In this document: positions 1 to 64,000 of the stretch, one piece after another
Numbering within the stretch: the stretch's first letter is position 1
Layout of the letters: every line of letters begins with the position of its first letter
DNA from: Thiotrichales bacterium
Lineage (GTDB): Bacteria; Pseudomonadota; Gammaproteobacteria; Beggiatoales; Beggiatoaceae
Length of the DNA: 64,000 bases
Assembly: GCA_016744475.1 (NCBI GenBank)
Contig: JADGEH010000001.1
Location: 1-64,000, forward strand
Reading direction: 5' to 3'
The notes under the pieces: generated by a model
Told to the model about the DNA's origin: nothing
What the model saw: the letters and a program-made list of their open reading frames with translations, nothing else
Databases searched by the model: none
Made by a program: the position numbers and the translations under genes

Positions 1-122
1 TCTGTTAAACTGCTCGTATACAGTCTGCTTTTAGGGGCTTTTTCTGAAATATCCATACTTCAGAACTTTAACATAATAGATATCAAATGGGTTCTATATG
101 ACATCAGCTAACGAGGTAAAAA

Positions 123-668
123 ATGAAATATTGCAGTCTGTGCGGTTCAGAAAATATAGTGCAAAAAATCCCACCGGGTGACCATTTAAACCGTGATGTT
201 TGTGAAAATTGCGGTGAAATCCATTACCAAAACCCCAAAATTGTTGCGGGCTGCATTCCTGAATGGGACGATCAAGTGCTGTTGTGTCGTCGAGCCATAG
301 AGCCTCGTCATGGTTTATGGACGCTGCCCGCAGGCTTTATGGAAAATCATGAAACCACTGAGCAAGCGGCGATGCGCGAAACTTGGGAAGAAGCTCAAGC
401 ACGCATCCAAAATCCTCAGCTTTATGCGGTCTTTAGCATTCCTCACATCAGCCAAGTGTACATGCTATTTCGTGGTCAACTAGCGGATTTAGACTTCGCT
501 CCAGGTATTGAAAGCCTCGATGTGCAGTTGTTTAAAGAAGCCGATATTCCCTGGCAAGAATTGGCTTTCCCTGTGGTGATTCGTACTTTGCAGCATTATT
601 TTGAAGATCGTCGCCAAGGGCATTTCCCTTTATTAGTCAGCGATATTTTAAAACCAGGCACCGCTTAG
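123..668 (+). CDS. NUDIX hydrolase with N-terminal zinc ribbon
   Basis: The 181-residue protein probably hydrolyses a nucleoside-diphosphate-linked substrate in the cytoplasm. A zinc ribbon opens it (Cys4, Cys7, Cys27, Cys30), and the Nudix box follows with the pattern GX5EX7REXXEE intact: Gly71, Glu77, Arg85-Glu86, Glu89-Glu90. The layout resembles small NudC-like or ADP-ribose pyrophosphatase-like proteins of proteobacteria. The true substrate cannot be read from the sequence. The start is supported by GAGGT a few bases upstream of the ATG. The gene converges on the next one with only one base between the two stop codons. Confidence 0.88.
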   Translation: MKYCSLCGSENIVQKIPPGDHLNRDVCENCGEIHYQNPKIVAGCIPEWDDQVLLCRRAIEPRHGLWTLPAGFMENHETTEQAAMRETWEEAQARIQNPQLYAVFSIPHISQVYMLFRGQLADLDFAPGIESLDVQLFKEADIPWQELAFPVVIRTLQHYFEDRRQGHFPLLVSDILKPGTA

Positions 669-669
669 G

Positions 670-1449
670 CTATCTCTTAGGCGGTGAGCAGGTGTGTAAA
701 CGTGTCGCCATTTGTCGAAAACGTAACTCAATATCCCAGCCTTCCAGGTGGGTGCGACGGTTCAGATACAGCGCAAAACCACTGGCGACAAAAAAGGGTT
801 CCACCACCGCAATAGAGATGATATTAAACAGGGCTATCGTCCCACTCGCCCAGATAGCTACATCCGTTTGATGCAGTAGGGCCAAGTGGAATTCGCTGGA
901 CTGTGCAAAATCTTGTGGCAGAAAAAACAGCAGCAGAAAAAATAAGGATAGATATACCGCCCATTCAAAGTGATAGCAGGCAAAGCTTGCCCATTGTCCG
1001 GTTTCTGCTTGATTTTTCATCAAAATTTTCACACGCTGTCGGCGTGCTTTAGCAGGCAAATGCTCTAATTGCCAAACGGGTAAAATAAACCCACGCGAGA
1101 AGGAAAAACGTAATTTCAATGCGCCCCACAGCCCATTTTTCTTTACAATAAAGGCTCCTAGCGCACGGTACGTATCCAATATTCCGGGCTTTTGTCCAAA
1201 CAATGCATGGCTGAGAAAATGTAAAATACAGCTATCCAACAACGGTTTGCATAACCACAACACCAATACGGCTACCCAAGAGCTATGCCATAGCAAGGCG
1301 TAAATCAACAATGCTAATGGTAGCCAGCAGGATAACCACACCTTGAACAAATCTAACCACCAAGCTTGCACTAAAGCAAAACCTAAATCGGTTGTTTCCC
1401 AAGCATTGCGTGGACGCACAACAGCTTTGATTTGATCAAGTTGCATCAT
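670..1449 (-). CDS. Conserved multi-pass membrane protein of unknown function
   Basis: I do not recognise a named family with certainty. The 259 residues contain a soluble N-terminus with the stretch VRPRNAWETTDLGFALV, then about four to five hydrophobic segments (roughly residues 35-75, 160-180, 195-230). This N-terminus recalls an inner-membrane protein of pseudomonads that sits beside DUF4129 genes, but no such neighbour is present here. The first two codons are both ATG, so the start may be one codon later. The gene is convergent with the Nudix gene and has about 190 bp of upstream non-coding sequence. Confidence 0.7.
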   Translation of the reverse strand: MMQLDQIKAVVRPRNAWETTDLGFALVQAWWLDLFKVWLSCWLPLALLIYALLWHSSWVAVLVLWLCKPLLDSCILHFLSHALFGQKPGILDTYRALGAFIVKKNGLWGALKLRFSFSRGFILPVWQLEHLPAKARRQRVKILMKNQAETGQWASFACYHFEWAVYLSLFFLLLFFLPQDFAQSSEFHLALLHQTDVAIWASGTIALFNIISIAVVEPFFVASGFALYLNRRTHLEGWDIELRFRQMATRLHTCSPPKR

Positions 1450-1643
1450 TTTTCACTTTTAGGTGGTGTTGATATTTAAGGATGAAGTAGACTTTTAGCA
1501 CTCTTTTTGTTCTGATTAGATAGTTTTTTTCATGATGATATTTTTTATGGAATAAAAAACAACTGAGTTCAAGCAAAAATGGGGTAAAAAATCATGCGTT
1601 TCCAAATACCAACAAAGCCTAGTCGATTTAAGGATCATAAAAC

Positions 1644-2138
1644 ATGGCAGTGACCGATCAGGTGTATACACCCGATGATTATAACCAGCACAGCGTATTG
1701 AAAGTACCAGGATACCTCCCTTTACTGCTGCTGTATCTGCTGCGTTATCCCGTGTTATATATCATTCCAAATATTCCTATGGTGAAAAGTGCGGAATTTC
1801 TAAAAGGCTTTGCTGAACAACAATTTGACATTATTTTATTGCTGAGTATTGTGCCCGTATTACTCCTCGGTTTTGCGCTATTTAAACGTACACCACAAGG
1901 CAGTGAACCCTTTCGGAAAATCTGGGCAAAAGGACGTAAGCTCTTGTTGTTTTCTGTCAGTATCAATCTATTGGGCGTGTTATTGTATACCGCTTTGGGT
2001 TGGAAAAAATTTGATGAATTATTATTGATGTTTACTTATCTGGATGTGGTGTTATTAGCGTTTATCTGGCGCTCTAAACGATTGTGTGATGTGTTTAGCG
2101 AATTTCCTGAATATAAGGAAGAAGAGGAAGACGATTAG
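1644..2138 (+). CDS. Small membrane protein, DUF2919/YfeZ-like
   Basis: This 164-residue protein starts with a short polar segment (YTPDDYNQHSVLKVPGYLPL) and has about four membrane helices, then ends in an acidic tail (EYKEEEEDD). The N-terminal pattern and helix layout resemble DUF2919 (E. coli YfeZ), a family without a known function. That assignment is from memory of the family and is tentative. An AAGGATC motif precedes the ATG. The stop codon is followed one base later by the ATG of the LRR gene, so the two are probably co-transcribed. Confidence 0.7.
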   Translation: MAVTDQVYTPDDYNQHSVLKVPGYLPLLLLYLLRYPVLYIIPNIPMVKSAEFLKGFAEQQFDIILLLSIVPVLLLGFALFKRTPQGSEPFRKIWAKGRKLLLFSVSINLLGVLLYTALGWKKFDELLLMFTYLDVVLLAFIWRSKRLCDVFSEFPEYKEEEEDD

Positions 2139-2139
2139 G

Positions 2140-4125
2140 ATGAATATGAAAAAACCAAGCCATAGCCTGTATCTAGCTCTCATTCTAGGTATGCTATTGA
2201 TGCTAAACATACCTAATAGCTATGCTTTTTGCTATTACTTAACCAATAGCGAAGGTGATGAATACAACTCTATCTTTCCGCCTTATAGTTTAAGTTATCC
2301 ACGTAATACCCCTTTAAGTCGTAAAGAGATTAAATACCGTCAACATCTTGGGCATTTAAGCATTACCTTAGATCGCACGGGTTGTAGTCGAGAGCCTTTT
2401 CCTGCTCATGTATTAAATCCTGAACCGCCAGAACCTGAACCTCCAGCTATCCCCGCACCTCGCCGCACAACACCACGTTATGGGGCATTTCCCCCGCCAG
2501 TGAAAGAAGAAGCTGCACCCATGCCTATGCCTGTCGTAGATGAACCAGAACCTATTCCAGAACCCATTGAAACCCCGCCTCCACGCGAAAAAACCGCCCC
2601 CACCACAGCGCTAACAGAAATTCATATCTTAGATACGCTGGGTTCGATGGATTCTGCTTTAAGCCGTAAAGATTTAGAGATGTATCAAGCCTATTTAGGG
2701 GAAGAATTATCCATTACTCAATCGGTACCGGATAAACCGCCTAAACAGAAAACCCTGTCGCGGGTGGATTATGTCAGTGATTTACAACAACAATTACAAC
2801 GGGTGTCAGAGTATAAAATCCAGCATAAAAAAGTGCAGATTCATCTTGATCTTGACACCAATACCGCCGAAGTCGCTTCTCTAGTCAGTTTAACGGGAAC
2901 TTATAAAAATAATTTACCCATCAATACGGAATACCGTGAGGTGGCTATATTTGCTTGGGACAATGTTTTGAAGCAAGCAGTGCTACAAGAACTCACCATG
3001 CAGCAAGAACAAGCCGATACGAAGGAAGAAACAGCAGTTGTTGAAACCAATAAGGTGGATAGTGGAGATTTTTGTGCAGAAGTCGGTAAGCCCTCCAAAG
3101 TCGATTGTAAAACCTTAGTGTCGTTATATAACAGCACCGGTGGCATACAATGGCAGAAAGTACACGGTTGGATGCAAACTAAAGAACCGTGTCAATGGTC
3201 AGGCGTGAGTTGTTCCACCAACCGCGTGGTTGGACTCAATCTAGTACGTAAGAAACTCCGTCATAAATTACCTGATTTATCGGCTTTAACACATTTAACC
3301 GAACTGCGTTTAGCAAAAAATAAACTCAGTGGTGAAATACCTGATTTCAGTGCTTTACGACGCTTGAAAATATTGGATTTATCAAGGAATAGTTTGAGTG
3401 GTCAAATACCTGATATGAGTGCATTAAAACAGCTAGAAGAATTCAGTGCAGCACATAACAACTTGAGTGATTCTATCCCTGTGATGAGTACATTAAGTAA
3501 ACTGAAAGTCTTGGAGTTAAATAACAATAAGCTGTCAGGAGAAATGCCCGATTTAAGCGCCTTGACACAATTGCAGCGTTTAAAACTCAGCTATAACCAA
3601 TTAGAAGGGGCGCTGAAGGGCGTGGATAAACTGGTTGAATTACGCGAAGCATATTTGCATAAAAATCAGTTTACAGGCTCAATTGAGGCTATCTCACAAT
3701 GGAAACAAATTCGTAAATTGTACTTAAATAATAATCAATTTAGTGGCAATTTACCGGCATTCGATAAACTCAGTCGATTAGAAAAACTCAGTGTTGCTCA
3801 TAATCAACTGAGCGGTGTTTTACCACCGAGCTTGAATGAACTGCGCGATGTGGAATGGTTACAATTAAATGATAACCAATTGACAGGGCCGATTCCTGAT
3901 TGGAGACATCTTAAACGCCTGAAAATTTTTGATGTGTCTAACAATCAACTCTGTGGTGAAGTACCTATGTGGTTAAGTGAAGGCGGTTTACAGAGAGATA
4001 ACAGCAGTTTGAAGCTGTTAAATAATCGTTTGACGGCAAATAACCCTACAATGAAAGCCTTTTTGGATGAAAAAGCCCCAGGCTGGCATTCTTCACAACA
4101 ACCTCCTCCTGCGACCTGCCCCTAA
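2140..4125 (+). CDS. Exported leucine-rich-repeat protein with NTF2-like middle domain
   Basis: I place the start at the ATG at 2140, just after the upstream stop, because it gives a clean signal peptide (MNMKKPSHSLYLALILGM..., cleavage near NSYAF). A Pro/Glu-rich linker with many PEP repeats follows. Next is a region that looks like a SnoaL/DUF4440-type fold (about residues 160-290). A capping segment has the CxW..GVxC pattern seen before plant-type LRRs. About ten LRRs then follow with the consensus LxxLxLxxNxLSGxIPD. These are plant-specific-type repeats, which in bacteria are usually found on secreted or surface proteins. A ligand is unknown. The stop overlaps the moaE start (TAATG). Confidence 0.85.
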   Translation: MNMKKPSHSLYLALILGMLLMLNIPNSYAFCYYLTNSEGDEYNSIFPPYSLSYPRNTPLSRKEIKYRQHLGHLSITLDRTGCSREPFPAHVLNPEPPEPEPPAIPAPRRTTPRYGAFPPPVKEEAAPMPMPVVDEPEPIPEPIETPPPREKTAPTTALTEIHILDTLGSMDSALSRKDLEMYQAYLGEELSITQSVPDKPPKQKTLSRVDYVSDLQQQLQRVSEYKIQHKKVQIHLDLDTNTAEVASLVSLTGTYKNNLPINTEYREVAIFAWDNVLKQAVLQELTMQQEQADTKEETAVVETNKVDSGDFCAEVGKPSKVDCKTLVSLYNSTGGIQWQKVHGWMQTKEPCQWSGVSCSTNRVVGLNLVRKKLRHKLPDLSALTHLTELRLAKNKLSGEIPDFSALRRLKILDLSRNSLSGQIPDMSALKQLEEFSAAHNNLSDSIPVMSTLSKLKVLELNNNKLSGEMPDLSALTQLQRLKLSYNQLEGALKGVDKLVELREAYLHKNQFTGSIEAISQWKQIRKLYLNNNQFSGNLPAFDKLSRLEKLSVAHNQLSGVLPPSLNELRDVEWLQLNDNQLTGPIPDWRHLKRLKIFDVSNNQLCGEVPMWLSEGGLQRDNSSLKLLNNRLTANNPTMKAFLDEKAPGWHSSQQPPPATCP

Positions 4126-4556
4126 TGATTCATATCATCGACTCCGCGTTTAATCCTTGGGAACATCTGCAAGCCGCAGAACAACGCTTACACACTCAAC
4201 GAGGTCGTTGGGGAGCTATGGTAAATTTTACAGGTACTATGCGGGAGTTCAATCAAGGCGATACCGTACAAGGTTTGTTTTTGGAACATTATCCCGGTAT
4301 GACTGAAGCCTATTTGCAACGAATTAGCGAGCAGGCTCACACGCAATGGGCACTCCTAGATACCTTGATCGTGCATCGTGTGGGCGCTATGCAACCGGGT
4401 GATACCATTGTGCTGACGGCGGCTTGGGCGGCACATCGCACGCCCGCATTTGAAGCGTGCCGTTATTTGATTGAAGAACTCAAACATCACGCTCCATTTT
4501 GGAAACGAGAAACACTCAAAGAAGGACAGCGATGGGTGACGGAAAACACTGCCTAA
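4125..4556 (+). CDS. moaE: Molybdopterin synthase catalytic subunit MoaE
   Basis: MoaE is the large subunit of molybdopterin synthase, which transfers sulfur from MoaD thiocarboxylate to precursor Z (cPMP). The 143 residues carry the family signatures: GAMVNFTGTMR near residue 30, LEHYPGMTE (53-61), HRVG (84-87), HR (104-105), and the two active-site lysines in ELKHHAPFWKRE (Lys120 and Lys127, matching E. coli Lys119 and Lys126). The start overlaps the LRR gene stop by one base. No moaD, moaA or moaC lies in the window, so the partner subunit must be encoded elsewhere. Confidence 0.95.
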   Translation: MIHIIDSAFNPWEHLQAAEQRLHTQRGRWGAMVNFTGTMREFNQGDTVQGLFLEHYPGMTEAYLQRISEQAHTQWALLDTLIVHRVGAMQPGDTIVLTAAWAAHRTPAFEACRYLIEELKHHAPFWKRETLKEGQRWVTENTA

Positions 4557-4596
4557 CATACTGTTTTAAATAATGACTTAACAAGAGAAAAATACT

Positions 4597-5898
4597 TTGA
4601 CTACGCTTAGCATTATCGGCGGTCGTGTCATCGAACCCGACCACCGACGAGAGACCCTTCAAGATGTACACATTGCAGAAGGCAAAATTATTGCCCTCGG
4701 AAAAGCCCCAGAAGGCTTTGATTCCAAACGGACTATTGATGCCAGCGGTTGCGTGGTCAGCCCCGGATTAGTGGACTTAGCCGTGCATTTGCGCGAACCC
4801 GGTGCCGAACACAAATCCACCATTGTCAGCGAAACCCGTGCAGCAGCGTGTAATGGCATTACCACCTTAAGTTGTCCACCTCACACTCAACCTGTGATTG
4901 ACACGCCAGCGGTGGCAGAATTATTACAGCAGCGTTCTGAATCCAGTGGCATGAGCCGTATTTTACCCTTAGCCGCACTCACGCAAGGCTTAAAAGGCGA
5001 GCATTTAGCTGAAATGGCGGATATGAAAGAAGCGGGTTGCGTCGGCGTGAGCAACGCTTTACATCCCATTAGCAATACGCGCGTATTGCGCAATGCGCTG
5101 GATTATGCCGCCAGTTGTGGCATGACCGTATTTGTTTATGCGCAAGATGCTTGGTTAGGTCGCGGTGGTTGTGCGCATGAAGGGCCGGTGAGCACGCGCT
5201 TAGGTTTGCCCAGTATTCCGGCTAGTTCAGAAACGATTGATGTGGCGAGACATTTATTATTGGTGGAAGAAACCGGCGTGCGTGTGCATTTTTGCCGTTT
5301 ATCCACGGCTCATGCGGTGGATATGTTACGTGAAGCCCAGGCTAAAGGTTTACCCGTGACGGCTGATGTCAGCGCTCATCAACTGTATTTGACGGAAATG
5401 GACATCGCGGGTTATCAAACGCAATGCCACGTCTATCCGCCGTTGCGCAGCCAACGCGACCGCGATGGCTTGCGCCAAGGCGTGCGAGACGGCACTATCA
5501 GCGCGATTTGCTCTGATCACCAACCGCATGAACCCGATGCCAAGCTCGCTCCCTTTGCCAATACTGAACCGGGTATTTCTGCGTTAGATACCTTATTACC
5601 GCTGAGCCTACGAGTGGGTAAAGAATTAGATATGTCTGTGCCAGAAATATTAGCGCGTTTAACTTCACAGCCCGCCAAAATTCTAGGTAATGCCTGTGGT
5701 TGTTTAAAGATAGGCAGTCCGGCAGATATTTGTATTTTTGATCCCCACTTAGAATGGACTTTAACCCCAGAAAGCATGTATTGCCATCGTTACAATACGC
5801 CTTTCTTAAATTGGTTATTAGAAGGACGCAATGTTTGCACCTTGCTTGGTGGTCGTGTTGCTTTTGAAGCCGATGGGTTGAAACAGCACTCAGCCTGA
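4597..5898 (+). CDS. pyrC': Dihydroorotase-like protein lacking catalytic metal ligands (PyrC'-type)
   Basis: The 433-residue protein aligns by eye along its whole length with class I dihydroorotase (amidohydrolase fold), for example HLREPG at 64-69 and SDHQPH at 306-311. Most metal ligands are changed: the HxH motif reads A62-V-H64, the usual SDDG aspartate position reads SNAL (Asn153), the H178 position is Tyr181, and the H231 position is Arg234. Only Asp307 of SDH remains. This is the pattern of the non-catalytic PyrC' that stabilises aspartate transcarbamoylase PyrB in pseudomonads. Here pyrB is not adjacent. The start is TTG, since no ATG precedes the conserved IIGGRV segment; RBS support is weak (AAGAGA). 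Confidence 0.85.
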   Translation: MTTLSIIGGRVIEPDHRRETLQDVHIAEGKIIALGKAPEGFDSKRTIDASGCVVSPGLVDLAVHLREPGAEHKSTIVSETRAAACNGITTLSCPPHTQPVIDTPAVAELLQQRSESSGMSRILPLAALTQGLKGEHLAEMADMKEAGCVGVSNALHPISNTRVLRNALDYAASCGMTVFVYAQDAWLGRGGCAHEGPVSTRLGLPSIPASSETIDVARHLLLVEETGVRVHFCRLSTAHAVDMLREAQAKGLPVTADVSAHQLYLTEMDIAGYQTQCHVYPPLRSQRDRDGLRQGVRDGTISAICSDHQPHEPDAKLAPFANTEPGISALDTLLPLSLRVGKELDMSVPEILARLTSQPAKILGNACGCLKIGSPADICIFDPHLEWTLTPESMYCHRYNTPFLNWLLEGRNVCTLLGGRVAFEADGLKQHSA

Positions 5899-5920
5899 AC
5901 CCGTTTGTTGTCTGAAAATG

Positions 5921-5966
5921 CATAAAAAAAGCCTGGAATATTTCAATATTCCAGGCTTTTTTTATG
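5921..5966. terminator. Bidirectional rho-independent terminator, perfect inverted repeat
   Basis: Two 22-bp arms are perfectly complementary with a 2-base loop. The arms contain a run of seven A/T, so each strand reads GCCTGGAATATT-type stem followed by seven T. It lies between the convergent pyrC'-like gene and the rhodanese gene and can terminate both. Confidence 0.92.
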
Positions 5967-5979
5967 CAAAGAGAGGGGA

Positions 5980-6912
5980 TTAATCCACTTTCATCGTGAC
6001 CATAGGAGCTTTTTGGTTTTTAGTCCATTCATGTAAAGAACCATCATACAATTTAACCTGTTTATTGCCTAATATTTCACTCAAAACAAACCAACTGGCA
6101 GCGGCATAATGACCGCTATTGCAATAAGTAATGCTAGGGGCTTTCGTATCAACCTTTAATGCTTTTAATGCAGTATTGAGTGTGTCTTTAGAATAAAGAT
6201 TTGCAGGGGCTTTCCAATGCGTGACCAGTGATGGGGGGAAATGCTTAGCTGAAGGAATATGGCCCTTATTGTAAACATAAGATTTTATGGATAGACCTAA
6301 ATAGAAATCTATGCCTCTGGTATCGACTAATTGTATTCCATCGTCATTCATGGCTTGTTCAACGTCTGCGGTGGTGGCTAACATCTCTTTGCGCTCAGCG
6401 CGTGCTGTAAAATCACCTGCTTTAGGGGGGGCGCTCTCAGTGCTGACTGGGCGTTTTTCTGCCTTCCATTGGGCAAAACCGCCATCGAGCAAAGCCACAT
6501 TATCGTGACCAAAATACTTCAGCGTCCAGTACACACGCGCTGCTTTGCCTAAAGTATCGACATTTTTACCGAGATGATTGATGACGATAGCGCTGTCATT
6601 ATTGACTCCCAAACTGCGCATAGTGGCTTCAAAAGCCGCTTTTTCGGGCAACATTTTAATGAGTTTCACATCATTGACGACTTTTTTAGCACGCGCCTGC
6701 TTTTTCCAGTTCATAAAAATAGAACCCGGAATGTGGCCTTTAGCAAAGCTTTCGGGTTTTTTACGCACATCAATGGTCAGCACTTCATTTTGATGCGTCG
6801 CTAACCACTCCGTGTTGACCACAGGCCCTGGGACTTCAACAGCCACAGCCAGCGGACTCAATAAGCCCCCTAAACTCAGGCCAGCGGCGATACAAAAGTG
6901 TTGGATTTTCAT
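5980..6912 (-). CDS. Periplasmic thiosulfate/3-mercaptopyruvate sulfurtransferase (tandem rhodanese)
   Basis: The 310-residue protein has an N-terminal signal peptide (cleavage near LAVAV) and two rhodanese domains. The N-terminal one has TIDVRKKPESFAKGHIPGS and lacks a catalytic cysteine. The C-terminal one has VDTRG, KGHIPSAKHF and the active-site loop YCNSGHYA with Cys264. The length is that of standard SseA-type sulfurtransferases plus a signal sequence, so it acts outside the cytoplasm, moving sulfane sulfur from thiosulfate or a similar donor. The loop sequence does not decide between thiosulfate and mercaptopyruvate. It is transcribed alone, ending at the terminator at 5921-5966. A periplasmic rhodanese fits an organism with active sulfur metabolism but does not prove it. 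Confidence 0.9.
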   Translation of the reverse strand: MKIQHFCIAAGLSLGGLLSPLAVAVEVPGPVVNTEWLATHQNEVLTIDVRKKPESFAKGHIPGSIFMNWKKQARAKKVVNDVKLIKMLPEKAAFEATMRSLGVNNDSAIVINHLGKNVDTLGKAARVYWTLKYFGHDNVALLDGGFAQWKAEKRPVSTESAPPKAGDFTARAERKEMLATTADVEQAMNDDGIQLVDTRGIDFYLGLSIKSYVYNKGHIPSAKHFPPSLVTHWKAPANLYSKDTLNTALKALKVDTKAPSITYCNSGHYAAASWFVLSEILGNKQVKLYDGSLHEWTKNQKAPMVTMKVD

Positions 6913-7019
6913 ATAAAGGCTCCTTTGGATTCAGCATTAATGGTTAGGTTTTTATAGTCATTGCGATTAAGCAACAGCCACAATATAGCAAAAAGACATC
7001 CGTTGTAGTACTCAAACTA

Positions 7020-7049
7020 TCCGCTTTAAGCGCTTTAAGCGCTTTAAGC
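7020..7049. repeat. Short tandem repeat of GCTTTAAGC
   Basis: Three consecutive nine-base units of CGCTTTAAG lie between the rhodanese start region and the methyltransferase stop. Adjacent units form GC-rich palindromes. No function is evident. Confidence 0.75.
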
Positions 7050-7050
7050 A

Positions 7051-7797
7051 TTAAGACTTCTCTAACACCAGTAACTTATAAAAATAATTCTGGGTTTTGT
7101 AAGCCAGTTCTCGTTGTTTTAAGCTCTGCATTAAACCTTCCAGCCGTTGCTCACTGATGTTTAAATCAAACAATACTGCTTCACGTTGTTGTTCTATGGC
7201 TTGAATTAAATAACTAATAGACGGTGCGGTATCTTTTGTGATGTCGGTATAGTTTTGAATTTTAAAGCCCGTATTCGGCAGCCCTTGATCTAACACCTGA
7301 CACAGAGAAGCCGTCATTTCATCCATGATCACCACTTGTCCGCCTGGGTTTAATAACGCCTGACATTTTTGCAATAACACGGTAGGTTGAATGTATTGCG
7401 CAGACTCTTGAAAAACAATGACATCTAACGGGGTTTGTGTCTGAAACTGTTCAAAAGCAGTGTGTACAAAGTGGGGCAAAGTGGGCATGTCCTGCAAACG
7501 ATGACGTGCATATAAAATCTGATGATTATCGGGCGTGATGCCCGTGTAATCGTAGCCCATCTCGCTCAAACGCCGTGCTGTCGTGCCTAGCCCAATGCCG
7601 ACTTCTAATAAGTGCTTCGGTGCAGGCGGTAGCGCCTTTAGCAACATCTCGGTGGCGGCTTGTTGAGCCTCTGATAAGCTCATGCCATCCTGCCACAGGC
7701 CATAATGTAAATAACTCAATGTGGTTTCTTGCTTCCACAAGGCTTGCGCGTAGACATTGAGGGGAAAACTTAAGGTCGGAAAGAGTATTTCATACAT
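7051..7797 (-). CDS. Class I SAM-dependent methyltransferase
   Basis: The 248-residue soluble protein has the Rossmann-fold SAM-binding motif I LLEVGIGLGTTA (residues 63-74), an acidic residue after strand 2 region (YTGITPDNHQI), and motif IV-like PLDVIVFQESAQYI. This supports methyl transfer from S-adenosylmethionine, but the acceptor is unknown. The conserved N-terminal part (FGLW-like HYGLWQDGMSLSEAQ) recalls cyclopropane-fatty-acid-synthase or small-molecule methyltransferases. It stands alone between oppositely oriented genes. Confidence 0.82.
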   Translation of the reverse strand: MYEILFPTLSFPLNVYAQALWKQETTLSYLHYGLWQDGMSLSEAQQAATEMLLKALPPAPKHLLEVGIGLGTTARRLSEMGYDYTGITPDNHQILYARHRLQDMPTLPHFVHTAFEQFQTQTPLDVIVFQESAQYIQPTVLLQKCQALLNPGGQVVIMDEMTASLCQVLDQGLPNTGFKIQNYTDITKDTAPSISYLIQAIEQQREAVLFDLNISEQRLEGLMQSLKQRELAYKTQNYFYKLLVLEKS

Positions 7798-7935
7798 GAT
7801 AAGGGTTTCGCTGTGCGTGTATTGAACAATAGACAGGATTATAGCGCTATACTAAAGCGTTTTTCCTCAAAGTCTGTATGAATACAGGGTATTTGCTGCT
7901 GTGTTTATAAAGACGCTCAAGCTTAAGTCTAAAAA

Positions 7936-9054
7936 ATGCAAAATCACGAATACTACATGGCACATGCGCTGCGCTTAGCAGAAAAAGGATTGTGGACCAC
8001 CGAACCCAATCCACGAGTGGGTTGCGTCTTAGTCAAAGACGGACGCATTGTCGGCGAAGGCTGGCACCAGCGGGCTGGAGAATCTCACGCAGAAATCCAC
8101 GCGCTCAAGGCCGCAGGCGAGCAGGCACGCGGAGCCACGGCCTATGTCACGCTAGAACCCTGCTGTCATCATGGACGCACGCCGCCGTGTACGCAGGCGT
8201 TGATCAATGCAGGGGTGACGCAGGTGATTGCTGCGATGGAAGACCCCAATCCGCAAGTGGCAGGACAAGGTTTACAGCAATTACAAGCCGCTCGTATCGA
8301 CACCCTTAGCGGCGTTTTACAAGCCCAAGCCGAAGCCTTAAACCCTGGCTTTATCAAACGGATGCGTGAAGGCCGCCCGTATGTGCGAGCGAAAATGGCG
8401 ATGAGTCTGGATGGTCGCACTGCGATGGCTTCCGGCGAAAGCCAATGGATTACCGGAGCGGCGGCTCGTCAAGACGTACAAACCCTACGCGCACGCAGCT
8501 CAGCAATTGTCACAGGCATCGGCACCGTACTCACCGATGACCCGTCCATGACCGTGCGAGCCAGCGATTTACCCCTTCATTTAGAACAACCCGAATCCCT
8601 GCGCCAGCCGCTGCGCGTCATAGTCGATGCGAATTTGAGTATGCCTGTTCATGCCAAAATGCTCAGCTTACCGGGGAAAACGCTGGTTTTTACGGCAACA
8701 GATGATCTTGATATGCAAGAAGATTTACGCGAAGCAGGCGCAGAAGTCGTGTACTTACCCAGTCGAGAAGGTTATGTCGATTTTGTCGCCATGTATCAAC
8801 AACTGGCTGAGCGTGAAGTCAATGAAGTGCATTTAGAGGCGGGGGCAAATTTGGCGGGAGCCATGCTGCAAGCGCAACTGGTGGATGAAGTGATGATTTA
8901 TATGTCCCCCACCTTGATGGGCGACAAAGCGCGAGGATTGTTTCACTTGCCGCACTTAGAACAACTTGAACAACGCCTGCATTTAGACATCACCGACATG
9001 CGAGCCGTGGGGCAAGATTGGCGCATTAGCGCTCGCGTCTTGTACAACGTATAA
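7936..9054 (+). CDS. ribD: Riboflavin biosynthesis bifunctional deaminase/reductase RibD
   Basis: RibD catalyses the second and third steps of riboflavin synthesis from GTP: deamination of the diaminopyrimidine ribosyl phosphate and NADPH reduction of the sugar. The N-terminal deaminase has the zinc site HAE (His51, Glu53) and PCCHHGRTPPC (Cys76, Cys85). The reductase domain starts near residue 147 with RPYVRAKMAMSLDGR. The 372-residue length is normal. No strong ribosome binding site is visible. Other rib genes are not in the window. The following GldF-GldG gene begins only 7 bases after the stop. Confidence 0.96.
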   Translation: MQNHEYYMAHALRLAEKGLWTTEPNPRVGCVLVKDGRIVGEGWHQRAGESHAEIHALKAAGEQARGATAYVTLEPCCHHGRTPPCTQALINAGVTQVIAAMEDPNPQVAGQGLQQLQAARIDTLSGVLQAQAEALNPGFIKRMREGRPYVRAKMAMSLDGRTAMASGESQWITGAAARQDVQTLRARSSAIVTGIGTVLTDDPSMTVRASDLPLHLEQPESLRQPLRVIVDANLSMPVHAKMLSLPGKTLVFTATDDLDMQEDLREAGAEVVYLPSREGYVDFVAMYQQLAEREVNEVHLEAGANLAGAMLQAQLVDEVMIYMSPTLMGDKARGLFHLPHLEQLEQRLHLDITDMRAVGQDWRISARVLYNV

Positions 9055-9061
9055 ACCGCTG

Positions 9062-11149
9062 ATGTGGGCGATCTGCAAACGCGAACTGTTTAGCCTGTTT
9101 GTCTCCCCTTTTGCTTGGGTATTACTGGCACTCAGCCAATTGGTGCTGGCTTGGTTTTTTCTCATCAGCATTGATTTTTACCTCAACGGGCGCGACAGCC
9201 TCACCGCCGTACCCGGCGCACACGGTTTTAGCGCCTTAATCATCAGCGAACTCTTTGGCAAAACCGCGCTGCTTTCATTATTGTTGATGCCCTTGCTGAG
9301 TATGCGCAGTTTCAGCGAAGAACGCCGCCAACAGCGCCTAGCCCTTCTTCTGTCTGCGCCCGTCACCCCCGCCCACATCGTCTTAGGCAAATACCTCAGC
9401 CTGTTCTTTTTTAGCGCTGTGTTACTCGCCATGATCAGTCTCATGCCCCTGTTTTTACTCTTTGCAGGCGCATTAGACCTCGGTCATCTTGCCGCCGCCA
9501 TGCTGGGCTTACTGCTGCTTCTCGCCGCCTTCAATGCCATCGGAGTCTTTTTCTCCTTACACACCCAATATCCCGCATTAGCTGCAATGGCGACTTTTGC
9601 CTTGCTATTGCTCTTATGGTTACTCGATTGGGCTGGCAGCAACGAAGCCCCCCTGTTTGCCTACCTCTCCAGCTTTAATCACTACGCCCCCTGGCTGCGC
9701 GGGCAATTTAATAGCCAACATCTCGGCTACTTCATCCTACTCACGGGCGGCTTTTTATTACTCAGCACGCGGCGTTTACAAGCCGAACAAGGTTTCATAC
9801 ACAATGCTTGGCAACGCTGGAGCTTGTGGGTCTTAATTCTTAGCGTCTCGCTATTGCTGGCAGCGGTTAGCCAGCGTTATGTGTGGCAAATAGACTGGAC
9901 ACAAGACCATCGTCACAGCCTTGCACCGCGCACCATACAACTCCTAGAACAACTCAAAGAACCCCTAGAAATCACCGTTTACGCCACCGAAGAAGCACGC
10001 TTACGGCAACGCATTCGCACCCTGCTAGAACTCTATCAGCAACATTCTGCACACATCGAATGGCGTTTCGTAGACCCCGAAAGCTTCCCCAGCGAAGCCC
10101 GCGCCGCAGGCGTTAGCCGCGATGGAGAAGTTCACATCCGCTACCAAAACCGCCAAGCACGAGTGATGCAACTACACCGCGTCGCCTTCAGCCAAGCCCT
10201 ACACCGCTTATTGCGCGAACAACAGCGGCGACTCTCCTTCTTAACCGGGCACGGCGAACGCAAACCACTGGGCAAAGCCAATTTTGACTGGGGTTACTGG
10301 GGCACACAACTGCAAGAACAAGGCTTACTACTACACGATCTCGACCTCACCCAAATCATAGACATACCGCGCAACATCGACTTACTCGTCATCGCCGGCC
10401 CTCGTTTAGCCCTCGCACCAGGCGAAGTCAAAGCCGTGCAAGATTACGTAAATGACGGCGGACACTTGCTCCTATCCCTCGACCCCTCGCTCGCCCCAGA
10501 TGCTTGGCAAGGTTTACAACCGCTGGCAGACGCACTCGGTTTAAAACTGCCCTTTGGCAAACTCATCGACCCCAACAGCAGCCGACTCTTCGGGCCGCGT
10601 AACGCCACCGTTGTCACCCTCAGCCAGTACCCCGAACACCCCGTCACCACAGGGCTAGGGCGCACCGTTTTTCCCGAAACCGCCGCCTTACAACTCCAAG
10701 CCCCCGCCGATTGGGATAGCCTGGTGTTTTTACGCAGCGCCGACAATGGCTGGCTAGAAACCGATATGGTCAACACGCCTGCCAAACGCGACGATAACGA
10801 ACCCCGTCAAGCCTACGCCGTGGGCGTTTTATTTGAGCGCAGTCTCGATGAAAACAGCAGCCGCAAACAACGCATCGCGGTGTTAGGCGACGGCGATTTT
10901 CTCTCCAACGCCTATGTCGAAAACAACAGCAATTTAGACCTCGGCATGAAACTGCTGAACTGGTTAGTCGCCGACGAAGCCCTCATCGCCATTCCCGCCC
11001 GCGTCGCCCGCGATGCCGACCTAGAACTCTCGCCCCACCTACGCTTCATGCTGGTCTTCGGCTTTTTATTTGGCCTGCCCTTAGTGCTATTCGGCACAGG
11101 TCTTTGGATACTCTGGCATAGAAGCCGTAGTAGGATGGACAAAGCGTAG
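9062..11149 (+). CDS. Fused ABC-2 permease and GldG-like auxiliary protein
   Basis: Residues 1 to about 270 form a GldF-like ABC-2 permease with six or more membrane helices, including the conserved SFSEERRQQRLALLLSAPV loop. Residues from about 285 to 650 form a GldG/DUF4350-like periplasmic domain (RTIQLLEQLKEPLEITVYAT, LSFLTGHGERKP, LLSLDPSLAPDAW). A final helix and a basic tail close the protein. In most genomes these are separate genes, preceded by the ATPase gene; here the two parts are fused and no ATPase gene is nearby. The substrate is unknown. The gene directly follows ribD and is notably more GC-rich than its surroundings. Confidence 0.85.
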   Translation: MWAICKRELFSLFVSPFAWVLLALSQLVLAWFFLISIDFYLNGRDSLTAVPGAHGFSALIISELFGKTALLSLLLMPLLSMRSFSEERRQQRLALLLSAPVTPAHIVLGKYLSLFFFSAVLLAMISLMPLFLLFAGALDLGHLAAAMLGLLLLLAAFNAIGVFFSLHTQYPALAAMATFALLLLLWLLDWAGSNEAPLFAYLSSFNHYAPWLRGQFNSQHLGYFILLTGGFLLLSTRRLQAEQGFIHNAWQRWSLWVLILSVSLLLAAVSQRYVWQIDWTQDHRHSLAPRTIQLLEQLKEPLEITVYATEEARLRQRIRTLLELYQQHSAHIEWRFVDPESFPSEARAAGVSRDGEVHIRYQNRQARVMQLHRVAFSQALHRLLREQQRRLSFLTGHGERKPLGKANFDWGYWGTQLQEQGLLLHDLDLTQIIDIPRNIDLLVIAGPRLALAPGEVKAVQDYVNDGGHLLLSLDPSLAPDAWQGLQPLADALGLKLPFGKLIDPNSSRLFGPRNATVVTLSQYPEHPVTTGLGRTVFPETAALQLQAPADWDSLVFLRSADNGWLETDMVNTPAKRDDNEPRQAYAVGVLFERSLDENSSRKQRIAVLGDGDFLSNAYVENNSNLDLGMKLLNWLVADEALIAIPARVARDADLELSPHLRFMLVFGFLFGLPLVLFGTGLWILWHRSRSRMDKA

Positions 11150-11163
11150 CGTGCCCATCAGCT
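11131..11163. repeat. GTAGGATGG-type short palindromic repeat
   Basis: The motif GTAGGATGGACAAAGCG, followed by GTAGCGTGCCCATC, overlaps the stop region of the GldF-GldG gene. Related copies lie at about 27502-27536, 44345-44384 and 45485-45520. All share GTAGGATGGG, GCG.AGCG and CCCATCA, and can fold into an imperfect hairpin. It is a common type of intergenic repeat in proteobacteria. Confidence 0.6.
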
Positions 11164-11228
11164 ATGCGATAGACCTGGCAGGTTTCAATACCACTGAAAT
11201 ATTTTCCCTATAGATAAAAAGGAGGGGG

Positions 11229-11819
11229 TTAAAACTTAATCTCTCCTTGAGCCAGTGCTCGCAAGGCCTGGGGATAAATCAGGTGCTCTTGTTCTAGCAC
11301 TCTTGCGGCAAGACTATCGACATCATCATCGGCTAAAACGGGCACACGCGCTTGCGCGATAATAGGGCCCGCGTCAAGTTCTGGCGTGACAAAATGCACG
11401 CTGGCACCGTGTTCTTTAACGCCGGACTCAAGAGCGCGTTGATGTGTATGCAAACCTTTGAATTCAGGTAATAAAGAGGGGTGGATATTAATCAGTCGTC
11501 CGCTAAAGGCTTGGACAAATTCGGCACTTAAAATACGCATAAAACCCGCCAGCGCGACAACATCCGCGTGATGGGTTTGGATGCAGTGCTGCATCTGCTG
11601 ATCAAAGCTTATTCGGTCGGGATAATCTTGGTGTTGAATCACCGCAGTGGGAATGCCTGCGGCTTGTGCAGTGTTAAGCCCTTGTGCATCAGCGCGATTG
11701 CTTAACACCAAGCAGACTTGATAGGGACAATCGGCTTGAGCGCTGTCGGCTAAAATGGATTGCATGTTACTGCCGCGCCCGGAAATAAGAATGGCGACTT
11801 GGGATGTGTGTTTAGTCAT
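11229..11819 (-). CDS. purN: Phosphoribosylglycinamide formyltransferase PurN
   Basis: PurN transfers a formyl group from 10-formyltetrahydrofolate to glycinamide ribonucleotide in purine synthesis. The 196-residue protein has the phosphate-binding loop ISGRGSNMQ, the folate site region AGFMRILS, the catalytic Asn-His in INIHPSLLPEFKG, and the conserved aspartate in ELDAGPII. Length and motif order are typical. It is transcribed alone here; purM, often upstream in other gammaproteobacteria, is absent from the window. Confidence 0.96.
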   Translation of the reverse strand: MTKHTSQVAILISGRGSNMQSILADSAQADCPYQVCLVLSNRADAQGLNTAQAAGIPTAVIQHQDYPDRISFDQQMQHCIQTHHADVVALAGFMRILSAEFVQAFSGRLINIHPSLLPEFKGLHTHQRALESGVKEHGASVHFVTPELDAGPIIAQARVPVLADDDVDSLAARVLEQEHLIYPQALRALAQGEIKF

Positions 11820-11861
11820 GGATGTACTTAAGAGGAAGAAGGCAAAGGCTTTTATAGCAAA

Positions 11862-11945
11862 ATGACATCAGTTGTTAAGACTGCCAGTCCTTGGAGGACT
11901 GGCGGTCTTGGATTTGGCTCTACCGCAAGTTTTAGCTATAAAACG
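11862..11945 (+). repeat. Dispersed palindromic repeat, copy 1 (GACTGCCAGTCC hairpin)
   Basis: The core AAGACTGCCAGTCC...GGACTGGCGGTCTT is a 14-bp-arm hairpin, preceded by ATGACATCAGTTGTT. A second copy lies at about 48699-48788 in the opposite orientation, with matching flanks (CGCAA and AGCTATA blocks). Here the outer sequences GGCAAAGG (11841-11848) and CCTTTGCC (11956-11963) also form an inverted pair. Confidence 0.75.
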
Positions 11946-11968
11946 TATCTGAAACCTTTGCCATTCGT

Positions 11969-12760
11969 CTATTTGAAGATGTCAGCCAAAAAGGTTTTTA
12001 ATTGGCTCCAGGAATCCTTATCCGCTTCTGCGTCATAGGCCAAAGGCATACTGAATTGCTCACCAAATTTGTCCGCATCAGGATTGGTGAAGCTGTGTTT
12101 AGCATTGGGATAGACCACGACGGAATAATCCACATCAGCCGCTTTCATTTCTTCTTCAAACAATTTGACTTGTTCAGCCGGAATCATCGGGTCTAACTGG
12201 CCCGTGAACACGCGGATTTTGGTATTAACCGCACCTTTTTTAGCGGGGGTTTTGGTGCCTAGACTACCGTGAAAACTGGCAACACCGTCTAAATCCATGC
12301 CGGAACGTGCCATGCCGAGCACCACACCGCCACCAAAGCAGTAACCTATCGCGGCTATTTTTTCTGCATCAACGCTGGCGTGTTTTTCTAAGGTGTCTTT
12401 AGCGGCGAGAAAACGCGCTTTAGCAGAGTCCATATTGTTCAGCACTTTCATCATGAAGGCTTTGGCATCTTTGGGATGCTCGGCTACTTTACCCTCGCCG
12501 TACATATCGACGGCTAATGCGGTGTAACCCATTTCTGCCAACATCCGTGCACGTTTACGGGCATATTCGTTGTGTCCCCACCATTCATGCACGACTAACA
12601 CGCCAGGGCGTTTGTCCGTGATGGCATCATCGTAAGCAATATAACCTTTGAGTGTGACTCCATTGCTGCTGTAATCCAGGGCTTCGCCTTTGATTTCAGC
12701 GAGCACGGAGGTCGTGCTTAAGAGCACCGCTAAGGCTGCGGTTTTCAATAGTGGCTTCAT
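11969..12760 (-). CDS. Exported dienelactone hydrolase family protein
   Basis: This alpha/beta hydrolase has the dienelactone-hydrolase triad: nucleophile Cys141 in IGYCFGGG, Asp190 in TGQLDPMIP, and His222 in NAKHSF. A signal peptide (MKPLLKTAALAVLLSTTSVLA) opens the 263-residue protein, so it is periplasmic. The conserved VVHEWWGHNEYARKRARMLA segment is typical of the family. The natural substrate is unknown, since many members act on esters or lactones unrelated to chlorocatechol degradation. The gene stands alone, with about 150 bp to the next kinase gene. Confidence 0.9.
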   Translation of the reverse strand: MKPLLKTAALAVLLSTTSVLAEIKGEALDYSSNGVTLKGYIAYDDAITDKRPGVLVVHEWWGHNEYARKRARMLAEMGYTALAVDMYGEGKVAEHPKDAKAFMMKVLNNMDSAKARFLAAKDTLEKHASVDAEKIAAIGYCFGGGVVLGMARSGMDLDGVASFHGSLGTKTPAKKGAVNTKIRVFTGQLDPMIPAEQVKLFEEEMKAADVDYSVVVYPNAKHSFTNPDADKFGEQFSMPLAYDAEADKDSWSQLKTFLADIFK

Positions 12761-12909
12761 ATTCTTTTCCTTTGGGTCGTGTTGTTTAATGAAGTGTACG
12801 AATACTACATCGCGGCTGATTTTATCATGTTTGAAAGAGGGTTCTCATGTTGTGTGTGCGTTCTATTTTATCTGGCGAGAGGGAGAGCGCTGTGGCTGTT
12901 TTGTGGGCA

Positions 12910-15114
12910 TTACTCAGCCAACCGCTGACGCAGCTCTTTCATCCGAAAAGCACGCGCCAGTTTAAGCAATTCAAACACCTCTTTGGCACAGTCTTCTTGT
13001 TGGCTGAGGTGATCTAAATGCTGAGTGATTTCTGTGATTTTGCCGCGTTCTGCCATGTTGTGCAGCGTGTCCCGTATGTCTTGAGGCAAATCAGTGACGT
13101 GAGCAGAGGCGTTGGGGGGCGTGCTAGATTCTTCGGCAGCATCATAAATCCATTGCAAAGAAGGCAAATGTGCTTGTAGACAGGCCAGCAAGGCTTCTGT
13201 TTCTATGGGCTTGCCCAGATGTTCTATACAGCCTGCGGCTAGACTGTTTTTTATATCTTCTGGAGATTGGCTGGCGGAAACGGCAACGACGGGGAGTCGC
13301 TTTAATCCAGGTAATTGATGTAAGCGCCGCGTGGTCTCTAAGCCATCCATGCCGGGCATACACACGTCCATTAATACTAGATGGGGTTGATAGTGTTCGA
13401 CCCTGTTTAAGCAGCTTTCACCGCTGTCCGCTTCATACACAATAAAGCCTAAATTCAATAAGATATAGCGTAGTAAAGCGCGATTATCTTCAACATCATC
13501 GGTGACTAATACGCGCAAGGTTTGACCTTCTGCTTGTTCATAACCGCAAGGCGATGCTGAGTGTAGAGGCGGGGCTTGTGAGTGTTTCGCATTGGGTGAC
13601 AAAATTTTAAGCGGTAATTTTAGTGTAAAGCAACAGCCTTCTCCGGGTGAGCTGCGTAAGCCTAAATGACCGTTCATGAGTTTAGTGAGGTTGCAGCTCA
13701 GGGCTAAACCCAAACCTGAGCCTTGAACTTTATAAGGATTATCCGCCAGTTGTACAAAAGGTTTGAAAACAGACCTTTGTTGTGTAAGAGGAATCCCTGA
13801 ACCGGTATCGAGTATTTCAACCATTAATTGTTCATTTTGCCCATTAACCTGCATTTTGATACTACCTTGGGCGGTGAATTTAATCGCATTATCAAGAAGA
13901 TGGCTGAGGATTTGTCGTAAGCATTTGGGGTCGATTTCAATGCTGCTGGGCAAAGGGCTGAGATATTTGGTGGTGAGTATTAAGCCTTTTTTTTCTGCTT
14001 GTTGTTGATAATGCTGGCTGATTTCTTTAAAGAAGGTGTCGAGACATAAAGGCTCATTTAATAATTCAAATTGTTCTGTTTCAATTTTGGATAAATCTAA
14101 AATATCATTAATCAAGTTTAATAAATGATTGCCGCCATTGAAAATATGTCCCAGTTGTTCTTGTTGTAAGATTGATAGTGATGTGTTGCGTTGTAAAATT
14201 TGTGCAAAACCTAATACAGCATTTAAGGGCGTGCGCAGTTCATGACTCATATTGGAGAGAAAACTTGATTTAGCTTGATTGGCAGCTTCGGCGGCTAATA
14301 AAGCGGATCGTAATTCGCTGGTGCGGATTTTGACTTGTTGCTCTAAACCTTTGGAATAGGATTCTAAAGTTTTCTCGCGGCGTTCAATTTCTTGCAGCAT
14401 TTCATTAAAGACTGCTGCGAGATCGCCAATTTCATCATGATTTAAGTCGGCAGCCCGTAGGGTATAGTTTTTTTCTATGGACACGCGCCGCATTAAATGA
14501 CGTAAAGTTTGAATGGGTGTGGAAAACAATTGAGGCAACCATAAAGACAATAATAAGATGAGTAACATGGACGCGGCTAGAATACTTAAACTCACCGACA
14601 CTTGATGATTGAGTGCTTTTTGTACGTGCTTATGACTACTGACGAGATGAATCACACCCCATGTTTTCTCATTTACAACAATGGTGCGCAGAAAATGCGA
14701 TTCGCCTTGTAGTACAAACAACTGCCCTTGTTCATTTAATGCTTTGAAATCAACATTGAGTGCTTGTATGGTGTGTTGCATGGTGGTCGCCACGGGCGAT
14801 TCCATTAATCCCGGAAAAGCCGCAAACAAGACACCTTGAGCGTCGTAGACTAAGGCGGCCATAATGTCGGGATGTGAGCGTAAGGCGGCGAGGTTGCGGT
14901 GCGTTGCCGTCGCATCATCAAACATCAAACCATCGCTGGCTTGTGAAGCCAGCACACTGGCGAGTGGTGCTAGTTTGCTGTGCATTCGCGCTGAAAATCG
15001 GGTGAAGTCTTGATACAGCAAAGCGCCATTGGACAATAAGAGCACCAAGAGCGAAGCGCTAAAGACCAATAAACTGAGTTTGTAATGTATGGAAAGATTT
15101 TGTAAAGCTTTCAT
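12910..15114 (-). CDS. Hybrid sensor histidine kinase/response regulator (CHASE8-like, HAMP, HisKA, HATPase, REC)
   Basis: This 734-residue protein has membrane helices at about 11-33 and 172-195 around a periplasmic CHASE8-like sensor. A HAMP domain (about 195-248) and a coiled coil follow. The HisKA box SNMSHELRTP has phospho-acceptor His291, and the ATPase domain has GSGIPL and GSGLGLAL. A receiver domain follows with the phospho-acceptor in LVLMDVCMPGMDG. The protein ends in a roughly 65-residue helical tail that resembles the tails of the two kinases at 50969-55490. No Hpt domain or separate regulator lies next to it, so the output path is unknown. Confidence 0.92.
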   Translation of the reverse strand: MKALQNLSIHYKLSLLVFSASLLVLLLSNGALLYQDFTRFSARMHSKLAPLASVLASQASDGLMFDDATATHRNLAALRSHPDIMAALVYDAQGVLFAAFPGLMESPVATTMQHTIQALNVDFKALNEQGQLFVLQGESHFLRTIVVNEKTWGVIHLVSSHKHVQKALNHQVSVSLSILAASMLLILLLSLWLPQLFSTPIQTLRHLMRRVSIEKNYTLRAADLNHDEIGDLAAVFNEMLQEIERREKTLESYSKGLEQQVKIRTSELRSALLAAEAANQAKSSFLSNMSHELRTPLNAVLGFAQILQRNTSLSILQQEQLGHIFNGGNHLLNLINDILDLSKIETEQFELLNEPLCLDTFFKEISQHYQQQAEKKGLILTTKYLSPLPSSIEIDPKCLRQILSHLLDNAIKFTAQGSIKMQVNGQNEQLMVEILDTGSGIPLTQQRSVFKPFVQLADNPYKVQGSGLGLALSCNLTKLMNGHLGLRSSPGEGCCFTLKLPLKILSPNAKHSQAPPLHSASPCGYEQAEGQTLRVLVTDDVEDNRALLRYILLNLGFIVYEADSGESCLNRVEHYQPHLVLMDVCMPGMDGLETTRRLHQLPGLKRLPVVAVSASQSPEDIKNSLAAGCIEHLGKPIETEALLACLQAHLPSLQWIYDAAEESSTPPNASAHVTDLPQDIRDTLHNMAERGKITEITQHLDHLSQQEDCAKEVFELLKLARAFRMKELRQRLAE

Positions 15115-15277
15115 GATTCTGGACTCACGGCGTTCAGGTCGAAGTAAGGATGATAGGTGTGGCCTTTGCGTGCTCTGTGTTATTGATATACAGTCGGAGG
15201 TTTTGAGTGCCTTGACTCACATGATTTCTCGACACGCTGTCAACAGAGCCTAACCCCCCTTACAACATGCCTTAAAT

Positions 15278-16798
15278 ATGCCGACATTGATGTTTAAATC
15301 CCACCGTATTCTTCGCCTGCTGTGTAGCCTGTTGCTGTTGGGTGTGCTCAGCGCTTGCCAGCAAGATTCTGCATCGCTGATTCGCTTTGGTTTATCGACG
15401 GCACCGGTCAATCTTGACCCGCGTTATGCGACGGATGCCGAATCAGGCCGGATTAATCGTTTGGTGTATCGGGCTTTGGTGGATTTTGACACACAACTCC
15501 GCCCGATACCTGTATTAGCGCACTGGGTGACGCTCAGCCCCACGCAATACCGTTTTACGCTAAAGCCTGAACCTCAAGCCTTTCATGATGGCACTCCATT
15601 GGACAGCGCGGATGTGTATAGCACCTTTGCCTCCATTCTTGATCCCGCCACTGCCTCCCCGCATCGAGGTTCCTTAAAGCAAATCCAGTCGATGGACATC
15701 ATTGATGAAATGACGCTGGATTTTCATCTGGAAAAACCTAATTTATTGTTTCCGGCCTTGCTTGCTGTCGGTATTTTGCCGCAAGAAAAAATCGCGGCAC
15801 AACATCCTTTTAACCGTTATCCCATTGGTTCTGGGCCTTTTCGTTTTGTGCATTGGGAAGCTGCTAAGCCGCTGCGCTTAGAGCGCTTGCGAGACGCTCA
15901 GCACATTGAGTTTGTGCCCGTCAAAGACCCCGTGGTGCGGGTGTTGAAACTGCTGCGCGGCGAGTTGGATATGCTGCAAAGCAATTTATCCGCAGAACTC
16001 ATGACTTGGCTTCAGCCGCGTGAAGATGTCAAGATTGAAACGTTACAAGGCAGCAATTTTGTGTATTTGGGTTTTAATTTAGAGGATGAGTTCACTGGAC
16101 AACATAAGCTGCGTCAAGCCGTCGCTTATGCTTTAAATCGACAAGTCATCATTCAACGGCTGTTAGGCGATGCAGCGACACCCGCCAGTGCTTTATTGCC
16201 GCCTACGCATTGGGCAGGGCATCCGAACTTGCCCTTATATCCCTACGAGCCTGAAACGGCTCGCGCTCTGCTGGCAGACTTAGGCATTAGTCGAGAACAT
16301 CCGGTGCGCTTGGTGTTTAAAACTTCCAATAACCCCATCAGCATTCGTCAAGCCACCGTCATCCAGCATCAATTAAAACAAGTGGGCTTGGATGTGGAGT
16401 TACGCAGTTATGATTGGGGCACTTTTTATAGCGACATCAAAGCGGGGCATTTTCAATTATTTAGCTTGTCATGGGTCGGGATCAAAACCCCAGATGTGTT
16501 TCGCTATATTTTCCATAGCGATGCGATTCCGCCACAGGGGGCGAATCGTGGACGTTTTCGAGACCCCCAAGCCGATCATTTTATTGAACAAGCCGAACAA
16601 GCTGACACGCTGGCGGCTCAAGCCGAAGCTTATCGAGCGTTGCAAGCCCGCTTATTGGATCGCTTGCCTTATGTGCCGTTATGGTACAAAGATCAAGTGT
16701 TAGTCACGCGCCCTAGAATAGCGGGTTATACCTTGCGAGCTGACGGCAATTACGACGCACTGACACAAGTCTTTTTGACATCGAAAACCTCCCCTTAG
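15278..16798 (+). CDS. Extracellular solute-binding lipoprotein, family 5 (peptide/nickel type)
   Basis: The N-terminus is a lipoprotein signal with lipobox LSAC (Cys27). The rest fits SBP_bac_5: LSTAPVNLDPRYATDAES, the FHDGTPLDSADVY segment, the YPIGSGPFRF segment, and LRQAVAYALNRQVII. Such proteins bind oligopeptides or other solutes for an ABC importer, but no permease or ATPase gene is adjacent. An alternative start lies at the ATG at 15290. The stop codon TAG (16796-16798) lies at the junction with a MITE-like element, so the natural C-terminus may have been altered by the insertion. Confidence 0.9.
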   Translation: MPTLMFKSHRILRLLCSLLLLGVLSACQQDSASLIRFGLSTAPVNLDPRYATDAESGRINRLVYRALVDFDTQLRPIPVLAHWVTLSPTQYRFTLKPEPQAFHDGTPLDSADVYSTFASILDPATASPHRGSLKQIQSMDIIDEMTLDFHLEKPNLLFPALLAVGILPQEKIAAQHPFNRYPIGSGPFRFVHWEAAKPLRLERLRDAQHIEFVPVKDPVVRVLKLLRGELDMLQSNLSAELMTWLQPREDVKIETLQGSNFVYLGFNLEDEFTGQHKLRQAVAYALNRQVIIQRLLGDAATPASALLPPTHWAGHPNLPLYPYEPETARALLADLGISREHPVRLVFKTSNNPISIRQATVIQHQLKQVGLDVELRSYDWGTFYSDIKAGHFQLFSLSWVGIKTPDVFRYIFHSDAIPPQGANRGRFRDPQADHFIEQAEQADTLAAQAEAYRALQARLLDRLPYVPLWYKDQVLVTRPRIAGYTLRADGNYDALTQVFLTSKTSP

Positions 16799-16959
16799 AG
16801 CCTATACGAAGATGGGGGAGCGAAGCGAAAATTCGCCCTTTTGAGGCAGGTTTTTCGGTTTTTTAAGGCGAATAGCGGGCTATTTGTTGATAAAAAGCGG
16901 AAAACCTGACCAAAAGGGCGGGTTTGCAGCCGATTATCCCATTTTCGTATAGGCTCTTA
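16795..16959 (+). mobile_element. MITE-like element, copy A (159-bp core, TTA flanks)
   Basis: The core starts GAGCCTATACGAAGATGGG and ends CCCATTTTCGTATAGGCTC, forming terminal inverted repeats of about 19 bp with one mismatch. TTA flanks it on both sides. The interior also folds back on itself (GCCCTTTTGAGGCAGG against CCTGACCAAAAGGGC), so the whole element is one long imperfect hairpin. It has no coding capacity. Four further copies lie at 29863, 32077, 37322 and 55538. Confidence 0.9.
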
Positions 16960-16978
16960 ATCTTGGACATTATTCAAC

Positions 16979-17998
16979 ATGCGTATTTTAGGCATTGAGA
17001 CCTCTTGTGATGAAACAGGCGTTGCAGTGTATGACAGCCAACAGGGTTTATTAGCCCATCTTCTGTACAGTCAAGTGGCCTTGCACGCGGAATATGGCGG
17101 TGTCGTGCCTGAACTCGCTTCACGCGATCATCTGCGCAAGCTCACGCCATTGATACAACAAGTGCTCACTAACAGCAGTAGCCACGGTCACATTGATGGT
17201 GTGGCTTACACCCAAGGGCCGGGCTTAATAGGCGCTTTATTAGTCGGCGCTTCCGTGGGGCGCAGCTTGGCTTGGGGCTGGGGCTTACCCGCCGTCGGTG
17301 TGCATCATCTTGAAGGTCATTTGCTGGCACCTATGCTAGAAGAAAACCCACCCGCCTTTCCCTTTTTAGCGCTGTTAGTCTCCGGTGGGCATACCCAATT
17401 AATTCAAGTCGATGGCATCGGTCAATACACCTTGCTGGGCGAATCGGTTGATGACGCTGCCGGAGAAGCTTTTGATAAAACCGCGAAATTACTTGGTTTA
17501 GGTTATCCCGGAGGGCCGGCCTTAGCGCAATTAGCAGAAAAAGGCGAACCTGGACGTTTCGTGTTTCCTCGCCCCATGACCCAACGCCCCGGTTTAAATT
17601 TCAGCTTTAGCGGCCTAAAAACTGCCGCCTTAAACACCTGGCAAAAACTAGAACAACAAAGCGATCCACAAGCACAAGCCGATATAGCCCATGCGTTCCA
17701 AACGGCGGTGATCGATACTTTAGCCATCAAATGTCGCCGAGCTTTACAACAGACTGGGTTAAAACGCCTGGTCGTAGCAGGCGGAGTCAGTGCCAATCAG
17801 CGCTTGCGTGAGGCGTTGGCAGAGTTATCTGAAGGCTGGGGAGCGCAAGTATATTATCCGCGCCTGGAGTTCTGTACGGACAACGGAGCCATGATTGCCT
17901 ATGCAGGCTGTATGCGCTTACAACAAGGGCAGCAAGAACCTTTAGCTTTTCGCGCCACACCGCGTTGGCCCTTAGAAGAATTGAATTCATCACAATGA
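16979..17998 (+). CDS. tsaD: tRNA N6-adenosine threonylcarbamoyltransferase TsaD
   Basis: TsaD transfers the threonylcarbamoyl group to A37 of ANN-decoding tRNAs. The 339 residues have the expected ASKHA fold signatures: [14 protein letters not shown] at the N-terminus, the metal ligands HHLEGH (His110, His114), the SGGHTQL loop, [19 protein letters not shown], and the C-terminal [13 protein letters not shown] with a further metal-binding aspartate. It lies directly upstream of the tRNA cluster, but these have their own promoter. Confidence 0.97.
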
Positions 17999-18011
17999 TG
18001 GTGAAAAAAAT

Positions 18012-18039
18012 TTGACAATCCAAAAATCGCTTATATAAT
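18012..18039 (+). promoter_or_regulatory. Sigma70-type promoter of the tRNA cluster
   Basis: TTGACA at 18012-18017 and TATAAT at 18034-18039 are both perfect consensus hexamers, separated by 16 bp. The predicted start of transcription lies about 9 bases before tRNA-Gly. Confidence 0.88.
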
Positions 18040-18054
18040 GCACCACTTCTTTCA

Positions 18055-18128
<74 letters not shown>

Positions 18129-18170
18129 AAAACTATTCTCTCCTTGTAAAGCGACGTTATGCGGTTAAAT

Positions 18171-18244
18171 GGCTGAGTGGCAGAGTGGTTATGCAGCGGC
18201 CTGCAAAGCCGTGGACGCCGGTTCGATTCCGACCTCAGCCTCCA
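18171..18244 (+). tRNA. tRNA-Cys (anticodon GCA)
   Basis: The acceptor stem GGCTGAG/CTCAGCC and the anticodon loop CTGCAAA give a GCA anticodon. The T arm contains GGTTCGATTCC, and the 3' CCA is encoded. It lies 43 bases after tRNA-Gly in the same transcript. Confidence 0.96.
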
Positions 18245-18292
18245 TTTTCTACACGCTTACAAAGTTTTGAAATAGATTAAGATATGCCGCCT

Positions 18293-18380
18293 GCCCGGGT
18301 GGCGAAATTGGTAGACGCAAGGGACTTAAAATCCCTCGGTACAAAATACCGTGCCGGTTCGAGTCCGGCCCCGGGCACCA
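18293..18380 (+). tRNA. tRNA-Leu (anticodon TAA)
   Basis: The acceptor stem is GCCCGGG/CCCGGGC. The anticodon stem GGGA/TCCC carries loop TTAAAA with anticodon TAA. A long variable arm (CGGTACAAAATACCG) confirms a class II tRNA. CCA is encoded. Confidence 0.97.
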
Positions 18381-19050
18381 TCCCCCTTCTTGTTATGCCC
18401 CCCCCAACATCCCAATAAACACAGCCTGTCCAGGCATATTTTTACTTTACTAATGCCCATATTAGATATTCAAGAGACAATCTATTCTGAAATTATGGGT
18501 AAAATTCAATTCAAACTTTCACCTAAATCTAAAAAACAAAAAGAGCACTTAGTAAGAAAGGTTTTATTCTCGTAAAAGCTCGCTGGTTCATTGAACGTTC
18601 TAAAGAAAATGCCAATAATAAACTCAAATGGTCTTTTGTACGTCTTATGTTAAAAAGAATGACGGCTAATTCTTAAAGATTTCAAATGGCTTCTATAGCA
18701 CTCAACTGACAGTTATTTTAGAGGTATGAAAAACAGTAAAACAGATACCCCATAAATTTTAATGCGATGGTTCTGCCCTCCCTCAAATAAACGAAAAACC
18801 AGCCTCAATCTCACTTCTTTGTGCTACAACGCCTCCCCACACAACAAGTCAAATATAAGATGTTTTTTTCTGGTATGGTTTTGGCATTTCAGTGGTAGTG
18901 CTTTGTCATATCTCATTCTTTGGGTGATGTGTCTCACCACGGAGGCACGCAGAAGTCACAGAGAAAAACCTTTAAAATACAACTCAGTGCCTTCTATGTC
19001 TCCGTGGTCAAAAAATTCATTCCACTTCTTAACCCCCTGTAAAAATACCC
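18381..19050. other. Non-coding stretch with a possible gene remnant and a dispersed repeat
   Basis: No convincing gene is seen. From 18453 a short frame (MPILDIQETIYSEIMGKIQ...) stops at 18575, and a neighbouring frame continues with KARWFIERSKENANNKLKW to 18676, which looks like a frameshifted remnant of an unidentified gene. The right part (about 18896-19010) is the CCACGGAG repeat described separately. Confidence 0.5.
18896..19010 (+). repeat. CCACGGAG dispersed repeat, copy 1
   Basis: About 115 bp running from AGTGCTTTGTCATATCTC to TCTCCGTGGTC. The same sequence occurs inverted at 50862-50960, sharing CAGAGAAAAA, TTTAAAATACAACTCAGTG and both CTCCGTG ends. The ends are complementary (CCACGGAG / CTCCGTGG), so it can fold into a stem. 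Confidence 0.8.
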
Positions 19051-21612
19051 ATGCCTAAAAATACGCGCAAAGATTGGTGGCTAGGACTCATCCTCGGTCT
19101 TGGACTCACTCTCATAGCCCAGACACACTGGTTGCAGCCGCTAGAACGCGCCCACTATCACTCGACAATGGGTCTGCTGAACTTTGCCCCGCAAGCCGAC
19201 ATTGTTCTGCTAGAAATAGAAGCGGATCAATGGCCTGCATTAAGCGGTGAAGTGTTGCCCCGTAGCCTATTCACGCAAGCCTTACAACGCTTACACAGCG
19301 CACAGCCTAAACTCATTGCGAACACCGTATTTTTCAATCGTCTGCAATACGGCGAACTGGCCCAGCAAACGCGCAAAGCGGTGGAGTTTTATGACAGTAG
19401 CCGCTTAGTCAACACCGCACACACTGGCGTTTTGCAGCAAGAAGTGTTTGAACTGGGACAATATTTACATCAAATACAGCGCACCGCGAATCCCGAAGAG
19501 GCATTGGCTCAAGCCTTAACACAGGCTCAGGTCGTGCAAGCCATTCCCTTTGCCGCCCACCTATACGGCAACAATGCGACACAACATTCCTTATTAGGCT
19601 TAGATTGGCTACCACAAAATGTGTTGCGTCAGCGTTTATTGAGACATCAAATTTATACCAAATTTTCCGCAGCCCCCGCACCGCCCAGTCAAGCCGCGCT
19701 CATCATTCCGCCCATTGCGCCTTTGCAAGAAAATAGCATCACCTTATCGCTCCAAACCTCAAACCCACCCGACAAGGCGCTAGAACCCCTGGTGGTGCAG
19801 TTCCAAGAATATTATTTCCCCACCTTGCCATTACAATTAGCTACTCAAGCGTTAGGCTTGAAACACAGCGATATTCAAGTCAGCCTGGGTCACGGCGTGC
19901 AACTCGGCGAGCACTCCATCAACACCGATGCGACATTGCAATTACGCCCGTTTTATTATCAAACGCCCTTTCCTCGCGTCCGCTTTCAAGAATTATTACA
20001 AGACTCTTTTGATCTCAGCCTACTAACCGACAAAATCGTCTTAATCGGCTTGGCAAATAGCGCCTTAAACGATCAGGGCAGCAGCGACGTACAAAGATTG
20101 GCACACAGCCTCAGCAGCTTATTGCAAGACCATTACCTCAACCGTCCAGAGGCCGTGACCTGGCTTGAATGGGGATTATTCGGTTTAATCCTGCTCTACC
20201 TCAGCCTTCTGTTACCTCGCCTCAATGTTTGGGCGGGTGCGCTGAGCAGCCTATTCTTGTTATTGGGTTTAAGCATCTTGCCCTGGGCGGCGATGCAATA
20301 TTGGCATTGGTGGCTATCTACGCTACTGCCGCTGTTATTGTTAATCAGCGGATATGCGGTCTGGTGGCTGAGCCGTTTGTGGCTGAATTGGTTGCGCCAA
20401 GCACAAATGAGCGCAGAAGGCATTGAAGCCAATCGCTTGCTGGGATTAGCCTACCAAGGCCAAGGGCGTTTGGAACTGGCCTTTGAGAAATTCAGCTTAT
20501 GCCCGCTTAACGATGACATGTTGGGGCTTTTATACAATTTAGCGCTGGATTTTGAGCGCAAACACCACACCAAAGAAGCGCTGGCGGTGTATCGTTATAT
20601 GGCAGATGGCACGCCGGACTATCGAGATATTGAACAACGCCTGCAACGTTTACAGCAGCAAAAAAAACGCTTACCCCAAAAAGGCCGCTATGATCTCAGT
20701 CATTGGCTAGAAGAAAACAGTGAATTGCGCAAACCCATGCTGGGGCGCTACCAAGTGGAGAAAAAACTCGGCAAAGGCGCGATGGGCGTGGTGTATTTAG
20801 GCAAAGATGCCAAAATGGATCGCATGGTGGCGTTAAAAACGCTGTTGCTCTCAGAAGAATTTGAAGGTGAACAACTCGAAGATGCCACTCAGCGTTTTTT
20901 CCGTGAAGCCTCCGCCGCAGGGCGCTTAACCCACGAGCATATTGTTGCCGTATACGATGCGGGCGAAGAAGATAACCTCGCCTACATTGCGATGGAGTTT
21001 TTCAAAGGCAGTAATTTGATGCCTTACACACGAAAAGACAATTTATTACCCATTGATACCGTATTCGATATTGCGATTCATGCCGCTGAAGCTTTACAGT
21101 ATGCGCATACACAAAATGTGGTACACCGCGACATCAAACCCGGCAATATGATGTTCAATCCTGGCAATGGTCAATTAAAGTTGACCGATTTTGGCATCGC
21201 CCGTATCACGGATACCAGCAAAACCAAAACAGGGGTGATTTTAGGCACCCCCTCCTACATGTCGCCAGAGCAACTGGCGGGAAAACTCGCCGATGGGCGC
21301 TCAGACTTATTCTCTTTGGGGGTCACTTTGTATCAATTATTCACCGGCTGCTTACCCTTTCAGGCAGATTCTATGGCCAGCCTGATGTTTCAAATCAGCC
21401 ATGATCCACACCCCTTATTACTCGATAAACGCACGGATTTACCGCCATGCTTGCCCACGGTGCTCGACATCTTGTTACACAAAGACCCTGACCAGCGTTA
21501 CGCTGACGGTGCTGCCACTGCACAAGCCTTGCGTGAATGCCGTGATACCTGGATTCAAAGCCAGTATCAACCGCTTCCCTCACCTTTTATCGACCCGCCT
21601 GCGGACATCTAA
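19051..21612 (+). CDS. Transmembrane Ser/Thr protein kinase with CHASE2 sensor
   Basis: The protein has 853 residues. A first helix (about 10-25) is followed by an extracytoplasmic CHASE2-like sensor, then three membrane helices (about 370-450) and a TPR-like linker (EANRLLGLAYQGQGRLELAFEKF). The C-terminal kinase starts near residue 565 with the glycine loop LGKGAMGVVYLG, the lysine in VALKTLL, the catalytic HRDIKPGNMM (about 692), and DFGIAR (about 713), followed by GTPSYMSPEQ. It phosphorylates Ser/Thr on unknown targets. The PP2C phosphatase gene starts four bases after its stop, so the two form a reversible switch. The signal sensed is unknown. Confidence 0.93.
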   Translation: MPKNTRKDWWLGLILGLGLTLIAQTHWLQPLERAHYHSTMGLLNFAPQADIVLLEIEADQWPALSGEVLPRSLFTQALQRLHSAQPKLIANTVFFNRLQYGELAQQTRKAVEFYDSSRLVNTAHTGVLQQEVFELGQYLHQIQRTANPEEALAQALTQAQVVQAIPFAAHLYGNNATQHSLLGLDWLPQNVLRQRLLRHQIYTKFSAAPAPPSQAALIIPPIAPLQENSITLSLQTSNPPDKALEPLVVQFQEYYFPTLPLQLATQALGLKHSDIQVSLGHGVQLGEHSINTDATLQLRPFYYQTPFPRVRFQELLQDSFDLSLLTDKIVLIGLANSALNDQGSSDVQRLAHSLSSLLQDHYLNRPEAVTWLEWGLFGLILLYLSLLLPRLNVWAGALSSLFLLLGLSILPWAAMQYWHWWLSTLLPLLLLISGYAVWWLSRLWLNWLRQAQMSAEGIEANRLLGLAYQGQGRLELAFEKFSLCPLNDDMLGLLYNLALDFERKHHTKEALAVYRYMADGTPDYRDIEQRLQRLQQQKKRLPQKGRYDLSHWLEENSELRKPMLGRYQVEKKLGKGAMGVVYLGKDAKMDRMVALKTLLLSEEFEGEQLEDATQRFFREASAAGRLTHEHIVAVYDAGEEDNLAYIAMEFFKGSNLMPYTRKDNLLPIDTVFDIAIHAAEALQYAHTQNVVHRDIKPGNMMFNPGNGQLKLTDFGIARITDTSKTKTGVILGTPSYMSPEQLAGKLADGRSDLFSLGVTLYQLFTGCLPFQADSMASLMFQISHDPHPLLLDKRTDLPPCLPTVLDILLHKDPDQRYADGAATAQALRECRDTWIQSQYQPLPSPFIDPPADI

Positions 21613-21616
21613 CAGT

Positions 21617-22438
21617 ATGAGTTATCAGGGATATTTGCACATTGCCCAAGCGACTGACCCTGGTCTGGTACGGGATCACAATGAAGATTACATCGACCAT
21701 GATGCGCCACTGGGTGCCGTCACCTTAGCCGACGGTATGGGCGGTTATCAGGCAGGCGAAATCGCCAGCGAAATCGCCGTCACCCAAATCATGCAAGAAA
21801 TCAAAACCAAGGCGCACAGCTTAGTGCTGGGTGAAAAAGACGACACATCCGGTTATCGTCATGCCAGCCTGCTGCTCCAACAAGCCACGCTAAAAGCCAA
21901 TCAAGCCATTTACCAAAGCGCCCAAGCACAGCCTGAATTTTATGGTATGGGCACTACCGTGGTCGCCGCCTTGTTTTATGATGATTATCTCAGCATTGCC
22001 CATGTCGGCGATTCTCGGTTGTACCGCGTGCGTGCGCAGCAATTAGAACAACTGACCAAAGACCACTCCGTGCTGCAAGAACTGGTCGATCACGGTTTTT
22101 ACACCGCCGAACAAGCACGACATTCACCGAATAAAAACCTAGTCACACGCGCACTGGGGGTCAACATGGATGTCAAAGTGGATTTAACCGAAGTCGCGGT
22201 GAAAGCCAATGACTTGTTTTTGCTATGTTCCGATGGCTTAAATGACATGCTGGAAGATAAACACATCGAAAAGCTGATGAATCAACAGCAACCGTTAAAC
22301 ACCATCGCAGAAGAACTGGTGAAAGCTGCTAACCAAGAAGGCGGCGAAGACAACATTTCCGTCATTTTGGTTCAAGCCTCTAACGACAAACAATTCATCC
22401 AACACCGCACAGCGTGGTGGCAGCGCTGGTGGAAATAG
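21617..22438 (+). CDS. PP2C-family Ser/Thr protein phosphatase
   Basis: I choose the ATG at 21617, four bases after the kinase stop, because the family begins here (SYQGYLHIAQATDPGLVRDHNEDY). The 273-residue protein has the PP2C metal-binding motifs RDHNED, LADGMGGYQAGE, HVGDSRLYR, LCSDGLNDML and GGEDNISVIL. It should remove phosphate from targets of the upstream kinase, or from the kinase itself. A short palindrome at 22445-22465 follows the stop and may terminate transcription. Confidence 0.94.
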   Translation: MSYQGYLHIAQATDPGLVRDHNEDYIDHDAPLGAVTLADGMGGYQAGEIASEIAVTQIMQEIKTKAHSLVLGEKDDTSGYRHASLLLQQATLKANQAIYQSAQAQPEFYGMGTTVVAALFYDDYLSIAHVGDSRLYRVRAQQLEQLTKDHSVLQELVDHGFYTAEQARHSPNKNLVTRALGVNMDVKVDLTEVAVKANDLFLLCSDGLNDMLEDKHIEKLMNQQQPLNTIAEELVKAANQEGGEDNISVILVQASNDKQFIQHRTAWWQRWWK

Positions 22439-22444
22439 TCCCGG

Positions 22445-22465
22445 ATACAAGGCTTAGCCTTGTAT
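22445..22465 (+). terminator. Possible hairpin terminator after the PP2C gene
   Basis: ATACAAGGC and GCCTTGTAT form a perfect 9-bp stem with a TTA loop. There is no good T-run after it, so the role is uncertain. Confidence 0.4.
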
Positions 22466-22529
22466 TCACAGGAACATCAGCGCTTGCAACCTGTCTATTA
22501 TTTCCATTCTCCAAAGCCCCTAAAACCTC

Positions 22530-23900
22530 ATGATCCAAGCCTCACTCAAGCACCTAAACACCGCCTTAACAGCAGCAGAATTGCGCGGTGCTTCCATCAC
22601 TTTTACTCGTTGTAGTACCGATACGCGCAGCCTGGAACCAGGGGCTTTGTACATTGCTCTGTGCGGTGAGCGCTTTGATGGACATGACTTTATTTCGCAA
22701 GCCGAGCAACAAGGGGCGGCGGCACTCTTAGTCGAACGCTGGGTAGACAGCGCCTTACCACAAGTGCGCGTGCCGGATACCCGCGTCGCCTTGGGCGAAC
22801 TGGCGACGGGGTGGCGTTCACAATTCGATGTCCCCGTCGTGGCGATCACTGGCAGTAACGGCAAAACCACGGTCAAAGAAATGCTGGCGGAGATTTTCCG
22901 CGCCGCTTGCGGTGCAAACAGCGCCGTCTTAGCCACGCAAGGCAATCTCAACAACGACATCGGCGTGCCTTTAACCTTGTTTCGCTTAGGCGCAGAACAC
23001 CAATATGCGGTGATCGAAATGGGTGCGAATCATCCGGGAGAAATCGCTCAACTGACGCAAATGGCACGGCCTCACGTTGCTTTAATCACTCAATGTGCGC
23101 CCGCTCATTTAGCGGGTTTTGCCAGTATCGAAGGTGTTGCACAGGCGAAAGGGGAGATTTTCCAGGGTTTACAGGGGCACAACGCGACGGCGGTGATTCA
23201 TCAAGAAGAGACGTATACCGAATATTGGCGCGGACTGAATACGCAACACTCGATACTGAGTTTTGGACTCAACACGGGTGATGTGTTTGCGCGTCAATGG
23301 CACACCGAAGAAGGGCAACAGCATTTCATGCTACACAGTCCACAAGGACAAATACCGATTCAACTCCCCTTGCTGGGACAACACAATGTCACCAATGCGC
23401 TTGCCGCCGCCGCTTGTGCATTGGCTTGCGGCTGCACGCTGACGCAGATTCAAGCAGGTTTAAGCCAGATGCGAGCCGTCAAAGGACGCTTGCAAGCCTT
23501 GACGGGAACACGCGATAGCCTGTTGATCGATGACACTTACAACGCTAACCCGACTTCTTTGCAAGCGGGTTTACAGGTGCTGGCACAATGTCAGGCTCCG
23601 CGTTGGTTAATCTTGGGGGACATGTTAGAACTCGGTGAAGCCAGCGAACATTATCATGCGCAAGCAGGCCAGCAAGCCCAAGCCGCAGGCGTTGACACCT
23701 TGCTGGCGACTGGCGAATATAGCGCCGCCACCGTGCAAGCCTTTGGTCATAACGCCCAACATTTCGCCCAACAAGCTGATTTAATCCGCTACGCCCAACA
23801 ACATTTACCCGCACACGCGGCTGTTCTGATTAAAGGCTCGCGCAGTTTACACATGGAAAAAGTCGTGCAGGCTTTGACAAGCGATAAGAAAGACTGTTAG
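22530..23900 (+). CDS. murF: UDP-N-acetylmuramoyl-tripeptide--D-alanyl-D-alanine ligase MurF
   Basis: MurF adds D-Ala-D-Ala to UDP-MurNAc-tripeptide using ATP, the last cytoplasmic step in building the peptidoglycan peptide. The 456 residues show the ligase ATP loop ITGSNGKTTVKE (107-117), LATQGNLNNDIGVPLTL, VIEMGANHPGEI, and DDTYNANPTS in the C-terminal part, all typical. It is not inside the usual mur/fts cluster. It sits between a Ser/Thr kinase-phosphatase pair and lpoB, another cell-wall gene. Confidence 0.96.
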   Translation: MIQASLKHLNTALTAAELRGASITFTRCSTDTRSLEPGALYIALCGERFDGHDFISQAEQQGAAALLVERWVDSALPQVRVPDTRVALGELATGWRSQFDVPVVAITGSNGKTTVKEMLAEIFRAACGANSAVLATQGNLNNDIGVPLTLFRLGAEHQYAVIEMGANHPGEIAQLTQMARPHVALITQCAPAHLAGFASIEGVAQAKGEIFQGLQGHNATAVIHQEETYTEYWRGLNTQHSILSFGLNTGDVFARQWHTEEGQQHFMLHSPQGQIPIQLPLLGQHNVTNALAAAACALACGCTLTQIQAGLSQMRAVKGRLQALTGTRDSLLIDDTYNANPTSLQAGLQVLAQCQAPRWLILGDMLELGEASEHYHAQAGQQAQAAGVDTLLATGEYSAATVQAFGHNAQHFAQQADLIRYAQQHLPAHAAVLIKGSRSLHMEKVVQALTSDKKDC

Positions 23901-23937
23901 AAAGAGTTCATTAATACTTTTAGCTCAGGAGATAAAC

Positions 23938-24531
23938 ATGCGTCACTTTTTATTCATCATGATATGCAGTCTGCCGCTGGTACTCGGTGGCTGTGCGAGT
24001 TCCGTACAATACGGCGATCCCACCGCAGTCGAAACCGTAGACGAAACCTTTGGCTCCACCGATTTGCAGCAAATTGCCGCCAAAATGGTCGATTCTATGC
24101 TGACTTTTCCCACCGTCATGCAACTCACCGCGCATCGCCAGCCCGTGTTGTATGTTGAAGGCATGAAAAATAAAACCCGCGAACACATCGACTTGGAATC
24201 CATCACTGACACCATTGTGAGCAAATTGATGCGTTCGGCAAAATTCCAGTTTGTAGACAAAGCCACCCGTGATTTAGCCCGCCAAGAACTTGGCTTTCAA
24301 AACGATAGCGGCATGGTCGATACCAACAGCGCCACGCAAATTGGTCGCCATATTGGGGCGCAATACATGCTGCATGGCAATATCAGCAGCATCACCAAAA
24401 ACAGCAAAAGCACTAAAGATGTGTATTACAAATTCACCTTAAAAATGATTGATTTACAAACCGGCATATTGACTTGGCAAGATGAAAAAGAAATTCGCAA
24501 AAGCGTTAGCCGTTCTTGGTTTGGTTTGTAA
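23938..24531 (+). CDS. lpoB: Penicillin-binding protein activator LpoB
   Basis: LpoB is an outer-membrane lipoprotein that reaches through the periplasm to stimulate the peptidoglycan synthase PBP1b. The 197-residue protein has a lipoprotein signal with lipobox LGGC (Cys19). Its LpoB domain includes LYVEGMKNKTREHID, GRHIGAQYMLHGNI, and LTWQDEKEIRKS near the end. AGGAGATAAAC precedes the ATG. Downstream of murF with a 37-base gap, it may share its transcript. Confidence 0.92.
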   Translation: MRHFLFIMICSLPLVLGGCASSVQYGDPTAVETVDETFGSTDLQQIAAKMVDSMLTFPTVMQLTAHRQPVLYVEGMKNKTREHIDLESITDTIVSKLMRSAKFQFVDKATRDLARQELGFQNDSGMVDTNSATQIGRHIGAQYMLHGNISSITKNSKSTKDVYYKFTLKMIDLQTGILTWQDEKEIRKSVSRSWFGL

Positions 24532-24547
24532 GCCCGGTCTTTTACTC

Positions 24548-24576
24548 GCGCTGTTGCTCATGGTGAACAACAGCGC
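24548..24576. terminator. Hairpin between lpoB and trmL
   Basis: GCGCTGTTG and CAACAGCGC form a perfect 9-bp stem with an 11-base loop. It lacks a T-run, so it may be a weak terminator or an RNA-processing site. Confidence 0.4.
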
Positions 24577-24592
24577 CTCATAGTCTTATCTC

Positions 24593-25054
24593 ATGTTCCA
24601 CTGCGCCCTCTATCAACCTGAAATTCCGCCCAATACGGGCAACATTATTCGCTTGTGTGCCAACACGGGGATTCAACTCCACCTGATTCATCCTTTAGGT
24701 TTTGTGCTGGATGATAAACGCTTGCGGCGGGCGGGTTTGGATTATCACGAATGGGCGAATGTGCAGGAATACGAAGATTATCCGGCCTTTCTGCTCGCAC
24801 ATCCTCAACAGCGCATTTTTGCTTGTTCCACCAAAGGACAGCACAGTTACACGGAAGCCGAGTATCGCACTGATGATATTTTTCTGTTCGGCCCAGAAAC
24901 TCGCGGTTTGCCCGCAGAGATTCTTGACAGCCTGCCTGCCGCGCAGATGATTCGCATCCCCATGTTAGCCACCAGCCGTAGCTTGAATTTATCTAACGCA
25001 GCCGCCGTGATTCTTTACGAAGCCCTGCGACAACAAGCCTTCCCTTTCGAGTAA
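24593..25054 (+). CDS. trmL: tRNA (cytidine/uridine-2'-O-)-methyltransferase TrmL
   Basis: TrmL (SPOUT fold) methylates the 2'-O of the wobble base of tRNA-Leu isoacceptors. The 153 residues match it along their full length: [20 protein letters not shown] at the N-terminus, [19 protein letters not shown], the SAM-binding knot segment FGPETRGLP, and [16 protein letters not shown] at the end. A tRNA-Leu (TAA), one of the expected substrates, is encoded 6 kb upstream. The comEC gene starts 6 bases after its stop. Confidence 0.94.
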
Positions 25055-25060
25055 ATCCGT

Positions 25061-27490
25061 ATGCGACTGACGGCACTGATGTTTTTTTTCGGTGTACTCA
25101 GTGCTCAACAATTTCCTATATTGCCCGCTGTAGATTGGCGACTGTTGTCGCTCAGCAGCTTTTTCTTACTCCTCCTGCTGCACCGATACCAACGCCACCG
25201 CCCCCTGCCTTTTTATCTTTCTCATCTATTGGTTTTTATGCTGGGTTTGAGCTGGGCGGCTTGGCGTGCTGACATCATATTAGAGCCGCAACTCGCCCTT
25301 CATTTGCAGCAACAAAACCTTCAAATACAAGGCATCATCAACAGCTTACCCATATCTAAAGACACCCATTTACGGTTTGAATTTGACATTCAGCGCTTAC
25401 AGTTTGAAGGGCGTAATTATCCCAGCCCAGGGCGCGTGCGCTTAAGTTGGTATGCGCGTGGAACACAAAAGTTACCCGATGTCCGTCCAGGTGAACGCTG
25501 GCAATTTAATGTACGGCTTAAACGCCCGCACAGCAGCTTAAATCCGGGCGGTTTTGATTATGAAACTTGGTTATTTCAACAACGTATTCGTGCCGTCGGC
25601 TATGTGCGCAACAAGCCCGCGCCACAGCGACTAGAAGGAGAGACGTTTCATGCAAAACACTGGATTGATCGGCAACGTCTAGCGCTATTAAACGCTCAAC
25701 AAACGCATTTTTCTGAACACCCTCATGTGGGCTTTCTCAGCGCTTTAAGTATCGGTGTGCGTGGGTATTTGAGTGAGACTCACTGGAAGCTGTTTCGTGC
25801 CACCAACACCAATCATTTATTAGCCATTTCGGGCTTGCATATTGGTCTCATCAGTGGCTGGGTATTTTTCTTAACACGATGGTTTTACAGCTATTTAGGC
25901 GGGCGTTTATTGCTTTATCTTCCTGCATTTTATCCAGCAGCCATCGCCGCATGGCTAAGCGCCAGCCTTTACACCGCATTAGCAGGCTTTTCCCTATCCA
26001 CCCAACGCGCTTGGATCATGCTAACGGTCTTTTTGCTCAGTCGAATATTGGGCAAACATTTACCGCTGGCACACAGCTTTGCTCTCGCATTAATCGCAGT
26101 GTTGGTCTATGACCCGCTGAGCGTTTTAAGCCAAGGTTTTTGGCTATCATTCAGCGCCGTCGCTCTCTTACTCTATGCCTTTTCCAGCAAAACTCCGCCG
26201 CTGCTCACCTGGCGGCGCTTATTAAAGCAGTGGCAAGAACTCAAGTCGTTCAGACATACTGGTGCCTTATGCTACTTTCAAACTAAGCGTATCGGGCATA
26301 TCACCGTCACCCCGCAAATAGTCATTTTTCTCGGCTTAATGCCGCTGCTTTTGTGGTGGTTTGGGAGCTTATCCGCCATATCTATTATCGCCAATATAGG
26401 TGCGATTCCGCTCATGGGCTTATTGATTGTGCCGCTAGTTTTGCTCGGCAGCATTTGCCTATTGTGGTGGCCTTTTATCGGCATTCCTTTGTTAAACCTA
26501 AGTCTTGAATGCGCTCATTACCTCATCGCCAGTCTTACTTGGCTGCAAAGCATACCGGGGCTGACCATCAGCCTTCCTCATCCGCCGCTGTGGGCGGTGT
26601 TACTCGCGAGTGTAGGAGCCTTGTTATTGCTGTTACCGCATTATGTATTGATGCGTTATTGGGGGATCGCGTGGTATTTGCCGCTGCTGTTTTACGCACC
26701 ACCCAAACCCAAATATGGCGAATTTCATCTGACTTTATTAGATGTCGATCAAGGTTTATCCGTGCTCATACAAACCCAGCAACACAGCTTGCTATATGAC
26801 ACAGGCACCGATTTCTTCGGCAAAGTCGCTGTTTTGCCTCATTTGCGCCATCAAGGTATTCGACAACTCGACACCCTACTCATCAGTCATACCGATTGGG
26901 ATCATATTGGCGGGGCACAGGCCGTGCTACGCGAGTTACAGGTCAACAGGCTGATGAGCAATGCGCCCGCACACTTTGCACAACAACATATTCAGGTACA
27001 ACCGTGTGTGCGCGGACAGCATTGGACATGGGATGGAGTCAACTTTGACATTTTGCACCCTCCTGCGTCATATCATCGAACATCCCGTAATGACCACAGT
27101 TGCGTGCTCAAAATCAGTGTGCGAGACAACCCTCGCTACAGCGCTTTATTGTTGGGGGATATAGAAAAAGGCGCGGAATTCGATTTACTGATGGATAAGT
27201 CAGAGCACTTATCGGCTGAAGTCTTAGTCGTGCCTCACCACGGCAGCCGCACCTCATCCATGACCACCTTTGTAAAACACATCAATCCGAGTTACGCCTT
27301 GTTTCCAGTGGGTTATCAAAACCGCTACCGACTGCCGCACCCTCACGTACTCAGCACCTATCAACAAGCTCACAGCCACATTTTCAACACCGCAGAGGAT
27401 GGAGCCATCAGCTTATACATAGGCGAACAAGGCGTGTCTCAAGTACAAACAGCCCGCGCCCAGCAAAGGCGTTACTGGCGCGGGCGGTGA
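25061..27490 (+). CDS. comEC: DNA internalisation competence protein ComEC/Rec2
   Basis: The protein has 809 residues. An N-terminal hydrophobic part and a DUF4131/OB-like domain (about 60-200) are followed by the Competence domain, with LLAISGLHIGLISG (about 253-266) and many membrane helices, and then a C-terminal metallo-beta-lactamase-like domain with SHTDWDHIGG (about 608) and VVPHHGSRTS. ComEC forms the inner-membrane channel through which single-stranded DNA enters during natural transformation. No other competence genes are adjacent, so competence itself is only suggested. Confidence 0.94.
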   Translation: MRLTALMFFFGVLSAQQFPILPAVDWRLLSLSSFFLLLLLHRYQRHRPLPFYLSHLLVFMLGLSWAAWRADIILEPQLALHLQQQNLQIQGIINSLPISKDTHLRFEFDIQRLQFEGRNYPSPGRVRLSWYARGTQKLPDVRPGERWQFNVRLKRPHSSLNPGGFDYETWLFQQRIRAVGYVRNKPAPQRLEGETFHAKHWIDRQRLALLNAQQTHFSEHPHVGFLSALSIGVRGYLSETHWKLFRATNTNHLLAISGLHIGLISGWVFFLTRWFYSYLGGRLLLYLPAFYPAAIAAWLSASLYTALAGFSLSTQRAWIMLTVFLLSRILGKHLPLAHSFALALIAVLVYDPLSVLSQGFWLSFSAVALLLYAFSSKTPPLLTWRRLLKQWQELKSFRHTGALCYFQTKRIGHITVTPQIVIFLGLMPLLLWWFGSLSAISIIANIGAIPLMGLLIVPLVLLGSICLLWWPFIGIPLLNLSLECAHYLIASLTWLQSIPGLTISLPHPPLWAVLLASVGALLLLLPHYVLMRYWGIAWYLPLLFYAPPKPKYGEFHLTLLDVDQGLSVLIQTQQHSLLYDTGTDFFGKVAVLPHLRHQGIRQLDTLLISHTDWDHIGGAQAVLRELQVNRLMSNAPAHFAQQHIQVQPCVRGQHWTWDGVNFDILHPPASYHRTSRNDHSCVLKISVRDNPRYSALLLGDIEKGAEFDLLMDKSEHLSAEVLVVPHHGSRTSSMTTFVKHINPSYALFPVGYQNRYRLPHPHVLSTYQQAHSHIFNTAEDGAISLYIGEQGVSQVQTARAQQRRYWRGR

Positions 27491-27501
27491 CTCACTGCAA
27501 G

Positions 27502-27536
27502 GTAGGATGTGGTGAGGAACGAAGCACATCATTCAA
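27502..27536. repeat. GTAGGATG-type short palindromic repeat
   Basis: GTAGGATGTGGTGAGGAACG...CACATCA lies just after comEC. It is a divergent member of the family also seen at 11131 and 44345, with an imperfect hairpin. Confidence 0.5.
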
Positions 27537-27571
27537 CTAAGAACATTGACGGTGTACTAGGTAGAAAAGGC

Positions 27572-29644
27572 TCAAAAACTATACTTCAAACCTAGATTAA
27601 AACTGCGTCCACGATTAGCAATGCCTTGTTCAAACAAGGCAGGTTTAACCGAGTGATAATAATCTTCATTCAATAAATTATTAAACTTGGCAGAAATAGT
27701 CATCTGTGGATTAAGCTGATAATGCACAGCCGCATTCACCACCCAATAAGCGGCTAAGCGATTCATCACCCCGCCTATGGCTTGTTGCTCCACCTCGTCA
27801 TGAAAATATGTATTCAGATTGAAATGCCAATCATCACGTTGATAGTGAGCCATCATAGAAAAAGTTTGTTGTGGAAAACGCTGAGGGGCTTCTTCTGTGG
27901 CTGAGAAATAACTATAGGCCATACGCAAGATAACATCTTTAAAGGGTTCAAGCGTCGCTTCTAATTCCCAACCTTCAGTCGTTAATACTTCTTCAGTATT
28001 CATGAAAATACGTTGATTGCTGGCATTAAGTTGCGTATCAATCAAATCTTGATGACGGCTATGAAACCAGGTTAATGTGGTTTGTGCTTTATCACGATAA
28101 GTTTGTAACCAGGCTAACTCCACCGTTTTAATCTTTTCGGGTCGCAATTGCGAATTACCCGTTAATACACTACTTAACTGGCGGCGGGAAGGTGCTCGAA
28201 AAGCTTCGCCATACATCATTTTAAAACTCGTATTCGCTGATAAGGCATAGAGCATCGATAAACGTGGATTCACTGAATTGCCAAAATCAGAATAACGATC
28301 ATAACGAGTGCCTACAGTCGCTGACCATTGATCATTGATCTGATATTTATCCTGAATATATAGACTGATAATATGCCGAGAATTTTCACTAGAACGCGGC
28401 ATTCCTTCCTGGATGTCTCCCGCATAATCTGTCAATGCACTGGGTACACCGCGTGCCACATCCAAGGTTTGATTTAAGGAACTTGAACGATAATTTGAAG
28501 CAAACCGATCTTTTACATTATCTGGTTGCCGCCAATCTAAGCCCGCAAATAACTCATGTTTTTTATTTAAAACATAACGCCCTTCTATGCCTAAAGACCA
28601 TTCACGTTCTTTAGAAACACCGCCGTTTAATAAGGCGGCTTGCTCATTACCTGTAGCCGCTTTCACTTGATCCGCAGACAGTGTTTGCATCACCGTATTA
28701 TCGTTTTGCCAGGAATACCCGGTATGTAGTTTTAATTCATACAAGGCTTCATCAAATACCGTGTATTGCAAACGCGCAAAATGGCTATCAAATTGAACTT
28801 CATTTACCTCGCTAATATCGCTCGCCAAATAAAAATCAGGTAAAGACTGATGATGATAACGCAACAACAACTTCCATTGCTGATACTGCACATTCAAATA
28901 CAAATCTTGCTGTTGTCGAGGGTCTCGAACGCTGTCTAATTCTCCCACCAAGGTTTCAGCATACGAATCCCCCGCATCTTCAAAGTAACGGGCAGAAGCA
29001 GACCATTTCCAGTCACGTCCTGATTTAGACATATTGATATACGCCTCACGACTGTCAAACTCACCCACACTCACATAAGCTTCGTTTAACTCATCGTCCG
29101 TAATAATATTCACCACCCCCGCAAAGGCGCTGGTGCCATACAATGCCGAACCCGGCCCACGAATGATTTCAACCCGTTTGACATTATGTAGAGAAATAAA
29201 ATGATTCAAGCTCAAAGCACCGCCGCTGCGATCATTATTCAAGCGCTGCCCATCCAACATAAACAAGACATTGTAAGAAGCCTGTGGAGTCGTCCGCCCG
29301 CGTGCTGCCACCATATAACCTTGACCAAAAACAATTTCACGGGTCGCAATAAAACCCGGCACAAAATTCAATAACGTCTCGACCGATTCAATCCCCATCC
29401 CCTGAAGCTCTTGGCGGGTAAACACCGTCACCGAAGAAGGCGCATCTGATATGTGCTCTGAGGTTTTAGACGCCACTTCTACTTCCACTTCGAGTAATTG
29501 CTCAAACGACATGGATAGCAAAGATTTTGTTTGTGAACGCAAGGCCGTAGGTGTTTCTAAATCTTTAGCTGCCCACAACACGGGCACAAGACAAGATATA
29601 GCGACATAAGTACAAGTATTTTTGATAACAGCGATCATTTTCAT
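27572..29644 (-). CDS. TonB-dependent outer-membrane receptor
   Basis: I place the start at 29644 (MKMIAVIKN...), which gives a signal peptide ending near LWAA; an upstream ATG at 29710 would add 22 residues without a signal. A TonB-box-like stretch (LEVEVEVASKT) is followed by the plug domain (APSSVTVFTRQELQGMGIESV, GPGSALYGTSAFAGVVNI), then a beta-barrel ending in GRSFNLGLKYSF with a terminal Phe. It imports a scarce nutrient using TonB energy. The plug resembles receptors of the colicin I/vitamin B12/siderophore group. The substrate is not decidable. No other transport genes flank it. Confidence 0.92.
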   Translation of the reverse strand: MKMIAVIKNTCTYVAISCLVPVLWAAKDLETPTALRSQTKSLLSMSFEQLLEVEVEVASKTSEHISDAPSSVTVFTRQELQGMGIESVETLLNFVPGFIATREIVFGQGYMVAARGRTTPQASYNVLFMLDGQRLNNDRSGGALSLNHFISLHNVKRVEIIRGPGSALYGTSAFAGVVNIITDDELNEAYVSVGEFDSREAYINMSKSGRDWKWSASARYFEDAGDSYAETLVGELDSVRDPRQQQDLYLNVQYQQWKLLLRYHHQSLPDFYLASDISEVNEVQFDSHFARLQYTVFDEALYELKLHTGYSWQNDNTVMQTLSADQVKAATGNEQAALLNGGVSKEREWSLGIEGRYVLNKKHELFAGLDWRQPDNVKDRFASNYRSSSLNQTLDVARGVPSALTDYAGDIQEGMPRSSENSRHIISLYIQDKYQINDQWSATVGTRYDRYSDFGNSVNPRLSMLYALSANTSFKMMYGEAFRAPSRRQLSSVLTGNSQLRPEKIKTVELAWLQTYRDKAQTTLTWFHSRHQDLIDTQLNASNQRIFMNTEEVLTTEGWELEATLEPFKDVILRMAYSYFSATEEAPQRFPQQTFSMMAHYQRDDWHFNLNTYFHDEVEQQAIGGVMNRLAAYWVVNAAVHYQLNPQMTISAKFNNLLNEDYYHSVKPALFEQGIANRGRSFNLGLKYSF

Positions 29645-29862
29645 ATTCAAAAGCTTTGGTGTTATGGAATAAAAAGACAACTCACATCCAGTTTTTTCCA
29701 CGCTATGCAAATCCCAAGGTGAAGCAATTCAGATAAAAGCTGCTGATGATGAATCTATTTTACGCTTAAATGTGACAGAAAATAACATTTTTGGCGCTCC
29801 AATATTGATGTCAGCCCCCAATATAGGGGCAATAAATCAGTTATACGTCCACCTATCAGTTC

Positions 29863-30026
29863 TTAGAGCCTATACAAAGATGGGGAATCGAAGTGAAAAT
29901 GCGCTATTTTGAGGCAGGTTTTTCGGTTTTTTAAGGCGAATAGCGGGCGTGTGTTGATAAAAAGCGGAAAACCTGATCAAAAGGGCGGATTTGCAGCCGA
30001 TTATCCCGTTTTCGTATAGGCTCTTA
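29863..30026 (+). mobile_element. MITE-like element, copy B
   Basis: The 158-bp core lies at 29866-30023, with TTA on both sides. It differs from copy A at scattered positions, including one in the left terminal repeat (TATACAAAG instead of TATACGAAG). It lies between the TonB receptor start and the IS1182-type element, in the same orientation as copies A, C and D. The bases from 29711 to 29862 hold no gene I can support. Confidence 0.88.
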
Positions 30027-30155
30027 ACTACGATGCTCCAGTCCCACTGAAATATGATCCCTTTATCGGTACTGACCGCAACGTAGTCAAAATGGCATTC
30101 TCATGCGACGAGCTTGTAAAAGAACCTCGTTTTAAGCTAAGCATCATTTATCTAG

Positions 30156-31834
30156 TTCCCAAGCGCCGAGGCTGTAAAAGAACCGCCTTCAGGTTATCCT
30201 ATATGCCCATCATAATATTTTGCCAAAAGTAAACAAAGCCTATGACATCGCGCCGCTATAAAGTTGGGTTTAATCGCCAACAAACGACCTTTTTACCGCC
30301 AAGCCTAGATGAATAGGTGTCAGAAGCGAATGTGGTGAGAGCCATTGATACGTATGTCGAATCTTTGGATATGGCAGCCCTTGGTTTTAGCCACACTGAA
30401 ACGGACAACAAGCGAGGTGATGGTCAACCCGCTTATCCGCCCTCAATGCTGCTGAAGTGCTATTTATATGGCTACATGAATCGTGTTCGTTCTAGCCGCC
30501 GTTTAGCCCGAGAGGCGCGACTCAACGTAGAATTAATGTGGCTGTTACAGTGCTTCAAGCCAAGTCATGCCAGCATTGCCCATTTCCGTAAAGACAATCT
30601 AAACGCTATCAAAGCAGTGAACCGAGATGTTGTCCAAATGTGTCGAGAAATGAAGCTCTTTGGTGCGGAAGAAGCCTCAATTGATGGCACATTGATGCAC
30701 GGTCATGCCAGCAAAGGCAGTATTTTTAAACGCGAACAATTGGAAAAAGAAACGCAAAAACTCGAAAAAGCCATAGACCACTATCTTGCGAAACTTGAAC
30801 AAAGTGACCCATCAGACACTGATTTGCCTTCACATGAAGACAAGCCATTATCTGAAAAACTCGAACGCTTAAAAGAACGCCAAACCACCTGCCAAGAACG
30901 CCTAAAAAAACTTGATGAAAATGGTGAAAAACAGCTTTCAGAAACAGATTCTGATGCCCGCTTGCTCAACAAACGCGGACACACCATGGCGGGCTACAAT
31001 GTACAAATAGCGGTCGATGTTAAACATAAACTCATCATTCACAACGAAGTCGTACAAGACAACAACGACACTCAACCACTTGAACCGATGGCGCTTAAGA
31101 CCAAAGACATACTGGACACCGAAACCTTAACGGTCAATGCAGACACAGGCTACGAAAACCACGAACAAATAAAAGCCTGTGAAGATGCGGGCATCATCTC
31201 CTATGTTCCGCTGGCCGATAAAGCTGCACCGATTCGTGCAGAGGGACGCTTCACCCATGCGGAATTTAAATAGGATGCGGCTACAGACAGCTACCGTTGC
31301 CCTGCAGGCGAAATGCTGACACGCCAAGGTACACACACTAAACGCGGACAAAAGCGCGGACGCTATGCCTCCAAAGCCAGTGGCTGTGCGCAATGCCCAC
31401 AACGCAAACAATGCTGACCCAAGAAAACACCCTATCGACAGCTTTACCGTTGGAAACATCAAGAAGTCATTGACCGACATCGCGCCCGTATGGAGAAAGA
31501 TGGACGGGAGCATATGAAACGACGTGCTGCTACGGTTGAACATCCATTTGGCACAATGAAAGTCAACATGGGCTGGCAGCACTTCCTCATGCGAGGGCTA
31601 GAAAAGGTGCGAGCCGAAATGAATGTGCAAATGTTGACCTACCATTTTCAGCGTGTTTTGAACATTGTCGGGATAGTGGCGTTTAAAAATCACCTAAAAC
31701 AGCGAATTGCAGCATAAATGGGGAGATATTCCCTTTTTTTGCCCTGAAATGCTCAAAACATCATGATTTCGAGTTTTTTAATGTCATTAAAACCACATTG
31801 GAGGCAGTTCTTTTACAGCCTCGCCGCTTGGGAA
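30156..31834 (+). mobile_element. IS1182-family insertion sequence, degenerate
   Basis: Terminal inverted repeats bound the element: TTCCCAAGCGCCGAGGCTGT on the left and the complement of ACAGCCTCGCCGCTTGGGAA on the right. The match continues inward through AAAAGAAC and GCCT, about 32 bp with two mismatches. The 1.68-kb length and the single transposase reading frame suit IS1182. No target duplication is obvious. Part of the left region (30063-30105, ACTGACCGCAACGTAGTC) resembles the repeat found right of the element, so the outer limits could be within a repeat. Confidence 0.85.
30242..31717 (+). pseudogene. IS1182-family transposase with three in-frame stop codons
   Basis: Reading one frame from the ATG at 30242 gives a full-length IS1182-type transposase: MTSRRYKVGFNRQQTTFLPP, then RAIDTYVESLDMAALGF, YPPSMLLKCYLYGYMNR, the DDE aspartate in EASIDGTLMHG, DTGYENHEQI, CPAGEMLTRQG, and VEHPFGTMKVNMGWQHFL near the end. 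Three stops interrupt it: TAG at 30314, TAG at 31271 and TGA at 31415. There is no frameshift. From family knowledge, both TAG codons sit where Tyr is usual. It is most likely a recent pseudogene; a GTG at 30317 could start a truncated product. Confidence 0.88.
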
Positions 31835-31846
31835 TTCATCCTTGCC

Positions 31847-31906
31847 AGCGTTGCTGGCTGTACAGACCGCAACACAGTCAAGACAGCATTCCCAAGTGGC
31901 TCTTAG
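31847..31906 (+). repeat. Dispersed repeat with CTGTACAG and CCAAGTGGC, copy 1
   Basis: The stretch runs CCAGCGTTGCTGGCTGTACAG to TTCCCAAGTGGCTCTT. A related copy lies at about 46435-46502 (ACCGCGTTGCGGTCTGTACAG to TTTCCAAGTGGCGTTT). It lies directly at the right end of the IS1182 element. Confidence 0.6.
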
Positions 31907-31926
31907 GAACGAGGTAATCGCTTAGC

Positions 31927-32045
31927 CTCCCCTCCTTGAAGGAGGGGATTGAGGGGTGGTGAGCAAAGGCATTCATTCCTTGACAAAAAATCGAAGGAAA
32001 GAAGCTCTCCATCACCACCCCCTCGCCCCCTCCTGCGAGGAGGGA
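31927..32045. repeat. Inverted-repeat element with CCCCTCC arms
   Basis: The left arm is the palindrome CCCCTCCTTGAAGGAGGGG followed by GAGGGGTGGTGA. The right arm is TCACCACCCCCTC followed by CCCTCCTGCGAGGAGGG. The pair bounds about 80 bp without coding potential. Together 31835-32332 holds this repeat, MITE copy C and a palindrome, and no gene. Confidence 0.7.
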
Positions 32046-32076
32046 ATAAAACCAACGGCTTGCAATGCTACTTGGC

Positions 32077-32240
32077 TTAGAGCCTATACGAAGATGGGGA
32101 ATCGAAGCGAAAATTCGCCATTTTGAGGCAGGATTTTCGGTTTTTTAAGGCGAATAGCGGGCGTGTGTTGATAAAAAGCGGAAATCCTGACCAAAAGGAC
32201 GGATTTGCAGCCGATGGTCCCATTTTCGTATAGGCTCTTA
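32077..32240 (+). mobile_element. MITE-like element, copy C
   Basis: The 158-bp core lies at 32080-32237, flanked by TTA on both sides. Compared with copy A, the left inner arm reads CAGGATTTTCGG instead of CAGGTTTTTCGG, and the right arm reads CGGAAATCCTG instead of CGGAAAACCTG. This is a paired, compensating change in the stem. The element marks the left edge of the TIR-CHAT locus. Confidence 0.9.
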
Positions 32241-32288
32241 ACTAAATGGCAGTGACGGAGACGGTGGGAACGAGGTCAAAATTTAACT

Positions 32289-32349
32289 GGAGTGCCAAAC
32301 CGTAGTTTGGCACGCGAAGCTTTCGTGTCAAACTACGGTTTGACACTCC
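32289..32349. repeat. 61-bp palindrome overlapping the end of the TPR remnant
   Basis: GGAGTGCCAAACCGTAGTTT begins the left arm, and AAACTACGGTTTGACACTCC ends the right. The arms are nearly complementary, with an AAGCTT centre. The left arm sequence recurs at 37237-37256 at the other end of the locus. The stop codon of the TPR remnant lies inside the palindrome. Confidence 0.8.
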
Positions 32350-32857
32350 TAAGCTGCTCCAACACATACTGCAACTCGGCGATGTGCTCAAAATACAACG
32401 CAGGGTCTTGTGCCAAAGCAGGGTCACGATGGCCTTGCAACAGGCTTTGTAGATTGGTGATGAAGGCTTTGTCTGAATCACTCAATGAACCTTGTAAATA
32501 CTCCGCCAACTGCGCCCCCAGTGCTTGGATTGCCGCCTTGTCTTGGCTTTGCAATACCTGCAACACCGCAAGGCATAAACGCCCGCCACCGCTGTGGTTT
32601 TCGCCGCCATCGCGGCGATAGGCGAGATAGGCGGCGACGGCCTTGGCTTTGGCATCGGCGGCGGCTTGGGGGTGGTTTTCGGCCTGTTCTAACAGATGGA
32701 GAATCATCCAAGTTTTCCACGGTTCTGCGGTGTGACCATAGGCTTGTTTACATTCAATCGCACGCAGCAATTCGCGGCGGGCTTCGCTGTAGCGTTGTAG
32801 TTTAATAAGTGAGGCAGCGATATTGTTGCGAAAATTCAAGCCAAATATAGACGGCAC
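32333..32857 (-). pseudogene. C-terminal TPR remnant of the TIR-CHAT-NB-ARC gene
   Basis: The frame starts in the middle of a TPR array (NNIAASLIKLQRYSEARREL, IECKQAYGHTAEPWKTWMIL) and ends with a helical tail. There is no own start with a ribosome binding site. TPR ends of this type occur at the C-terminus of CHAT or TIR proteins with an NB-ARC domain. It lies on the same strand as the truncated TIR-CHAT-NB-ARC gene (34693-37214), which lacks exactly such an end. I infer that both are parts of one former gene separated by about 1.8 kb of new sequence. The last residues (RSVKP) come from the palindrome at 32289-32349. It could alternatively be a small expressed TPR protein. Confidence 0.7.
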
Positions 32858-32899
32858 ATTGTATTATCCTTTGCTATTGAGCAATTTAGGAGAAACTAC

Positions 32900-34003
32900 A
32901 TGAGAAATAGGCTGATCATAATGTTGTTTATCGCGCTGACTGTGCCAGCGGTGCAAGCGTGGGAATTGCCGTCGTTTCTAAGTCCAGACGAATCCAAAGC
33001 CGAGGAACTCTACAACAAGGCACTGGATTTGGAAGTGCAAAATCAAGCAGACAAGGCATCACTGTATTATCAGGATATTCTGACGCGCTATCCTGATACC
33101 GAAACCGCGAAAGCTGTGCGGAAGAAAATGGAGGATGCAAAAGAAGCCAAGGCGGATGCCGTTTACCAAAAAGCACTGCAAGCTGAAGCCAGACAAGATT
33201 TTGCTCAGGCATTGGTATATTGCCGCGAAGTGATTAACCGCTATCCTGATACCCGTAGCGCAAGCACAGCGCAAAACAAGCTGGCGGATTTGGAACAGGC
33301 GCAGCAAGCTGCTCAAACGCGGCAACAACAACGCGAAGCGGAACAGCAGCAACAACAGGCTCAACAAGCGATTGACGACCTGTATCAAAAAGCCCTGCAA
33401 TATGAAGCGCGTCAAGATTTTGATAATGCCCGTTTGTATTATCAGGACGTGGTGAACCGCTATCCTGACAGTTCTACCGCTCAAGCCGCACAAGCTAAAC
33501 TCAGCAACTTGCCGACAAAAATTAATCGGTATTTGGCTTATCCTGATGGCACAGCGTTAGACACAGTGACGGGCTTGATGTGGATGCGTTGCTCGGTTGG
33601 GCAGAAATGGGATGGCAGTACTTGCGTGGGTCATGCACAATGGAAAGATGCAAAAAGCGCCAGTAAAAACTTTGCGGGCTACAGTAATTGGCGTTTACCC
33701 AGTATTGATGAACTACGCACGCTGGTATATTGTAGCAATGGCAAACCAGAGTATTTTAGTATGGGTGAAGATGATGCAGATTTTTCCAGTCTAGGTTGTG
33801 GAGGTACTCCTGGGCAAGATTATGCTTTTCCAACTATTATCCAAGAAGTTTTTCCAAAAACACCGCATAGGTGGTTCTTATCTGACTCTCTTGTGCTTTC
33901 TCATCCTGGCAACATTCATATACTAAATTTTGGGCGTGGTTACTATGGTGGAGACAGTCCTGATAACCCTTATTATGTTCGGTTAGTACGCAATGGGCAG
34001 TGA
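32900..34003 (+). CDS. Exported TPR-repeat protein with C-terminal DUF1566 domain
   Basis: The 367-residue protein begins with a signal peptide (cleavage near VQAWE). Three tandem units follow with the pattern LYNKALDLEVQNQADKASLYYQDILTRYPDT; each carries LYYQD/CREV and RYPD. They are TPR-like, of the outer-membrane assembly type, with a Gln-rich linker (about 140-155). The C-terminal DUF1566 domain shows DTVTGLMWMRCSVGQKWDG, WRLPSIDELRTLV and a final YYVRLVRNGQ. DUF1566 is a C-type-lectin-like fold found in many surface proteins. AGGAG precedes the ATG. The gene sits inside the broken TIR-CHAT locus, on the opposite strand. Confidence 0.85.
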   Translation: MRNRLIIMLFIALTVPAVQAWELPSFLSPDESKAEELYNKALDLEVQNQADKASLYYQDILTRYPDTETAKAVRKKMEDAKEAKADAVYQKALQAEARQDFAQALVYCREVINRYPDTRSASTAQNKLADLEQAQQAAQTRQQQREAEQQQQQAQQAIDDLYQKALQYEARQDFDNARLYYQDVVNRYPDSSTAQAAQAKLSNLPTKINRYLAYPDGTALDTVTGLMWMRCSVGQKWDGSTCVGHAQWKDAKSASKNFAGYSNWRLPSIDELRTLVYCSNGKPEYFSMGEDDADFSSLGCGGTPGQDYAFPTIIQEVFPKTPHRWFLSDSLVLSHPGNIHILNFGRGYYGGDSPDNPYYVRLVRNGQ

Positions 34004-34048
34004 CCTTTGAGTTTTAGTACGTCAAGAAATTAATAAACTAAACACAAC

Positions 34049-34525
34049 ATGAACCCCATCGTCTACCTCGAATCCTCCGTCATCAGCTACTTAACCGCCA
34101 AACCCAGTCGTGATGTGGTTATTGCCGGGCGGCAGGCGATTACCTCGGATTGGTGGGAAAACCACCGGCAGCACTTTGAATTGCGCGTTTCCGCCTTGGT
34201 GGAAGAAGAAATCAGCCAAGGCAATGCTATGGCGGCACAACGCCGTTTGGACTTGATTCAGGACATTCCCAATTTGGTGATTTCCGATGCGGCGACGGAA
34301 CTGGCTGAATTGCTGATAAAACAAGGCGCAGTGCCCAAAGGCAGCGAGGAAGATGCCTTGCACATCGCCATTGCCGCCGCGCAAGGCGTGGATTATTTGC
34401 TCACTTGGAATTTCAAGCACATCAACAACGCGGCAACCCGTAACCGTATCGTAAAAATTGTTGAAACCTATGGTTTCACCTGCCCATTGCTGTGTTCTCC
34501 CGAAGAATTAGGAGCTTTAACATGA
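34049..34525 (+). CDS. PIN-domain toxin (VapC-like RNase)
   Basis: The 158-residue protein starts MNPIVYLESSVISYLTAKPS, has an acidic residue in ALVEEEISQG, and ends its active-site set with GSEEDALHIAIAA and YLLTWNFKHINN. This is the four-acid PIN pattern, with Glu in place of the first Asp (YLESS). Such toxins cleave RNA. Its stop TGA overlaps the ATG of the next short gene by three bases (ATGA), typical of a toxin-antitoxin pair, here with the toxin first. Expression signals are weak. Confidence 0.82.
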   Translation: MNPIVYLESSVISYLTAKPSRDVVIAGRQAITSDWWENHRQHFELRVSALVEEEISQGNAMAAQRRLDLIQDIPNLVISDAATELAELLIKQGAVPKGSEEDALHIAIAAAQGVDYLLTWNFKHINNAATRNRIVKIVETYGFTCPLLCSPEELGALT

Positions 34526-34695
34526 TAAACGACCCAATTGTGGAAGAAGTACGCCATTTCCGCCAACTGCACACGGAAAAGTACCAGCATGATTTGAAAC
34601 GCATCGTCAAGGCTTTGCGTGAAAAAGAACGAGCCTCGAAACGCCCTTTGCTCAACTCTGGGCCAAAATTATTTACAGATGTAAAAGCATCCTGA
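34522..34695 (+). CDS. Putative antitoxin of the PIN toxin
   Basis: The start ATG at 34522 is preceded by AGGAGCTTTAA. The 57-residue product opens NDPIVEEVRHFRQLHTEKY and is highly charged. Small proteins of this kind regularly follow PIN toxins of the upstream type. The last residues (GPKLFTDVKAS) run into the point where the opposite-strand TIR-CHAT gene loses its normal sequence, so the C-terminus may be a hybrid created by the rearrangement. Confidence 0.72.
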   Translation: MINDPIVEEVRHFRQLHTEKYQHDLKRIVKALREKERASKRPLLNSGPKLFTDVKAS

Positions 34696-37214
34696 ATCCC
34701 GCGCCGCGCCAATTCGGGCGCGAGTAACACCAGCGCCCGCGCATGTCCGTGCAGGCTGTCCACCAGTTTTTCTAATTCTTGTTGTGCCTTGTCGTAGTCC
34801 TGAGTATGTTGCGGAGAAGGCAGCGGGATGCCTTTTTGTGCCAACACTTTCGCCAATAAATCCAGCGCGTCGTGATGATTCAATGCGCCGAGTTGCACAG
34901 TGTTGTGCGCAAACGGTGCGGGGAGTTGTTCGCGGGAGGTGAAGAGGATGCGGGTGTGTTTGGATTGTAGGCATTGCGTGGCTAAACCTGACAGGTTTTG
35001 GAAACCTGTCAGGTTTGAACCCATCAACGACTCGCAATTATCAAACACAATCAAACAGGGCGCATCTGCCAAGGCGCGTTGCACCTGCTGCAAACTTTCT
35101 TCATCACTTTGCTGCGCCACCGACCATTTGGGCAATAACTGCCGCCCCAGTGCATCCAGCATGGCGCGTTGGCTGTGGCGGTGTTCGACGCTGACAAAGG
35201 CGACCCGCTGCACCCGTCGAGTACGCACAAACCAACGCGCCAGTTCACATGCCAAAGTGGTTTTACCCGCGCCGCCGATGCCGCGCAAAACGGCGTAAGG
35301 TTGGGTCAATAACAAGCGTTCCAGCGCCAGTAATTCGCGGCTGCGCCCGACGAAATGATGCGGCGGGGTGTCGGGCAAGTCGCCGAGGCTGAGGCGTTGC
35401 TGCTGCGCCGCCAGTACGCTCATGCGCTCGCTGGGCAGGGTGTTGAATAACAAGGGGTCGAGCTGTTCTTGATACAGCACCGGCACAAACCAATCCTGCA
35501 AACGCAACTCGCCCACGCCTTCGAGATAACCACGCACCGTGTCGCCGTGTAATTCACGTTGCCCCGCCAACATCGCCGAGCCAACCCGTTTGCCCGCTGC
35601 CAAGCTGCGATAAAAAGCACCGACAAAGCGCCGTGCGGTTTCCACCAACACGCTATGGCTCATCGCCACCACTGAACTCACGCCCGTTTGCAGCAAGGAA
35701 GCCGCCACCGAGGCATTGATTTTGTCCTCGCTTTGCGCGGTTTGACAGGCTTCGAGGAATACCAAAGGGATGCGGTGTTGGTTTAAGGTGTTCGCCAATG
35801 TGTCGGCATGGACTAACGCCGTGCGGCGTTTTTGTAATGCTCGTGCCAGCGCTTCGCGCGGCATGGACGACGGGCGCTCTGCGCCCACGGGTGCGCGGAG
35901 CGCAAAACTGTCGTGCGGCGCAGAGCGCTCGCACGAGATAGAGGCAGGGTCTTCAAAACACAACGCGCCCAGCCCTTTGCGGCGGTCATACACCCCATGC
36001 CCGTCGAAATGCACCACATGGAAAGGCTTGCCCGCATCGAACGCGGCTTGCAGGGCTTTTTCCATCGCCGGAAAAGTCGGCGGGCTGAGTACCGTCAGTT
36101 CCGCCAAACCACCCAAGTCGGCAAGCGCCTCGGTCAAAGGCAAGGCGCTGACGCGGTGGTCGATGTACGCCGTGCCTTCTTGTTCAGGACGCGGGCTGAT
36201 GAGCAAGACGCGGATGGGTAAATCCAGTTTGAGATGAGCGCGAGGGTCGTGATTCGGCAAACGACGGCGCACATGCGCGGGTTTTGCGCCTTGGAATAAC
36301 CAGCCGTTTTCGTTGTGTAATAACTCCCACGGCAAGGCGAGTAACTCGGTGGCGGCGGTGTCGGTTTGTTTTTTTTCTTCCTTGCTTGCACCGTCCAGTG
36401 CGGCGTTGTCCACTTCGATAGAAAAGCGTTGATCGCCGCTGTCTGCTTGCCATTGCTGGAAAATGGCGCGGGCTTTTTCGGTGGCTAAAGCGGCTTGGTG
36501 CAAAGTCGTGCCCCAGCGCGGTAACTGTGCTTCGATGACTTCGCCACGGTCTTTGAATACGCCCACAGGCCAGCCCAAATACTGCTCCAAATACCAGCTT
36601 AAATCCTCGGCTTCGATAGCACCGATGGGCGCGATGAAGCGAAAAGGTGGGCTGCTAACGCTGGGTGTTTTATCGCTGGGGTGGTAAACCAGTTCTGCCC
36701 TCGCGCTGTAACGGCGGCTGTTGTCGTCTTGCAGGGTTTCTTGTGGGTCGTAGAGTTTAAGCAGTAATTCCGCCAGCGGCTTTTCTTCAACGGTGCTGGC
36801 TTGGTTTGAGCCATCGGGGAGTTGTTTGCCAAGGGCTGCGAGGAGATCGGGGAGGATGAAGTCGATGGTTTTGTCGGACTGGTGGGTCAGCGCGTGTAAA
36901 TCTGCGCCGACTAAGGCTTGTACTAAAACGTGCTGCACTTCGGGAAAACATAAGGGTACAATTTTTTTCTTGTGTTGTTTTGCCCAGTTGATTTCTTGGA
37001 TAACCCACGCGGAGTTGACGCTGTTGAGCGTGAACACCACCAGCACATAGTCGGCTTGTTCGATGTGTTGCTGGATTTGTGGCGTGAGCGCATCGCCTGC
37101 GCTGAGTTCGCGGGTGTCTAGCCATGCGTCTATACCGTGCTTTTCTAAGGCTTCGCGCAGGGTTTGGACAAAGGTTTTGTCTTTGCTGGAATGGGAGATG
37201 AATACTTGCGGCAT
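34693..37214 (-). pseudogene. TIR-CHAT-NB-ARC STAND protein, truncated (TPR end lost)
   Basis: Domains in order: TIR at 1 to about 130 (FISHSSKDKTFVQ, SAWVIQE with the likely NADase Glu74); a linker; a CHAT caspase-like protease at about 330-560 with the His in HFDGHG (His406) and Cys490 in FLEACQTAQ; and an NB-ARC ATPase with P-loop GIGGAGKTT (645-653), LIVFDN (721-726) and ILFTSRE. This is the plan of a STAND-type immune sensor in which a C-terminal repeat array detects a trigger. The expected TPR array is missing: after RRGIQ (about residue 841) the frame runs antisense through the antitoxin gene until a stop at 34476. The N-terminal part could still be translated. All catalytic residues named are intact. 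Confidence 0.85.
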
Positions 37215-37236
37215 GATGTGATTCTCGTGTTGGATT

Positions 37237-37313
37237 GGAGTGCCAAACCGTAGTTTCTCACATCACGGACGGCTTTTTCTCGTTCCCACAGTCTCGGTCA
37301 CTACCATTCAGTG
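37237..37313. repeat. Partial inverted copy of the left locus border
   Basis: GGAGTGCCAAACCGTAGTTT (37237-37256) repeats one arm of the palindrome at 32289. CTCGTTCCCACAGTCTCGGT (from 37279) is the reverse complement, with few mismatches, of the stretch at 32244-32274. Both ends of the TIR-CHAT locus thus carry related sequence. Confidence 0.65.
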
Positions 37314-37321
37314 AAGCCTTT

Positions 37322-37486
37322 TTAGAGCCTATACGAAGATGGGGAATCGAAGCGAAAATGCGCCATTTTGAGGCAGGTTTTTCGGTTTTTTAAGGCGAAT
37401 AGCGTGCTATTTAACGATAAAAAGCGGAAAACCGGGCCAAAAGGGCAGGTTTGCAGCCGATGATCCCGTTTTCGTATAGGCTCTTA
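37322..37486 (+). mobile_element. MITE-like element, copy D
   Basis: The 159-bp core lies at 37325-37483, flanked by TTA. It is in direct orientation relative to copy C, 5.2 kb away, and the two bracket the TIR-CHAT locus. The interior differs from copy A at several places (GCGTGCTATTTAACG, CCGGGCC). Confidence 0.9.
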
Positions 37487-37568
37487 GCCCCAAAGGGGCT
37501 TCACTGACTGACGCACGTCGCACATTGCTCACCTGATAGAATGAGCGGGCTAGACATCATAAAGCGGT

Positions 37569-39308
37569 GTGCGTAAAGTGAGTGTTCTGAAATATATAGA
37601 CTTGTTCACAAAAGAACCGAAAGAACCTGATGAGGTAGGGGCTATGCAATTTGATTATGCCTACGCTGGCAACACCGCAGTGGATAACAGTGCCACCAAT
37701 ACGGGTTTATCTTTTGCCCCTGATCTCACCCGCCCTCCCACGTATTTTCGCGGCGAGCTGCATCACAGCGTGGCGTTTCGTGAAGCCATCAGCGCTTTAC
37801 ATGCCGTGGTCACGTCTGATTTACGTTTCCAACCTAAAGATAAAACCGCCTACAAAGCCTGGGCTGAACAGCGCGAATGGGAAGAATGGGGCTTACTGCA
37901 AGCTGAAATCAGTGGACAGCGTAGCGACGTGGTGCAACGCATTGATACTTTGCAAAACAAGTTGCGTGTGTTGACAGACAATCACAGCCAGCGTATGCGT
38001 CCGTTTTACCAAGCCAGACAGCAATATTTTGATTATTTATATCAACGTGACAAAGATGCTTGGTTTGTTCTTGATCCGGTGATCACGGTTCATCCTGATG
38101 AAATCTTTTTTGAGTGCTTTAGCCAAGATGAATCTTCTTACGGACGCTTAAGCGTGGATTATGAGATGTTCAAACATGTCGGCGAGTTTGCTTGCGGCAC
38201 CACTAATATTGATTATTCTGAAAACCTTTACCAAGAATTCCAAAAAATCCGCAGTTATAAAAGTACGCAATTTGAAGTTGATCCCTCCGGTTTTGAAGTT
38301 CAAACCCAACATGAAGATGATTACCGCGAAGTCAAAATAGATTTGCCTGATTCTTGGGTACGCGGCTTTTTGCAAGTCAGTTCAGCCATGAATCTACCCG
38401 CCACGCAGTTGCAATTGCATCCTTTGGATGTGCATAATTTCTGTTTTGTTCTGCGCCGTCATAAAGAAACCCACGGCCCGCGTGCTATGCGCTTTTGCTT
38501 AACGCCCGGTGCGCCGATTGAAGTGGTGTTTGAACCTTGGGATATTAAAGTCCGTTGTCCGCGTTCTATTTATCAAGGGGATAAAGCGCAAGATATTCGT
38601 GTTTGGGGACGGCGGCGTTTATTGATCCTGGAGCGCTTAATTCCGTTAGCCAAAAGTTTTACCTTGCACTTGCTCGGCACGGGTTTGCCGTGTTTTTATG
38701 TCGCCGATTTGGGCAATATGTGGTTTACTTTGGGCTTATCGGGTTGGACAGCCAATGACTGGAGCACGGCGGGTCACTTTGATCTCATGGCACCCCGTGC
38801 GCAGGTCGATCAATCGACTCGCCAAAGCGTCTTCAAAGCTTTAGAGCACAGTTGGTGGGCTAAGCCAGAAGACTTAGCCCGCAGCTTGGACATGGATAAA
38901 GCGCAGGTGTTGGGCGCTTTAGGCCAATTGACCCAAGCTGGACGAGCGATTTTTGATTTGAATAAGCAGGTGTATCGCCGCCGTGAATTAAGTCGTGAGC
39001 CTTTGCCAATGGACAGTTTGCGTTATGCCAATGAACGCGAAGCCCGTGCAGATCGTTTTGTCCAAGACAATGCCGTAAAATTGAAGCAAAGCCAGCGCGA
39101 TCTGCAAAATTTGCTGCATTTAAGCGGACAAGTCAAAGATAAAAATAAACAGTACCGCGTGCAATTGCATATTGATACTGATGAGCGTTTGCGCGAAGCT
39201 ACATGCACTTGCAATTGGTTTCAGCAGAATAAATTGTACAAAGGCCCTTGCGAACATATACTCGCTCTGCGTGCAGAATTTTCCAGACAGAATCAGTATA
39301 AAATTTAA
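37569..39308 (+). CDS. Retron-associated winged-helix/SWIM zinc-finger protein
   Basis: The 579-residue soluble protein ends in a SWIM zinc finger with the CxCx12CxH pattern (Cys546, Cys548, Cys561, His563). A winged-helix-like region precedes it at about 411-470 (VFKALEHSWWAKPEDLARSL, QVLGALGQLTQAGRAIFDL). The N-terminal 400 residues are not recognised. SWIM fingers bind nucleic acid or protein. A protein with exactly this pair of domains (WHSWIM) is the named accessory of one retron type. The start at 37569 is GTG; GTG at 37578 and ATG at 37641 or nearby are alternatives. The retron RNA begins 10 bases after its stop, and the RT follows. Confidence 0.85.
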   Translation: MRKVSVLKYIDLFTKEPKEPDEVGAMQFDYAYAGNTAVDNSATNTGLSFAPDLTRPPTYFRGELHHSVAFREAISALHAVVTSDLRFQPKDKTAYKAWAEQREWEEWGLLQAEISGQRSDVVQRIDTLQNKLRVLTDNHSQRMRPFYQARQQYFDYLYQRDKDAWFVLDPVITVHPDEIFFECFSQDESSYGRLSVDYEMFKHVGEFACGTTNIDYSENLYQEFQKIRSYKSTQFEVDPSGFEVQTQHEDDYREVKIDLPDSWVRGFLQVSSAMNLPATQLQLHPLDVHNFCFVLRRHKETHGPRAMRFCLTPGAPIEVVFEPWDIKVRCPRSIYQGDKAQDIRVWGRRRLLILERLIPLAKSFTLHLLGTGLPCFYVADLGNMWFTLGLSGWTANDWSTAGHFDLMAPRAQVDQSTRQSVFKALEHSWWAKPEDLARSLDMDKAQVLGALGQLTQAGRAIFDLNKQVYRRRELSREPLPMDSLRYANEREARADRFVQDNAVKLKQSQRDLQNLLHLSGQVKDKNKQYRVQLHIDTDERLREATCTCNWFQQNKLYKGPCEHILALRAEFSRQNQYKI

Positions 39309-39318
39309 CAACGATTTC

Positions 39319-39536
39319 GGACAAACCTGGGAAGCTACTCTTGCAAACGGGCGGCGGATCGCCGTCCATGCAGTATGACTCCCCACGCATCATCGGCTCG
39401 CTCTTGATAGTGCGGGACAAGCTCTAGTGTGGCCATTACGGTGAGGGTTCTGTGAACCTAATAGCCACACTAGAGCGTCCCGCTTGAGTTGAGCGATCCG
39501 ATTCTGAGACTCTGCGAAGAGCGCCCAGGTTTGTCC
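39319..39536 (+). ncRNA. Candidate retron msr-msd non-coding RNA
   Basis: The 268-bp gap between the SWIM gene and the RT gene is highly structured. A perfect 13-bp inverted pair, GGACAAACCTGGG (39319-39331) and CCCAGGTTTGTCC (39524-39536), bounds it as the a1/a2 repeats of retrons do. Just after a1, AAGC offers a candidate priming guanosine (39334). An msr-like stem GGGCGGCG/CGCCGTCC lies at 39349-39367. The msd-like hairpin has GCGGGAC, an AA bulge and GCTCTAGTGTGGC (39412-39433) against GCCACACTAGAGCGTCCCGC (39464-39483), with a GGTTC/GAACC tip. Limits and the priming site are inferred, not measured. Confidence 0.82.
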
Positions 39537-39576
39537 TCCTTTTCCTTCCTTTTGACCTTCTACGCGGTGAACCACC

Positions 39577-40980
39577 ATGAGTGAGCAACCCAAAACTCGC
39601 CAGGAGCTCTACGAGCGTATCCGCCAGTCCTCCAAAGACGAATACATCCTCGAAGAAATGATTCGCCTGGGCTTTTGGCCTAAAGCGGGTGAATTACCTG
39701 AAGACCCTGCTGATGAAATCCGTGAACGCGGTGAAATCCAACACGAACTTGACAGCCTGCGCACTGAAAAAAACCGCCTGGACAACCATGCAGCGATGTT
39801 GCGCGAACTGCGCAAGCGTCGCTTAGAAGCCTCGCGGGAAAAACAAAAAGAAACTAAAGCACGGCGCGAAGCCGAGCGACAGCAACGTGCTGCGGCGTGG
39901 CAACAACGTAAAAGCGAAGAGTTACTCTATCTCGGCGACGGCGTGTCAGCGGGTTTGCGCTCACTCGACAGCGATGCGGACACACTCCAAGCCGCAGGCT
40001 TACCGATATTACAAACACCTTTGCAGTTAGCCAAAGCCATGCATCTCAGCTTAGGGCAATTACGTTTTTTGGCTTTTCAGCGTGAAGTGGCAAAAATCTC
40101 TCATTATGTGCAGTTCAGCGTGCCGAAAAAAACCGGCGGAGAGCGTCACATTGCAGCCCCTATGCCGCGTTTAAAACAGGCGCAATATTGGGTTTTGCAA
40201 CACGTACTCACTCCCTTGCCCTTGCACTCAGCCGTACACGGCTTTTGCGCGGAGCACTCCATTGTCAGCAACGCCACACCGCACACGGGCAAAGCGGTGG
40301 TGATCAATTTTGATATTGAAAATTTTTTCCCCAGCATCAGCTATCGCCGCATCAAAGGCTTATTTCAAACGCTAGGCTACTCCGAAGCCGTTGCCACTGT
40401 GTTGGGACTCATCTGTAGCGCTGCCGACACGGTGCCTGTGGAACTCGACGGCGAACGTTATTTCCTTGCCCAAGGCGAACGCCATCTGCCGCAAGGCGCA
40501 CCGACCAGCCCCGCCTTAAGCAATTTGATCTGTCGGCGTTTAGACGCTCGCTTGCAAGGCATGGCGCAAAAACTCGGCTTTACTTACACCCGCTACGCCG
40601 ACGATATGAGTTTTTCAGCAGACAGCCAGGACAATGTTCAAGCCTTATTAGCTTGGGTAAAACGCATTGTTAGAGAAGAAGGCTTTCAACTACATCCAGA
40701 AAAAACCCGCGTGATGCATCGCGGTCGCCAGCAAGAAGTGACTGGGATCGTGGTCAACAATGCTTTGCCTGTTATTTCCCGTCGTCAATTGCGCCGTTTT
40801 CGTGCGCTATTATTCCAGATAGAAAAAGACGGCCCAGAGGGCAAAAGCTGGAATGGCCACTCGAATGTGCTGCGTAGTGCCGCAGGCTTTGCCAACTTGG
40901 TGTACATGGTCAGCCCATTAAAAGGTGCGGCACTCAAAGCACGGGTGAAAAAATTACAACAGCGTTTTGCAAACCACTGA
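39577..40980 (+). CDS. Retron-type reverse transcriptase
   Basis: This 467-residue RNA-directed DNA polymerase should copy part of the adjacent RNA into msDNA. The RT core shows motif A in INFDIENFFPSI (Asp246), LPQGAPTSPALSN (304-316) and the catalytic YADD (340-343). Two retron hallmarks are present: NATPH (NAxxH, 232-236) and VTG (388-390), the latter in EVTGIVVNNALP. The first 115 residues are an unusual, highly charged, probably coiled-coil extension (RKRRLEASREKQKETKARRE); typical retron RTs of about 320 residues lack it. No maturase or endonuclease domain is seen, which argues against a group II intron. The stop is followed 10 bases later by the partner gene. Confidence 0.93.
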   Translation: MSEQPKTRQELYERIRQSSKDEYILEEMIRLGFWPKAGELPEDPADEIRERGEIQHELDSLRTEKNRLDNHAAMLRELRKRRLEASREKQKETKARREAERQQRAAAWQQRKSEELLYLGDGVSAGLRSLDSDADTLQAAGLPILQTPLQLAKAMHLSLGQLRFLAFQREVAKISHYVQFSVPKKTGGERHIAAPMPRLKQAQYWVLQHVLTPLPLHSAVHGFCAEHSIVSNATPHTGKAVVINFDIENFFPSISYRRIKGLFQTLGYSEAVATVLGLICSAADTVPVELDGERYFLAQGERHLPQGAPTSPALSNLICRRLDARLQGMAQKLGFTYTRYADDMSFSADSQDNVQALLAWVKRIVREEGFQLHPEKTRVMHRGRQQEVTGIVVNNALPVISRRQLRRFRALLFQIEKDGPEGKSWNGHSNVLRSAAGFANLVYMVSPLKGAALKARVKKLQQRFANH

Positions 40981-40990
40981 GGCGATGACG

Positions 40991-43900
40991 ATGAAGCTAA
41001 TCAAACAAGCCTTACTTGCCTATCAGGGCGGGAACTCGGACAAAGTATACGAAGTCGATCTATGCGAAGTCGGCACGGATCAATATGTGGTCAATTTTCG
41101 CTACGGACGACGAGGCGCTGCTTTAAAAGAAGGCAGTAAAACGCCCTTGCCTGTTAATCGGGACAAGGCAGAAAAAGCTTTTGATACATTAGTCAACAGC
41201 AAGCTGAAAAAAGGCTATTACGATACCCAAGCGGGTATCAGTGTGCCTGAGACAGCCTCAGTTGCAGCCATTGAAGAAGCATCACCCGCTGTAGTCACAC
41301 TCAGTGATCCCAGAAAACAAGCGGTCCTGGATCGCCTTGCTGCAAGTTTTCAAGCACCTGAAGCAAAAAACCAAAAGCCTGCTAACAAAGGGGTATTGTC
41401 TTGGCTCAAGCCTTCGGCAAAAAAAACAAATAAACCCACTGCTTGGCCTTTAGATCGGATTATCTGGAGAGCCGGTGAATTAGCCATAAGCGAAGCCGAG
41501 CCGTACTTGCTACGCTTGCTCGATCCCCAAGATCAAGAACGTAATTATTGTGTGATTTATGCATTAGGTCGCTGCGGATCAGAAGCTTCTGTACTCGTTT
41601 TGCAGCGCTTTTATGCTACTCAAGGCACACCGGACATGCTCAAGCGTTTGGCAGGTGAAGCCTTATATGCTTGCCTCAGCGATAGCGAGCGCGAAAAATT
41701 CCAAGCACAACGCTTAGCCGCATTGCCCAAATCAGTGCAAACCGCTTTGCAGGCCAGCGATACAGACGCCTTACAAACCCTGGTGACGGATATCTTAGCA
41801 GCGGGCAAAGCCGATGATTACTGGTTGCTCACTCAGCTTTATCAATATGCCCGCCACGACGCATCACAAAACAGCCCTGCACGCACTGCCCACTCTGTGC
41901 TACTGAACTTGCTACGAGATGCGCCACTAAAACCCAATTGGTTTAAGCGGATTAGGCATATTTTTAAACTAGCGGAATACCGTGAAGACGGAGCCATGTT
42001 TGGCTTATTGGCCTATCGTTTTGATAAACAAGGGGCGGCATTCAACATCAGCGGCTGGGGCGGAGTCCGTTTTCAGGATGAAAAAGGGCGTTATCATTAT
42101 TTGGATGACGACGAGCTGCAACGACACATGGCTTCACCCAAATCTCATTTAGCCTACAGCAATAAAACCCGTGACTATTTGCGGCGGCGGGTGTGGCGCA
42201 CTTTACGCCGCTTAGGCGAACAAGAGGCTCCCTCTTATGTGGTCTTAGCCACCGAGATTTTACTGCACATTAATGACAGCGATGCACAAGCCCCTCAAGC
42301 CATCCGCTTAGATCATTGGGACTACCGCGATAATGATTGGCATCACCGCGTCACCACTAGCCACTTTGATCGCTTCGCGGCCTATTGGAGTTTTAACCAT
42401 ATCCTCTATCAAAATAGTCCACGTTATGAACCCACCAGCACTTATCGCTGGCGTTGTCGCGGGGATTACCGCCCCGACATGGTAGCCCCCGAAGGCGTGC
42501 TTGAAGAAGCTTTCCCCACTTTATGGCGACAGGTTCCAGAAAAATTACTCCACCTGCTACAACACAGCCATTGCCAGCCCGTGCATGATTTTGCCGTGCG
42601 TGCTCTAGGCGATTGCGAAGCGTTTTGCCAGCAATTATCGCTAGACACCTTAGCCGCTTTGCTGCACAGCCTGTACGAAAGCACCGCCCAATTTGCGTTT
42701 GACTTAGCCAGCCCGCGTTACAACCCCAAACAACCGCAAAGCGACTTAGTGTTAGCCGCATTAAGCTGCGTGGCTCCCAAAGCGAGAGAAGCCGCACAAG
42801 CTTGGGTTGCTCAAGGACGCACTTACTTTCTTCAAGACAGCGCCTTTCTCGCCGCCTTTATCAGCAATGAACACGCTGATACCCGTGCTTTTGCTGAACA
42901 ATTTTTACGCAGTGCCAGCCTCAGCGACACCGTAGCGCAAGCCTTATTAGGCCGTTTAGTCGGCGAATTACTCATCTTAAGTGAAGAACAACAAGCCCGC
43001 GCAGCCGATATACATCGCATTTTGCGCCAAACCCTAGGGCCACAATTGCGCTTACTCAGCCTGCCCGTTTTAGAAGATTTACTCCGCGCTCCGGCAGTCG
43101 CCGTGCGCGAACTCGCTGCCGATGTGTTGCTCAATCATTATTCGGCTGAAGAAGTGCCAGAACATCTGCTGCATCTCTTGTTAGAAGCCGAGCACGACAC
43201 CCTACGCGGTTTCGGTATGCGGATACTAGCTCGCTTAAGCGATGCCGTATTGATGCAACGTAGCGAATTGCTCGTCGTCTTAGCTGCACGCCCACAAGTT
43301 GAAGTCAGCGGTGCCGCGCTCGATTTAATCCGGCGTTTATTGCCGCAAGACAAAGCCTTTGCACAGCACATCACCTTGTTATTAGTGAGTCGATTATTAT
43401 CGCCAAAACTCAGCACTGACAGCGCATCCAACCTAGTCCACTTGTTAAAACAAGACTGCCGCGACGAATGGCAAGCCGTGCCCACTGAAAGCGTTTGGCG
43501 CTTGCTCCGCGCCCGTGTGCCGCAAGCCCAAGAATTTGGTGGATTACTACTGCCCTTACGTGCTCAACCCGAAGACTTCAGCGTCAAACAATGGGTTAAA
43601 CTCGCCGATCATGACATCCTCAGCATCCGCGAAGCCGCACGACACATGTGCTCAGCACAATTGCCCCGCTTGCGCGAGCAGATGCATATCAGCGTGAAAT
43701 TATTAGATGCGCAATGGGAAGACAGTCGCACCTTTGCCTTCCAACTGTTCCGCGAGCAATTCACCAAAGAAGACCTTACGCCCAGCGTTTTAGTCAGTAT
43801 TTGTGACAGCGTGCGCCCAGAAGTGCAGCAGTTTGGTCGGCAATTATTGATGCAATACTTCACGAAAGATGATGGTCAGGAGTATTTGCTCAAGCTCAGC

Positions 43901-44230
43901 GAGCACCCCGGTGCGGACATGCAATTATTCGCCAGCCATTATCTGGAACGCTACGCCTGCGACAATCCGCAACGCTTAGCGCAACTCGCCCCCTATTTCC
44001 TCGCAGTGCTCAACAAAGTCAACAAAGGCCGCATCGCCAAACAGCGGATTTATCATTTCTTAGAAGCCGAAGCGCTGAAGACCTCAGAAGCCGCACACAT
44101 CATTGCCCCCATCGTGGCAAGGCAATCCGTGAGCATGGCGATCAGCGACAAAGCCGCCACCATCCGCATCATGGCGCGTATACAACAGCTTTATCCCGAA
44201 GTTGAATTGCCCTTGCGGCGGGTGTCTTAG
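40991..44230 (+). CDS. Retron-associated WGR and HEAT/ARM-repeat protein
   Basis: I choose the ATG at 40991, because GAGGCG over the RT stop gives a ribosome binding site at good distance; ATG 40985 or TTG 40967 are alternatives. The N-terminal 75 residues form a WGR-like domain (YEVDLCEVGTDQYVVNFRYG, AEKAFDTLVNSKLKKGY), a nucleic-acid-linked module known from PARPs. The rest, to 1079 residues, is built from helical HEAT/ARM repeats (EPYLLRLLDPQDQERNYCVI, ILSIREAARHMCSAQLPRL). There is no enzymatic motif I recognise. Such a protein is the ARM component reported with SWIM-type retrons. Its role, probably effector or regulator of the RT-msDNA complex, is inferred. Confidence 0.85.
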   Translation: MKLIKQALLAYQGGNSDKVYEVDLCEVGTDQYVVNFRYGRRGAALKEGSKTPLPVNRDKAEKAFDTLVNSKLKKGYYDTQAGISVPETASVAAIEEASPAVVTLSDPRKQAVLDRLAASFQAPEAKNQKPANKGVLSWLKPSAKKTNKPTAWPLDRIIWRAGELAISEAEPYLLRLLDPQDQERNYCVIYALGRCGSEASVLVLQRFYATQGTPDMLKRLAGEALYACLSDSEREKFQAQRLAALPKSVQTALQASDTDALQTLVTDILAAGKADDYWLLTQLYQYARHDASQNSPARTAHSVLLNLLRDAPLKPNWFKRIRHIFKLAEYREDGAMFGLLAYRFDKQGAAFNISGWGGVRFQDEKGRYHYLDDDELQRHMASPKSHLAYSNKTRDYLRRRVWRTLRRLGEQEAPSYVVLATEILLHINDSDAQAPQAIRLDHWDYRDNDWHHRVTTSHFDRFAAYWSFNHILYQNSPRYEPTSTYRWRCRGDYRPDMVAPEGVLEEAFPTLWRQVPEKLLHLLQHSHCQPVHDFAVRALGDCEAFCQQLSLDTLAALLHSLYESTAQFAFDLASPRYNPKQPQSDLVLAALSCVAPKAREAAQAWVAQGRTYFLQDSAFLAAFISNEHADTRAFAEQFLRSASLSDTVAQALLGRLVGELLILSEEQQARAADIHRILRQTLGPQLRLLSLPVLEDLLRAPAVAVRELAADVLLNHYSAEEVPEHLLHLLLEAEHDTLRGFGMRILARLSDAVLMQRSELLVVLAARPQVEVSGAALDLIRRLLPQDKAFAQHITLLLVSRLLSPKLSTDSASNLVHLLKQDCRDEWQAVPTESVWRLLRARVPQAQEFGGLLLPLRAQPEDFSVKQWVKLADHDILSIREAARHMCSAQLPRLREQMHISVKLLDAQWEDSRTFAFQLFREQFTKEDLTPSVLVSICDSVRPEVQQFGRQLLMQYFTKDDGQEYLLKLSEHPGADMQLFASHYLERYACDNPQRLAQLAPYFLAVLNKVNKGRIAKQRIYHFLEAEALKTSEAAHIIAPIVARQSVSMAISDKAATIRIMARIQQLYPEVELPLRRVS

Positions 44231-44697
44231 GCCAGCTCGCGTAGGGTGGATAAGGCGCGTCTTTTTGCGCCGTCATCCGCCATTTTGAGAAACATTAGGC
44301 GCATGACGGCAAAGGAGGCTGTGAAAGTATTCAATTTCAGCGCGGTAGGATGGGTAGAGCGAAGCGAAACCCATCATTTCGGTGTCTGATAAATGATGGG
44401 TTTCGGTGCGGTAAAGTTCATACCAAAATCAAGCATCATGGCGCACCTCTACCCATCCTACCGTGCTCGTTTAGCCGAATGCATAAATCATCAAGATAGC
44501 TTGATAGCTTTGCTTAAAGAATTTTCAAAACGTTTTGAATATGGTTGCTCTTTGAATACTCGAAAGAAGAAACCAAACACGACTGATCAATTGGTTCATG
44601 GATTCCAATATGCTTAAGTTGATGCGTATGGGGCTGAATTTATGAAGCCCAACACAAACAAAGCCACTCCCCTATACCCAAGTCGATAACACCTCTG
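44231..44697. other. Non-coding region with two repeat types
   Basis: It holds the stretch AGCTCGCGTAGGGTGGATAA...CCGCCATTTTGAGAAACATT (about 44233-44295), repeated almost exactly at 45571-45632, and the GTAGGATGGGTAGAGCG palindrome (44345-44384), followed by an inverted counterpart (GATGGGTTTCGGTG to CTACCCATCCTACCG, about 44394-44463). I see no gene here; the short frame at 44393-44617 overlaps the repeats. Confidence 0.6.
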
Positions 44698-45450
44698 TTA
44701 TTCTATAATCTTAAGAATACCTCTGTCTGATAGGTTTTTAAGAGACAATTGACGTTCAACAGTTGTTTTATTGTCTTTTGCTTTTTTTATTAGTTCTATT
44801 TCTTCATTATACTCATCTATTTTTATTTTATTGTTTTTATATATTGTTTTAATAGATTTCTCACATACCTTCTCCATAAGAATTATAGAATAAGACATAT
44901 ATTCATTAATTTCAAAATGTAAGTCTATATCAATTATTTTAATTTCACTGTCATTCGCATAATATAGGCATGAATATTCGTTTATTTCACTTATTCCATA
45001 TGATATTAATTTTTTATCATCTTCTTCAAATCTAATAAAATTATTATTATGAGAAGCCAGTTTATTTCTAATGGATATTATTTCCATATTATTTATTTTT
45101 TTTATGGGAGTTTTATAGTCAGGAACCCCATTATATTTATATAAATTAATAATCGCTTCCTTTTGAATATATATAGAATTCAATATCCCAAATAATCTTA
45201 AATATCTTTCTCCTTTATTAGAATATTTTGTTGGGCCATATAAGCCAAACTCATAAAAATTATCTATAGCCAAACATGTGTCAGCTATAGAATCCATTGC
45301 TGAGCAAATAAATACCCAATCATCATCCTCGTTTAGTTTTAATAATTCTCGAATGTCTTTGTCAGGTTTAGAAAAATTTTTTTCATTTACTAATTTTCTA
45401 TACAGGTTTACATATTCTTCTAATATTTTTATTAAATATTTATCTTTCAT
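44698..45450 (-). CDS. AT-rich gene of unknown function with HEPN-like motif
   Basis: I do not recognise the 250-residue protein by family. It is rich in Lys, Ile and Asn and is helical, and the DNA is far more AT-rich than the neighbours, a sign of transfer. At residues 128-134 it reads RNKLASH, which fits the HEPN RNase motif R-polar-x(3-5)-H, followed by Asn. HEPN proteins cleave RNA and are frequent in toxin and defence systems. No MNT nucleotidyltransferase partner is adjacent. It lies between two sets of repeats just after the retron operon. The motif alone is weak evidence for RNase function. Confidence 0.6.
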   Translation of the reverse strand: MKDKYLIKILEEYVNLYRKLVNEKNFSKPDKDIRELLKLNEDDDWVFICSAMDSIADTCLAIDNFYEFGLYGPTKYSNKGERYLRLFGILNSIYIQKEAIINLYKYNGVPDYKTPIKKINNMEIISIRNKLASHNNNFIRFEEDDKKLISYGISEINEYSCLYYANDSEIKIIDIDLHFEINEYMSYSIILMEKVCEKSIKTIYKNNKIKIDEYNEEIELIKKAKDNKTTVERQLSLKNLSDRGILKIIE

Positions 45451-45755
45451 ATATTTTATTCCAACCTGTAAGGTGTATAAGCGCGATAGGATGGGTAGAG
45501 CAGAGCGAAACCCATCATTTCGATGATTTATGGATTTTTCACGTTACCCCCATGCTCAAACTCGACGAACAGCTCGCGTAGGGCGGATAAGGCGCGTCTT
45601 TTTGCGCCGTCATCCGCCATTTTGGGAGACATTGTAGCTGTGTAGTTCGGGTTAGCGACAGCATAACCTGACATTGAGCTGAATTATCCAACAGAAAAGC
45701 CTATCATGCTTGGTATTAACTACATATAAACGACATAGTGGTGGAGTGATAAACA
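45451..45755. other. Non-coding region with repeat copies matching 44233-44384
   Basis: It contains GATAGGATGGGTAGAGCAGAGCG...CCCATCATTTCG (45485-45522) and AGCTCGCGTAGGGCGGATAA to TTTTGGGAGACATT (45571-45632). The second is a near-exact direct repeat of 44233-44295. The AT-rich gene lies between the two copies. Confidence 0.7.
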
Positions 45756-45962
45756 ATGGAAAATCTAATTATAGAAACCTGTGTGCATCAAGGTGGCGTG
45801 ACTTTGCATGATTTACCCTTAAAAGATAATACGCCCGTGAAAATAATCATTATTCCACGCACCCACTTACAGCGTTTATCGTTTCGACAAACCCGTGTGT
45901 TATTGCAAGATATTCAGGGTGATTTATCTGATGACGTGGCAGAAGAACGAGCCAGGGGATGA
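45756..45962 (+). CDS. Antitoxin of VapBC-type pair
   Basis: This is a 68-residue protein with a short beta-rich N-terminus (IIETCVHQGGVTLHDLPLKD) and a charged helical tail. Its stop TGA (45960-45962) overlaps the ATG of the PIN toxin (45959), the usual antitoxin-first arrangement. GGTGGAGTG precedes the ATG. The fold class is not obvious, but the position makes the antitoxin role likely. Confidence 0.78.
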   Translation: MENLIIETCVHQGGVTLHDLPLKDNTPVKIIIIPRTHLQRLSFRQTRVLLQDIQGDLSDDVAEERARG

Positions 45963-46414
45963 ATTATTTTTTCGATACCAGTGCTTTAGTGAAGCTCTAC
46001 CACGCAGAAACGGGGTCTGAACGCCTGGAAACAGAGTTGTCACGCTTTGCAGATGATTTGATTATCAGTGTTTCAGATTTGAGTCGCATTGAGTTTTACT
46101 CAGTCATTTTGAAAAAAGTGCGCACTAAAGACATTAAACATGATAAAGCCAAACAAGCCTTGGCTTTGTTTGAGCAAGATTGGGGGGAATTTAACTGTCT
46201 TGTGGTGGATGGCACAGTCAAGACAAATGCTGCCGAGTTACTGAAAAAACTCGCGCCTACTGCAAACCTTGGTACATTGGACGCACTGCAATTATCCACC
46301 GCATTGCTTGCGCACAAAACCTTAGCTGTGGATTGTTTTGTCACTGCTGATAAACGTTTACTGAGTTTTGCAGCTATGTATTTTGAGACGTTTAATCCTG
46401 AGCGGCAGGCTTAA
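45959..46414 (+). CDS. vapC: VapC-family PIN-domain toxin RNase
   Basis: The 151 residues match the PIN fold: FFDTSALVKLYHAE with the first Asp, a conserved Glu in DLSRIEFYSV, GTLDALQLSTAL with the third acid, and FVTADKRLLSFA with the fourth. VapC toxins cut tRNA or rRNA when the antitoxin is degraded. It is translationally coupled to the upstream antitoxin by a 4-base overlap. It ends the accessory region that begins near 29.8 kb. Confidence 0.9.
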   Translation: MNYFFDTSALVKLYHAETGSERLETELSRFADDLIISVSDLSRIEFYSVILKKVRTKDIKHDKAKQALALFEQDWGEFNCLVVDGTVKTNAAELLKKLAPTANLGTLDALQLSTALLAHKTLAVDCFVTADKRLLSFAAMYFETFNPERQA

Positions 46415-46434
46415 TATGTGTGCCGCATAGGAAC

Positions 46435-46502
46435 ACATTCTTGACCGCGTTGCGGTCTGTACAGGATACGGTGCATCCAAGAATGTATTTCCAAGTGGCG
46501 TT
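46435..46502 (+). repeat. Dispersed repeat with CTGTACAG and CCAAGTGGC, copy 2
   Basis: This related copy of the stretch at 31847-31906 lies in the gap between the vapC-like gene and uvrB. It contains GTTGCGGTCTGTACAGG and TATTTCCAAGTGGCGTTT. Confidence 0.6.
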
Positions 46503-46626
46503 TGAGGTTAAAACCAAAATTCAAGCGTGAAGCAACGGCTTCTTTAGAGCAGCTCCGCCATCATCTTAATCGCTCCACAAGGACATTACTTCCATCGGCA
46601 TTTTCTCCACCCGACAATGATCACGT

Positions 46627-48654
46627 TTAAATCGCAACTTCCATCAACACATGTTGTTTAATCCGTTGAATGTCATCGCGCAAGGCGGCGGCTTCTTCAA
46701 ATTCTAAATTCTCGGCATGGGTGTACATGCGCTTTTCTAAGTCTTGGATTTTTTTGGCTAATTGCTGGGGCGATAAGGCCGCGTACTGTGCGGCTTGTTC
46801 CGCTATTTTGGCAGATGCCTGTGTCACTTTGCCGCGTGAAGGAGCGACGTTTAAGTGGCTGGCATCTAAAATATCCGCGACTACACGCCGCACGCCTTTG
46901 GGCGTGATGCCGTGTTTTTCGTTATAAGTGACTTGCTTTGCACGGCGACGGTCGGTTTCTTCTATCGCACGCTGCATAGAACCGGTGATTTTATCCGCGT
47001 ACAACAGCGCCTTTCCATTGACATTGCGAGCCGCTCGCCCGATGGTTTGAATTAAAGAACGCTCTGAACGTAAAAAACCTTCTTTATCCGCATCCAGAAT
47101 CGCTACTAAAGACACTTCAGGCATGTCTAAGCCTTCGCGCAATAAGTTGATTCCCACCAGTACATCAAATTCACCGAGGCGCAAATCACGAATAATTTCT
47201 ACTCGTTCTACCGTATCAATATCAGAATGCAAATAGCGCACTTTCACGCCGTGTTCTGATAAATATTCAGTTAAATCCTCCGCCATGCGTTTGGTCAATG
47301 TCGTTACCAACACTCGTTCATCCAATGGCACGCGCAAGTTGATTTCTGACAATACATCATCCACTTGTGAACTCACTGGACGCACTTCAATGCCCGGATC
47401 AATTAATCCAGTGGGGCGCACCACTTGCTCGACCACTTGCTGTGCATGTTCATCTTCATAAGTGCCTGGAGTGGCTGAAACATAAATGCTTTGAGGTGCG
47501 AGTCGTTCAAATTCTTCAAATTTTAGCGGGCGATTATCAAGCGCAGAGGGTAGGCGGAAACCGAATTCAACTAAAGTTTCTTTACGCGAGCGGTCACCTT
47601 TAAACATACCGCCTATTTGTGGCACGGTCACATGAGATTCATCAATAATCAGCAAGGCATCGGCGGGGAGATAATCAAATAAAGTTGGCGGTGCTTCATT
47701 GGCTTCTCGTCCTGATAAATAACGAGAATAATTTTCAATGCCTGAACAATAGCCAATTTGTTCAATCATTTCTATATCAAATAACGTCCGTTGTTCTAAA
47801 CGTTGTGCTTCCACTAATTTGTTATTTTTATATAAGTTTTGCAAACGATATTTTAATTCTTTTTTGATATATTCAATGGCTTCTTCCAGCACTTCTTTAG
47901 GGGTGACATAGTGGGTTTTTGGATAAATCGTCATCCGCGCTACTTCACCTTGTGTATGTCCTGTCAATGGATCAAAGTAGCGAATGGACTCAACTTCATC
48001 ATCAAATATCTCTATCCGCACGGCATCGCGCTCGGATTCTGCGGGGAAAATATCAATGGTTTCGCCACGCACGCGATAAGTGCCACGTTCTAACTGCGTG
48101 TCATTGCGAGTATATTGTAATTCGGTTAAGCGTCGCAGAATAAAACGTTGTTCTACGGTATCGCCGCGCACCAAATGCAATAACATTTTCATATAGGAAT
48201 CAGGATCACCCAGTCCATAAATCGCTGACACAGAAGCCACAATAATCGCATCCGGTCTTTCCATCATGGCTTTAGTGGCTGATAAACGCATTTGTTCTAT
48301 ATGGGCATTAATGGAGGCATCTTTTTCTATAAAGGTATCCGTGGTGGGTACATAGGCTTCAGGCTGGTAATAATCGTAATAAGACACGAAATATTCCACT
48401 GCATTATTAGGAAAGAAACTTTTCATTTCTCCATATAATTGTGCCGCCAGGGTTTTATTCGGTGCCAAGATTAAAGTGAGGCGTTGAACTTGTTGTATCA
48501 CATTGGCAATGGTGAAGGTTTTACCTGAACCCGTGACCCCCAAGAGGGTTTGATGCTGTTTGCCAGCCTGCAAACCTTGCAACAATTGTTGAATGGCTAG
48601 AGGTTGATCGCCTGCGGGTTGGTAATCGGAAGAGAGGGAGAAGCTTTGTTTCAT
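46627..48654 (-). CDS. uvrB: Excinuclease ABC subunit UvrB
   Basis: UvrB is the damage-verifying helicase-like subunit of nucleotide excision repair; it receives DNA from UvrA and recruits UvrC. The 675-residue protein has the Walker A loop GVTGSGKT (39-46), the damage-probing beta-hairpin region [12 protein letters not shown], helicase motifs ([23 protein letters not shown]), and the C-terminal UVR motif ([16 protein letters not shown]). Length is normal. AAGGTG precedes the ATG. It is transcribed alone. Confidence 0.98.
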
Positions 48655-48698
48655 CGGACACCTTAATCAGGTTAAGGAAGAAGAACAGAAGGGGTATA

Positions 48699-48788
48699 GC
48701 TAAAGTACATCATTTATAGGTTTGCGATATAGATAAACCCAAGACTGCCAGTCCTTGAAGGACTGGCAGTCTTAACAACTGATGTCAT
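48699..48788 (-). repeat. Dispersed palindromic repeat, copy 2 (GACTGCCAGTCC hairpin)
   Basis: AAGACTGCCAGTCCTTGAAGGACTGGCAGTCTT is here a perfect hairpin of 14-bp arms. It is the reverse orientation of copy 1 at 11862, with the same ATGACATCAGTTGTT flank read from the minus strand. It lies downstream of leuA and upstream of uvrB and may terminate leuA. Confidence 0.75.
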
Positions 48789-48812
48789 AGAGGATCATCA
48801 TGTGGGTGTGGG

Positions 48813-50372
48813 CTACACCGTTTCAGTTTTTTGCGGATGTTGGCGTGGGCTGTTCTTACCAACGAAACGGTTTAACGCAGTGATGTAGGCTTTTGCTGAA
48901 GCAATCACAATATCAATGTCCGCACCTTGCCCTGTGATAATGTGGCCTTCTTTCTCTAAACGCACATTCACTTCAGCCTGCGAGTCAGTGCCATCAGTGA
49001 CATTGTTGACTGAATACAATTGCAAATGCGCTCCACTGTGGACTATTTTTTCAATCGCATTGTATACCGCGTCCACAGGCCCACTACCACTCGCATCCAC
49101 CATGCATTCTTCATTGTTCACGCTTAAAGTCAAAGCTGCGCGAGGGGTTTCTCCGGTTTCCGAGGTGACTTTCAAAGACAATAACTTCACAGTTTCATTC
49201 TTTTCATTCGCCAAGGTATCACTAATTAAAGCTTGTAAATCTTCATCATAGATTTCATGCTTTTTATCGGCGAGTTCTTTGAAGCTGGCAAAAGCGGCGT
49301 TGAGTTCTTTTTCTGAATTGAAATGACAACCTAATTCTTGCAAACGTTGGCTGAAAGCATTGCGTCCTGAATGCTTACCTAATACCATTCTATTGGCATT
49401 CCAACCCACCTCTTCTGCCCGCATGATTTCGTAAGTCTCACGATGCTTAATCACGCCATCTTGATGAATACCGGACTCATGAGCAAAAGCATTGGCACCG
49501 ACAATGGCTTTATTAGGTTGTACAGGAAAGCCTGTGATGTTTGATACTAAACGCGAACAATTCACAATTTGAGTCGTGTCAATATGATCCACCTGGCAAT
49601 CAAAAATGTCTTGGCGGGTCTGCACGCTCATAACCACTTCTTCTAAAGCCGCATTGCCTGCGCGTTCGCCCAAACCGTTGATAGTACATTCCACTTGACG
49701 CGCACCATTGAGCACCGCCGATAATGAATTAGCTACCGCAAGCCCTAAGTCGTTATGGCAATGCACGGAAAATATGGCTTTATCAGAATTGGGCACGCGC
49801 TCGCGTAAATCATAAATGAGTTGCCCAAAGCGATCCGGCAAGTTGTATCCCACGGTGTCGGGAATATTGATGGTGCTTGCGCCTGCATCAATAGTGGCTT
49901 CAATCACGCGGCAAAGAAAATCAAGCTCGGAGCGGCCTGCATCTTCAGGTGAAAATTCCACATTATCGGTGTAATTTCGCGCACGTTTGACGGCGTACAC
50001 GGCACGTTCCACCACTTCGTCAGGCGTCATGCGGAGTTTTTTCTCCATATGCAACGGTGAAGTGGCAATGAAGGTGTGGATACGCGCACTGTTAGCGACT
50101 TTTAACGCCTTGCCCGCAGCGTCAATATCGTTATCCGTGGCACGGGCTAAACCGCAGACGGTGCTGTCTTTGACGCTGGCGGCTACCGCTGCCACGGATT
50201 CAAAATCACCGGGGCTGGCGGCGGGAAATCCGGCTTCAATCACGTCTACGTGTAATTTCTCTAAGCTCTTGGCAATGCGGATTTTTTCATCCTTACTCAT
50301 GGATGCGCCGGGACTTTGTTCACCATCACGTAAGGTGGTATCAAAAATAATTAAATGATCTTTCTGGTTCAT
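48813..50372 (-). CDS. leuA: 2-isopropylmalate synthase LeuA
   Basis: LeuA condenses acetyl-CoA with 2-oxoisovalerate, the first committed step to leucine. I choose the ATG at 50372 ([22 protein letters not shown]) because AGGAGT precedes it; the frame extends upstream without such a signal. The 519 residues have the HMGL-like TIM barrel ([41 protein letters not shown]) and a C-terminal regulatory domain ([17 protein letters not shown]) that senses leucine. Upstream lie a leader peptide gene and terminator (50525-50708), so both attenuation and feedback inhibition are likely. Confidence 0.97.
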
Positions 50373-50524
50373 GGTTGTGACTCCTAAAAATAAGACGGTA
50401 TTTGATTCAAAATAGACCATTGAACGTGATGCTACAGAGAAGCTACTGTCAGCACTTCTGCCTCATGCTCGTGTCTTTAAGGACATGGAGGACATGGAAA
50501 AATCGGTATCACGTCAATGATGCA

Positions 50525-50560
50525 TAAAAAAATAGGGGATTGAGTGGCGCATTAAGCCCC
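50525..50560 (-). terminator. Attenuator terminator upstream of leuA
   Basis: On the minus strand GGGGCTTAATGCGCC...CCCC forms a G/C-closed stem and is followed by seven T (plus strand A-run at 50525-50532). It lies between the leader peptide and leuA, where an attenuator would sit. An overlapping alternative pairing (TGGCG with CGCCA) exists on the same segment, as expected for a switch. Confidence 0.7.
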
Positions 50561-50588
50561 GCCAAGGCTAAGAGGAAGTGAGTGCCCC

Positions 50589-50708
50589 TCAGGGCAGCAG
50601 TCGCAGAGTGCTGTGGAGAGCAGGCAGATCGACTAAAGACAGGCGCACAAACAAGCACTGCGGGGATGCAGTGTTGTTTTGAATGTCAGTGTGCGTGATA
50701 GTCATCAT
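50589..50708 (-). CDS. Leucine-rich leader peptide of leuA (attenuation)
   Basis: A 39-codon frame on the minus strand begins with two ATG codons and ends TGA. After a neutral first half, the last 21 residues contain eight leucines: LFVRLSLVDL, then PALHSTLRLLP. Ribosome stalling at these codons when leucyl-tRNA is scarce would keep the terminator at 50525-50560 from forming. This is the classic leu/ilv attenuation design. No Shine-Dalgarno is visible, and the promoter places the transcript start at or next to the first ATG, so translation could be leaderless. Confidence 0.8.
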   Translation of the reverse strand: MMTITHTDIQNNTASPQCLFVRLSLVDLPALHSTLRLLP

Positions 50709-50714
50709 GAGTCT

Positions 50715-50743
50715 ATGATAAGAAGTCTTGGCTCTAGTGCCAA
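50715..50743 (-). promoter_or_regulatory. Promoter of the leuA leader transcript
   Basis: On the minus strand TTGGCA (50738-50743) and TATCAT (50715-50720) are separated by 17 bp. The palindrome CTTGGC...GCCAAG (50727-50744) overlaps the -35 element and may be an operator. Confidence 0.6.
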
Positions 50744-50861
50744 GGGGTAAAGTGAAGAAAATTTATATTGACGCTAAAACGGGACGCATTTAGATGATGC
50801 GCCATCATCGAAAACAGCGGCTTTGAGTGGTTAAACTTGAGGAATAATAGCACTTGAACAT

Positions 50862-50960
50862 TTTTTACCACGGAGACACGGAGGACACTGAGTTGTATTT
50901 TAAAAATTTTTCTCTGTGTTCTCCGTGCCCAAGAATGAGATATGACAAAGCAGCGCTAGG
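50862..50960 (-). repeat. CCACGGAG dispersed repeat, copy 2
   Basis: This is the inverted copy of 18896-19010. It lies in the gap between the leuA control region and the stop of the large kinase gene. Confidence 0.8.
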
Positions 50961-50968
50961 AGACTGCC

Positions 50969-53900
50969 CTAGTCAGACAGCGTGTCTATATAGTGCGCTA
51001 AACGCTCTCGTATTGCTTTGATTTTAAAATTGTTAGCCAGCTTTTGTAAATCATGCAGCAAGGTGGGGACTGCTTGTTGTGGATCGATGAGTTGTTTTAA
51101 GTACTCTTTTAAACCACGAATATCGCCACGTTTGCAATACAGTTGCAATTGCTCCAGCTCGGCTTCGCTTAAATGCCAATCGTTGTCTTCCAATGCGGCA
51201 GCGTGCTCCTCATCGGCAGCCTGGGGAGCGGCATAATTCCATTGTAAATCGAGATGTTGAGCCAGTTTGCTGAGTAATTCTTCGGCGTTCACGGGCTTGG
51301 CGACAAAATCGCTGCATCCGTTTTCTAGCGCTTCCTGTTGCTGACTGTCCAGCGCACTGGCGGACACCATGATGATGATACAGTCTTGAGTGCTGTCTTG
51401 ATGTTTGATGGCGTATGTGGCTTGCATCCCGTTCATACCGGGCATCACCCAATCCATTAAAATTAAATCTGGCTGCCATTGTTCGGCTAATTGAATGGCT
51501 TGTTCGCCTGTTTCGGCTTGTTTGAGCAAAAAACCCAAGGGACTGAGTAATTCTTCAAGCAGACAAAGATTCATCAAATTATCATCCACCAATAATACTT
51601 TACGCGCACCACCTTGATAACCAACGGCTTGTGCCAACGGTGGAGTATGAGAGCCAAGGTCATCAGCTTCAATGCTGTCAATTTGAGGTAAATGAATTTC
51701 TACCCAAAAGCGACTACCTTTGCCTAATTCGCTCTCAACATATAAGCGGGAACCCATGAGTTCAACCAGGTTGCGGGTAATGGCTAAACCCAATCCGGTG
51801 CCTTCAATTTGCCTAATGGGATCAATTTGTTGAAAAGGAATGAAGATTTCTTCAATGGCGGCGCTGTCAATCCCCATGCCGGTGTCCATCACTTCAAAAC
51901 GTGCGGTGTCTTTGAAATATTCAACGATTAAACGCACTTCTCCGTGGTCGGTGAATTTCACCGCATTGCCGAGTAAGTTGATCAGAATTTGCCGTAAATG
52001 CTTGGCATCCCCCAGCACTTGTTGGGGCAAGTCGTTGAGTGCTTGATAATGAAAGCTTAAGCCTTTTTCCTCTGCTCGCAGACACAAGGGTTCGACTAAT
52101 TCTTGTAATACATTGGGTAAATTTAAGGGTTGAGCCTTGACTTCTACCCGTCCGGCTTCGATTTTCGCTTGATCCAGTATGTCATTGACTAAACTCAATA
52201 AATATTCGCCGCTGCGGTGGATGACTTCAACGTGTTTGCGGTGTTCTAAACTGACATGATCATCGCGTAAGAGGAGCTGGGTGTAGCCTAAAATGCCATT
52301 TAAGGGGGTGCGTAATTCATGGCTCATATTAGCTAGAAAGGCGCTTTTAGCGCGATTGGCTTGTTCTGCTGCGAGGCGGTCTAAACGTTTTTCAATCGCG
52401 GTGCCGACCGCCATCGACATGGAATATAAAAAAGAGGTTTCAATTAAATCGCGTTGGCGGGGTTCTTCATAATTTTCCACCAGCATGAGTCCATGAAATT
52501 GGTCATGCACGGTGATGGGCAGCAGCAGGATAGACAGCGCACAATCAGCCGTGAAAAAACGCGCTTCACGCACGGGTAGCTCAGTGACGTGCGCATTTAA
52601 TAAGTTGTTTTGATTGAGAATATTGTACCAACGTTCAAGATCAGGCTGGTAGGCGAACTCTTGACGTTGTTGGTTCAATTCACAAAGTTCAGGAATCGAC
52701 GCATCATTCATCCATTCTTCCACGCGCCGCGCATGCCATTGCCCAAAATCATCTTGATAATTGGCATACACGCTGACGCGATCCGCATAAGCGGCCACCC
52801 CCACCAGTTGTAATACTTCTTGATACGGTAAATCATCGCCAGAATAGCTACCAAGTTGGCGCTGTGTTTCTGCCAGCATGGCTAGATAGACTTCATGCCT
52901 TGCGAGGTCTTTTTGTAGGGTTTGTTTTTCAATTTTACGCAGTCGTATTTCGGTGGCTTTGCGCTCACCAATATCGCGCAAAATACCCACAAAACAACGT
53001 TCGCCTAAATGCTCATCGCCCAAGCTGCCATGATGAATTTCATCCACAGAGAGTTCGACGGGAAAGGCCTCACCATTTTTGCGTTGCCCTTCGACCTCAC
53101 GCAAAATGCCAATAATATTCTTGTGACCTGTAGCACAGTAATCGTGCAAATATTGATCATGATGTTGGCTGTAAGCATTAGGCATCAGGCATTTAATGTT
53201 TTGACCCAGTAATTCTTGCGGTTGATAACCAAACATTTTTCTCACGCTGGGATTAACCGACACGATGATGCCTTGTTCATTGATGGTGATAATGGCATCG
53301 GGTGCGGCTTCGAGAATGCCTTGTAAGTGGGCTTGGCTGGCGTGTAATTGAAGGGTGGTTTGGTGTAGCTGTGCGGTGCGTTCTTCCACTTGCTGTTCCA
53401 AAGTGTCCTGAACATGTGAAATGAGGTTATCCCGGCGGATCAAACGCCATAGGCTATAGCCGACTAACACTATAAAATTCAACACCATAAACAATAAACC
53501 AATGAAATATAAATGATGTTTCGATTGCAAACGGTGTTGTGTTTGCAAGGTCAATTGTTGGGTGAGTTGATTACTCCAATCGAGGAGATAAACATCCTGC
53601 TGCTGAGTAAAAGCGATAGCCGTTGCCAGTGTTGTGACTGACAGTTGCGGCGGGCGAGTGGCTTGTTGTAAGGGGGCTAAAACGTTTTGATAGTCTTGCC
53701 ATAATTGGAGAAGACGCGGAAACACGGGATTATCTTGTAAACTGTCTTGCGCTGCGATATGTATCATCTGTTGTTGGGCATCTAAAACTTCTCCACCGTG
53801 TTGCAAAGCCAGCAGTGTGGTGTGAAATAAACTCATACTGGTGTGTAAGTCGTTTAATGCCTGTTGTTTGCGCTCGCTGCTCAAAGCCGTATGACTGAGT

Positions 53901-54106
53901 TCTAGGATATTTTTGCTGATACGCTGAGATAACATGCGCTGCCGTCCACTGAGATTGACTGCCAGCGTATCTTTTTGTAATTGCACAATTAAATAATGAT
54001 TGGGCAAGACCACGCCTAGATACAGGGCGATGAATAAAAGCCCTAACCCTAGAATCAGACGATAGCGGTATAAACCTTGAAGATAAGATAAGGGTCGGGC
54101 GGTCAT
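50969..54106 (-). CDS. Hybrid sensor histidine kinase (PilJ-type sensor, PAS, GAF, HisKA, HATPase, REC)
   Basis: The 1045-residue protein starts with a membrane helix, then a periplasmic PilJ-type sensor (LSGRQRMLSQRISKNILELS) and a second helix (about 200-222). A PAS domain follows (ILEAAPDAIITINEQGIIVS, FGYQPQELLGQNIKCLMPN), then a GAF-like region (about 420-590), HisKA with phospho-acceptor His in ANMSHELRTPLNG, and HATPase with GMGI and GTGLGLAI. The receiver has LILMDWVMPGMNG. The final 70 residues form a helical tail (LQLYCKRGDIRGLKEYLKQL) like those of two other kinases here. It starts 4 bases after the upstream REC-kinase gene and forms a unit with it. Confidence 0.92.
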   Translation of the reverse strand: MTARPLSYLQGLYRYRLILGLGLLFIALYLGVVLPNHYLIVQLQKDTLAVNLSGRQRMLSQRISKNILELSHTALSSERKQQALNDLHTSMSLFHTTLLALQHGGEVLDAQQQMIHIAAQDSLQDNPVFPRLLQLWQDYQNVLAPLQQATRPPQLSVTTLATAIAFTQQQDVYLLDWSNQLTQQLTLQTQHRLQSKHHLYFIGLLFMVLNFIVLVGYSLWRLIRRDNLISHVQDTLEQQVEERTAQLHQTTLQLHASQAHLQGILEAAPDAIITINEQGIIVSVNPSVRKMFGYQPQELLGQNIKCLMPNAYSQHHDQYLHDYCATGHKNIIGILREVEGQRKNGEAFPVELSVDEIHHGSLGDEHLGERCFVGILRDIGERKATEIRLRKIEKQTLQKDLARHEVYLAMLAETQRQLGSYSGDDLPYQEVLQLVGVAAYADRVSVYANYQDDFGQWHARRVEEWMNDASIPELCELNQQRQEFAYQPDLERWYNILNQNNLLNAHVTELPVREARFFTADCALSILLLPITVHDQFHGLMLVENYEEPRQRDLIETSFLYSMSMAVGTAIEKRLDRLAAEQANRAKSAFLANMSHELRTPLNGILGYTQLLLRDDHVSLEHRKHVEVIHRSGEYLLSLVNDILDQAKIEAGRVEVKAQPLNLPNVLQELVEPLCLRAEEKGLSFHYQALNDLPQQVLGDAKHLRQILINLLGNAVKFTDHGEVRLIVEYFKDTARFEVMDTGMGIDSAAIEEIFIPFQQIDPIRQIEGTGLGLAITRNLVELMGSRLYVESELGKGSRFWVEIHLPQIDSIEADDLGSHTPPLAQAVGYQGGARKVLLVDDNLMNLCLLEELLSPLGFLLKQAETGEQAIQLAEQWQPDLILMDWVMPGMNGMQATYAIKHQDSTQDCIIIMVSASALDSQQQEALENGCSDFVAKPVNAEELLSKLAQHLDLQWNYAAPQAADEEHAAALEDNDWHLSEAELEQLQLYCKRGDIRGLKEYLKQLIDPQQAVPTLLHDLQKLANNFKIKAIRERLAHYIDTLSD

Positions 54107-54110
54107 GGGC

Positions 54111-55490
54111 TTATGCCTGGGCTTGAGTCAAGTAATGTTCGAGGGTGAGGCGTAATTGTTTAACCCGCATATCATCGACCAACCCATTGATTTCTTCACA
54201 AAATATCTTAATCCTTGCCTGTTTTGATAAGGCCTGTATCTGAGCTTGCACCAATAACACATCGCCCATCCGTGAAGCTTCTAATAAAGCCTGTAAGTCT
54301 GCAATGTCAGGCAAGGCCACAGCGGGTTTGTCTTGGGTGCTTTCTGAGCCTGATAGTGCAGGGGCTTGCGCATCAAATTGCACCTGTTCAGGCGATGCTT
54401 GTGCCACTAAGGGCAGGGTGAAAAAGAACCGTGCGCCTTGGCCTTGAACGCTCTCGACCCCGACTGTCCCATCCAACTTATTCATAATGCGCTCAACAAT
54501 GGATAAGCCTAAGCCGTGGCCTTCTTCATCACTATGTTGATGCAAACGAGAAAACGGCACAAACACCTTGGCTTGCGCTTCAGGGTCGAGTCCTGGCCCG
54601 TTATCTTGTACCCAGAAACGAGCTTGCCCACCCTCTGTATCAGCGCCCACTTCCAAGCGAGGCGGATGACCGCCATATTTCAAGCCATTGCTTAAATAAT
54701 TTGCCCAGACTTCTTCAATCCATTGCGGTTGCCCGGTCACCACAGGCCAAGTTTTAGGCCAATGCAATAGACCTTCGCGCCTGTGTAAATCCGGCTGAAT
54801 GCGCAGCACCACTTGTTGCAAAATAGCATTCATATCCAACACTTCCGTCTCTATGCCTTGTCGAGACACCCGTGCTAATAACAATAAAGCATCAATGATT
54901 TCACGCATTTTGCTGCTGGAGCGATGAATATCTCGCAATTGATTCAACAAGCGAGCATCTTGACCATGTTGTTGAGTCAAAATATCCGTCATGCCAGAAA
55001 TGATGCCTAGCGGGTTTTTGAGATCATGCGCCACGGTATGGGCGAAAGCATCGAGTTCTGCATTACGCTCTTCTAATTGCGCAATGGTGTCGCGTTGTTG
55101 ATGCTGCAAGCGACGCACGGTGAGATGAGTTTTCACACGCGCCAACACTTCTTCGCCTTGAATCGGTTTAGTAATGAAATCTACCGCGCCTAATTCAAAG
55201 CCCGATACTTTGCTGTCGGTGTCGGATAAGGCGGTGAGAAAGATGACGGGAATATCCCGCGTGACGGGACTTTGTTTGAGACGATGGCAGACTTCAAAGC
55301 CATCAATATTGGGCATCATGACATCGAGTAAAATTAAATCAGGCTGTTCATTATGCGCCGTTTCAAGGCCGCTATTGCCATCTTCGGCAATCAAAATTTC
55401 ATAATGTTGCTGGCTTAAAAGGTTAAACAAAACACCGATGTTTTCGGGTACATCGTCGATAATAAGTAGTTTGGCGTGAAAAGTGGTCAT
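54111..55490 (-). CDS. Response regulator-histidine kinase (REC, HisKA, HATPase)
   Basis: The start is taken as the ATG at 55490 (TTFHAKLLIIDDVPENIG); the frame extends to a TTG at 55505. An N-terminal receiver has the phospho-acceptor Asp in LILLDVMMPNIDG. A HisKA box (DAFAHTVAHDLKNPLGIISG) and an ATPase domain (VQDNGPGLD, GHGLGLSI) follow, then a variable linker and a C-terminal helical tail (LLEASRMGDVLLVQAQIQAL). There is no membrane segment, so it acts in the cytoplasm, probably between a kinase and its partner. The next gene (hybrid kinase) begins 4 bases downstream. Confidence 0.92.
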   Translation of the reverse strand: MTTFHAKLLIIDDVPENIGVLFNLLSQQHYEILIAEDGNSGLETAHNEQPDLILLDVMMPNIDGFEVCHRLKQSPVTRDIPVIFLTALSDTDSKVSGFELGAVDFITKPIQGEEVLARVKTHLTVRRLQHQQRDTIAQLEERNAELDAFAHTVAHDLKNPLGIISGMTDILTQQHGQDARLLNQLRDIHRSSSKMREIIDALLLLARVSRQGIETEVLDMNAILQQVVLRIQPDLHRREGLLHWPKTWPVVTGQPQWIEEVWANYLSNGLKYGGHPPRLEVGADTEGGQARFWVQDNGPGLDPEAQAKVFVPFSRLHQHSDEEGHGLGLSIVERIMNKLDGTVGVESVQGQGARFFFTLPLVAQASPEQVQFDAQAPALSGSESTQDKPAVALPDIADLQALLEASRMGDVLLVQAQIQALSKQARIKIFCEEINGLVDDMRVKQLRLTLEHYLTQAQA

Positions 55491-55537
55491 ATGTTGTGCA
55501 GGCAAGCTCGTCTAGGAATTCGCGTGGGAAAACTGCT

Positions 55538-55630
55538 TAAGAGCCTATACGAAGATAGGATCATCGGCTGCAAACCCGCCTCAAAATAGCGCATTTTCGC
55601 TTCGATCCCTCATCTTCGTATAGGCTCTAA
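55538..55630 (-). mobile_element. MITE-like element, copy E (internally deleted, inverted)
   Basis: The 87-bp core lies at 55541-55627. Read on the minus strand it has both terminal repeats and the GCGAAAATGCGCTATTTTGAGGC and GGGTTTGCAGCCGATGATCC parts joined directly; the roughly 70-bp central stem is missing. It is flanked by TAA, the complement of the TTA flanking the other copies. Confidence 0.88.
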
Positions 55631-55723
55631 ACCTGAGCAAGTCTGCGACAGCAGAGAATGTGCAACCGAAAGGCCAGCCTCATTGGATCATTCACAAAAC
55701 AAGGCTTTTCAAGCTCTGTGAAG

Positions 55724-57133
55724 TCACGGTAAATCGGCTAACACCTTGTTTGGGTTGAATACCCCTTGCGGGTCTAAAGCAGTTTTCAAGGTACGAGACA
55801 GTGATTGTTCAATGGGGGATTTATACTGCTGCCATTGATTTTTTTTCAATTGTCCAATGCCATGCTCAGCGCTAAAACTGCCTTGCAAAGCCATACAGCG
55901 ATCATGCACCAGTTGACTTAAAGTGTCACTATATGACTGTAAAATTTGGTCATTAATGGTCGAACTGGGGAGCAAATTATAATGTAAATTGCCATCGCCT
56001 AGATGACCAAAAGCAGCGATCTGCACGCCTGGCAAGGTGTTCTCAATCGCCGCTTGAGTGTCTTGCAAAAACTCAGGGATGCGAGAAATCGGCAACGCAA
56101 TATCATGCTTAAGACTAAAGCCCAGTTGATTTTGTGCGCGAGGAATAGCCGCTCGCAATTGCCAGAAATAACGCGCCTGTTGTTCATCACCAGCGATTTG
56201 AAAAGCCTCTAAACCATCATAAAATTCCGCCCGTGCCCAGCGCAGCAATCCAGATAAGTCGGCGTGAGTTTGCCCACTGCTGAGTTCAGCCAAGACATAA
56301 TGCGGGCAATCACAAGAAAAAGGCGCGACCAAACCTGGATAAAACTGCTTCACGGCTTGTAAACATTCGCCCTGAATATATTCAAAAGCATCCAAACGTT
56401 GATCACTGATTTCTTGTAAAAAATTCAGCAGCTTAATCGCACAGCCCACATCTTTAGGGGCAAATAAAGCGGTCGCGGTGGACAGCGGTTGCGGGGATAA
56501 TTTAAGCACGGCTGCGGTGATAATCCCTAGTGTGCCCTCTGCACCGACAAATAAATGTTTCAAATCGTAACCGGAATTATCTTTGCGCAAACCGCGTAGA
56601 TTTGACCAGACTTCACCATTGCCTAACACCACTTCCAGTCCTAACACCAAATCACGGGTATTGCCATAACGCAACACGCTGGTACCGCCTGCATTAGTCG
56701 ATAAATTACCGCCAATTTGACAGCGTTTATGCGTCGATAAGCCCAAAGGCAATAAACGTTCAGCGGTCTGTGCGGCTTGTTGAGCGTCGGCTAAAATGCA
56801 GCCCGCTTCCAGCGTGAGGGTATTGTTTTGCGCATCCACTTCGAGTATCTGGTTCATCCGCGCCAATGACACAATCACTTGCCGTTCGCCATTGGGAATC
56901 GCCCCACCAACATAGCCCGTATTACCGCCTTGCGGCACAATGCTGAGTTTTTCTTGTAAACACAGGCGCACAATGGCGGCGACTTGTGCCGTATTAGCGG
57001 GACGCAAGAGCGCCAATGCCTGTCCTTGAAACAGACCTCGCACATCTTGTGTCGCCGCTTGCAGCGCTTCAGGCTCGGTGATCCAACCCTCTTCATCGAC
57101 ACAAGCGCGGAGTTTCTCTTCTATTGTTGTCAT
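55724..57133 (-). CDS. FAD-linked oxidoreductase (D-lactate/2-hydroxyglutarate dehydrogenase type)
   Basis: The 469-residue protein has the PCMH FAD-binding fold: LRPANTAQVAAIVRLC, VPQGGNTGYVGGAIP, GGNLSTNAGGTSVLRYGNTRDLVLGLEVV and FVGAEGTLGIITAAVLKL. The C-terminal domain has AFGHLGDGNLHYN, with metal-binding histidines, and SAEHGIGQLKK near the end. These are typical of FAD-dependent D-2-hydroxyacid dehydrogenases (GlcD, Dld2, D-2-hydroxyglutarate dehydrogenase). The exact substrate is not decidable. It lies 3 bases downstream of the LytTR regulator gene, so they probably share a transcript. Confidence 0.9.
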   Translation of the reverse strand: MTTIEEKLRACVDEEGWITEPEALQAATQDVRGLFQGQALALLRPANTAQVAAIVRLCLQEKLSIVPQGGNTGYVGGAIPNGERQVIVSLARMNQILEVDAQNNTLTLEAGCILADAQQAAQTAERLLPLGLSTHKRCQIGGNLSTNAGGTSVLRYGNTRDLVLGLEVVLGNGEVWSNLRGLRKDNSGYDLKHLFVGAEGTLGIITAAVLKLSPQPLSTATALFAPKDVGCAIKLLNFLQEISDQRLDAFEYIQGECLQAVKQFYPGLVAPFSCDCPHYVLAELSSGQTHADLSGLLRWARAEFYDGLEAFQIAGDEQQARYFWQLRAAIPRAQNQLGFSLKHDIALPISRIPEFLQDTQAAIENTLPGVQIAAFGHLGDGNLHYNLLPSSTINDQILQSYSDTLSQLVHDRCMALQGSFSAEHGIGQLKKNQWQQYKSPIEQSLSRTLKTALDPQGVFNPNKVLADLP

Positions 57134-57136
57134 GTT

Positions 57137-57919
57137 TTAATCTCTCGGTTTCAGCGACATATCTTTAATGGTTTGCTTCACGCTTTGTAAATGACGGCGG
57201 CTGATTTCTAAGCGCTCATTAATCTCGCTAAATGAGATATAACACTGCCCATCTATCTCTTTTTTCCAGCCACTTAAATACACCACAGCGACCAAAGCAT
57301 TGCGGTGAATGCGTAAAAATTGTCCGCCAAATTCCTGCTCCAGATGTTTCAAAGGCTCATCCAGCAAAGCTTCTCCGCCCGTCCAACGCAAAGTGACATA
57401 CTTTTGCTCGGCGCGAAAAAAGTAGATTTTATTCACCGGAATCAACTTCACTTCACCATGCAACGTGACACCGATGTGCGTCCGTGCGGGTTTGTTTTTC
57501 GTCCCATCCGAATCATCCGAGCCATCCGAACTCAGTTCACTGGATTCCATGTTGTCATCAAACAGACTGTGGGCACGCTGCAAGGCTTGTTTTAAGCGAT
57601 CTTTACGGATCGGTTTTAATAAATAATCCACTGCCTGTTGGTCAAAGGCTTCCAAGGCATACTCGCTGTAAGCCGTGGTAAAAATCACCGCAGGCGGAGT
57701 GGCCAATTCATGTAAACGTCGCGCGGCTTCCATGCCATTCATCCCCGGCATACCAATGTCTAACATTAATAAATCAGGGGTATAAGCCCGCACCATATCC
57801 AAGGCTTCCTTGCCATTGGTGGCTTCTGCTTCTAATACTTCATCTTGCCCAATTTCATTGAGCAAGGCACGTAAACGCATACGGGCTAAAGGTTCGTCAT
57901 CGGCAATAAGAATTTTCAT
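57137..57919 (-). CDS. LytTR-family response regulator (AlgR-like)
   Basis: The 260-residue transcription factor has a receiver domain (1 to about 125) with phospho-acceptor Asp54 in LLMLDIGMPGMNG and the conserved KPIRKDRL, then a Ser/Asp-rich linker (SSELSSDGSDDSDG), then a LytTR DNA-binding domain (about 150-255: IPVNKIYFFRAEQKYVTL, FLRIHRNALVA). AlgR of pseudomonads has the same plan and controls alginate and type IV pili. No cognate histidine kinase is adjacent; the kinases at 50969-55490 are the nearest candidates. Confidence 0.93.
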   Translation of the reverse strand: MKILIADDEPLARMRLRALLNEIGQDEVLEAEATNGKEALDMVRAYTPDLLMLDIGMPGMNGMEAARRLHELATPPAVIFTTAYSEYALEAFDQQAVDYLLKPIRKDRLKQALQRAHSLFDDNMESSELSSDGSDDSDGTKNKPARTHIGVTLHGEVKLIPVNKIYFFRAEQKYVTLRWTGGEALLDEPLKHLEQEFGGQFLRIHRNALVAVVYLSGWKKEIDGQCYISFSEINERLEISRRHLQSVKQTIKDMSLKPRD

Positions 57920-58295
57920 CTACATATCCTTTAATCATGATTTAATCATTGGACGTGACACAAGACGGTATGCCTATCAAGCAAAACCACCTGATAGGCA
58001 AAAAATAAGCCTTGCGTGAGGTGTGAGCGCTTGGACATTCTCGTTCATGTTCTAGGCTCTGTTGACATTTGGAGGCTTTTTTTTCATCAATGGGCGACAT
58101 GGCGACGACAATACTCAACAAAATCTAATGAGCGAGTTTATCCCTATACCTCATAGTCTAATCGGGTTTATTCATACTTAAAAACGCAAAGAGGGTGGGA
58201 TGATGACTGTTCAGCCATAGATATGAGAGTTATAAAAGAAAAGGGGGCTAAATTTACCCCTCCTATCTCATATACATTTTAAGGAGTTCAACATC
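57920..58295. other. Non-coding gap with a possible insertion-sequence end
   Basis: No gene is seen. The block TAGGCTCTGTTGACA near 58052 also occurs, inverted, at 15239-15254 before the solute-binding protein gene. Such GGCTCTGTTGACA-like blocks resemble ends of insertion sequences, and the following poly-T and GACATGGCGACGACAA could be internal remnant. AAGGAG near the right edge serves the next gene. Confidence 0.4.
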
Positions 58296-59177
58296 ATGAA
58301 AGATTTATTAGGCGGATGGCACAGAGGCTTTAGCCGCTGCACATTTTTATCGTTAAAAGGGCCCGCCATTGAGGTTAAAAACACCCAAAACAGCTTGAAA
58401 CCCCACAGCTTTTCGATGCGAGGCTTGCTCCGTGTCAGCGGTCTATGGCTTGCGCTCCTCTGTGGGCTGAACGGTGCGGTGTGGGCGGCGAATATCTCCA
58501 TTACGCCTACGCGAGTGATACTGAGTCCTGAACAAAAGAGTGCTTCATTAAGTTTTATTAATCGAGGCGATAAGCCACTCACATTACAAATTTTCCTCAA
58601 ATCTTGGCAACAAGATGAGGTAGGTCGCTCGCTCACCGAAGACAGTCGAGAATTAGTCGTGTTTCCTAAAATGCTCACCGTAGAACCCGGACAACAACGC
58701 CCGATACGCTTAGGCTTTCAAGGTCAATGGCCGACAGTGGAGCGATCTTTTCGGATTTTTGCGGATGAATTGCCCAATCTGGACATAGAGACCGGAGCCT
58801 TGGGCGTAGTGTTTCCCGTGCGCTTAAGCATTCCGGTATTTGTGCGCGAAAAAGCCCAAGCTCAAGAACCACAGATGCAATTAAAAATGGCGGATATTCA
58901 AGCGGGACAATTGCGTGTGCAGATCAGCAATCAAGGCACTCAACATATTGCGGTCGAGCAGATTCAAGCCGAGTTGTTGGATGCAAAAGGACGTTCAGTG
59001 GGCACATTAGAGGAAGCAGGGGGGCGGGTGCTGGCACAACATGCGGTGTTTTTTGAGTTGTCCATCAGCCCCGATTTGTGTCAACAAGTCCGCAGCGCTC
59101 AGATTCAAGCCAAAGCGCAGAGCGTGACCCAGAGTCAAACATTTACCTTGTCGGTGCGTGATTGTAAAACCGAATAA
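58296..59177 (+). CDS. PapD-like periplasmic chaperone (fimbrial assembly type)
   Basis: The protein folds as two Ig-like domains. NISITPTRVILSPEQKSASLSFINRG and the RELVVFPKMLTVEPGQQRPIRLGF segment match the first domain of pilus chaperones that donate a strand to subunits. The second is less conserved. I start at 58296 because AAGGAG lies 9 bases before it. This gives an odd 40-residue extension before a normal signal peptide (from Met41: MRGLLRVSGLWLALLCGL, cleavage near VWA). An alternative start is ATG 58416, which has no ribosome binding site. No usher or pilin gene is adjacent in the window. The stop abuts that of the secretin gene with no space. Confidence 0.82.
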   Translation: MKDLLGGWHRGFSRCTFLSLKGPAIEVKNTQNSLKPHSFSMRGLLRVSGLWLALLCGLNGAVWAANISITPTRVILSPEQKSASLSFINRGDKPLTLQIFLKSWQQDEVGRSLTEDSRELVVFPKMLTVEPGQQRPIRLGFQGQWPTVERSFRIFADELPNLDIETGALGVVFPVRLSIPVFVREKAQAQEPQMQLKMADIQAGQLRVQISNQGTQHIAVEQIQAELLDAKGRSVGTLEEAGGRVLAQHAVFFELSISPDLCQQVRSAQIQAKAQSVTQSQTFTLSVRDCKTE

Positions 59178-60923
59178 TTAGCGCCTTGCGGGGGGATACC
59201 ATTTTTCCGGCGTTAAGGGCAAACCGGTGGGCGGGCTGCGATCCGGTTGGTCTGGATGCGTCAGATAACGACGATAATCTTTTAAGTCGCCTTCAATGCT
59301 GGCACGTTTGATCACCACGGGGCGCAAGAAAATCACCAACTCAGTTTTGAGGTATTGATCATCGCGGTAGCTGAAGGCATCGCCGATAAAAGGTAGGCGC
59401 GACAGCACGGGTACGCCATCTTTGCCTTGTTTAGTAGAGTCTTGCATCAGACCACCAATAATCGCAACATCCCCACTATGCACGCGCAGCAAAGACTCCA
59501 TTTCTCGAACTTGCACCACAGGAATCGGACTGGTCACACCAAATTGCGCCAATCCTGGGTTGGGATCATTAACATACCGAACGATCCTCGACACTGTGGG
59601 TCGGATATTGAGAATTACTTCATCATTTGCACTGATTTGCGGTGTGATATTCATAATCAAACCTTCAGGTACGGTATGTACTTCAGTTTCAAAACGTGTG
59701 CGTCCTGCGGTGTTATTAGTGGCTTCTCTTTCTTCAATATTGACCGTGAAATACACTTGGTTATCTACTGCTTTAAGAATCGCAGTTTGGTTATTTAAGG
59801 CCATGATTTTAGGACTGGATAAGACTTTTGTATTGCCATAGCTTTCTAGCAACTTAACCGTGGCACTAATATCACCAATAGCACTTAAAGGGTTGGTGTA
59901 ACGAAAAATATAAGCCGGCCCGTTATCCGATATATTTCCACCAGTTAGCTTTTGCTCATAAGAAAAATTGCCATCAATTCGTCGCCAATCAATACCCGCT
60001 TGATATTGATCACTCAGTTGCACTTCAACAATTGTGGCTTCAATTAATACTTGACGATGCACACTGTCTAAGACTAAATCTAAAAAATGTTGAATTTCAG
60101 CATGTTGACGTTTAGTCGCTCGGACTGTCATTAATCCACTTTCTTTATTCACCATCACATTATTATCAATAGTAGATTTAATCGTCTGTTCGGTGATTTC
60201 AGCCGTGTTTGATGAATTGTTTCTATTGTCTTCAGAATTAGCTTCTCTTTTAGTAATTTCGGTTTCAATGATTTCTGTTTTTAAAATGGAGCGAATATTT
60301 TCTAATAAACTTTTCCAAAATACATTTTTACTTGAATTTTTAATCGCTGAGGTTGAGTTATTGCCTGCGTTATTGCCTCCTGAACTGGCTCCACCTTGAT
60401 TATTACTCAATCCTGAAGTCACCACTTGTGTAGACACTTCAACCGTATGATCACTCTGTCTTTCCAGGTTGACATAATCCACCTTATACGTATGCACATA
60501 AGGTCTATCTTTGCCTACAACAATATCGCCATTAATAATGTCATAGCGCAGTTCTTCGATTTGACGCACTAAGCGATCAAGAATTTGTTCTAGGGTTTGA
60601 TCCAAGGCATTCATGGTGACAAAACCTTTTAAACCTGGGGCAATTTCAATATTGCGTTTCGCATCCCGTGCCAGTGCGAATAAAAAACTTTGCAGCGGAA
60701 TATTTTCCACCACTACGGTATAACGCTCGGCTTCTGCGACCGAGGAAGGCGGCGGGAGAAAAGGCGCTTGGGACACCACGGGTGGAATACTGGCGGCCTT
60801 TTCATCGGTGGCGGTGGTTTGCGGCAATTGGCTGTGTAGATGACCGGGTGAAGGCTGCGGGGGCTGTGGTGCGCAAGCGGTGAGCAACAGGGCTATCAGA
60901 AGAAAAAAGCGATTTTTTGACAT
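59178..60923 (-). CDS. mshL: Secretin of type IV/MSHA pilus type, MshL-like lipoprotein
   Basis: I place the start at 60923 (MSKNRFFLLIALLLTAC), which gives a lipoprotein signal; the frame extends to 61181 without one. The 581-residue protein has an N-terminal STN-like domain (YTVVVENIPLQSFLFALARDAK) and a Ser/Asn-Gly-rich linker. The secretin domain follows (RQVLIEATIVEVQLSDQYQA, GDISATVKLLESYGNTKVLS, VHSGDVAIIGGLMQ, LPFIGDAFSYRD). Secretins form the outer-membrane ring through which pili or proteins pass. MshL type is the best fit. No other msh gene lies in the window. Confidence 0.88.
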   Translation of the reverse strand: MSKNRFFLLIALLLTACAPQPPQPSPGHLHSQLPQTTATDEKAASIPPVVSQAPFLPPPSSVAEAERYTVVVENIPLQSFLFALARDAKRNIEIAPGLKGFVTMNALDQTLEQILDRLVRQIEELRYDIINGDIVVGKDRPYVHTYKVDYVNLERQSDHTVEVSTQVVTSGLSNNQGGASSGGNNAGNNSTSAIKNSSKNVFWKSLLENIRSILKTEIIETEITKREANSEDNRNNSSNTAEITEQTIKSTIDNNVMVNKESGLMTVRATKRQHAEIQHFLDLVLDSVHRQVLIEATIVEVQLSDQYQAGIDWRRIDGNFSYEQKLTGGNISDNGPAYIFRYTNPLSAIGDISATVKLLESYGNTKVLSSPKIMALNNQTAILKAVDNQVYFTVNIEEREATNNTAGRTRFETEVHTVPEGLIMNITPQISANDEVILNIRPTVSRIVRYVNDPNPGLAQFGVTSPIPVVQVREMESLLRVHSGDVAIIGGLMQDSTKQGKDGVPVLSRLPFIGDAFSYRDDQYLKTELVIFLRPVVIKRASIEGDLKDYRRYLTHPDQPDRSPPTGLPLTPEKWYPPARR

Positions 60924-61062
60924 GGATATATGCGTGGTGTGGCGTGGGTTCAGAAAACGTTGTGAATTGTATAAGTCCATTAAGATCAGCGATAATCCAA
61001 ACATCGCGTAACCATCACAGAGTCTATATTTTGTAGACGCTCTCAAGCATGAGTACCTATAC

Positions 61063-64000
61063 ATGACGATTAAGTGCCCGCATTGTATCAATAAAAACCT
61101 TCTTCTGTTTTTCTTCCTCCCGCTGTTGCTCAGCGCTTGTTTAGGCGGCGGTGGCGGCGGTTCAACCACGGGCGAAACCACTACGCCTGCTCAAGGTACT
61201 TCGCTGACTTTATTGCCGAATAACAGCAATGCCAGCGGGACTGTGGTGCTCACGGCTTTGTTGAAAGATGAAAATAATGTGCCGCTGGTGGGGCAAACCA
61301 TTAGCTTTAGTTTTGCCAATGCTAATGAGGAAACGCTGTCGCCTCAAACCCTGGTGACGGCGGAAGATGGCACGGCTACCGTGACCATCACCGATGTGGG
61401 GAATGATGGCGGCAACGTGACGGTGCAAGCGCAATACGAAACATTGATCGCTGAAGCGCAGGTGAATTTTGTCACTGACAACAGCACCACGCAGCGTTTG
61501 GAGGTGTCGGTCGCCGCGACGATATTAGCCGTGGGTGAAACGGTGTTGGTGGATATGCGTTTAGTCGATCAGCAAGGTATTCCGCAAGTCGGGCAAGAGA
61601 TGACTTTTGCTGTCAGTGATCCTGCCAGTTTAGATCAAGACAATGCGAGCACAGACAGCGACGGGCGCGTGCAAGTGAATGTGACGGGTCAGGCTGCGGG
61701 TAATGTGCAATTGGGCATCAGTAGCGGGACATTGAATCAAAGCTTGTTATTGTATTTTGGCGCTGATTTGACCTTCTTGCCCGCAAACAGCATTGGCTCT
61801 GCGGATGGGACGGCTGCGGTGTTGTTGGTGGCGCGTCTACTGGATGCGCAGGGCAGTGCGATTGTCGATGAAACCGTGCAGTTTTTTAGTCTGTCTGGCA
61901 ATGCGGAGTTGGAGTTTTTTACGGCTCAAACCAGCGCTAATGGGCAAGTGGATTTGAATGTGCGCAATCGTAATGTGGAAGCCAGCGTGATTGGTGCGCA
62001 AGTGGGGCATTTGCCTCGGCAGGAAGTTCGGATTGATTTTCAAACCCCCGCGCCTGTCACGGAAACTCCAGCAGGTTCGATTGGTTTGTTGGCAAATAGC
62101 ACGTTATTAAACGTGGGGGGCACCGCAGAAATGACAGTGATTATTACGGATGCTCCCACCACAACAATAGTTTTAATTGATGGTACCGCCACCATTTTGG
62201 AAAGGACTGATACGGCTCGCGCACAATTGTTGCCGTTTATGCCGTTGAGTGTCAGTGTTTCAGATGGCGCTCAATTATTAGATGTGCCGTCTCAAACCGA
62301 TGGCAACGGTCAAGCCACCTTTAGACTCACACACTCTCAAGCAGAAAATATTACTTTAACCGTGAGCAGCGGTGGGAAAAGTACAACGCAACGCTTTTAT
62401 TTTGGGGCGAAGTTGAGTTTGTTGCCCGCACAATTAACTGCGAGCAAGAAAGCGACTCTTTATGCTTTGCTTAAAGATGCTAATGATTCGTTAATCATTG
62501 GTGAAACTATTTCTTTTGGTTTTGCAAATGAAAATAGTGCCATTTTAGACCCGGCTGAGGCTGTGACAGGACGTGGTAATACGAACAGCAACTCCAATGG
62601 ACTTATTAATGATGATAATGCCATTCAAGTCCAGGTGACTCATGTAGATGACAATGGCGGGATGGTTATGGTGCAAGCTCGCAGCGGTGAATTAACTAGT
62701 CAATCTCAAATAAATTTCTTTGCTCGTTTAAGTGCAACGCAAAACATGCAGCCAAGTCTAGTCCCTCAAGTGTTAGCTTCTGGACAAAGTGCGACAGCAC
62801 AGGCGCGATTGTTTGATGATGGCGGTTTTCCTATTGCGGGTTTTCCAGTCAATTTTTTTCAAAATAATGAATTGATAAACACTGTTTCTACGGATGAAAA
62901 TGGTCTTGCTCAACAAATCATCACGCCTTCAACGGAGGGCAATATTTCCATTGAAATTAGAGCCGGAGATAGAATGCAAGCCTTTACTTTGTATTCCGGT
63001 GCTAGTATCACGCTTGAACCGATGAGTTCTACTGGGGTGGCTGATGGTAGAAACTCAGTGGCTTTAACGGTTATTTTACGCGATGCTAACGATATAGGTA
63101 TTGGAGAAAAATTGATTAATCTACGCTTAAACAGTGGCAGCGCCATGCTGGAGCAGTTCCAGGTATCCACTGATGCTCAAGGTCGTGGCTCATTTAATCT
63201 GAGTGCTCGGCAAACGGGTGACGCAGTGGTGTCAGCCAGCAGTGGTGGTATTCGCTCTAGTAATGCCACGGTGAGCTTTGTTTCGCCAGGGATTCCGGCT
63301 CAAATCCGCTTAAGCGCAGCCAGCAGTTTGCCGTTGAGTTTGAATGCTGAAAACCAAATTTCTGCGCGAGTGCTGGATGAATTGGGCTATCCCGTGGCGG
63401 GTCAGCGGGTTGATTTTTCTACTTCTGGCATAGGCAGCATTGAGGCTTCGGCGTTGACCAATACTAATGGCGTGGTGGAAGTCACTTTCAGCGCTTTGAC
63501 GACGGCGGGCATTAGCACCATTACGGGCACAGTGGCAGGTCGAGATAATCAGCCCATCAGCGATACGGTGTCTTTGACGGTGCAGCCAGGGACAGCCGGA
63601 ATTATTGAGGTGGTCAGCATTGAACCGCGTGTGATTGGTATTCGTGGTAGCGGTGTGGCGCAATCATCCACGCTGACTTTTGCGGTGAAGGATAATTTGG
63701 GCAATTTTATTGATGGTCAAGATGTCGAATTTCTCTTAGGAGATACACGCTTAGGCGGCGGTGAAGAGATTTCTAACACGACGGCTAGAACCGTGGATGG
63801 CTTGGTCAAAGTGACCTTGCAAAGTGGTCATGTTGCGGGGGCTGTGGACGTGGTGGCTAAGGTGCCCAACGCCGACATCAGTACGCTGGCACGAGTGAGC
63901 ATCGCAGGGGGAACACCGGATGCCAAGCATTTAGGTGTGGCGGCGGAGTTTTTGAATATTGCGGGGGGTAAAACGTTGGGTTTGCAAGACACGATCACGG
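61063..64000 (+). CDS. Large Ig-like-repeat lipoprotein (adhesin/invasin type), 3' end beyond window
   Basis: Translation from the ATG at 61063 is open through the window end, at least 979 residues. A lipoprotein signal ends in LLSAC followed by six Gly. Tandem domains of about 90-100 residues follow, each with patterns like VVLTALLKDENNVPLVGQTI, DGTATVTI and FYFGAKLSLLP. They resemble Big-1/invasin-type bacterial Ig folds (for example IGLLANSTLLNVGGTAEMTV and QVSTDAQGRGSFNLS). Such long chains extend outward and bind surfaces or other cells. The gene is divergent from mshL, 139 bases apart. The function as an adhesin is inferred from architecture. Confidence 0.85.
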   Translation, partial: MTIKCPHCINKNLLLFFFLPLLLSACLGGGGGGSTTGETTTPAQGTSLTLLPNNSNASGTVVLTALLKDENNVPLVGQTISFSFANANEETLSPQTLVTAEDGTATVTITDVGNDGGNVTVQAQYETLIAEAQVNFVTDNSTTQRLEVSVAATILAVGETVLVDMRLVDQQGIPQVGQEMTFAVSDPASLDQDNASTDSDGRVQVNVTGQAAGNVQLGISSGTLNQSLLLYFGADLTFLPANSIGSADGTAAVLLVARLLDAQGSAIVDETVQFFSLSGNAELEFFTAQTSANGQVDLNVRNRNVEASVIGAQVGHLPRQEVRIDFQTPAPVTETPAGSIGLLANSTLLNVGGTAEMTVIITDAPTTTIVLIDGTATILERTDTARAQLLPFMPLSVSVSDGAQLLDVPSQTDGNGQATFRLTHSQAENITLTVSSGGKSTTQRFYFGAKLSLLPAQLTASKKATLYALLKDANDSLIIGETISFGFANENSAILDPAEAVTGRGNTNSNSNGLINDDNAIQVQVTHVDDNGGMVMVQARSGELTSQSQINFFARLSATQNMQPSLVPQVLASGQSATAQARLFDDGGFPIAGFPVNFFQNNELINTVSTDENGLAQQIITPSTEGNISIEIRAGDRMQAFTLYSGASITLEPMSSTGVADGRNSVALTVILRDANDIGIGEKLINLRLNSGSAMLEQFQVSTDAQGRGSFNLSARQTGDAVVSASSGGIRSSNATVSFVSPGIPAQIRLSAASSLPLSLNAENQISARVLDELGYPVAGQRVDFSTSGIGSIEASALTNTNGVVEVTFSALTTAGISTITGTVAGRDNQPISDTVSLTVQPGTAGIIEVVSIEPRVIGIRGSGVAQSSTLTFAVKDNLGNFIDGQDVEFLLGDTRLGGGEEISNTTARTVDGLVKVTLQSGHVAGAVDVVAKVPNADISTLARVSIAGGTPDAKHLGVAAEFLNIAGGKTLGLQDTIT

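Follow-up and report, generated by a model that had tools for sequence, protein, structure and literature searches.

Sequence and structure of a probable type XIII retron ncRNA in a Thiotrichales bacterium, with its candidate priming site and a predicted clamp-like partner protein

The segment at positions 39319–39536 of the window, the whole stretch of 64 000 nt analysed here (Thiotrichales bacterium, assembly GCA_016744475.1, contig JADGEH010000001.1, positions 1 to 64 000 of the forward strand), is very probably the msr-msd ncRNA of a complete type XIII retron, a reading that includes the pairing of its ends and priming at G39343. Judged from sequence, the operon is a complete retron of this type in four parts, namely a SWIM gene, the ncRNA, a reverse transcriptase (RT) gene and a WGR gene, and the RNA has the architecture, the family membership and the conserved and covarying structure that this reading implies. 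From what is known of other retrons we infer msDNA production and a probable function in phage defence. Retrons are phage defences and genome-editing tools. Type XIII is reportedly a class in the Mestre et al. 2020 classification; no mechanistic study of type XIII retrons was found in the searchable literature, and searches there for retrons of type XIII or with SWIM or WGR yielded no useful paper.

Material and methods

Type XIII profiles were taken from PADLOC-DB 2.0.0. The comparison set comprised 80 homologous loci and the window (81 in total), drawn from Gammaproteobacteria, Alphaproteobacteria, Betaproteobacteria, Myxococcota, Cyanobacteria, Bacteroidota, Planctomycetes and others. Perfect inverted repeats with a span of 200–245 nt were sought in the 450 bp that precede the RT. 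A covariance model was trained on 44 ncRNAs, and 35 of the 79 loci that it recognised lie outside this training set. For the covariation test, 44 ncRNAs were aligned with MAFFT and the plain alignment was used. MAFFT leaves a1 unaligned with a2 because the spacers vary, and these flanks were therefore tested by comparing the pairing within one ncRNA with that between different ncRNAs. At L017, L022, L044, L045 and L052, and at the L003 copy starting at 4123, the motif search took the wrong site, so that the flank scores there are too weak. The AlphaFold (AF2) model of the SWIM protein was built from 34 sequences (mean pLDDT 75; clamp core mostly 73–96).

Results

The SWIM, RT and WGR genes are closely packed on the plus strand (PADLOC profiles), and the RT_XIII, SWIM_XIII and WGR_XIII profiles were matched almost end to end. 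The SWIM stop codon ends at 39308, a1 begins 11 nt later and a2 ends 40 nt 5′ of the RT start (39577). The original prediction had placed the segment between a SWIM and an RT gene and just 5′ of the latter, in agreement with the gene calls. Three profile matches and an ncRNA 5′ of the RT are shared with other type XIII retrons, whereas the order SWIM-ncRNA-RT-WGR was found, among the 81 loci, only in the window and in Beggiatoa sp. SZUA-411 (L003); the commonest order is WGR-SWIM-ncRNA-RT, and RT-WGR-SWIM is found in some. A further genome from the window's own family (G035) gave the same matches as the L003 genome. Just upstream of the retron, 34476–37214 on the minus strand encodes a 912-aa protein with TIR, CHAT (caspase-like) and NB-ARC domains, likely a further defence or cell-death gene. 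A PIN-domain protein (PF01850) is encoded near the retron at 45959–46414 on the plus strand and is possibly a VapC-type toxin.

The elements that had been read from the letters of the segment were recovered in place (table 1): the 13-bp perfect a1/a2 inverted pair bounds exactly 218 nt, the msr GC stem forms a hairpin, the 20-bp msd hairpin has its AA bulge and its GGTTC/GAACC tip, and the outer stem TCGG.CGCTC/GAGCG.CCGA falls within the arms listed. The 3′ arm of the outer stem begins inside a conserved GAGUUGA element (39486–39492). In the CGAAG element, C and G are invariant and AAG is conserved in at least 90% of the aligned ncRNAs. Folding of 39310–39576, which had been proposed as a check, gave −115.6 kcal/mol (z = −6.5), and none of 200 dinucleotide shuffles was as stable. 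At gathering thresholds, Rfam gave three tRNAs only in the window and matched no RNA family at the segment. The window carries one ncRNA copy, and no second was found in its own genome.

Table 1. Positions of the retron features in the window and of the two-copy ncRNAs at comparison loci.
Feature	Position	Strand	Basis
SWIM_XIII gene, 554 aa	37644–39308	+	PADLOC SWIM_XIII 3.1e-240; Pfam SWIM 3.3e-8
a1 repeat GGACAAACCTGGG	39319–39331	+	sequence, inverted-repeat search
CUCUU, 5′ arm of priming mini-helix (family core CUU)	39338–39342	+	conserved, covarying; pairs with AAGAG 39517–39521
Candidate priming (branch) guanosine in CUUGC	39343	+	conserved column, motif table, PMC6868368 location rule
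msr hairpin, 8 bp, 3-nt loop	39349–39367	+	fold, covariation
Outer stem 5′ arm, TCGG.CGCTC	39392–39403	+	covariation
msd hairpin 5′ arm GCGGGAC-AA-GCTCTAGTGTGGC (7 bp, AA bulge, 13 bp)	39412–39433	+	sequence, fold, covariation helices 4–5
msd tip hairpin GGTTC...GAACC	39446–39458	+	helix 7 covariation
msd hairpin 3′ arm GCCACACTAGAGC-GTCCCGC	39464–39483	+	as for 5′ arm
Outer stem 3′ arm, GAGCG.CCGA	39491–39502	+	conservation, covariation
Conserved CGAAG plus AG	39515–39521	+	AAGAG 39517–39521 pairs with 39338–39342
a2 repeat CCCAGGTTTGTCC	39524–39536	+	sequence
RT_XIII gene, 467 aa	39577–40980	+	PADLOC RT_XIII 3.6e-187; motifs; closest solved chain retron Ec86 RT
WGR_XIII gene, N-terminal WGR domain and long HEAT/ARM solenoid	40988–44230	+	PADLOC WGR_XIII E 0; Pfam WGR
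Two ncRNAs, L003	2674–2892 and 4123–4343		
Two ncRNAs, L020	231–700		
Two ncRNAs, L040	5206–5950		
Two ncRNAs, L049	3906–4412		
Two ncRNAs, L050	5057–5560		

The structure covaries across homologues, as the original prediction demanded of a true msr-msd RNA. RNAalifold proposed 38 pairs, 33 of them with double-sided changes; inclusion of the CUU/AAG helix brought the count to 41 pairs, of which 35 showed a double-sided compensatory change. Over these 41 pairs, 90.7% of cells were paired against 67.2% in shuffles, and 466 cells were double-changed against 155.5. The covariation score was 0.642, compared with 0.217 in shuffles and 0.11–0.17 with slid partners; the aligned sequences are not all independent, and the slid controls, which keep their relatedness, agree with the shuffles. 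In the msr hairpin 99.7% of cells were paired and five of eight pairs showed double changes, as did eight of the ten pairs of the outer stem and all five of the msd tip (helix 7). Mean flank pairing was −26.4 kcal/mol within the same ncRNA and −12.2 kcal/mol between different ones. Covarying stems, retron RT motifs and PADLOC type XIII neighbours thus agree on the msr-msd reading.

The segment belongs to a family found in several phyla. A perfect inverted repeat of at least 10 bp lies 5′ of the RT at 55 of the 81 loci, where dinucleotide shuffles give an expectation of 1.6. A repeat of 8–18 bp spanning approximately 208–239 nt precedes the RT at 64 of the 81, and in all 64 a1 is followed by a CUUGC-like element and a2 preceded by a CGAAG-like one; only 39 of the 64 a1 sequences are distinct, and the sequences are not all independent because related Chitinophaga, Methylobacterium and Nannocystis groups are included. 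The covariance model, which had also been suggested as a check, recognised the ncRNA beside 79 of the 81 RTs, the window included, with all matches on the plus strand and none elsewhere in the 1.06 Mb searched. It found no ncRNA at L008 and L018, and the RT of L008 has no detectable SWIM or WGR. A sequence profile from which the window and its nearest relative, L003, had been left out still recovered the segment (E 2.2e-33). The ncRNA is present in five of 369 sampled genomes of the class. No type XIII relative was found in IMG/VR, where the best viral-contig RT match was 35%, and no match to the Phytobacter ncRNA-RT stretch was found in E. coli genomes.

At the cyanobacterial loci L004, L005, L008 and L010, the approximately 2 kb 5′ of the RT holds an RNase III-looking ORF (e.g. 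L004 5250–5960), preceded by an NYN/LabA-like ORF; at L004, L005 and L010 the ncRNA lies beyond both. The RNase III-like ORF may be a host gene that marks a site of insertion, or may be a partner that processes RNA.

In some relatives a single RT is accompanied by two to four or more ncRNAs, whose frame is common to the copies while their a1/a2 and msd stems differ. These arrays are a lead from the relatives and stand apart from the finding in the window. Two each are present at L003, L020, L040, L049 and L050 (table 1). The Aureispira locus L015 (1–910) has at least four, with a partial copy at the edge of the contig. At L184 (minus strand, 4085–5001) and at L185 (7797–8717) four copies lie in a head-to-tail row that adjoins the RT on its 5′ side, and four were detected at L187 (minus strand, 6800–8143). 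Among the L184 and L185 copies the frame is approximately 76–92% identical, and msd stems within one array are 48–67% alike; three msd stems are common to both loci at 79–92%, in a different order. Since stems recur between genomes and differ within arrays, they persist as distinct sequences. No mention of such arrays was found in the searchable literature. L186 (7638–13628) has a divergent type XIII-like array of which three copies were scored; a 935-aa protein and a divergent SWIM gene (33%) follow downstream. No RT was found on this stretch, which ends just past the SWIM at the contig end. Between the two Beggiatoa sp. SZUA-411 ncRNAs (L003 2893–4120), small ORFs resemble an MqsR/MqsA-type toxin-antitoxin pair.

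The RT of the window has NAxxH (NATPH) at residue 232, YADD at 340 and VTG at 388, corresponding to the region X, core and region Y hallmarks of retron RTs (PMC6868368), and corresponding patterns are present in all 81 homologues. Among solved structures, the nearest to it are those of the retron Ec86 RT and other retron RTs.

The SWIM gene probably begins downstream of the listed GTG (37569), at the ATG at 37644, which is M26 of the GTG ORF and nearly invariant among homologues. Residues 59–400 (GTG-ORF numbering) are predicted to form a PCNA-like sliding clamp. A Foldseek search with these residues gave E 4.6e-10, and the best 50 matches listed were all PCNA, alone or in clamp-loader complexes. 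In a fold comparison of the predicted model, 234 of 245 residues aligned at an rmsd of 2.9 Å (Z 19.5). In a second structure library the model matched viral PCNA and phage clamps, so that two libraries agree on a two-domain clamp fold in the predicted model. The resemblance to PCNA and 9-1-1 clamps is in predicted fold; the SWIM protein differs from them in its approximately 10% identity, in a predicted coiled-coil hairpin inserted at 93–160 and in a predicted C-terminal SWIM zinc finger after the clamp core. Sliding clamps diverge widely in sequence. No Pfam clamp profile was listed for the 34 SWIM members at E up to 10, and the relation is therefore remote; a shared clamp fold, moreover, does not by itself show function. 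The phage collection held no match to the SWIM protein, and Kaur et al. 2020 makes no mention of PCNA, SWIM or WGR. A distant SWIM relative in Diaphorobacter sp. HDW4B (NZ_CP049906.1; L189 6752–13085), 26% identical over the clamp and SWIM part, has an integrase and two DUF6493 genes as neighbours, and the annotation there shows no RT; a SWIM/HEAT pair may thus exist without a retron.

The WGR protein was modelled with a pLDDT of 88, and no recognisable enzyme domain was found by Pfam, in the predicted structure or by PDB fold search. A function based on PDB matches of its solenoid was considered and dropped, these being generic HEAT proteins with TM-scores of at most 0.24.

Discussion

The RNA follows the plan of Retron-Eco1 (Ec86, type II-A), with an a1/a2 helix, a priming G at its inner end, an msr hairpin, a long msd hairpin and the RT downstream. 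It differs from Retron-Eco1 in having UUGC for UAGC and an extra stem that encloses the msd hairpin; the partner proteins are different, and the RT has a long N-terminal extension.

In the mechanism proposed here, by analogy with characterised retrons, a1 and a2 of a single transcript would pair and the helix would continue to the CUU/AAG duplex, leaving G39343 at its inner end. The RT would bind this RNA and use G39343 to start a 2′-5′ linked DNA. Copying would probably begin at about 39516, run leftwards across the outer stem and the long hairpin, and give an msDNA of perhaps 110–125 nt. RT, RNA and msDNA together would restrain both partner proteins, and phage interference with the msDNA or the complex would release them. 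The least certain step, which we put forward tentatively, is that the SWIM protein (predicted PCNA-like) and the WGR-HEAT solenoid would then block replication and thereby halt the growth of the infected cell; a decoy clamp could be loaded on DNA, for example, or the polymerase or clamp loader titrated away. A replication-directed effector restrained by an RT-msDNA complex would be the most economical reading.

The clamp-like SWIM protein could instead be a sensor that docks the retron complex at forks, with the WGR-HEAT protein or the msDNA as the acting part. Of the two partners SWIM is the better conserved, with a mean column identity of 58% as opposed to 32% in WGR, and clamps ordinarily recruit other proteins to DNA, both of which fit a sensor, but the WGR protein likewise lacks a recognisable enzyme domain; this arrangement is conceivable, if somewhat doubtful.

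The priming G of known retrons is found within the inner end of the a1/a2 stem or immediately past it, as a rule in UAGC (PMC6868368). The original prediction had favoured the G of AAGC right after a1 (39334), which adjoins the perfect repeat and stands within AGC, the usual context under that rule. AAGC, however, is not conserved and has no counterpart in homologues, the nearest relative having CTTTAAGAC, and G39334 is quite unlikely to be the branch nucleotide. The priming G is probably G39343 in CUUGC (39340–39344), because this base is conserved and a covarying CUU/AAG mini-helix, by which a1/a2 is lengthened, ends immediately before it. A short spacer separates the a1/a2 helix from the mini-helix, whose form in the window is CUCUU/AAGAG; of its pairs, one is CG in 41 cases and UA in two, another UA in 41 and AU in three. 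Columns T23-T24-G25-C26, which include G39343, are conserved in at least 90% of ncRNAs, and where the window has UUGC, the canonical UAGC (CUAGC) stands at this element in the four Nannocystis loci L017, L022, L044 and L052.

The position of the segment in a 268-bp intergenic gap just 5′ of the RT start would also suit a role as structured leader, attenuator or terminator for the RT gene rather than as a template. However, no terminator-like site was found at the segment, the form of the ncRNA is retained where the RT lies 2 kb away (cyanobacterial L004–L007 and L010), and tandem duplication of the ncRNA at other loci is unexpected of a leader; we regard such a role as highly improbable. Weak matches of the RT to the Drt2, Drt3a and Drt4 profiles might suggest an antiviral RT of the DRT type, outside the retrons, that has an ncRNA of its own. 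This is hardly credible: these scores lie far under the cut-offs, retron RT profiles score much higher (PADLOC RT_XIII 621 bits, the next best 327), and both the retron motifs and the a1/a2 repeats are there.

The msr-msd RNA thus belongs to a known, little-studied retron type, in which the clamp fold and the arrays could be new. Its model is supported by covariation, and the specific priming base that it proposes can be tested by one mutation. The predicted clamp fold turns the question of the effector into a concrete hypothesis about replication. For the type as a whole, we suggest with due reserve a replication-clamp defence, in which the PCNA-like clamp-SWIM and WGR-HEAT proteins would be held by msDNA and act at the fork, and in which, in some bacteria, one RT would serve up to four or more msDNA templates with different stems, which would give a single system several sensors. 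Template arrays beside one RT may be of practical use, giving several DNAs from one enzyme.
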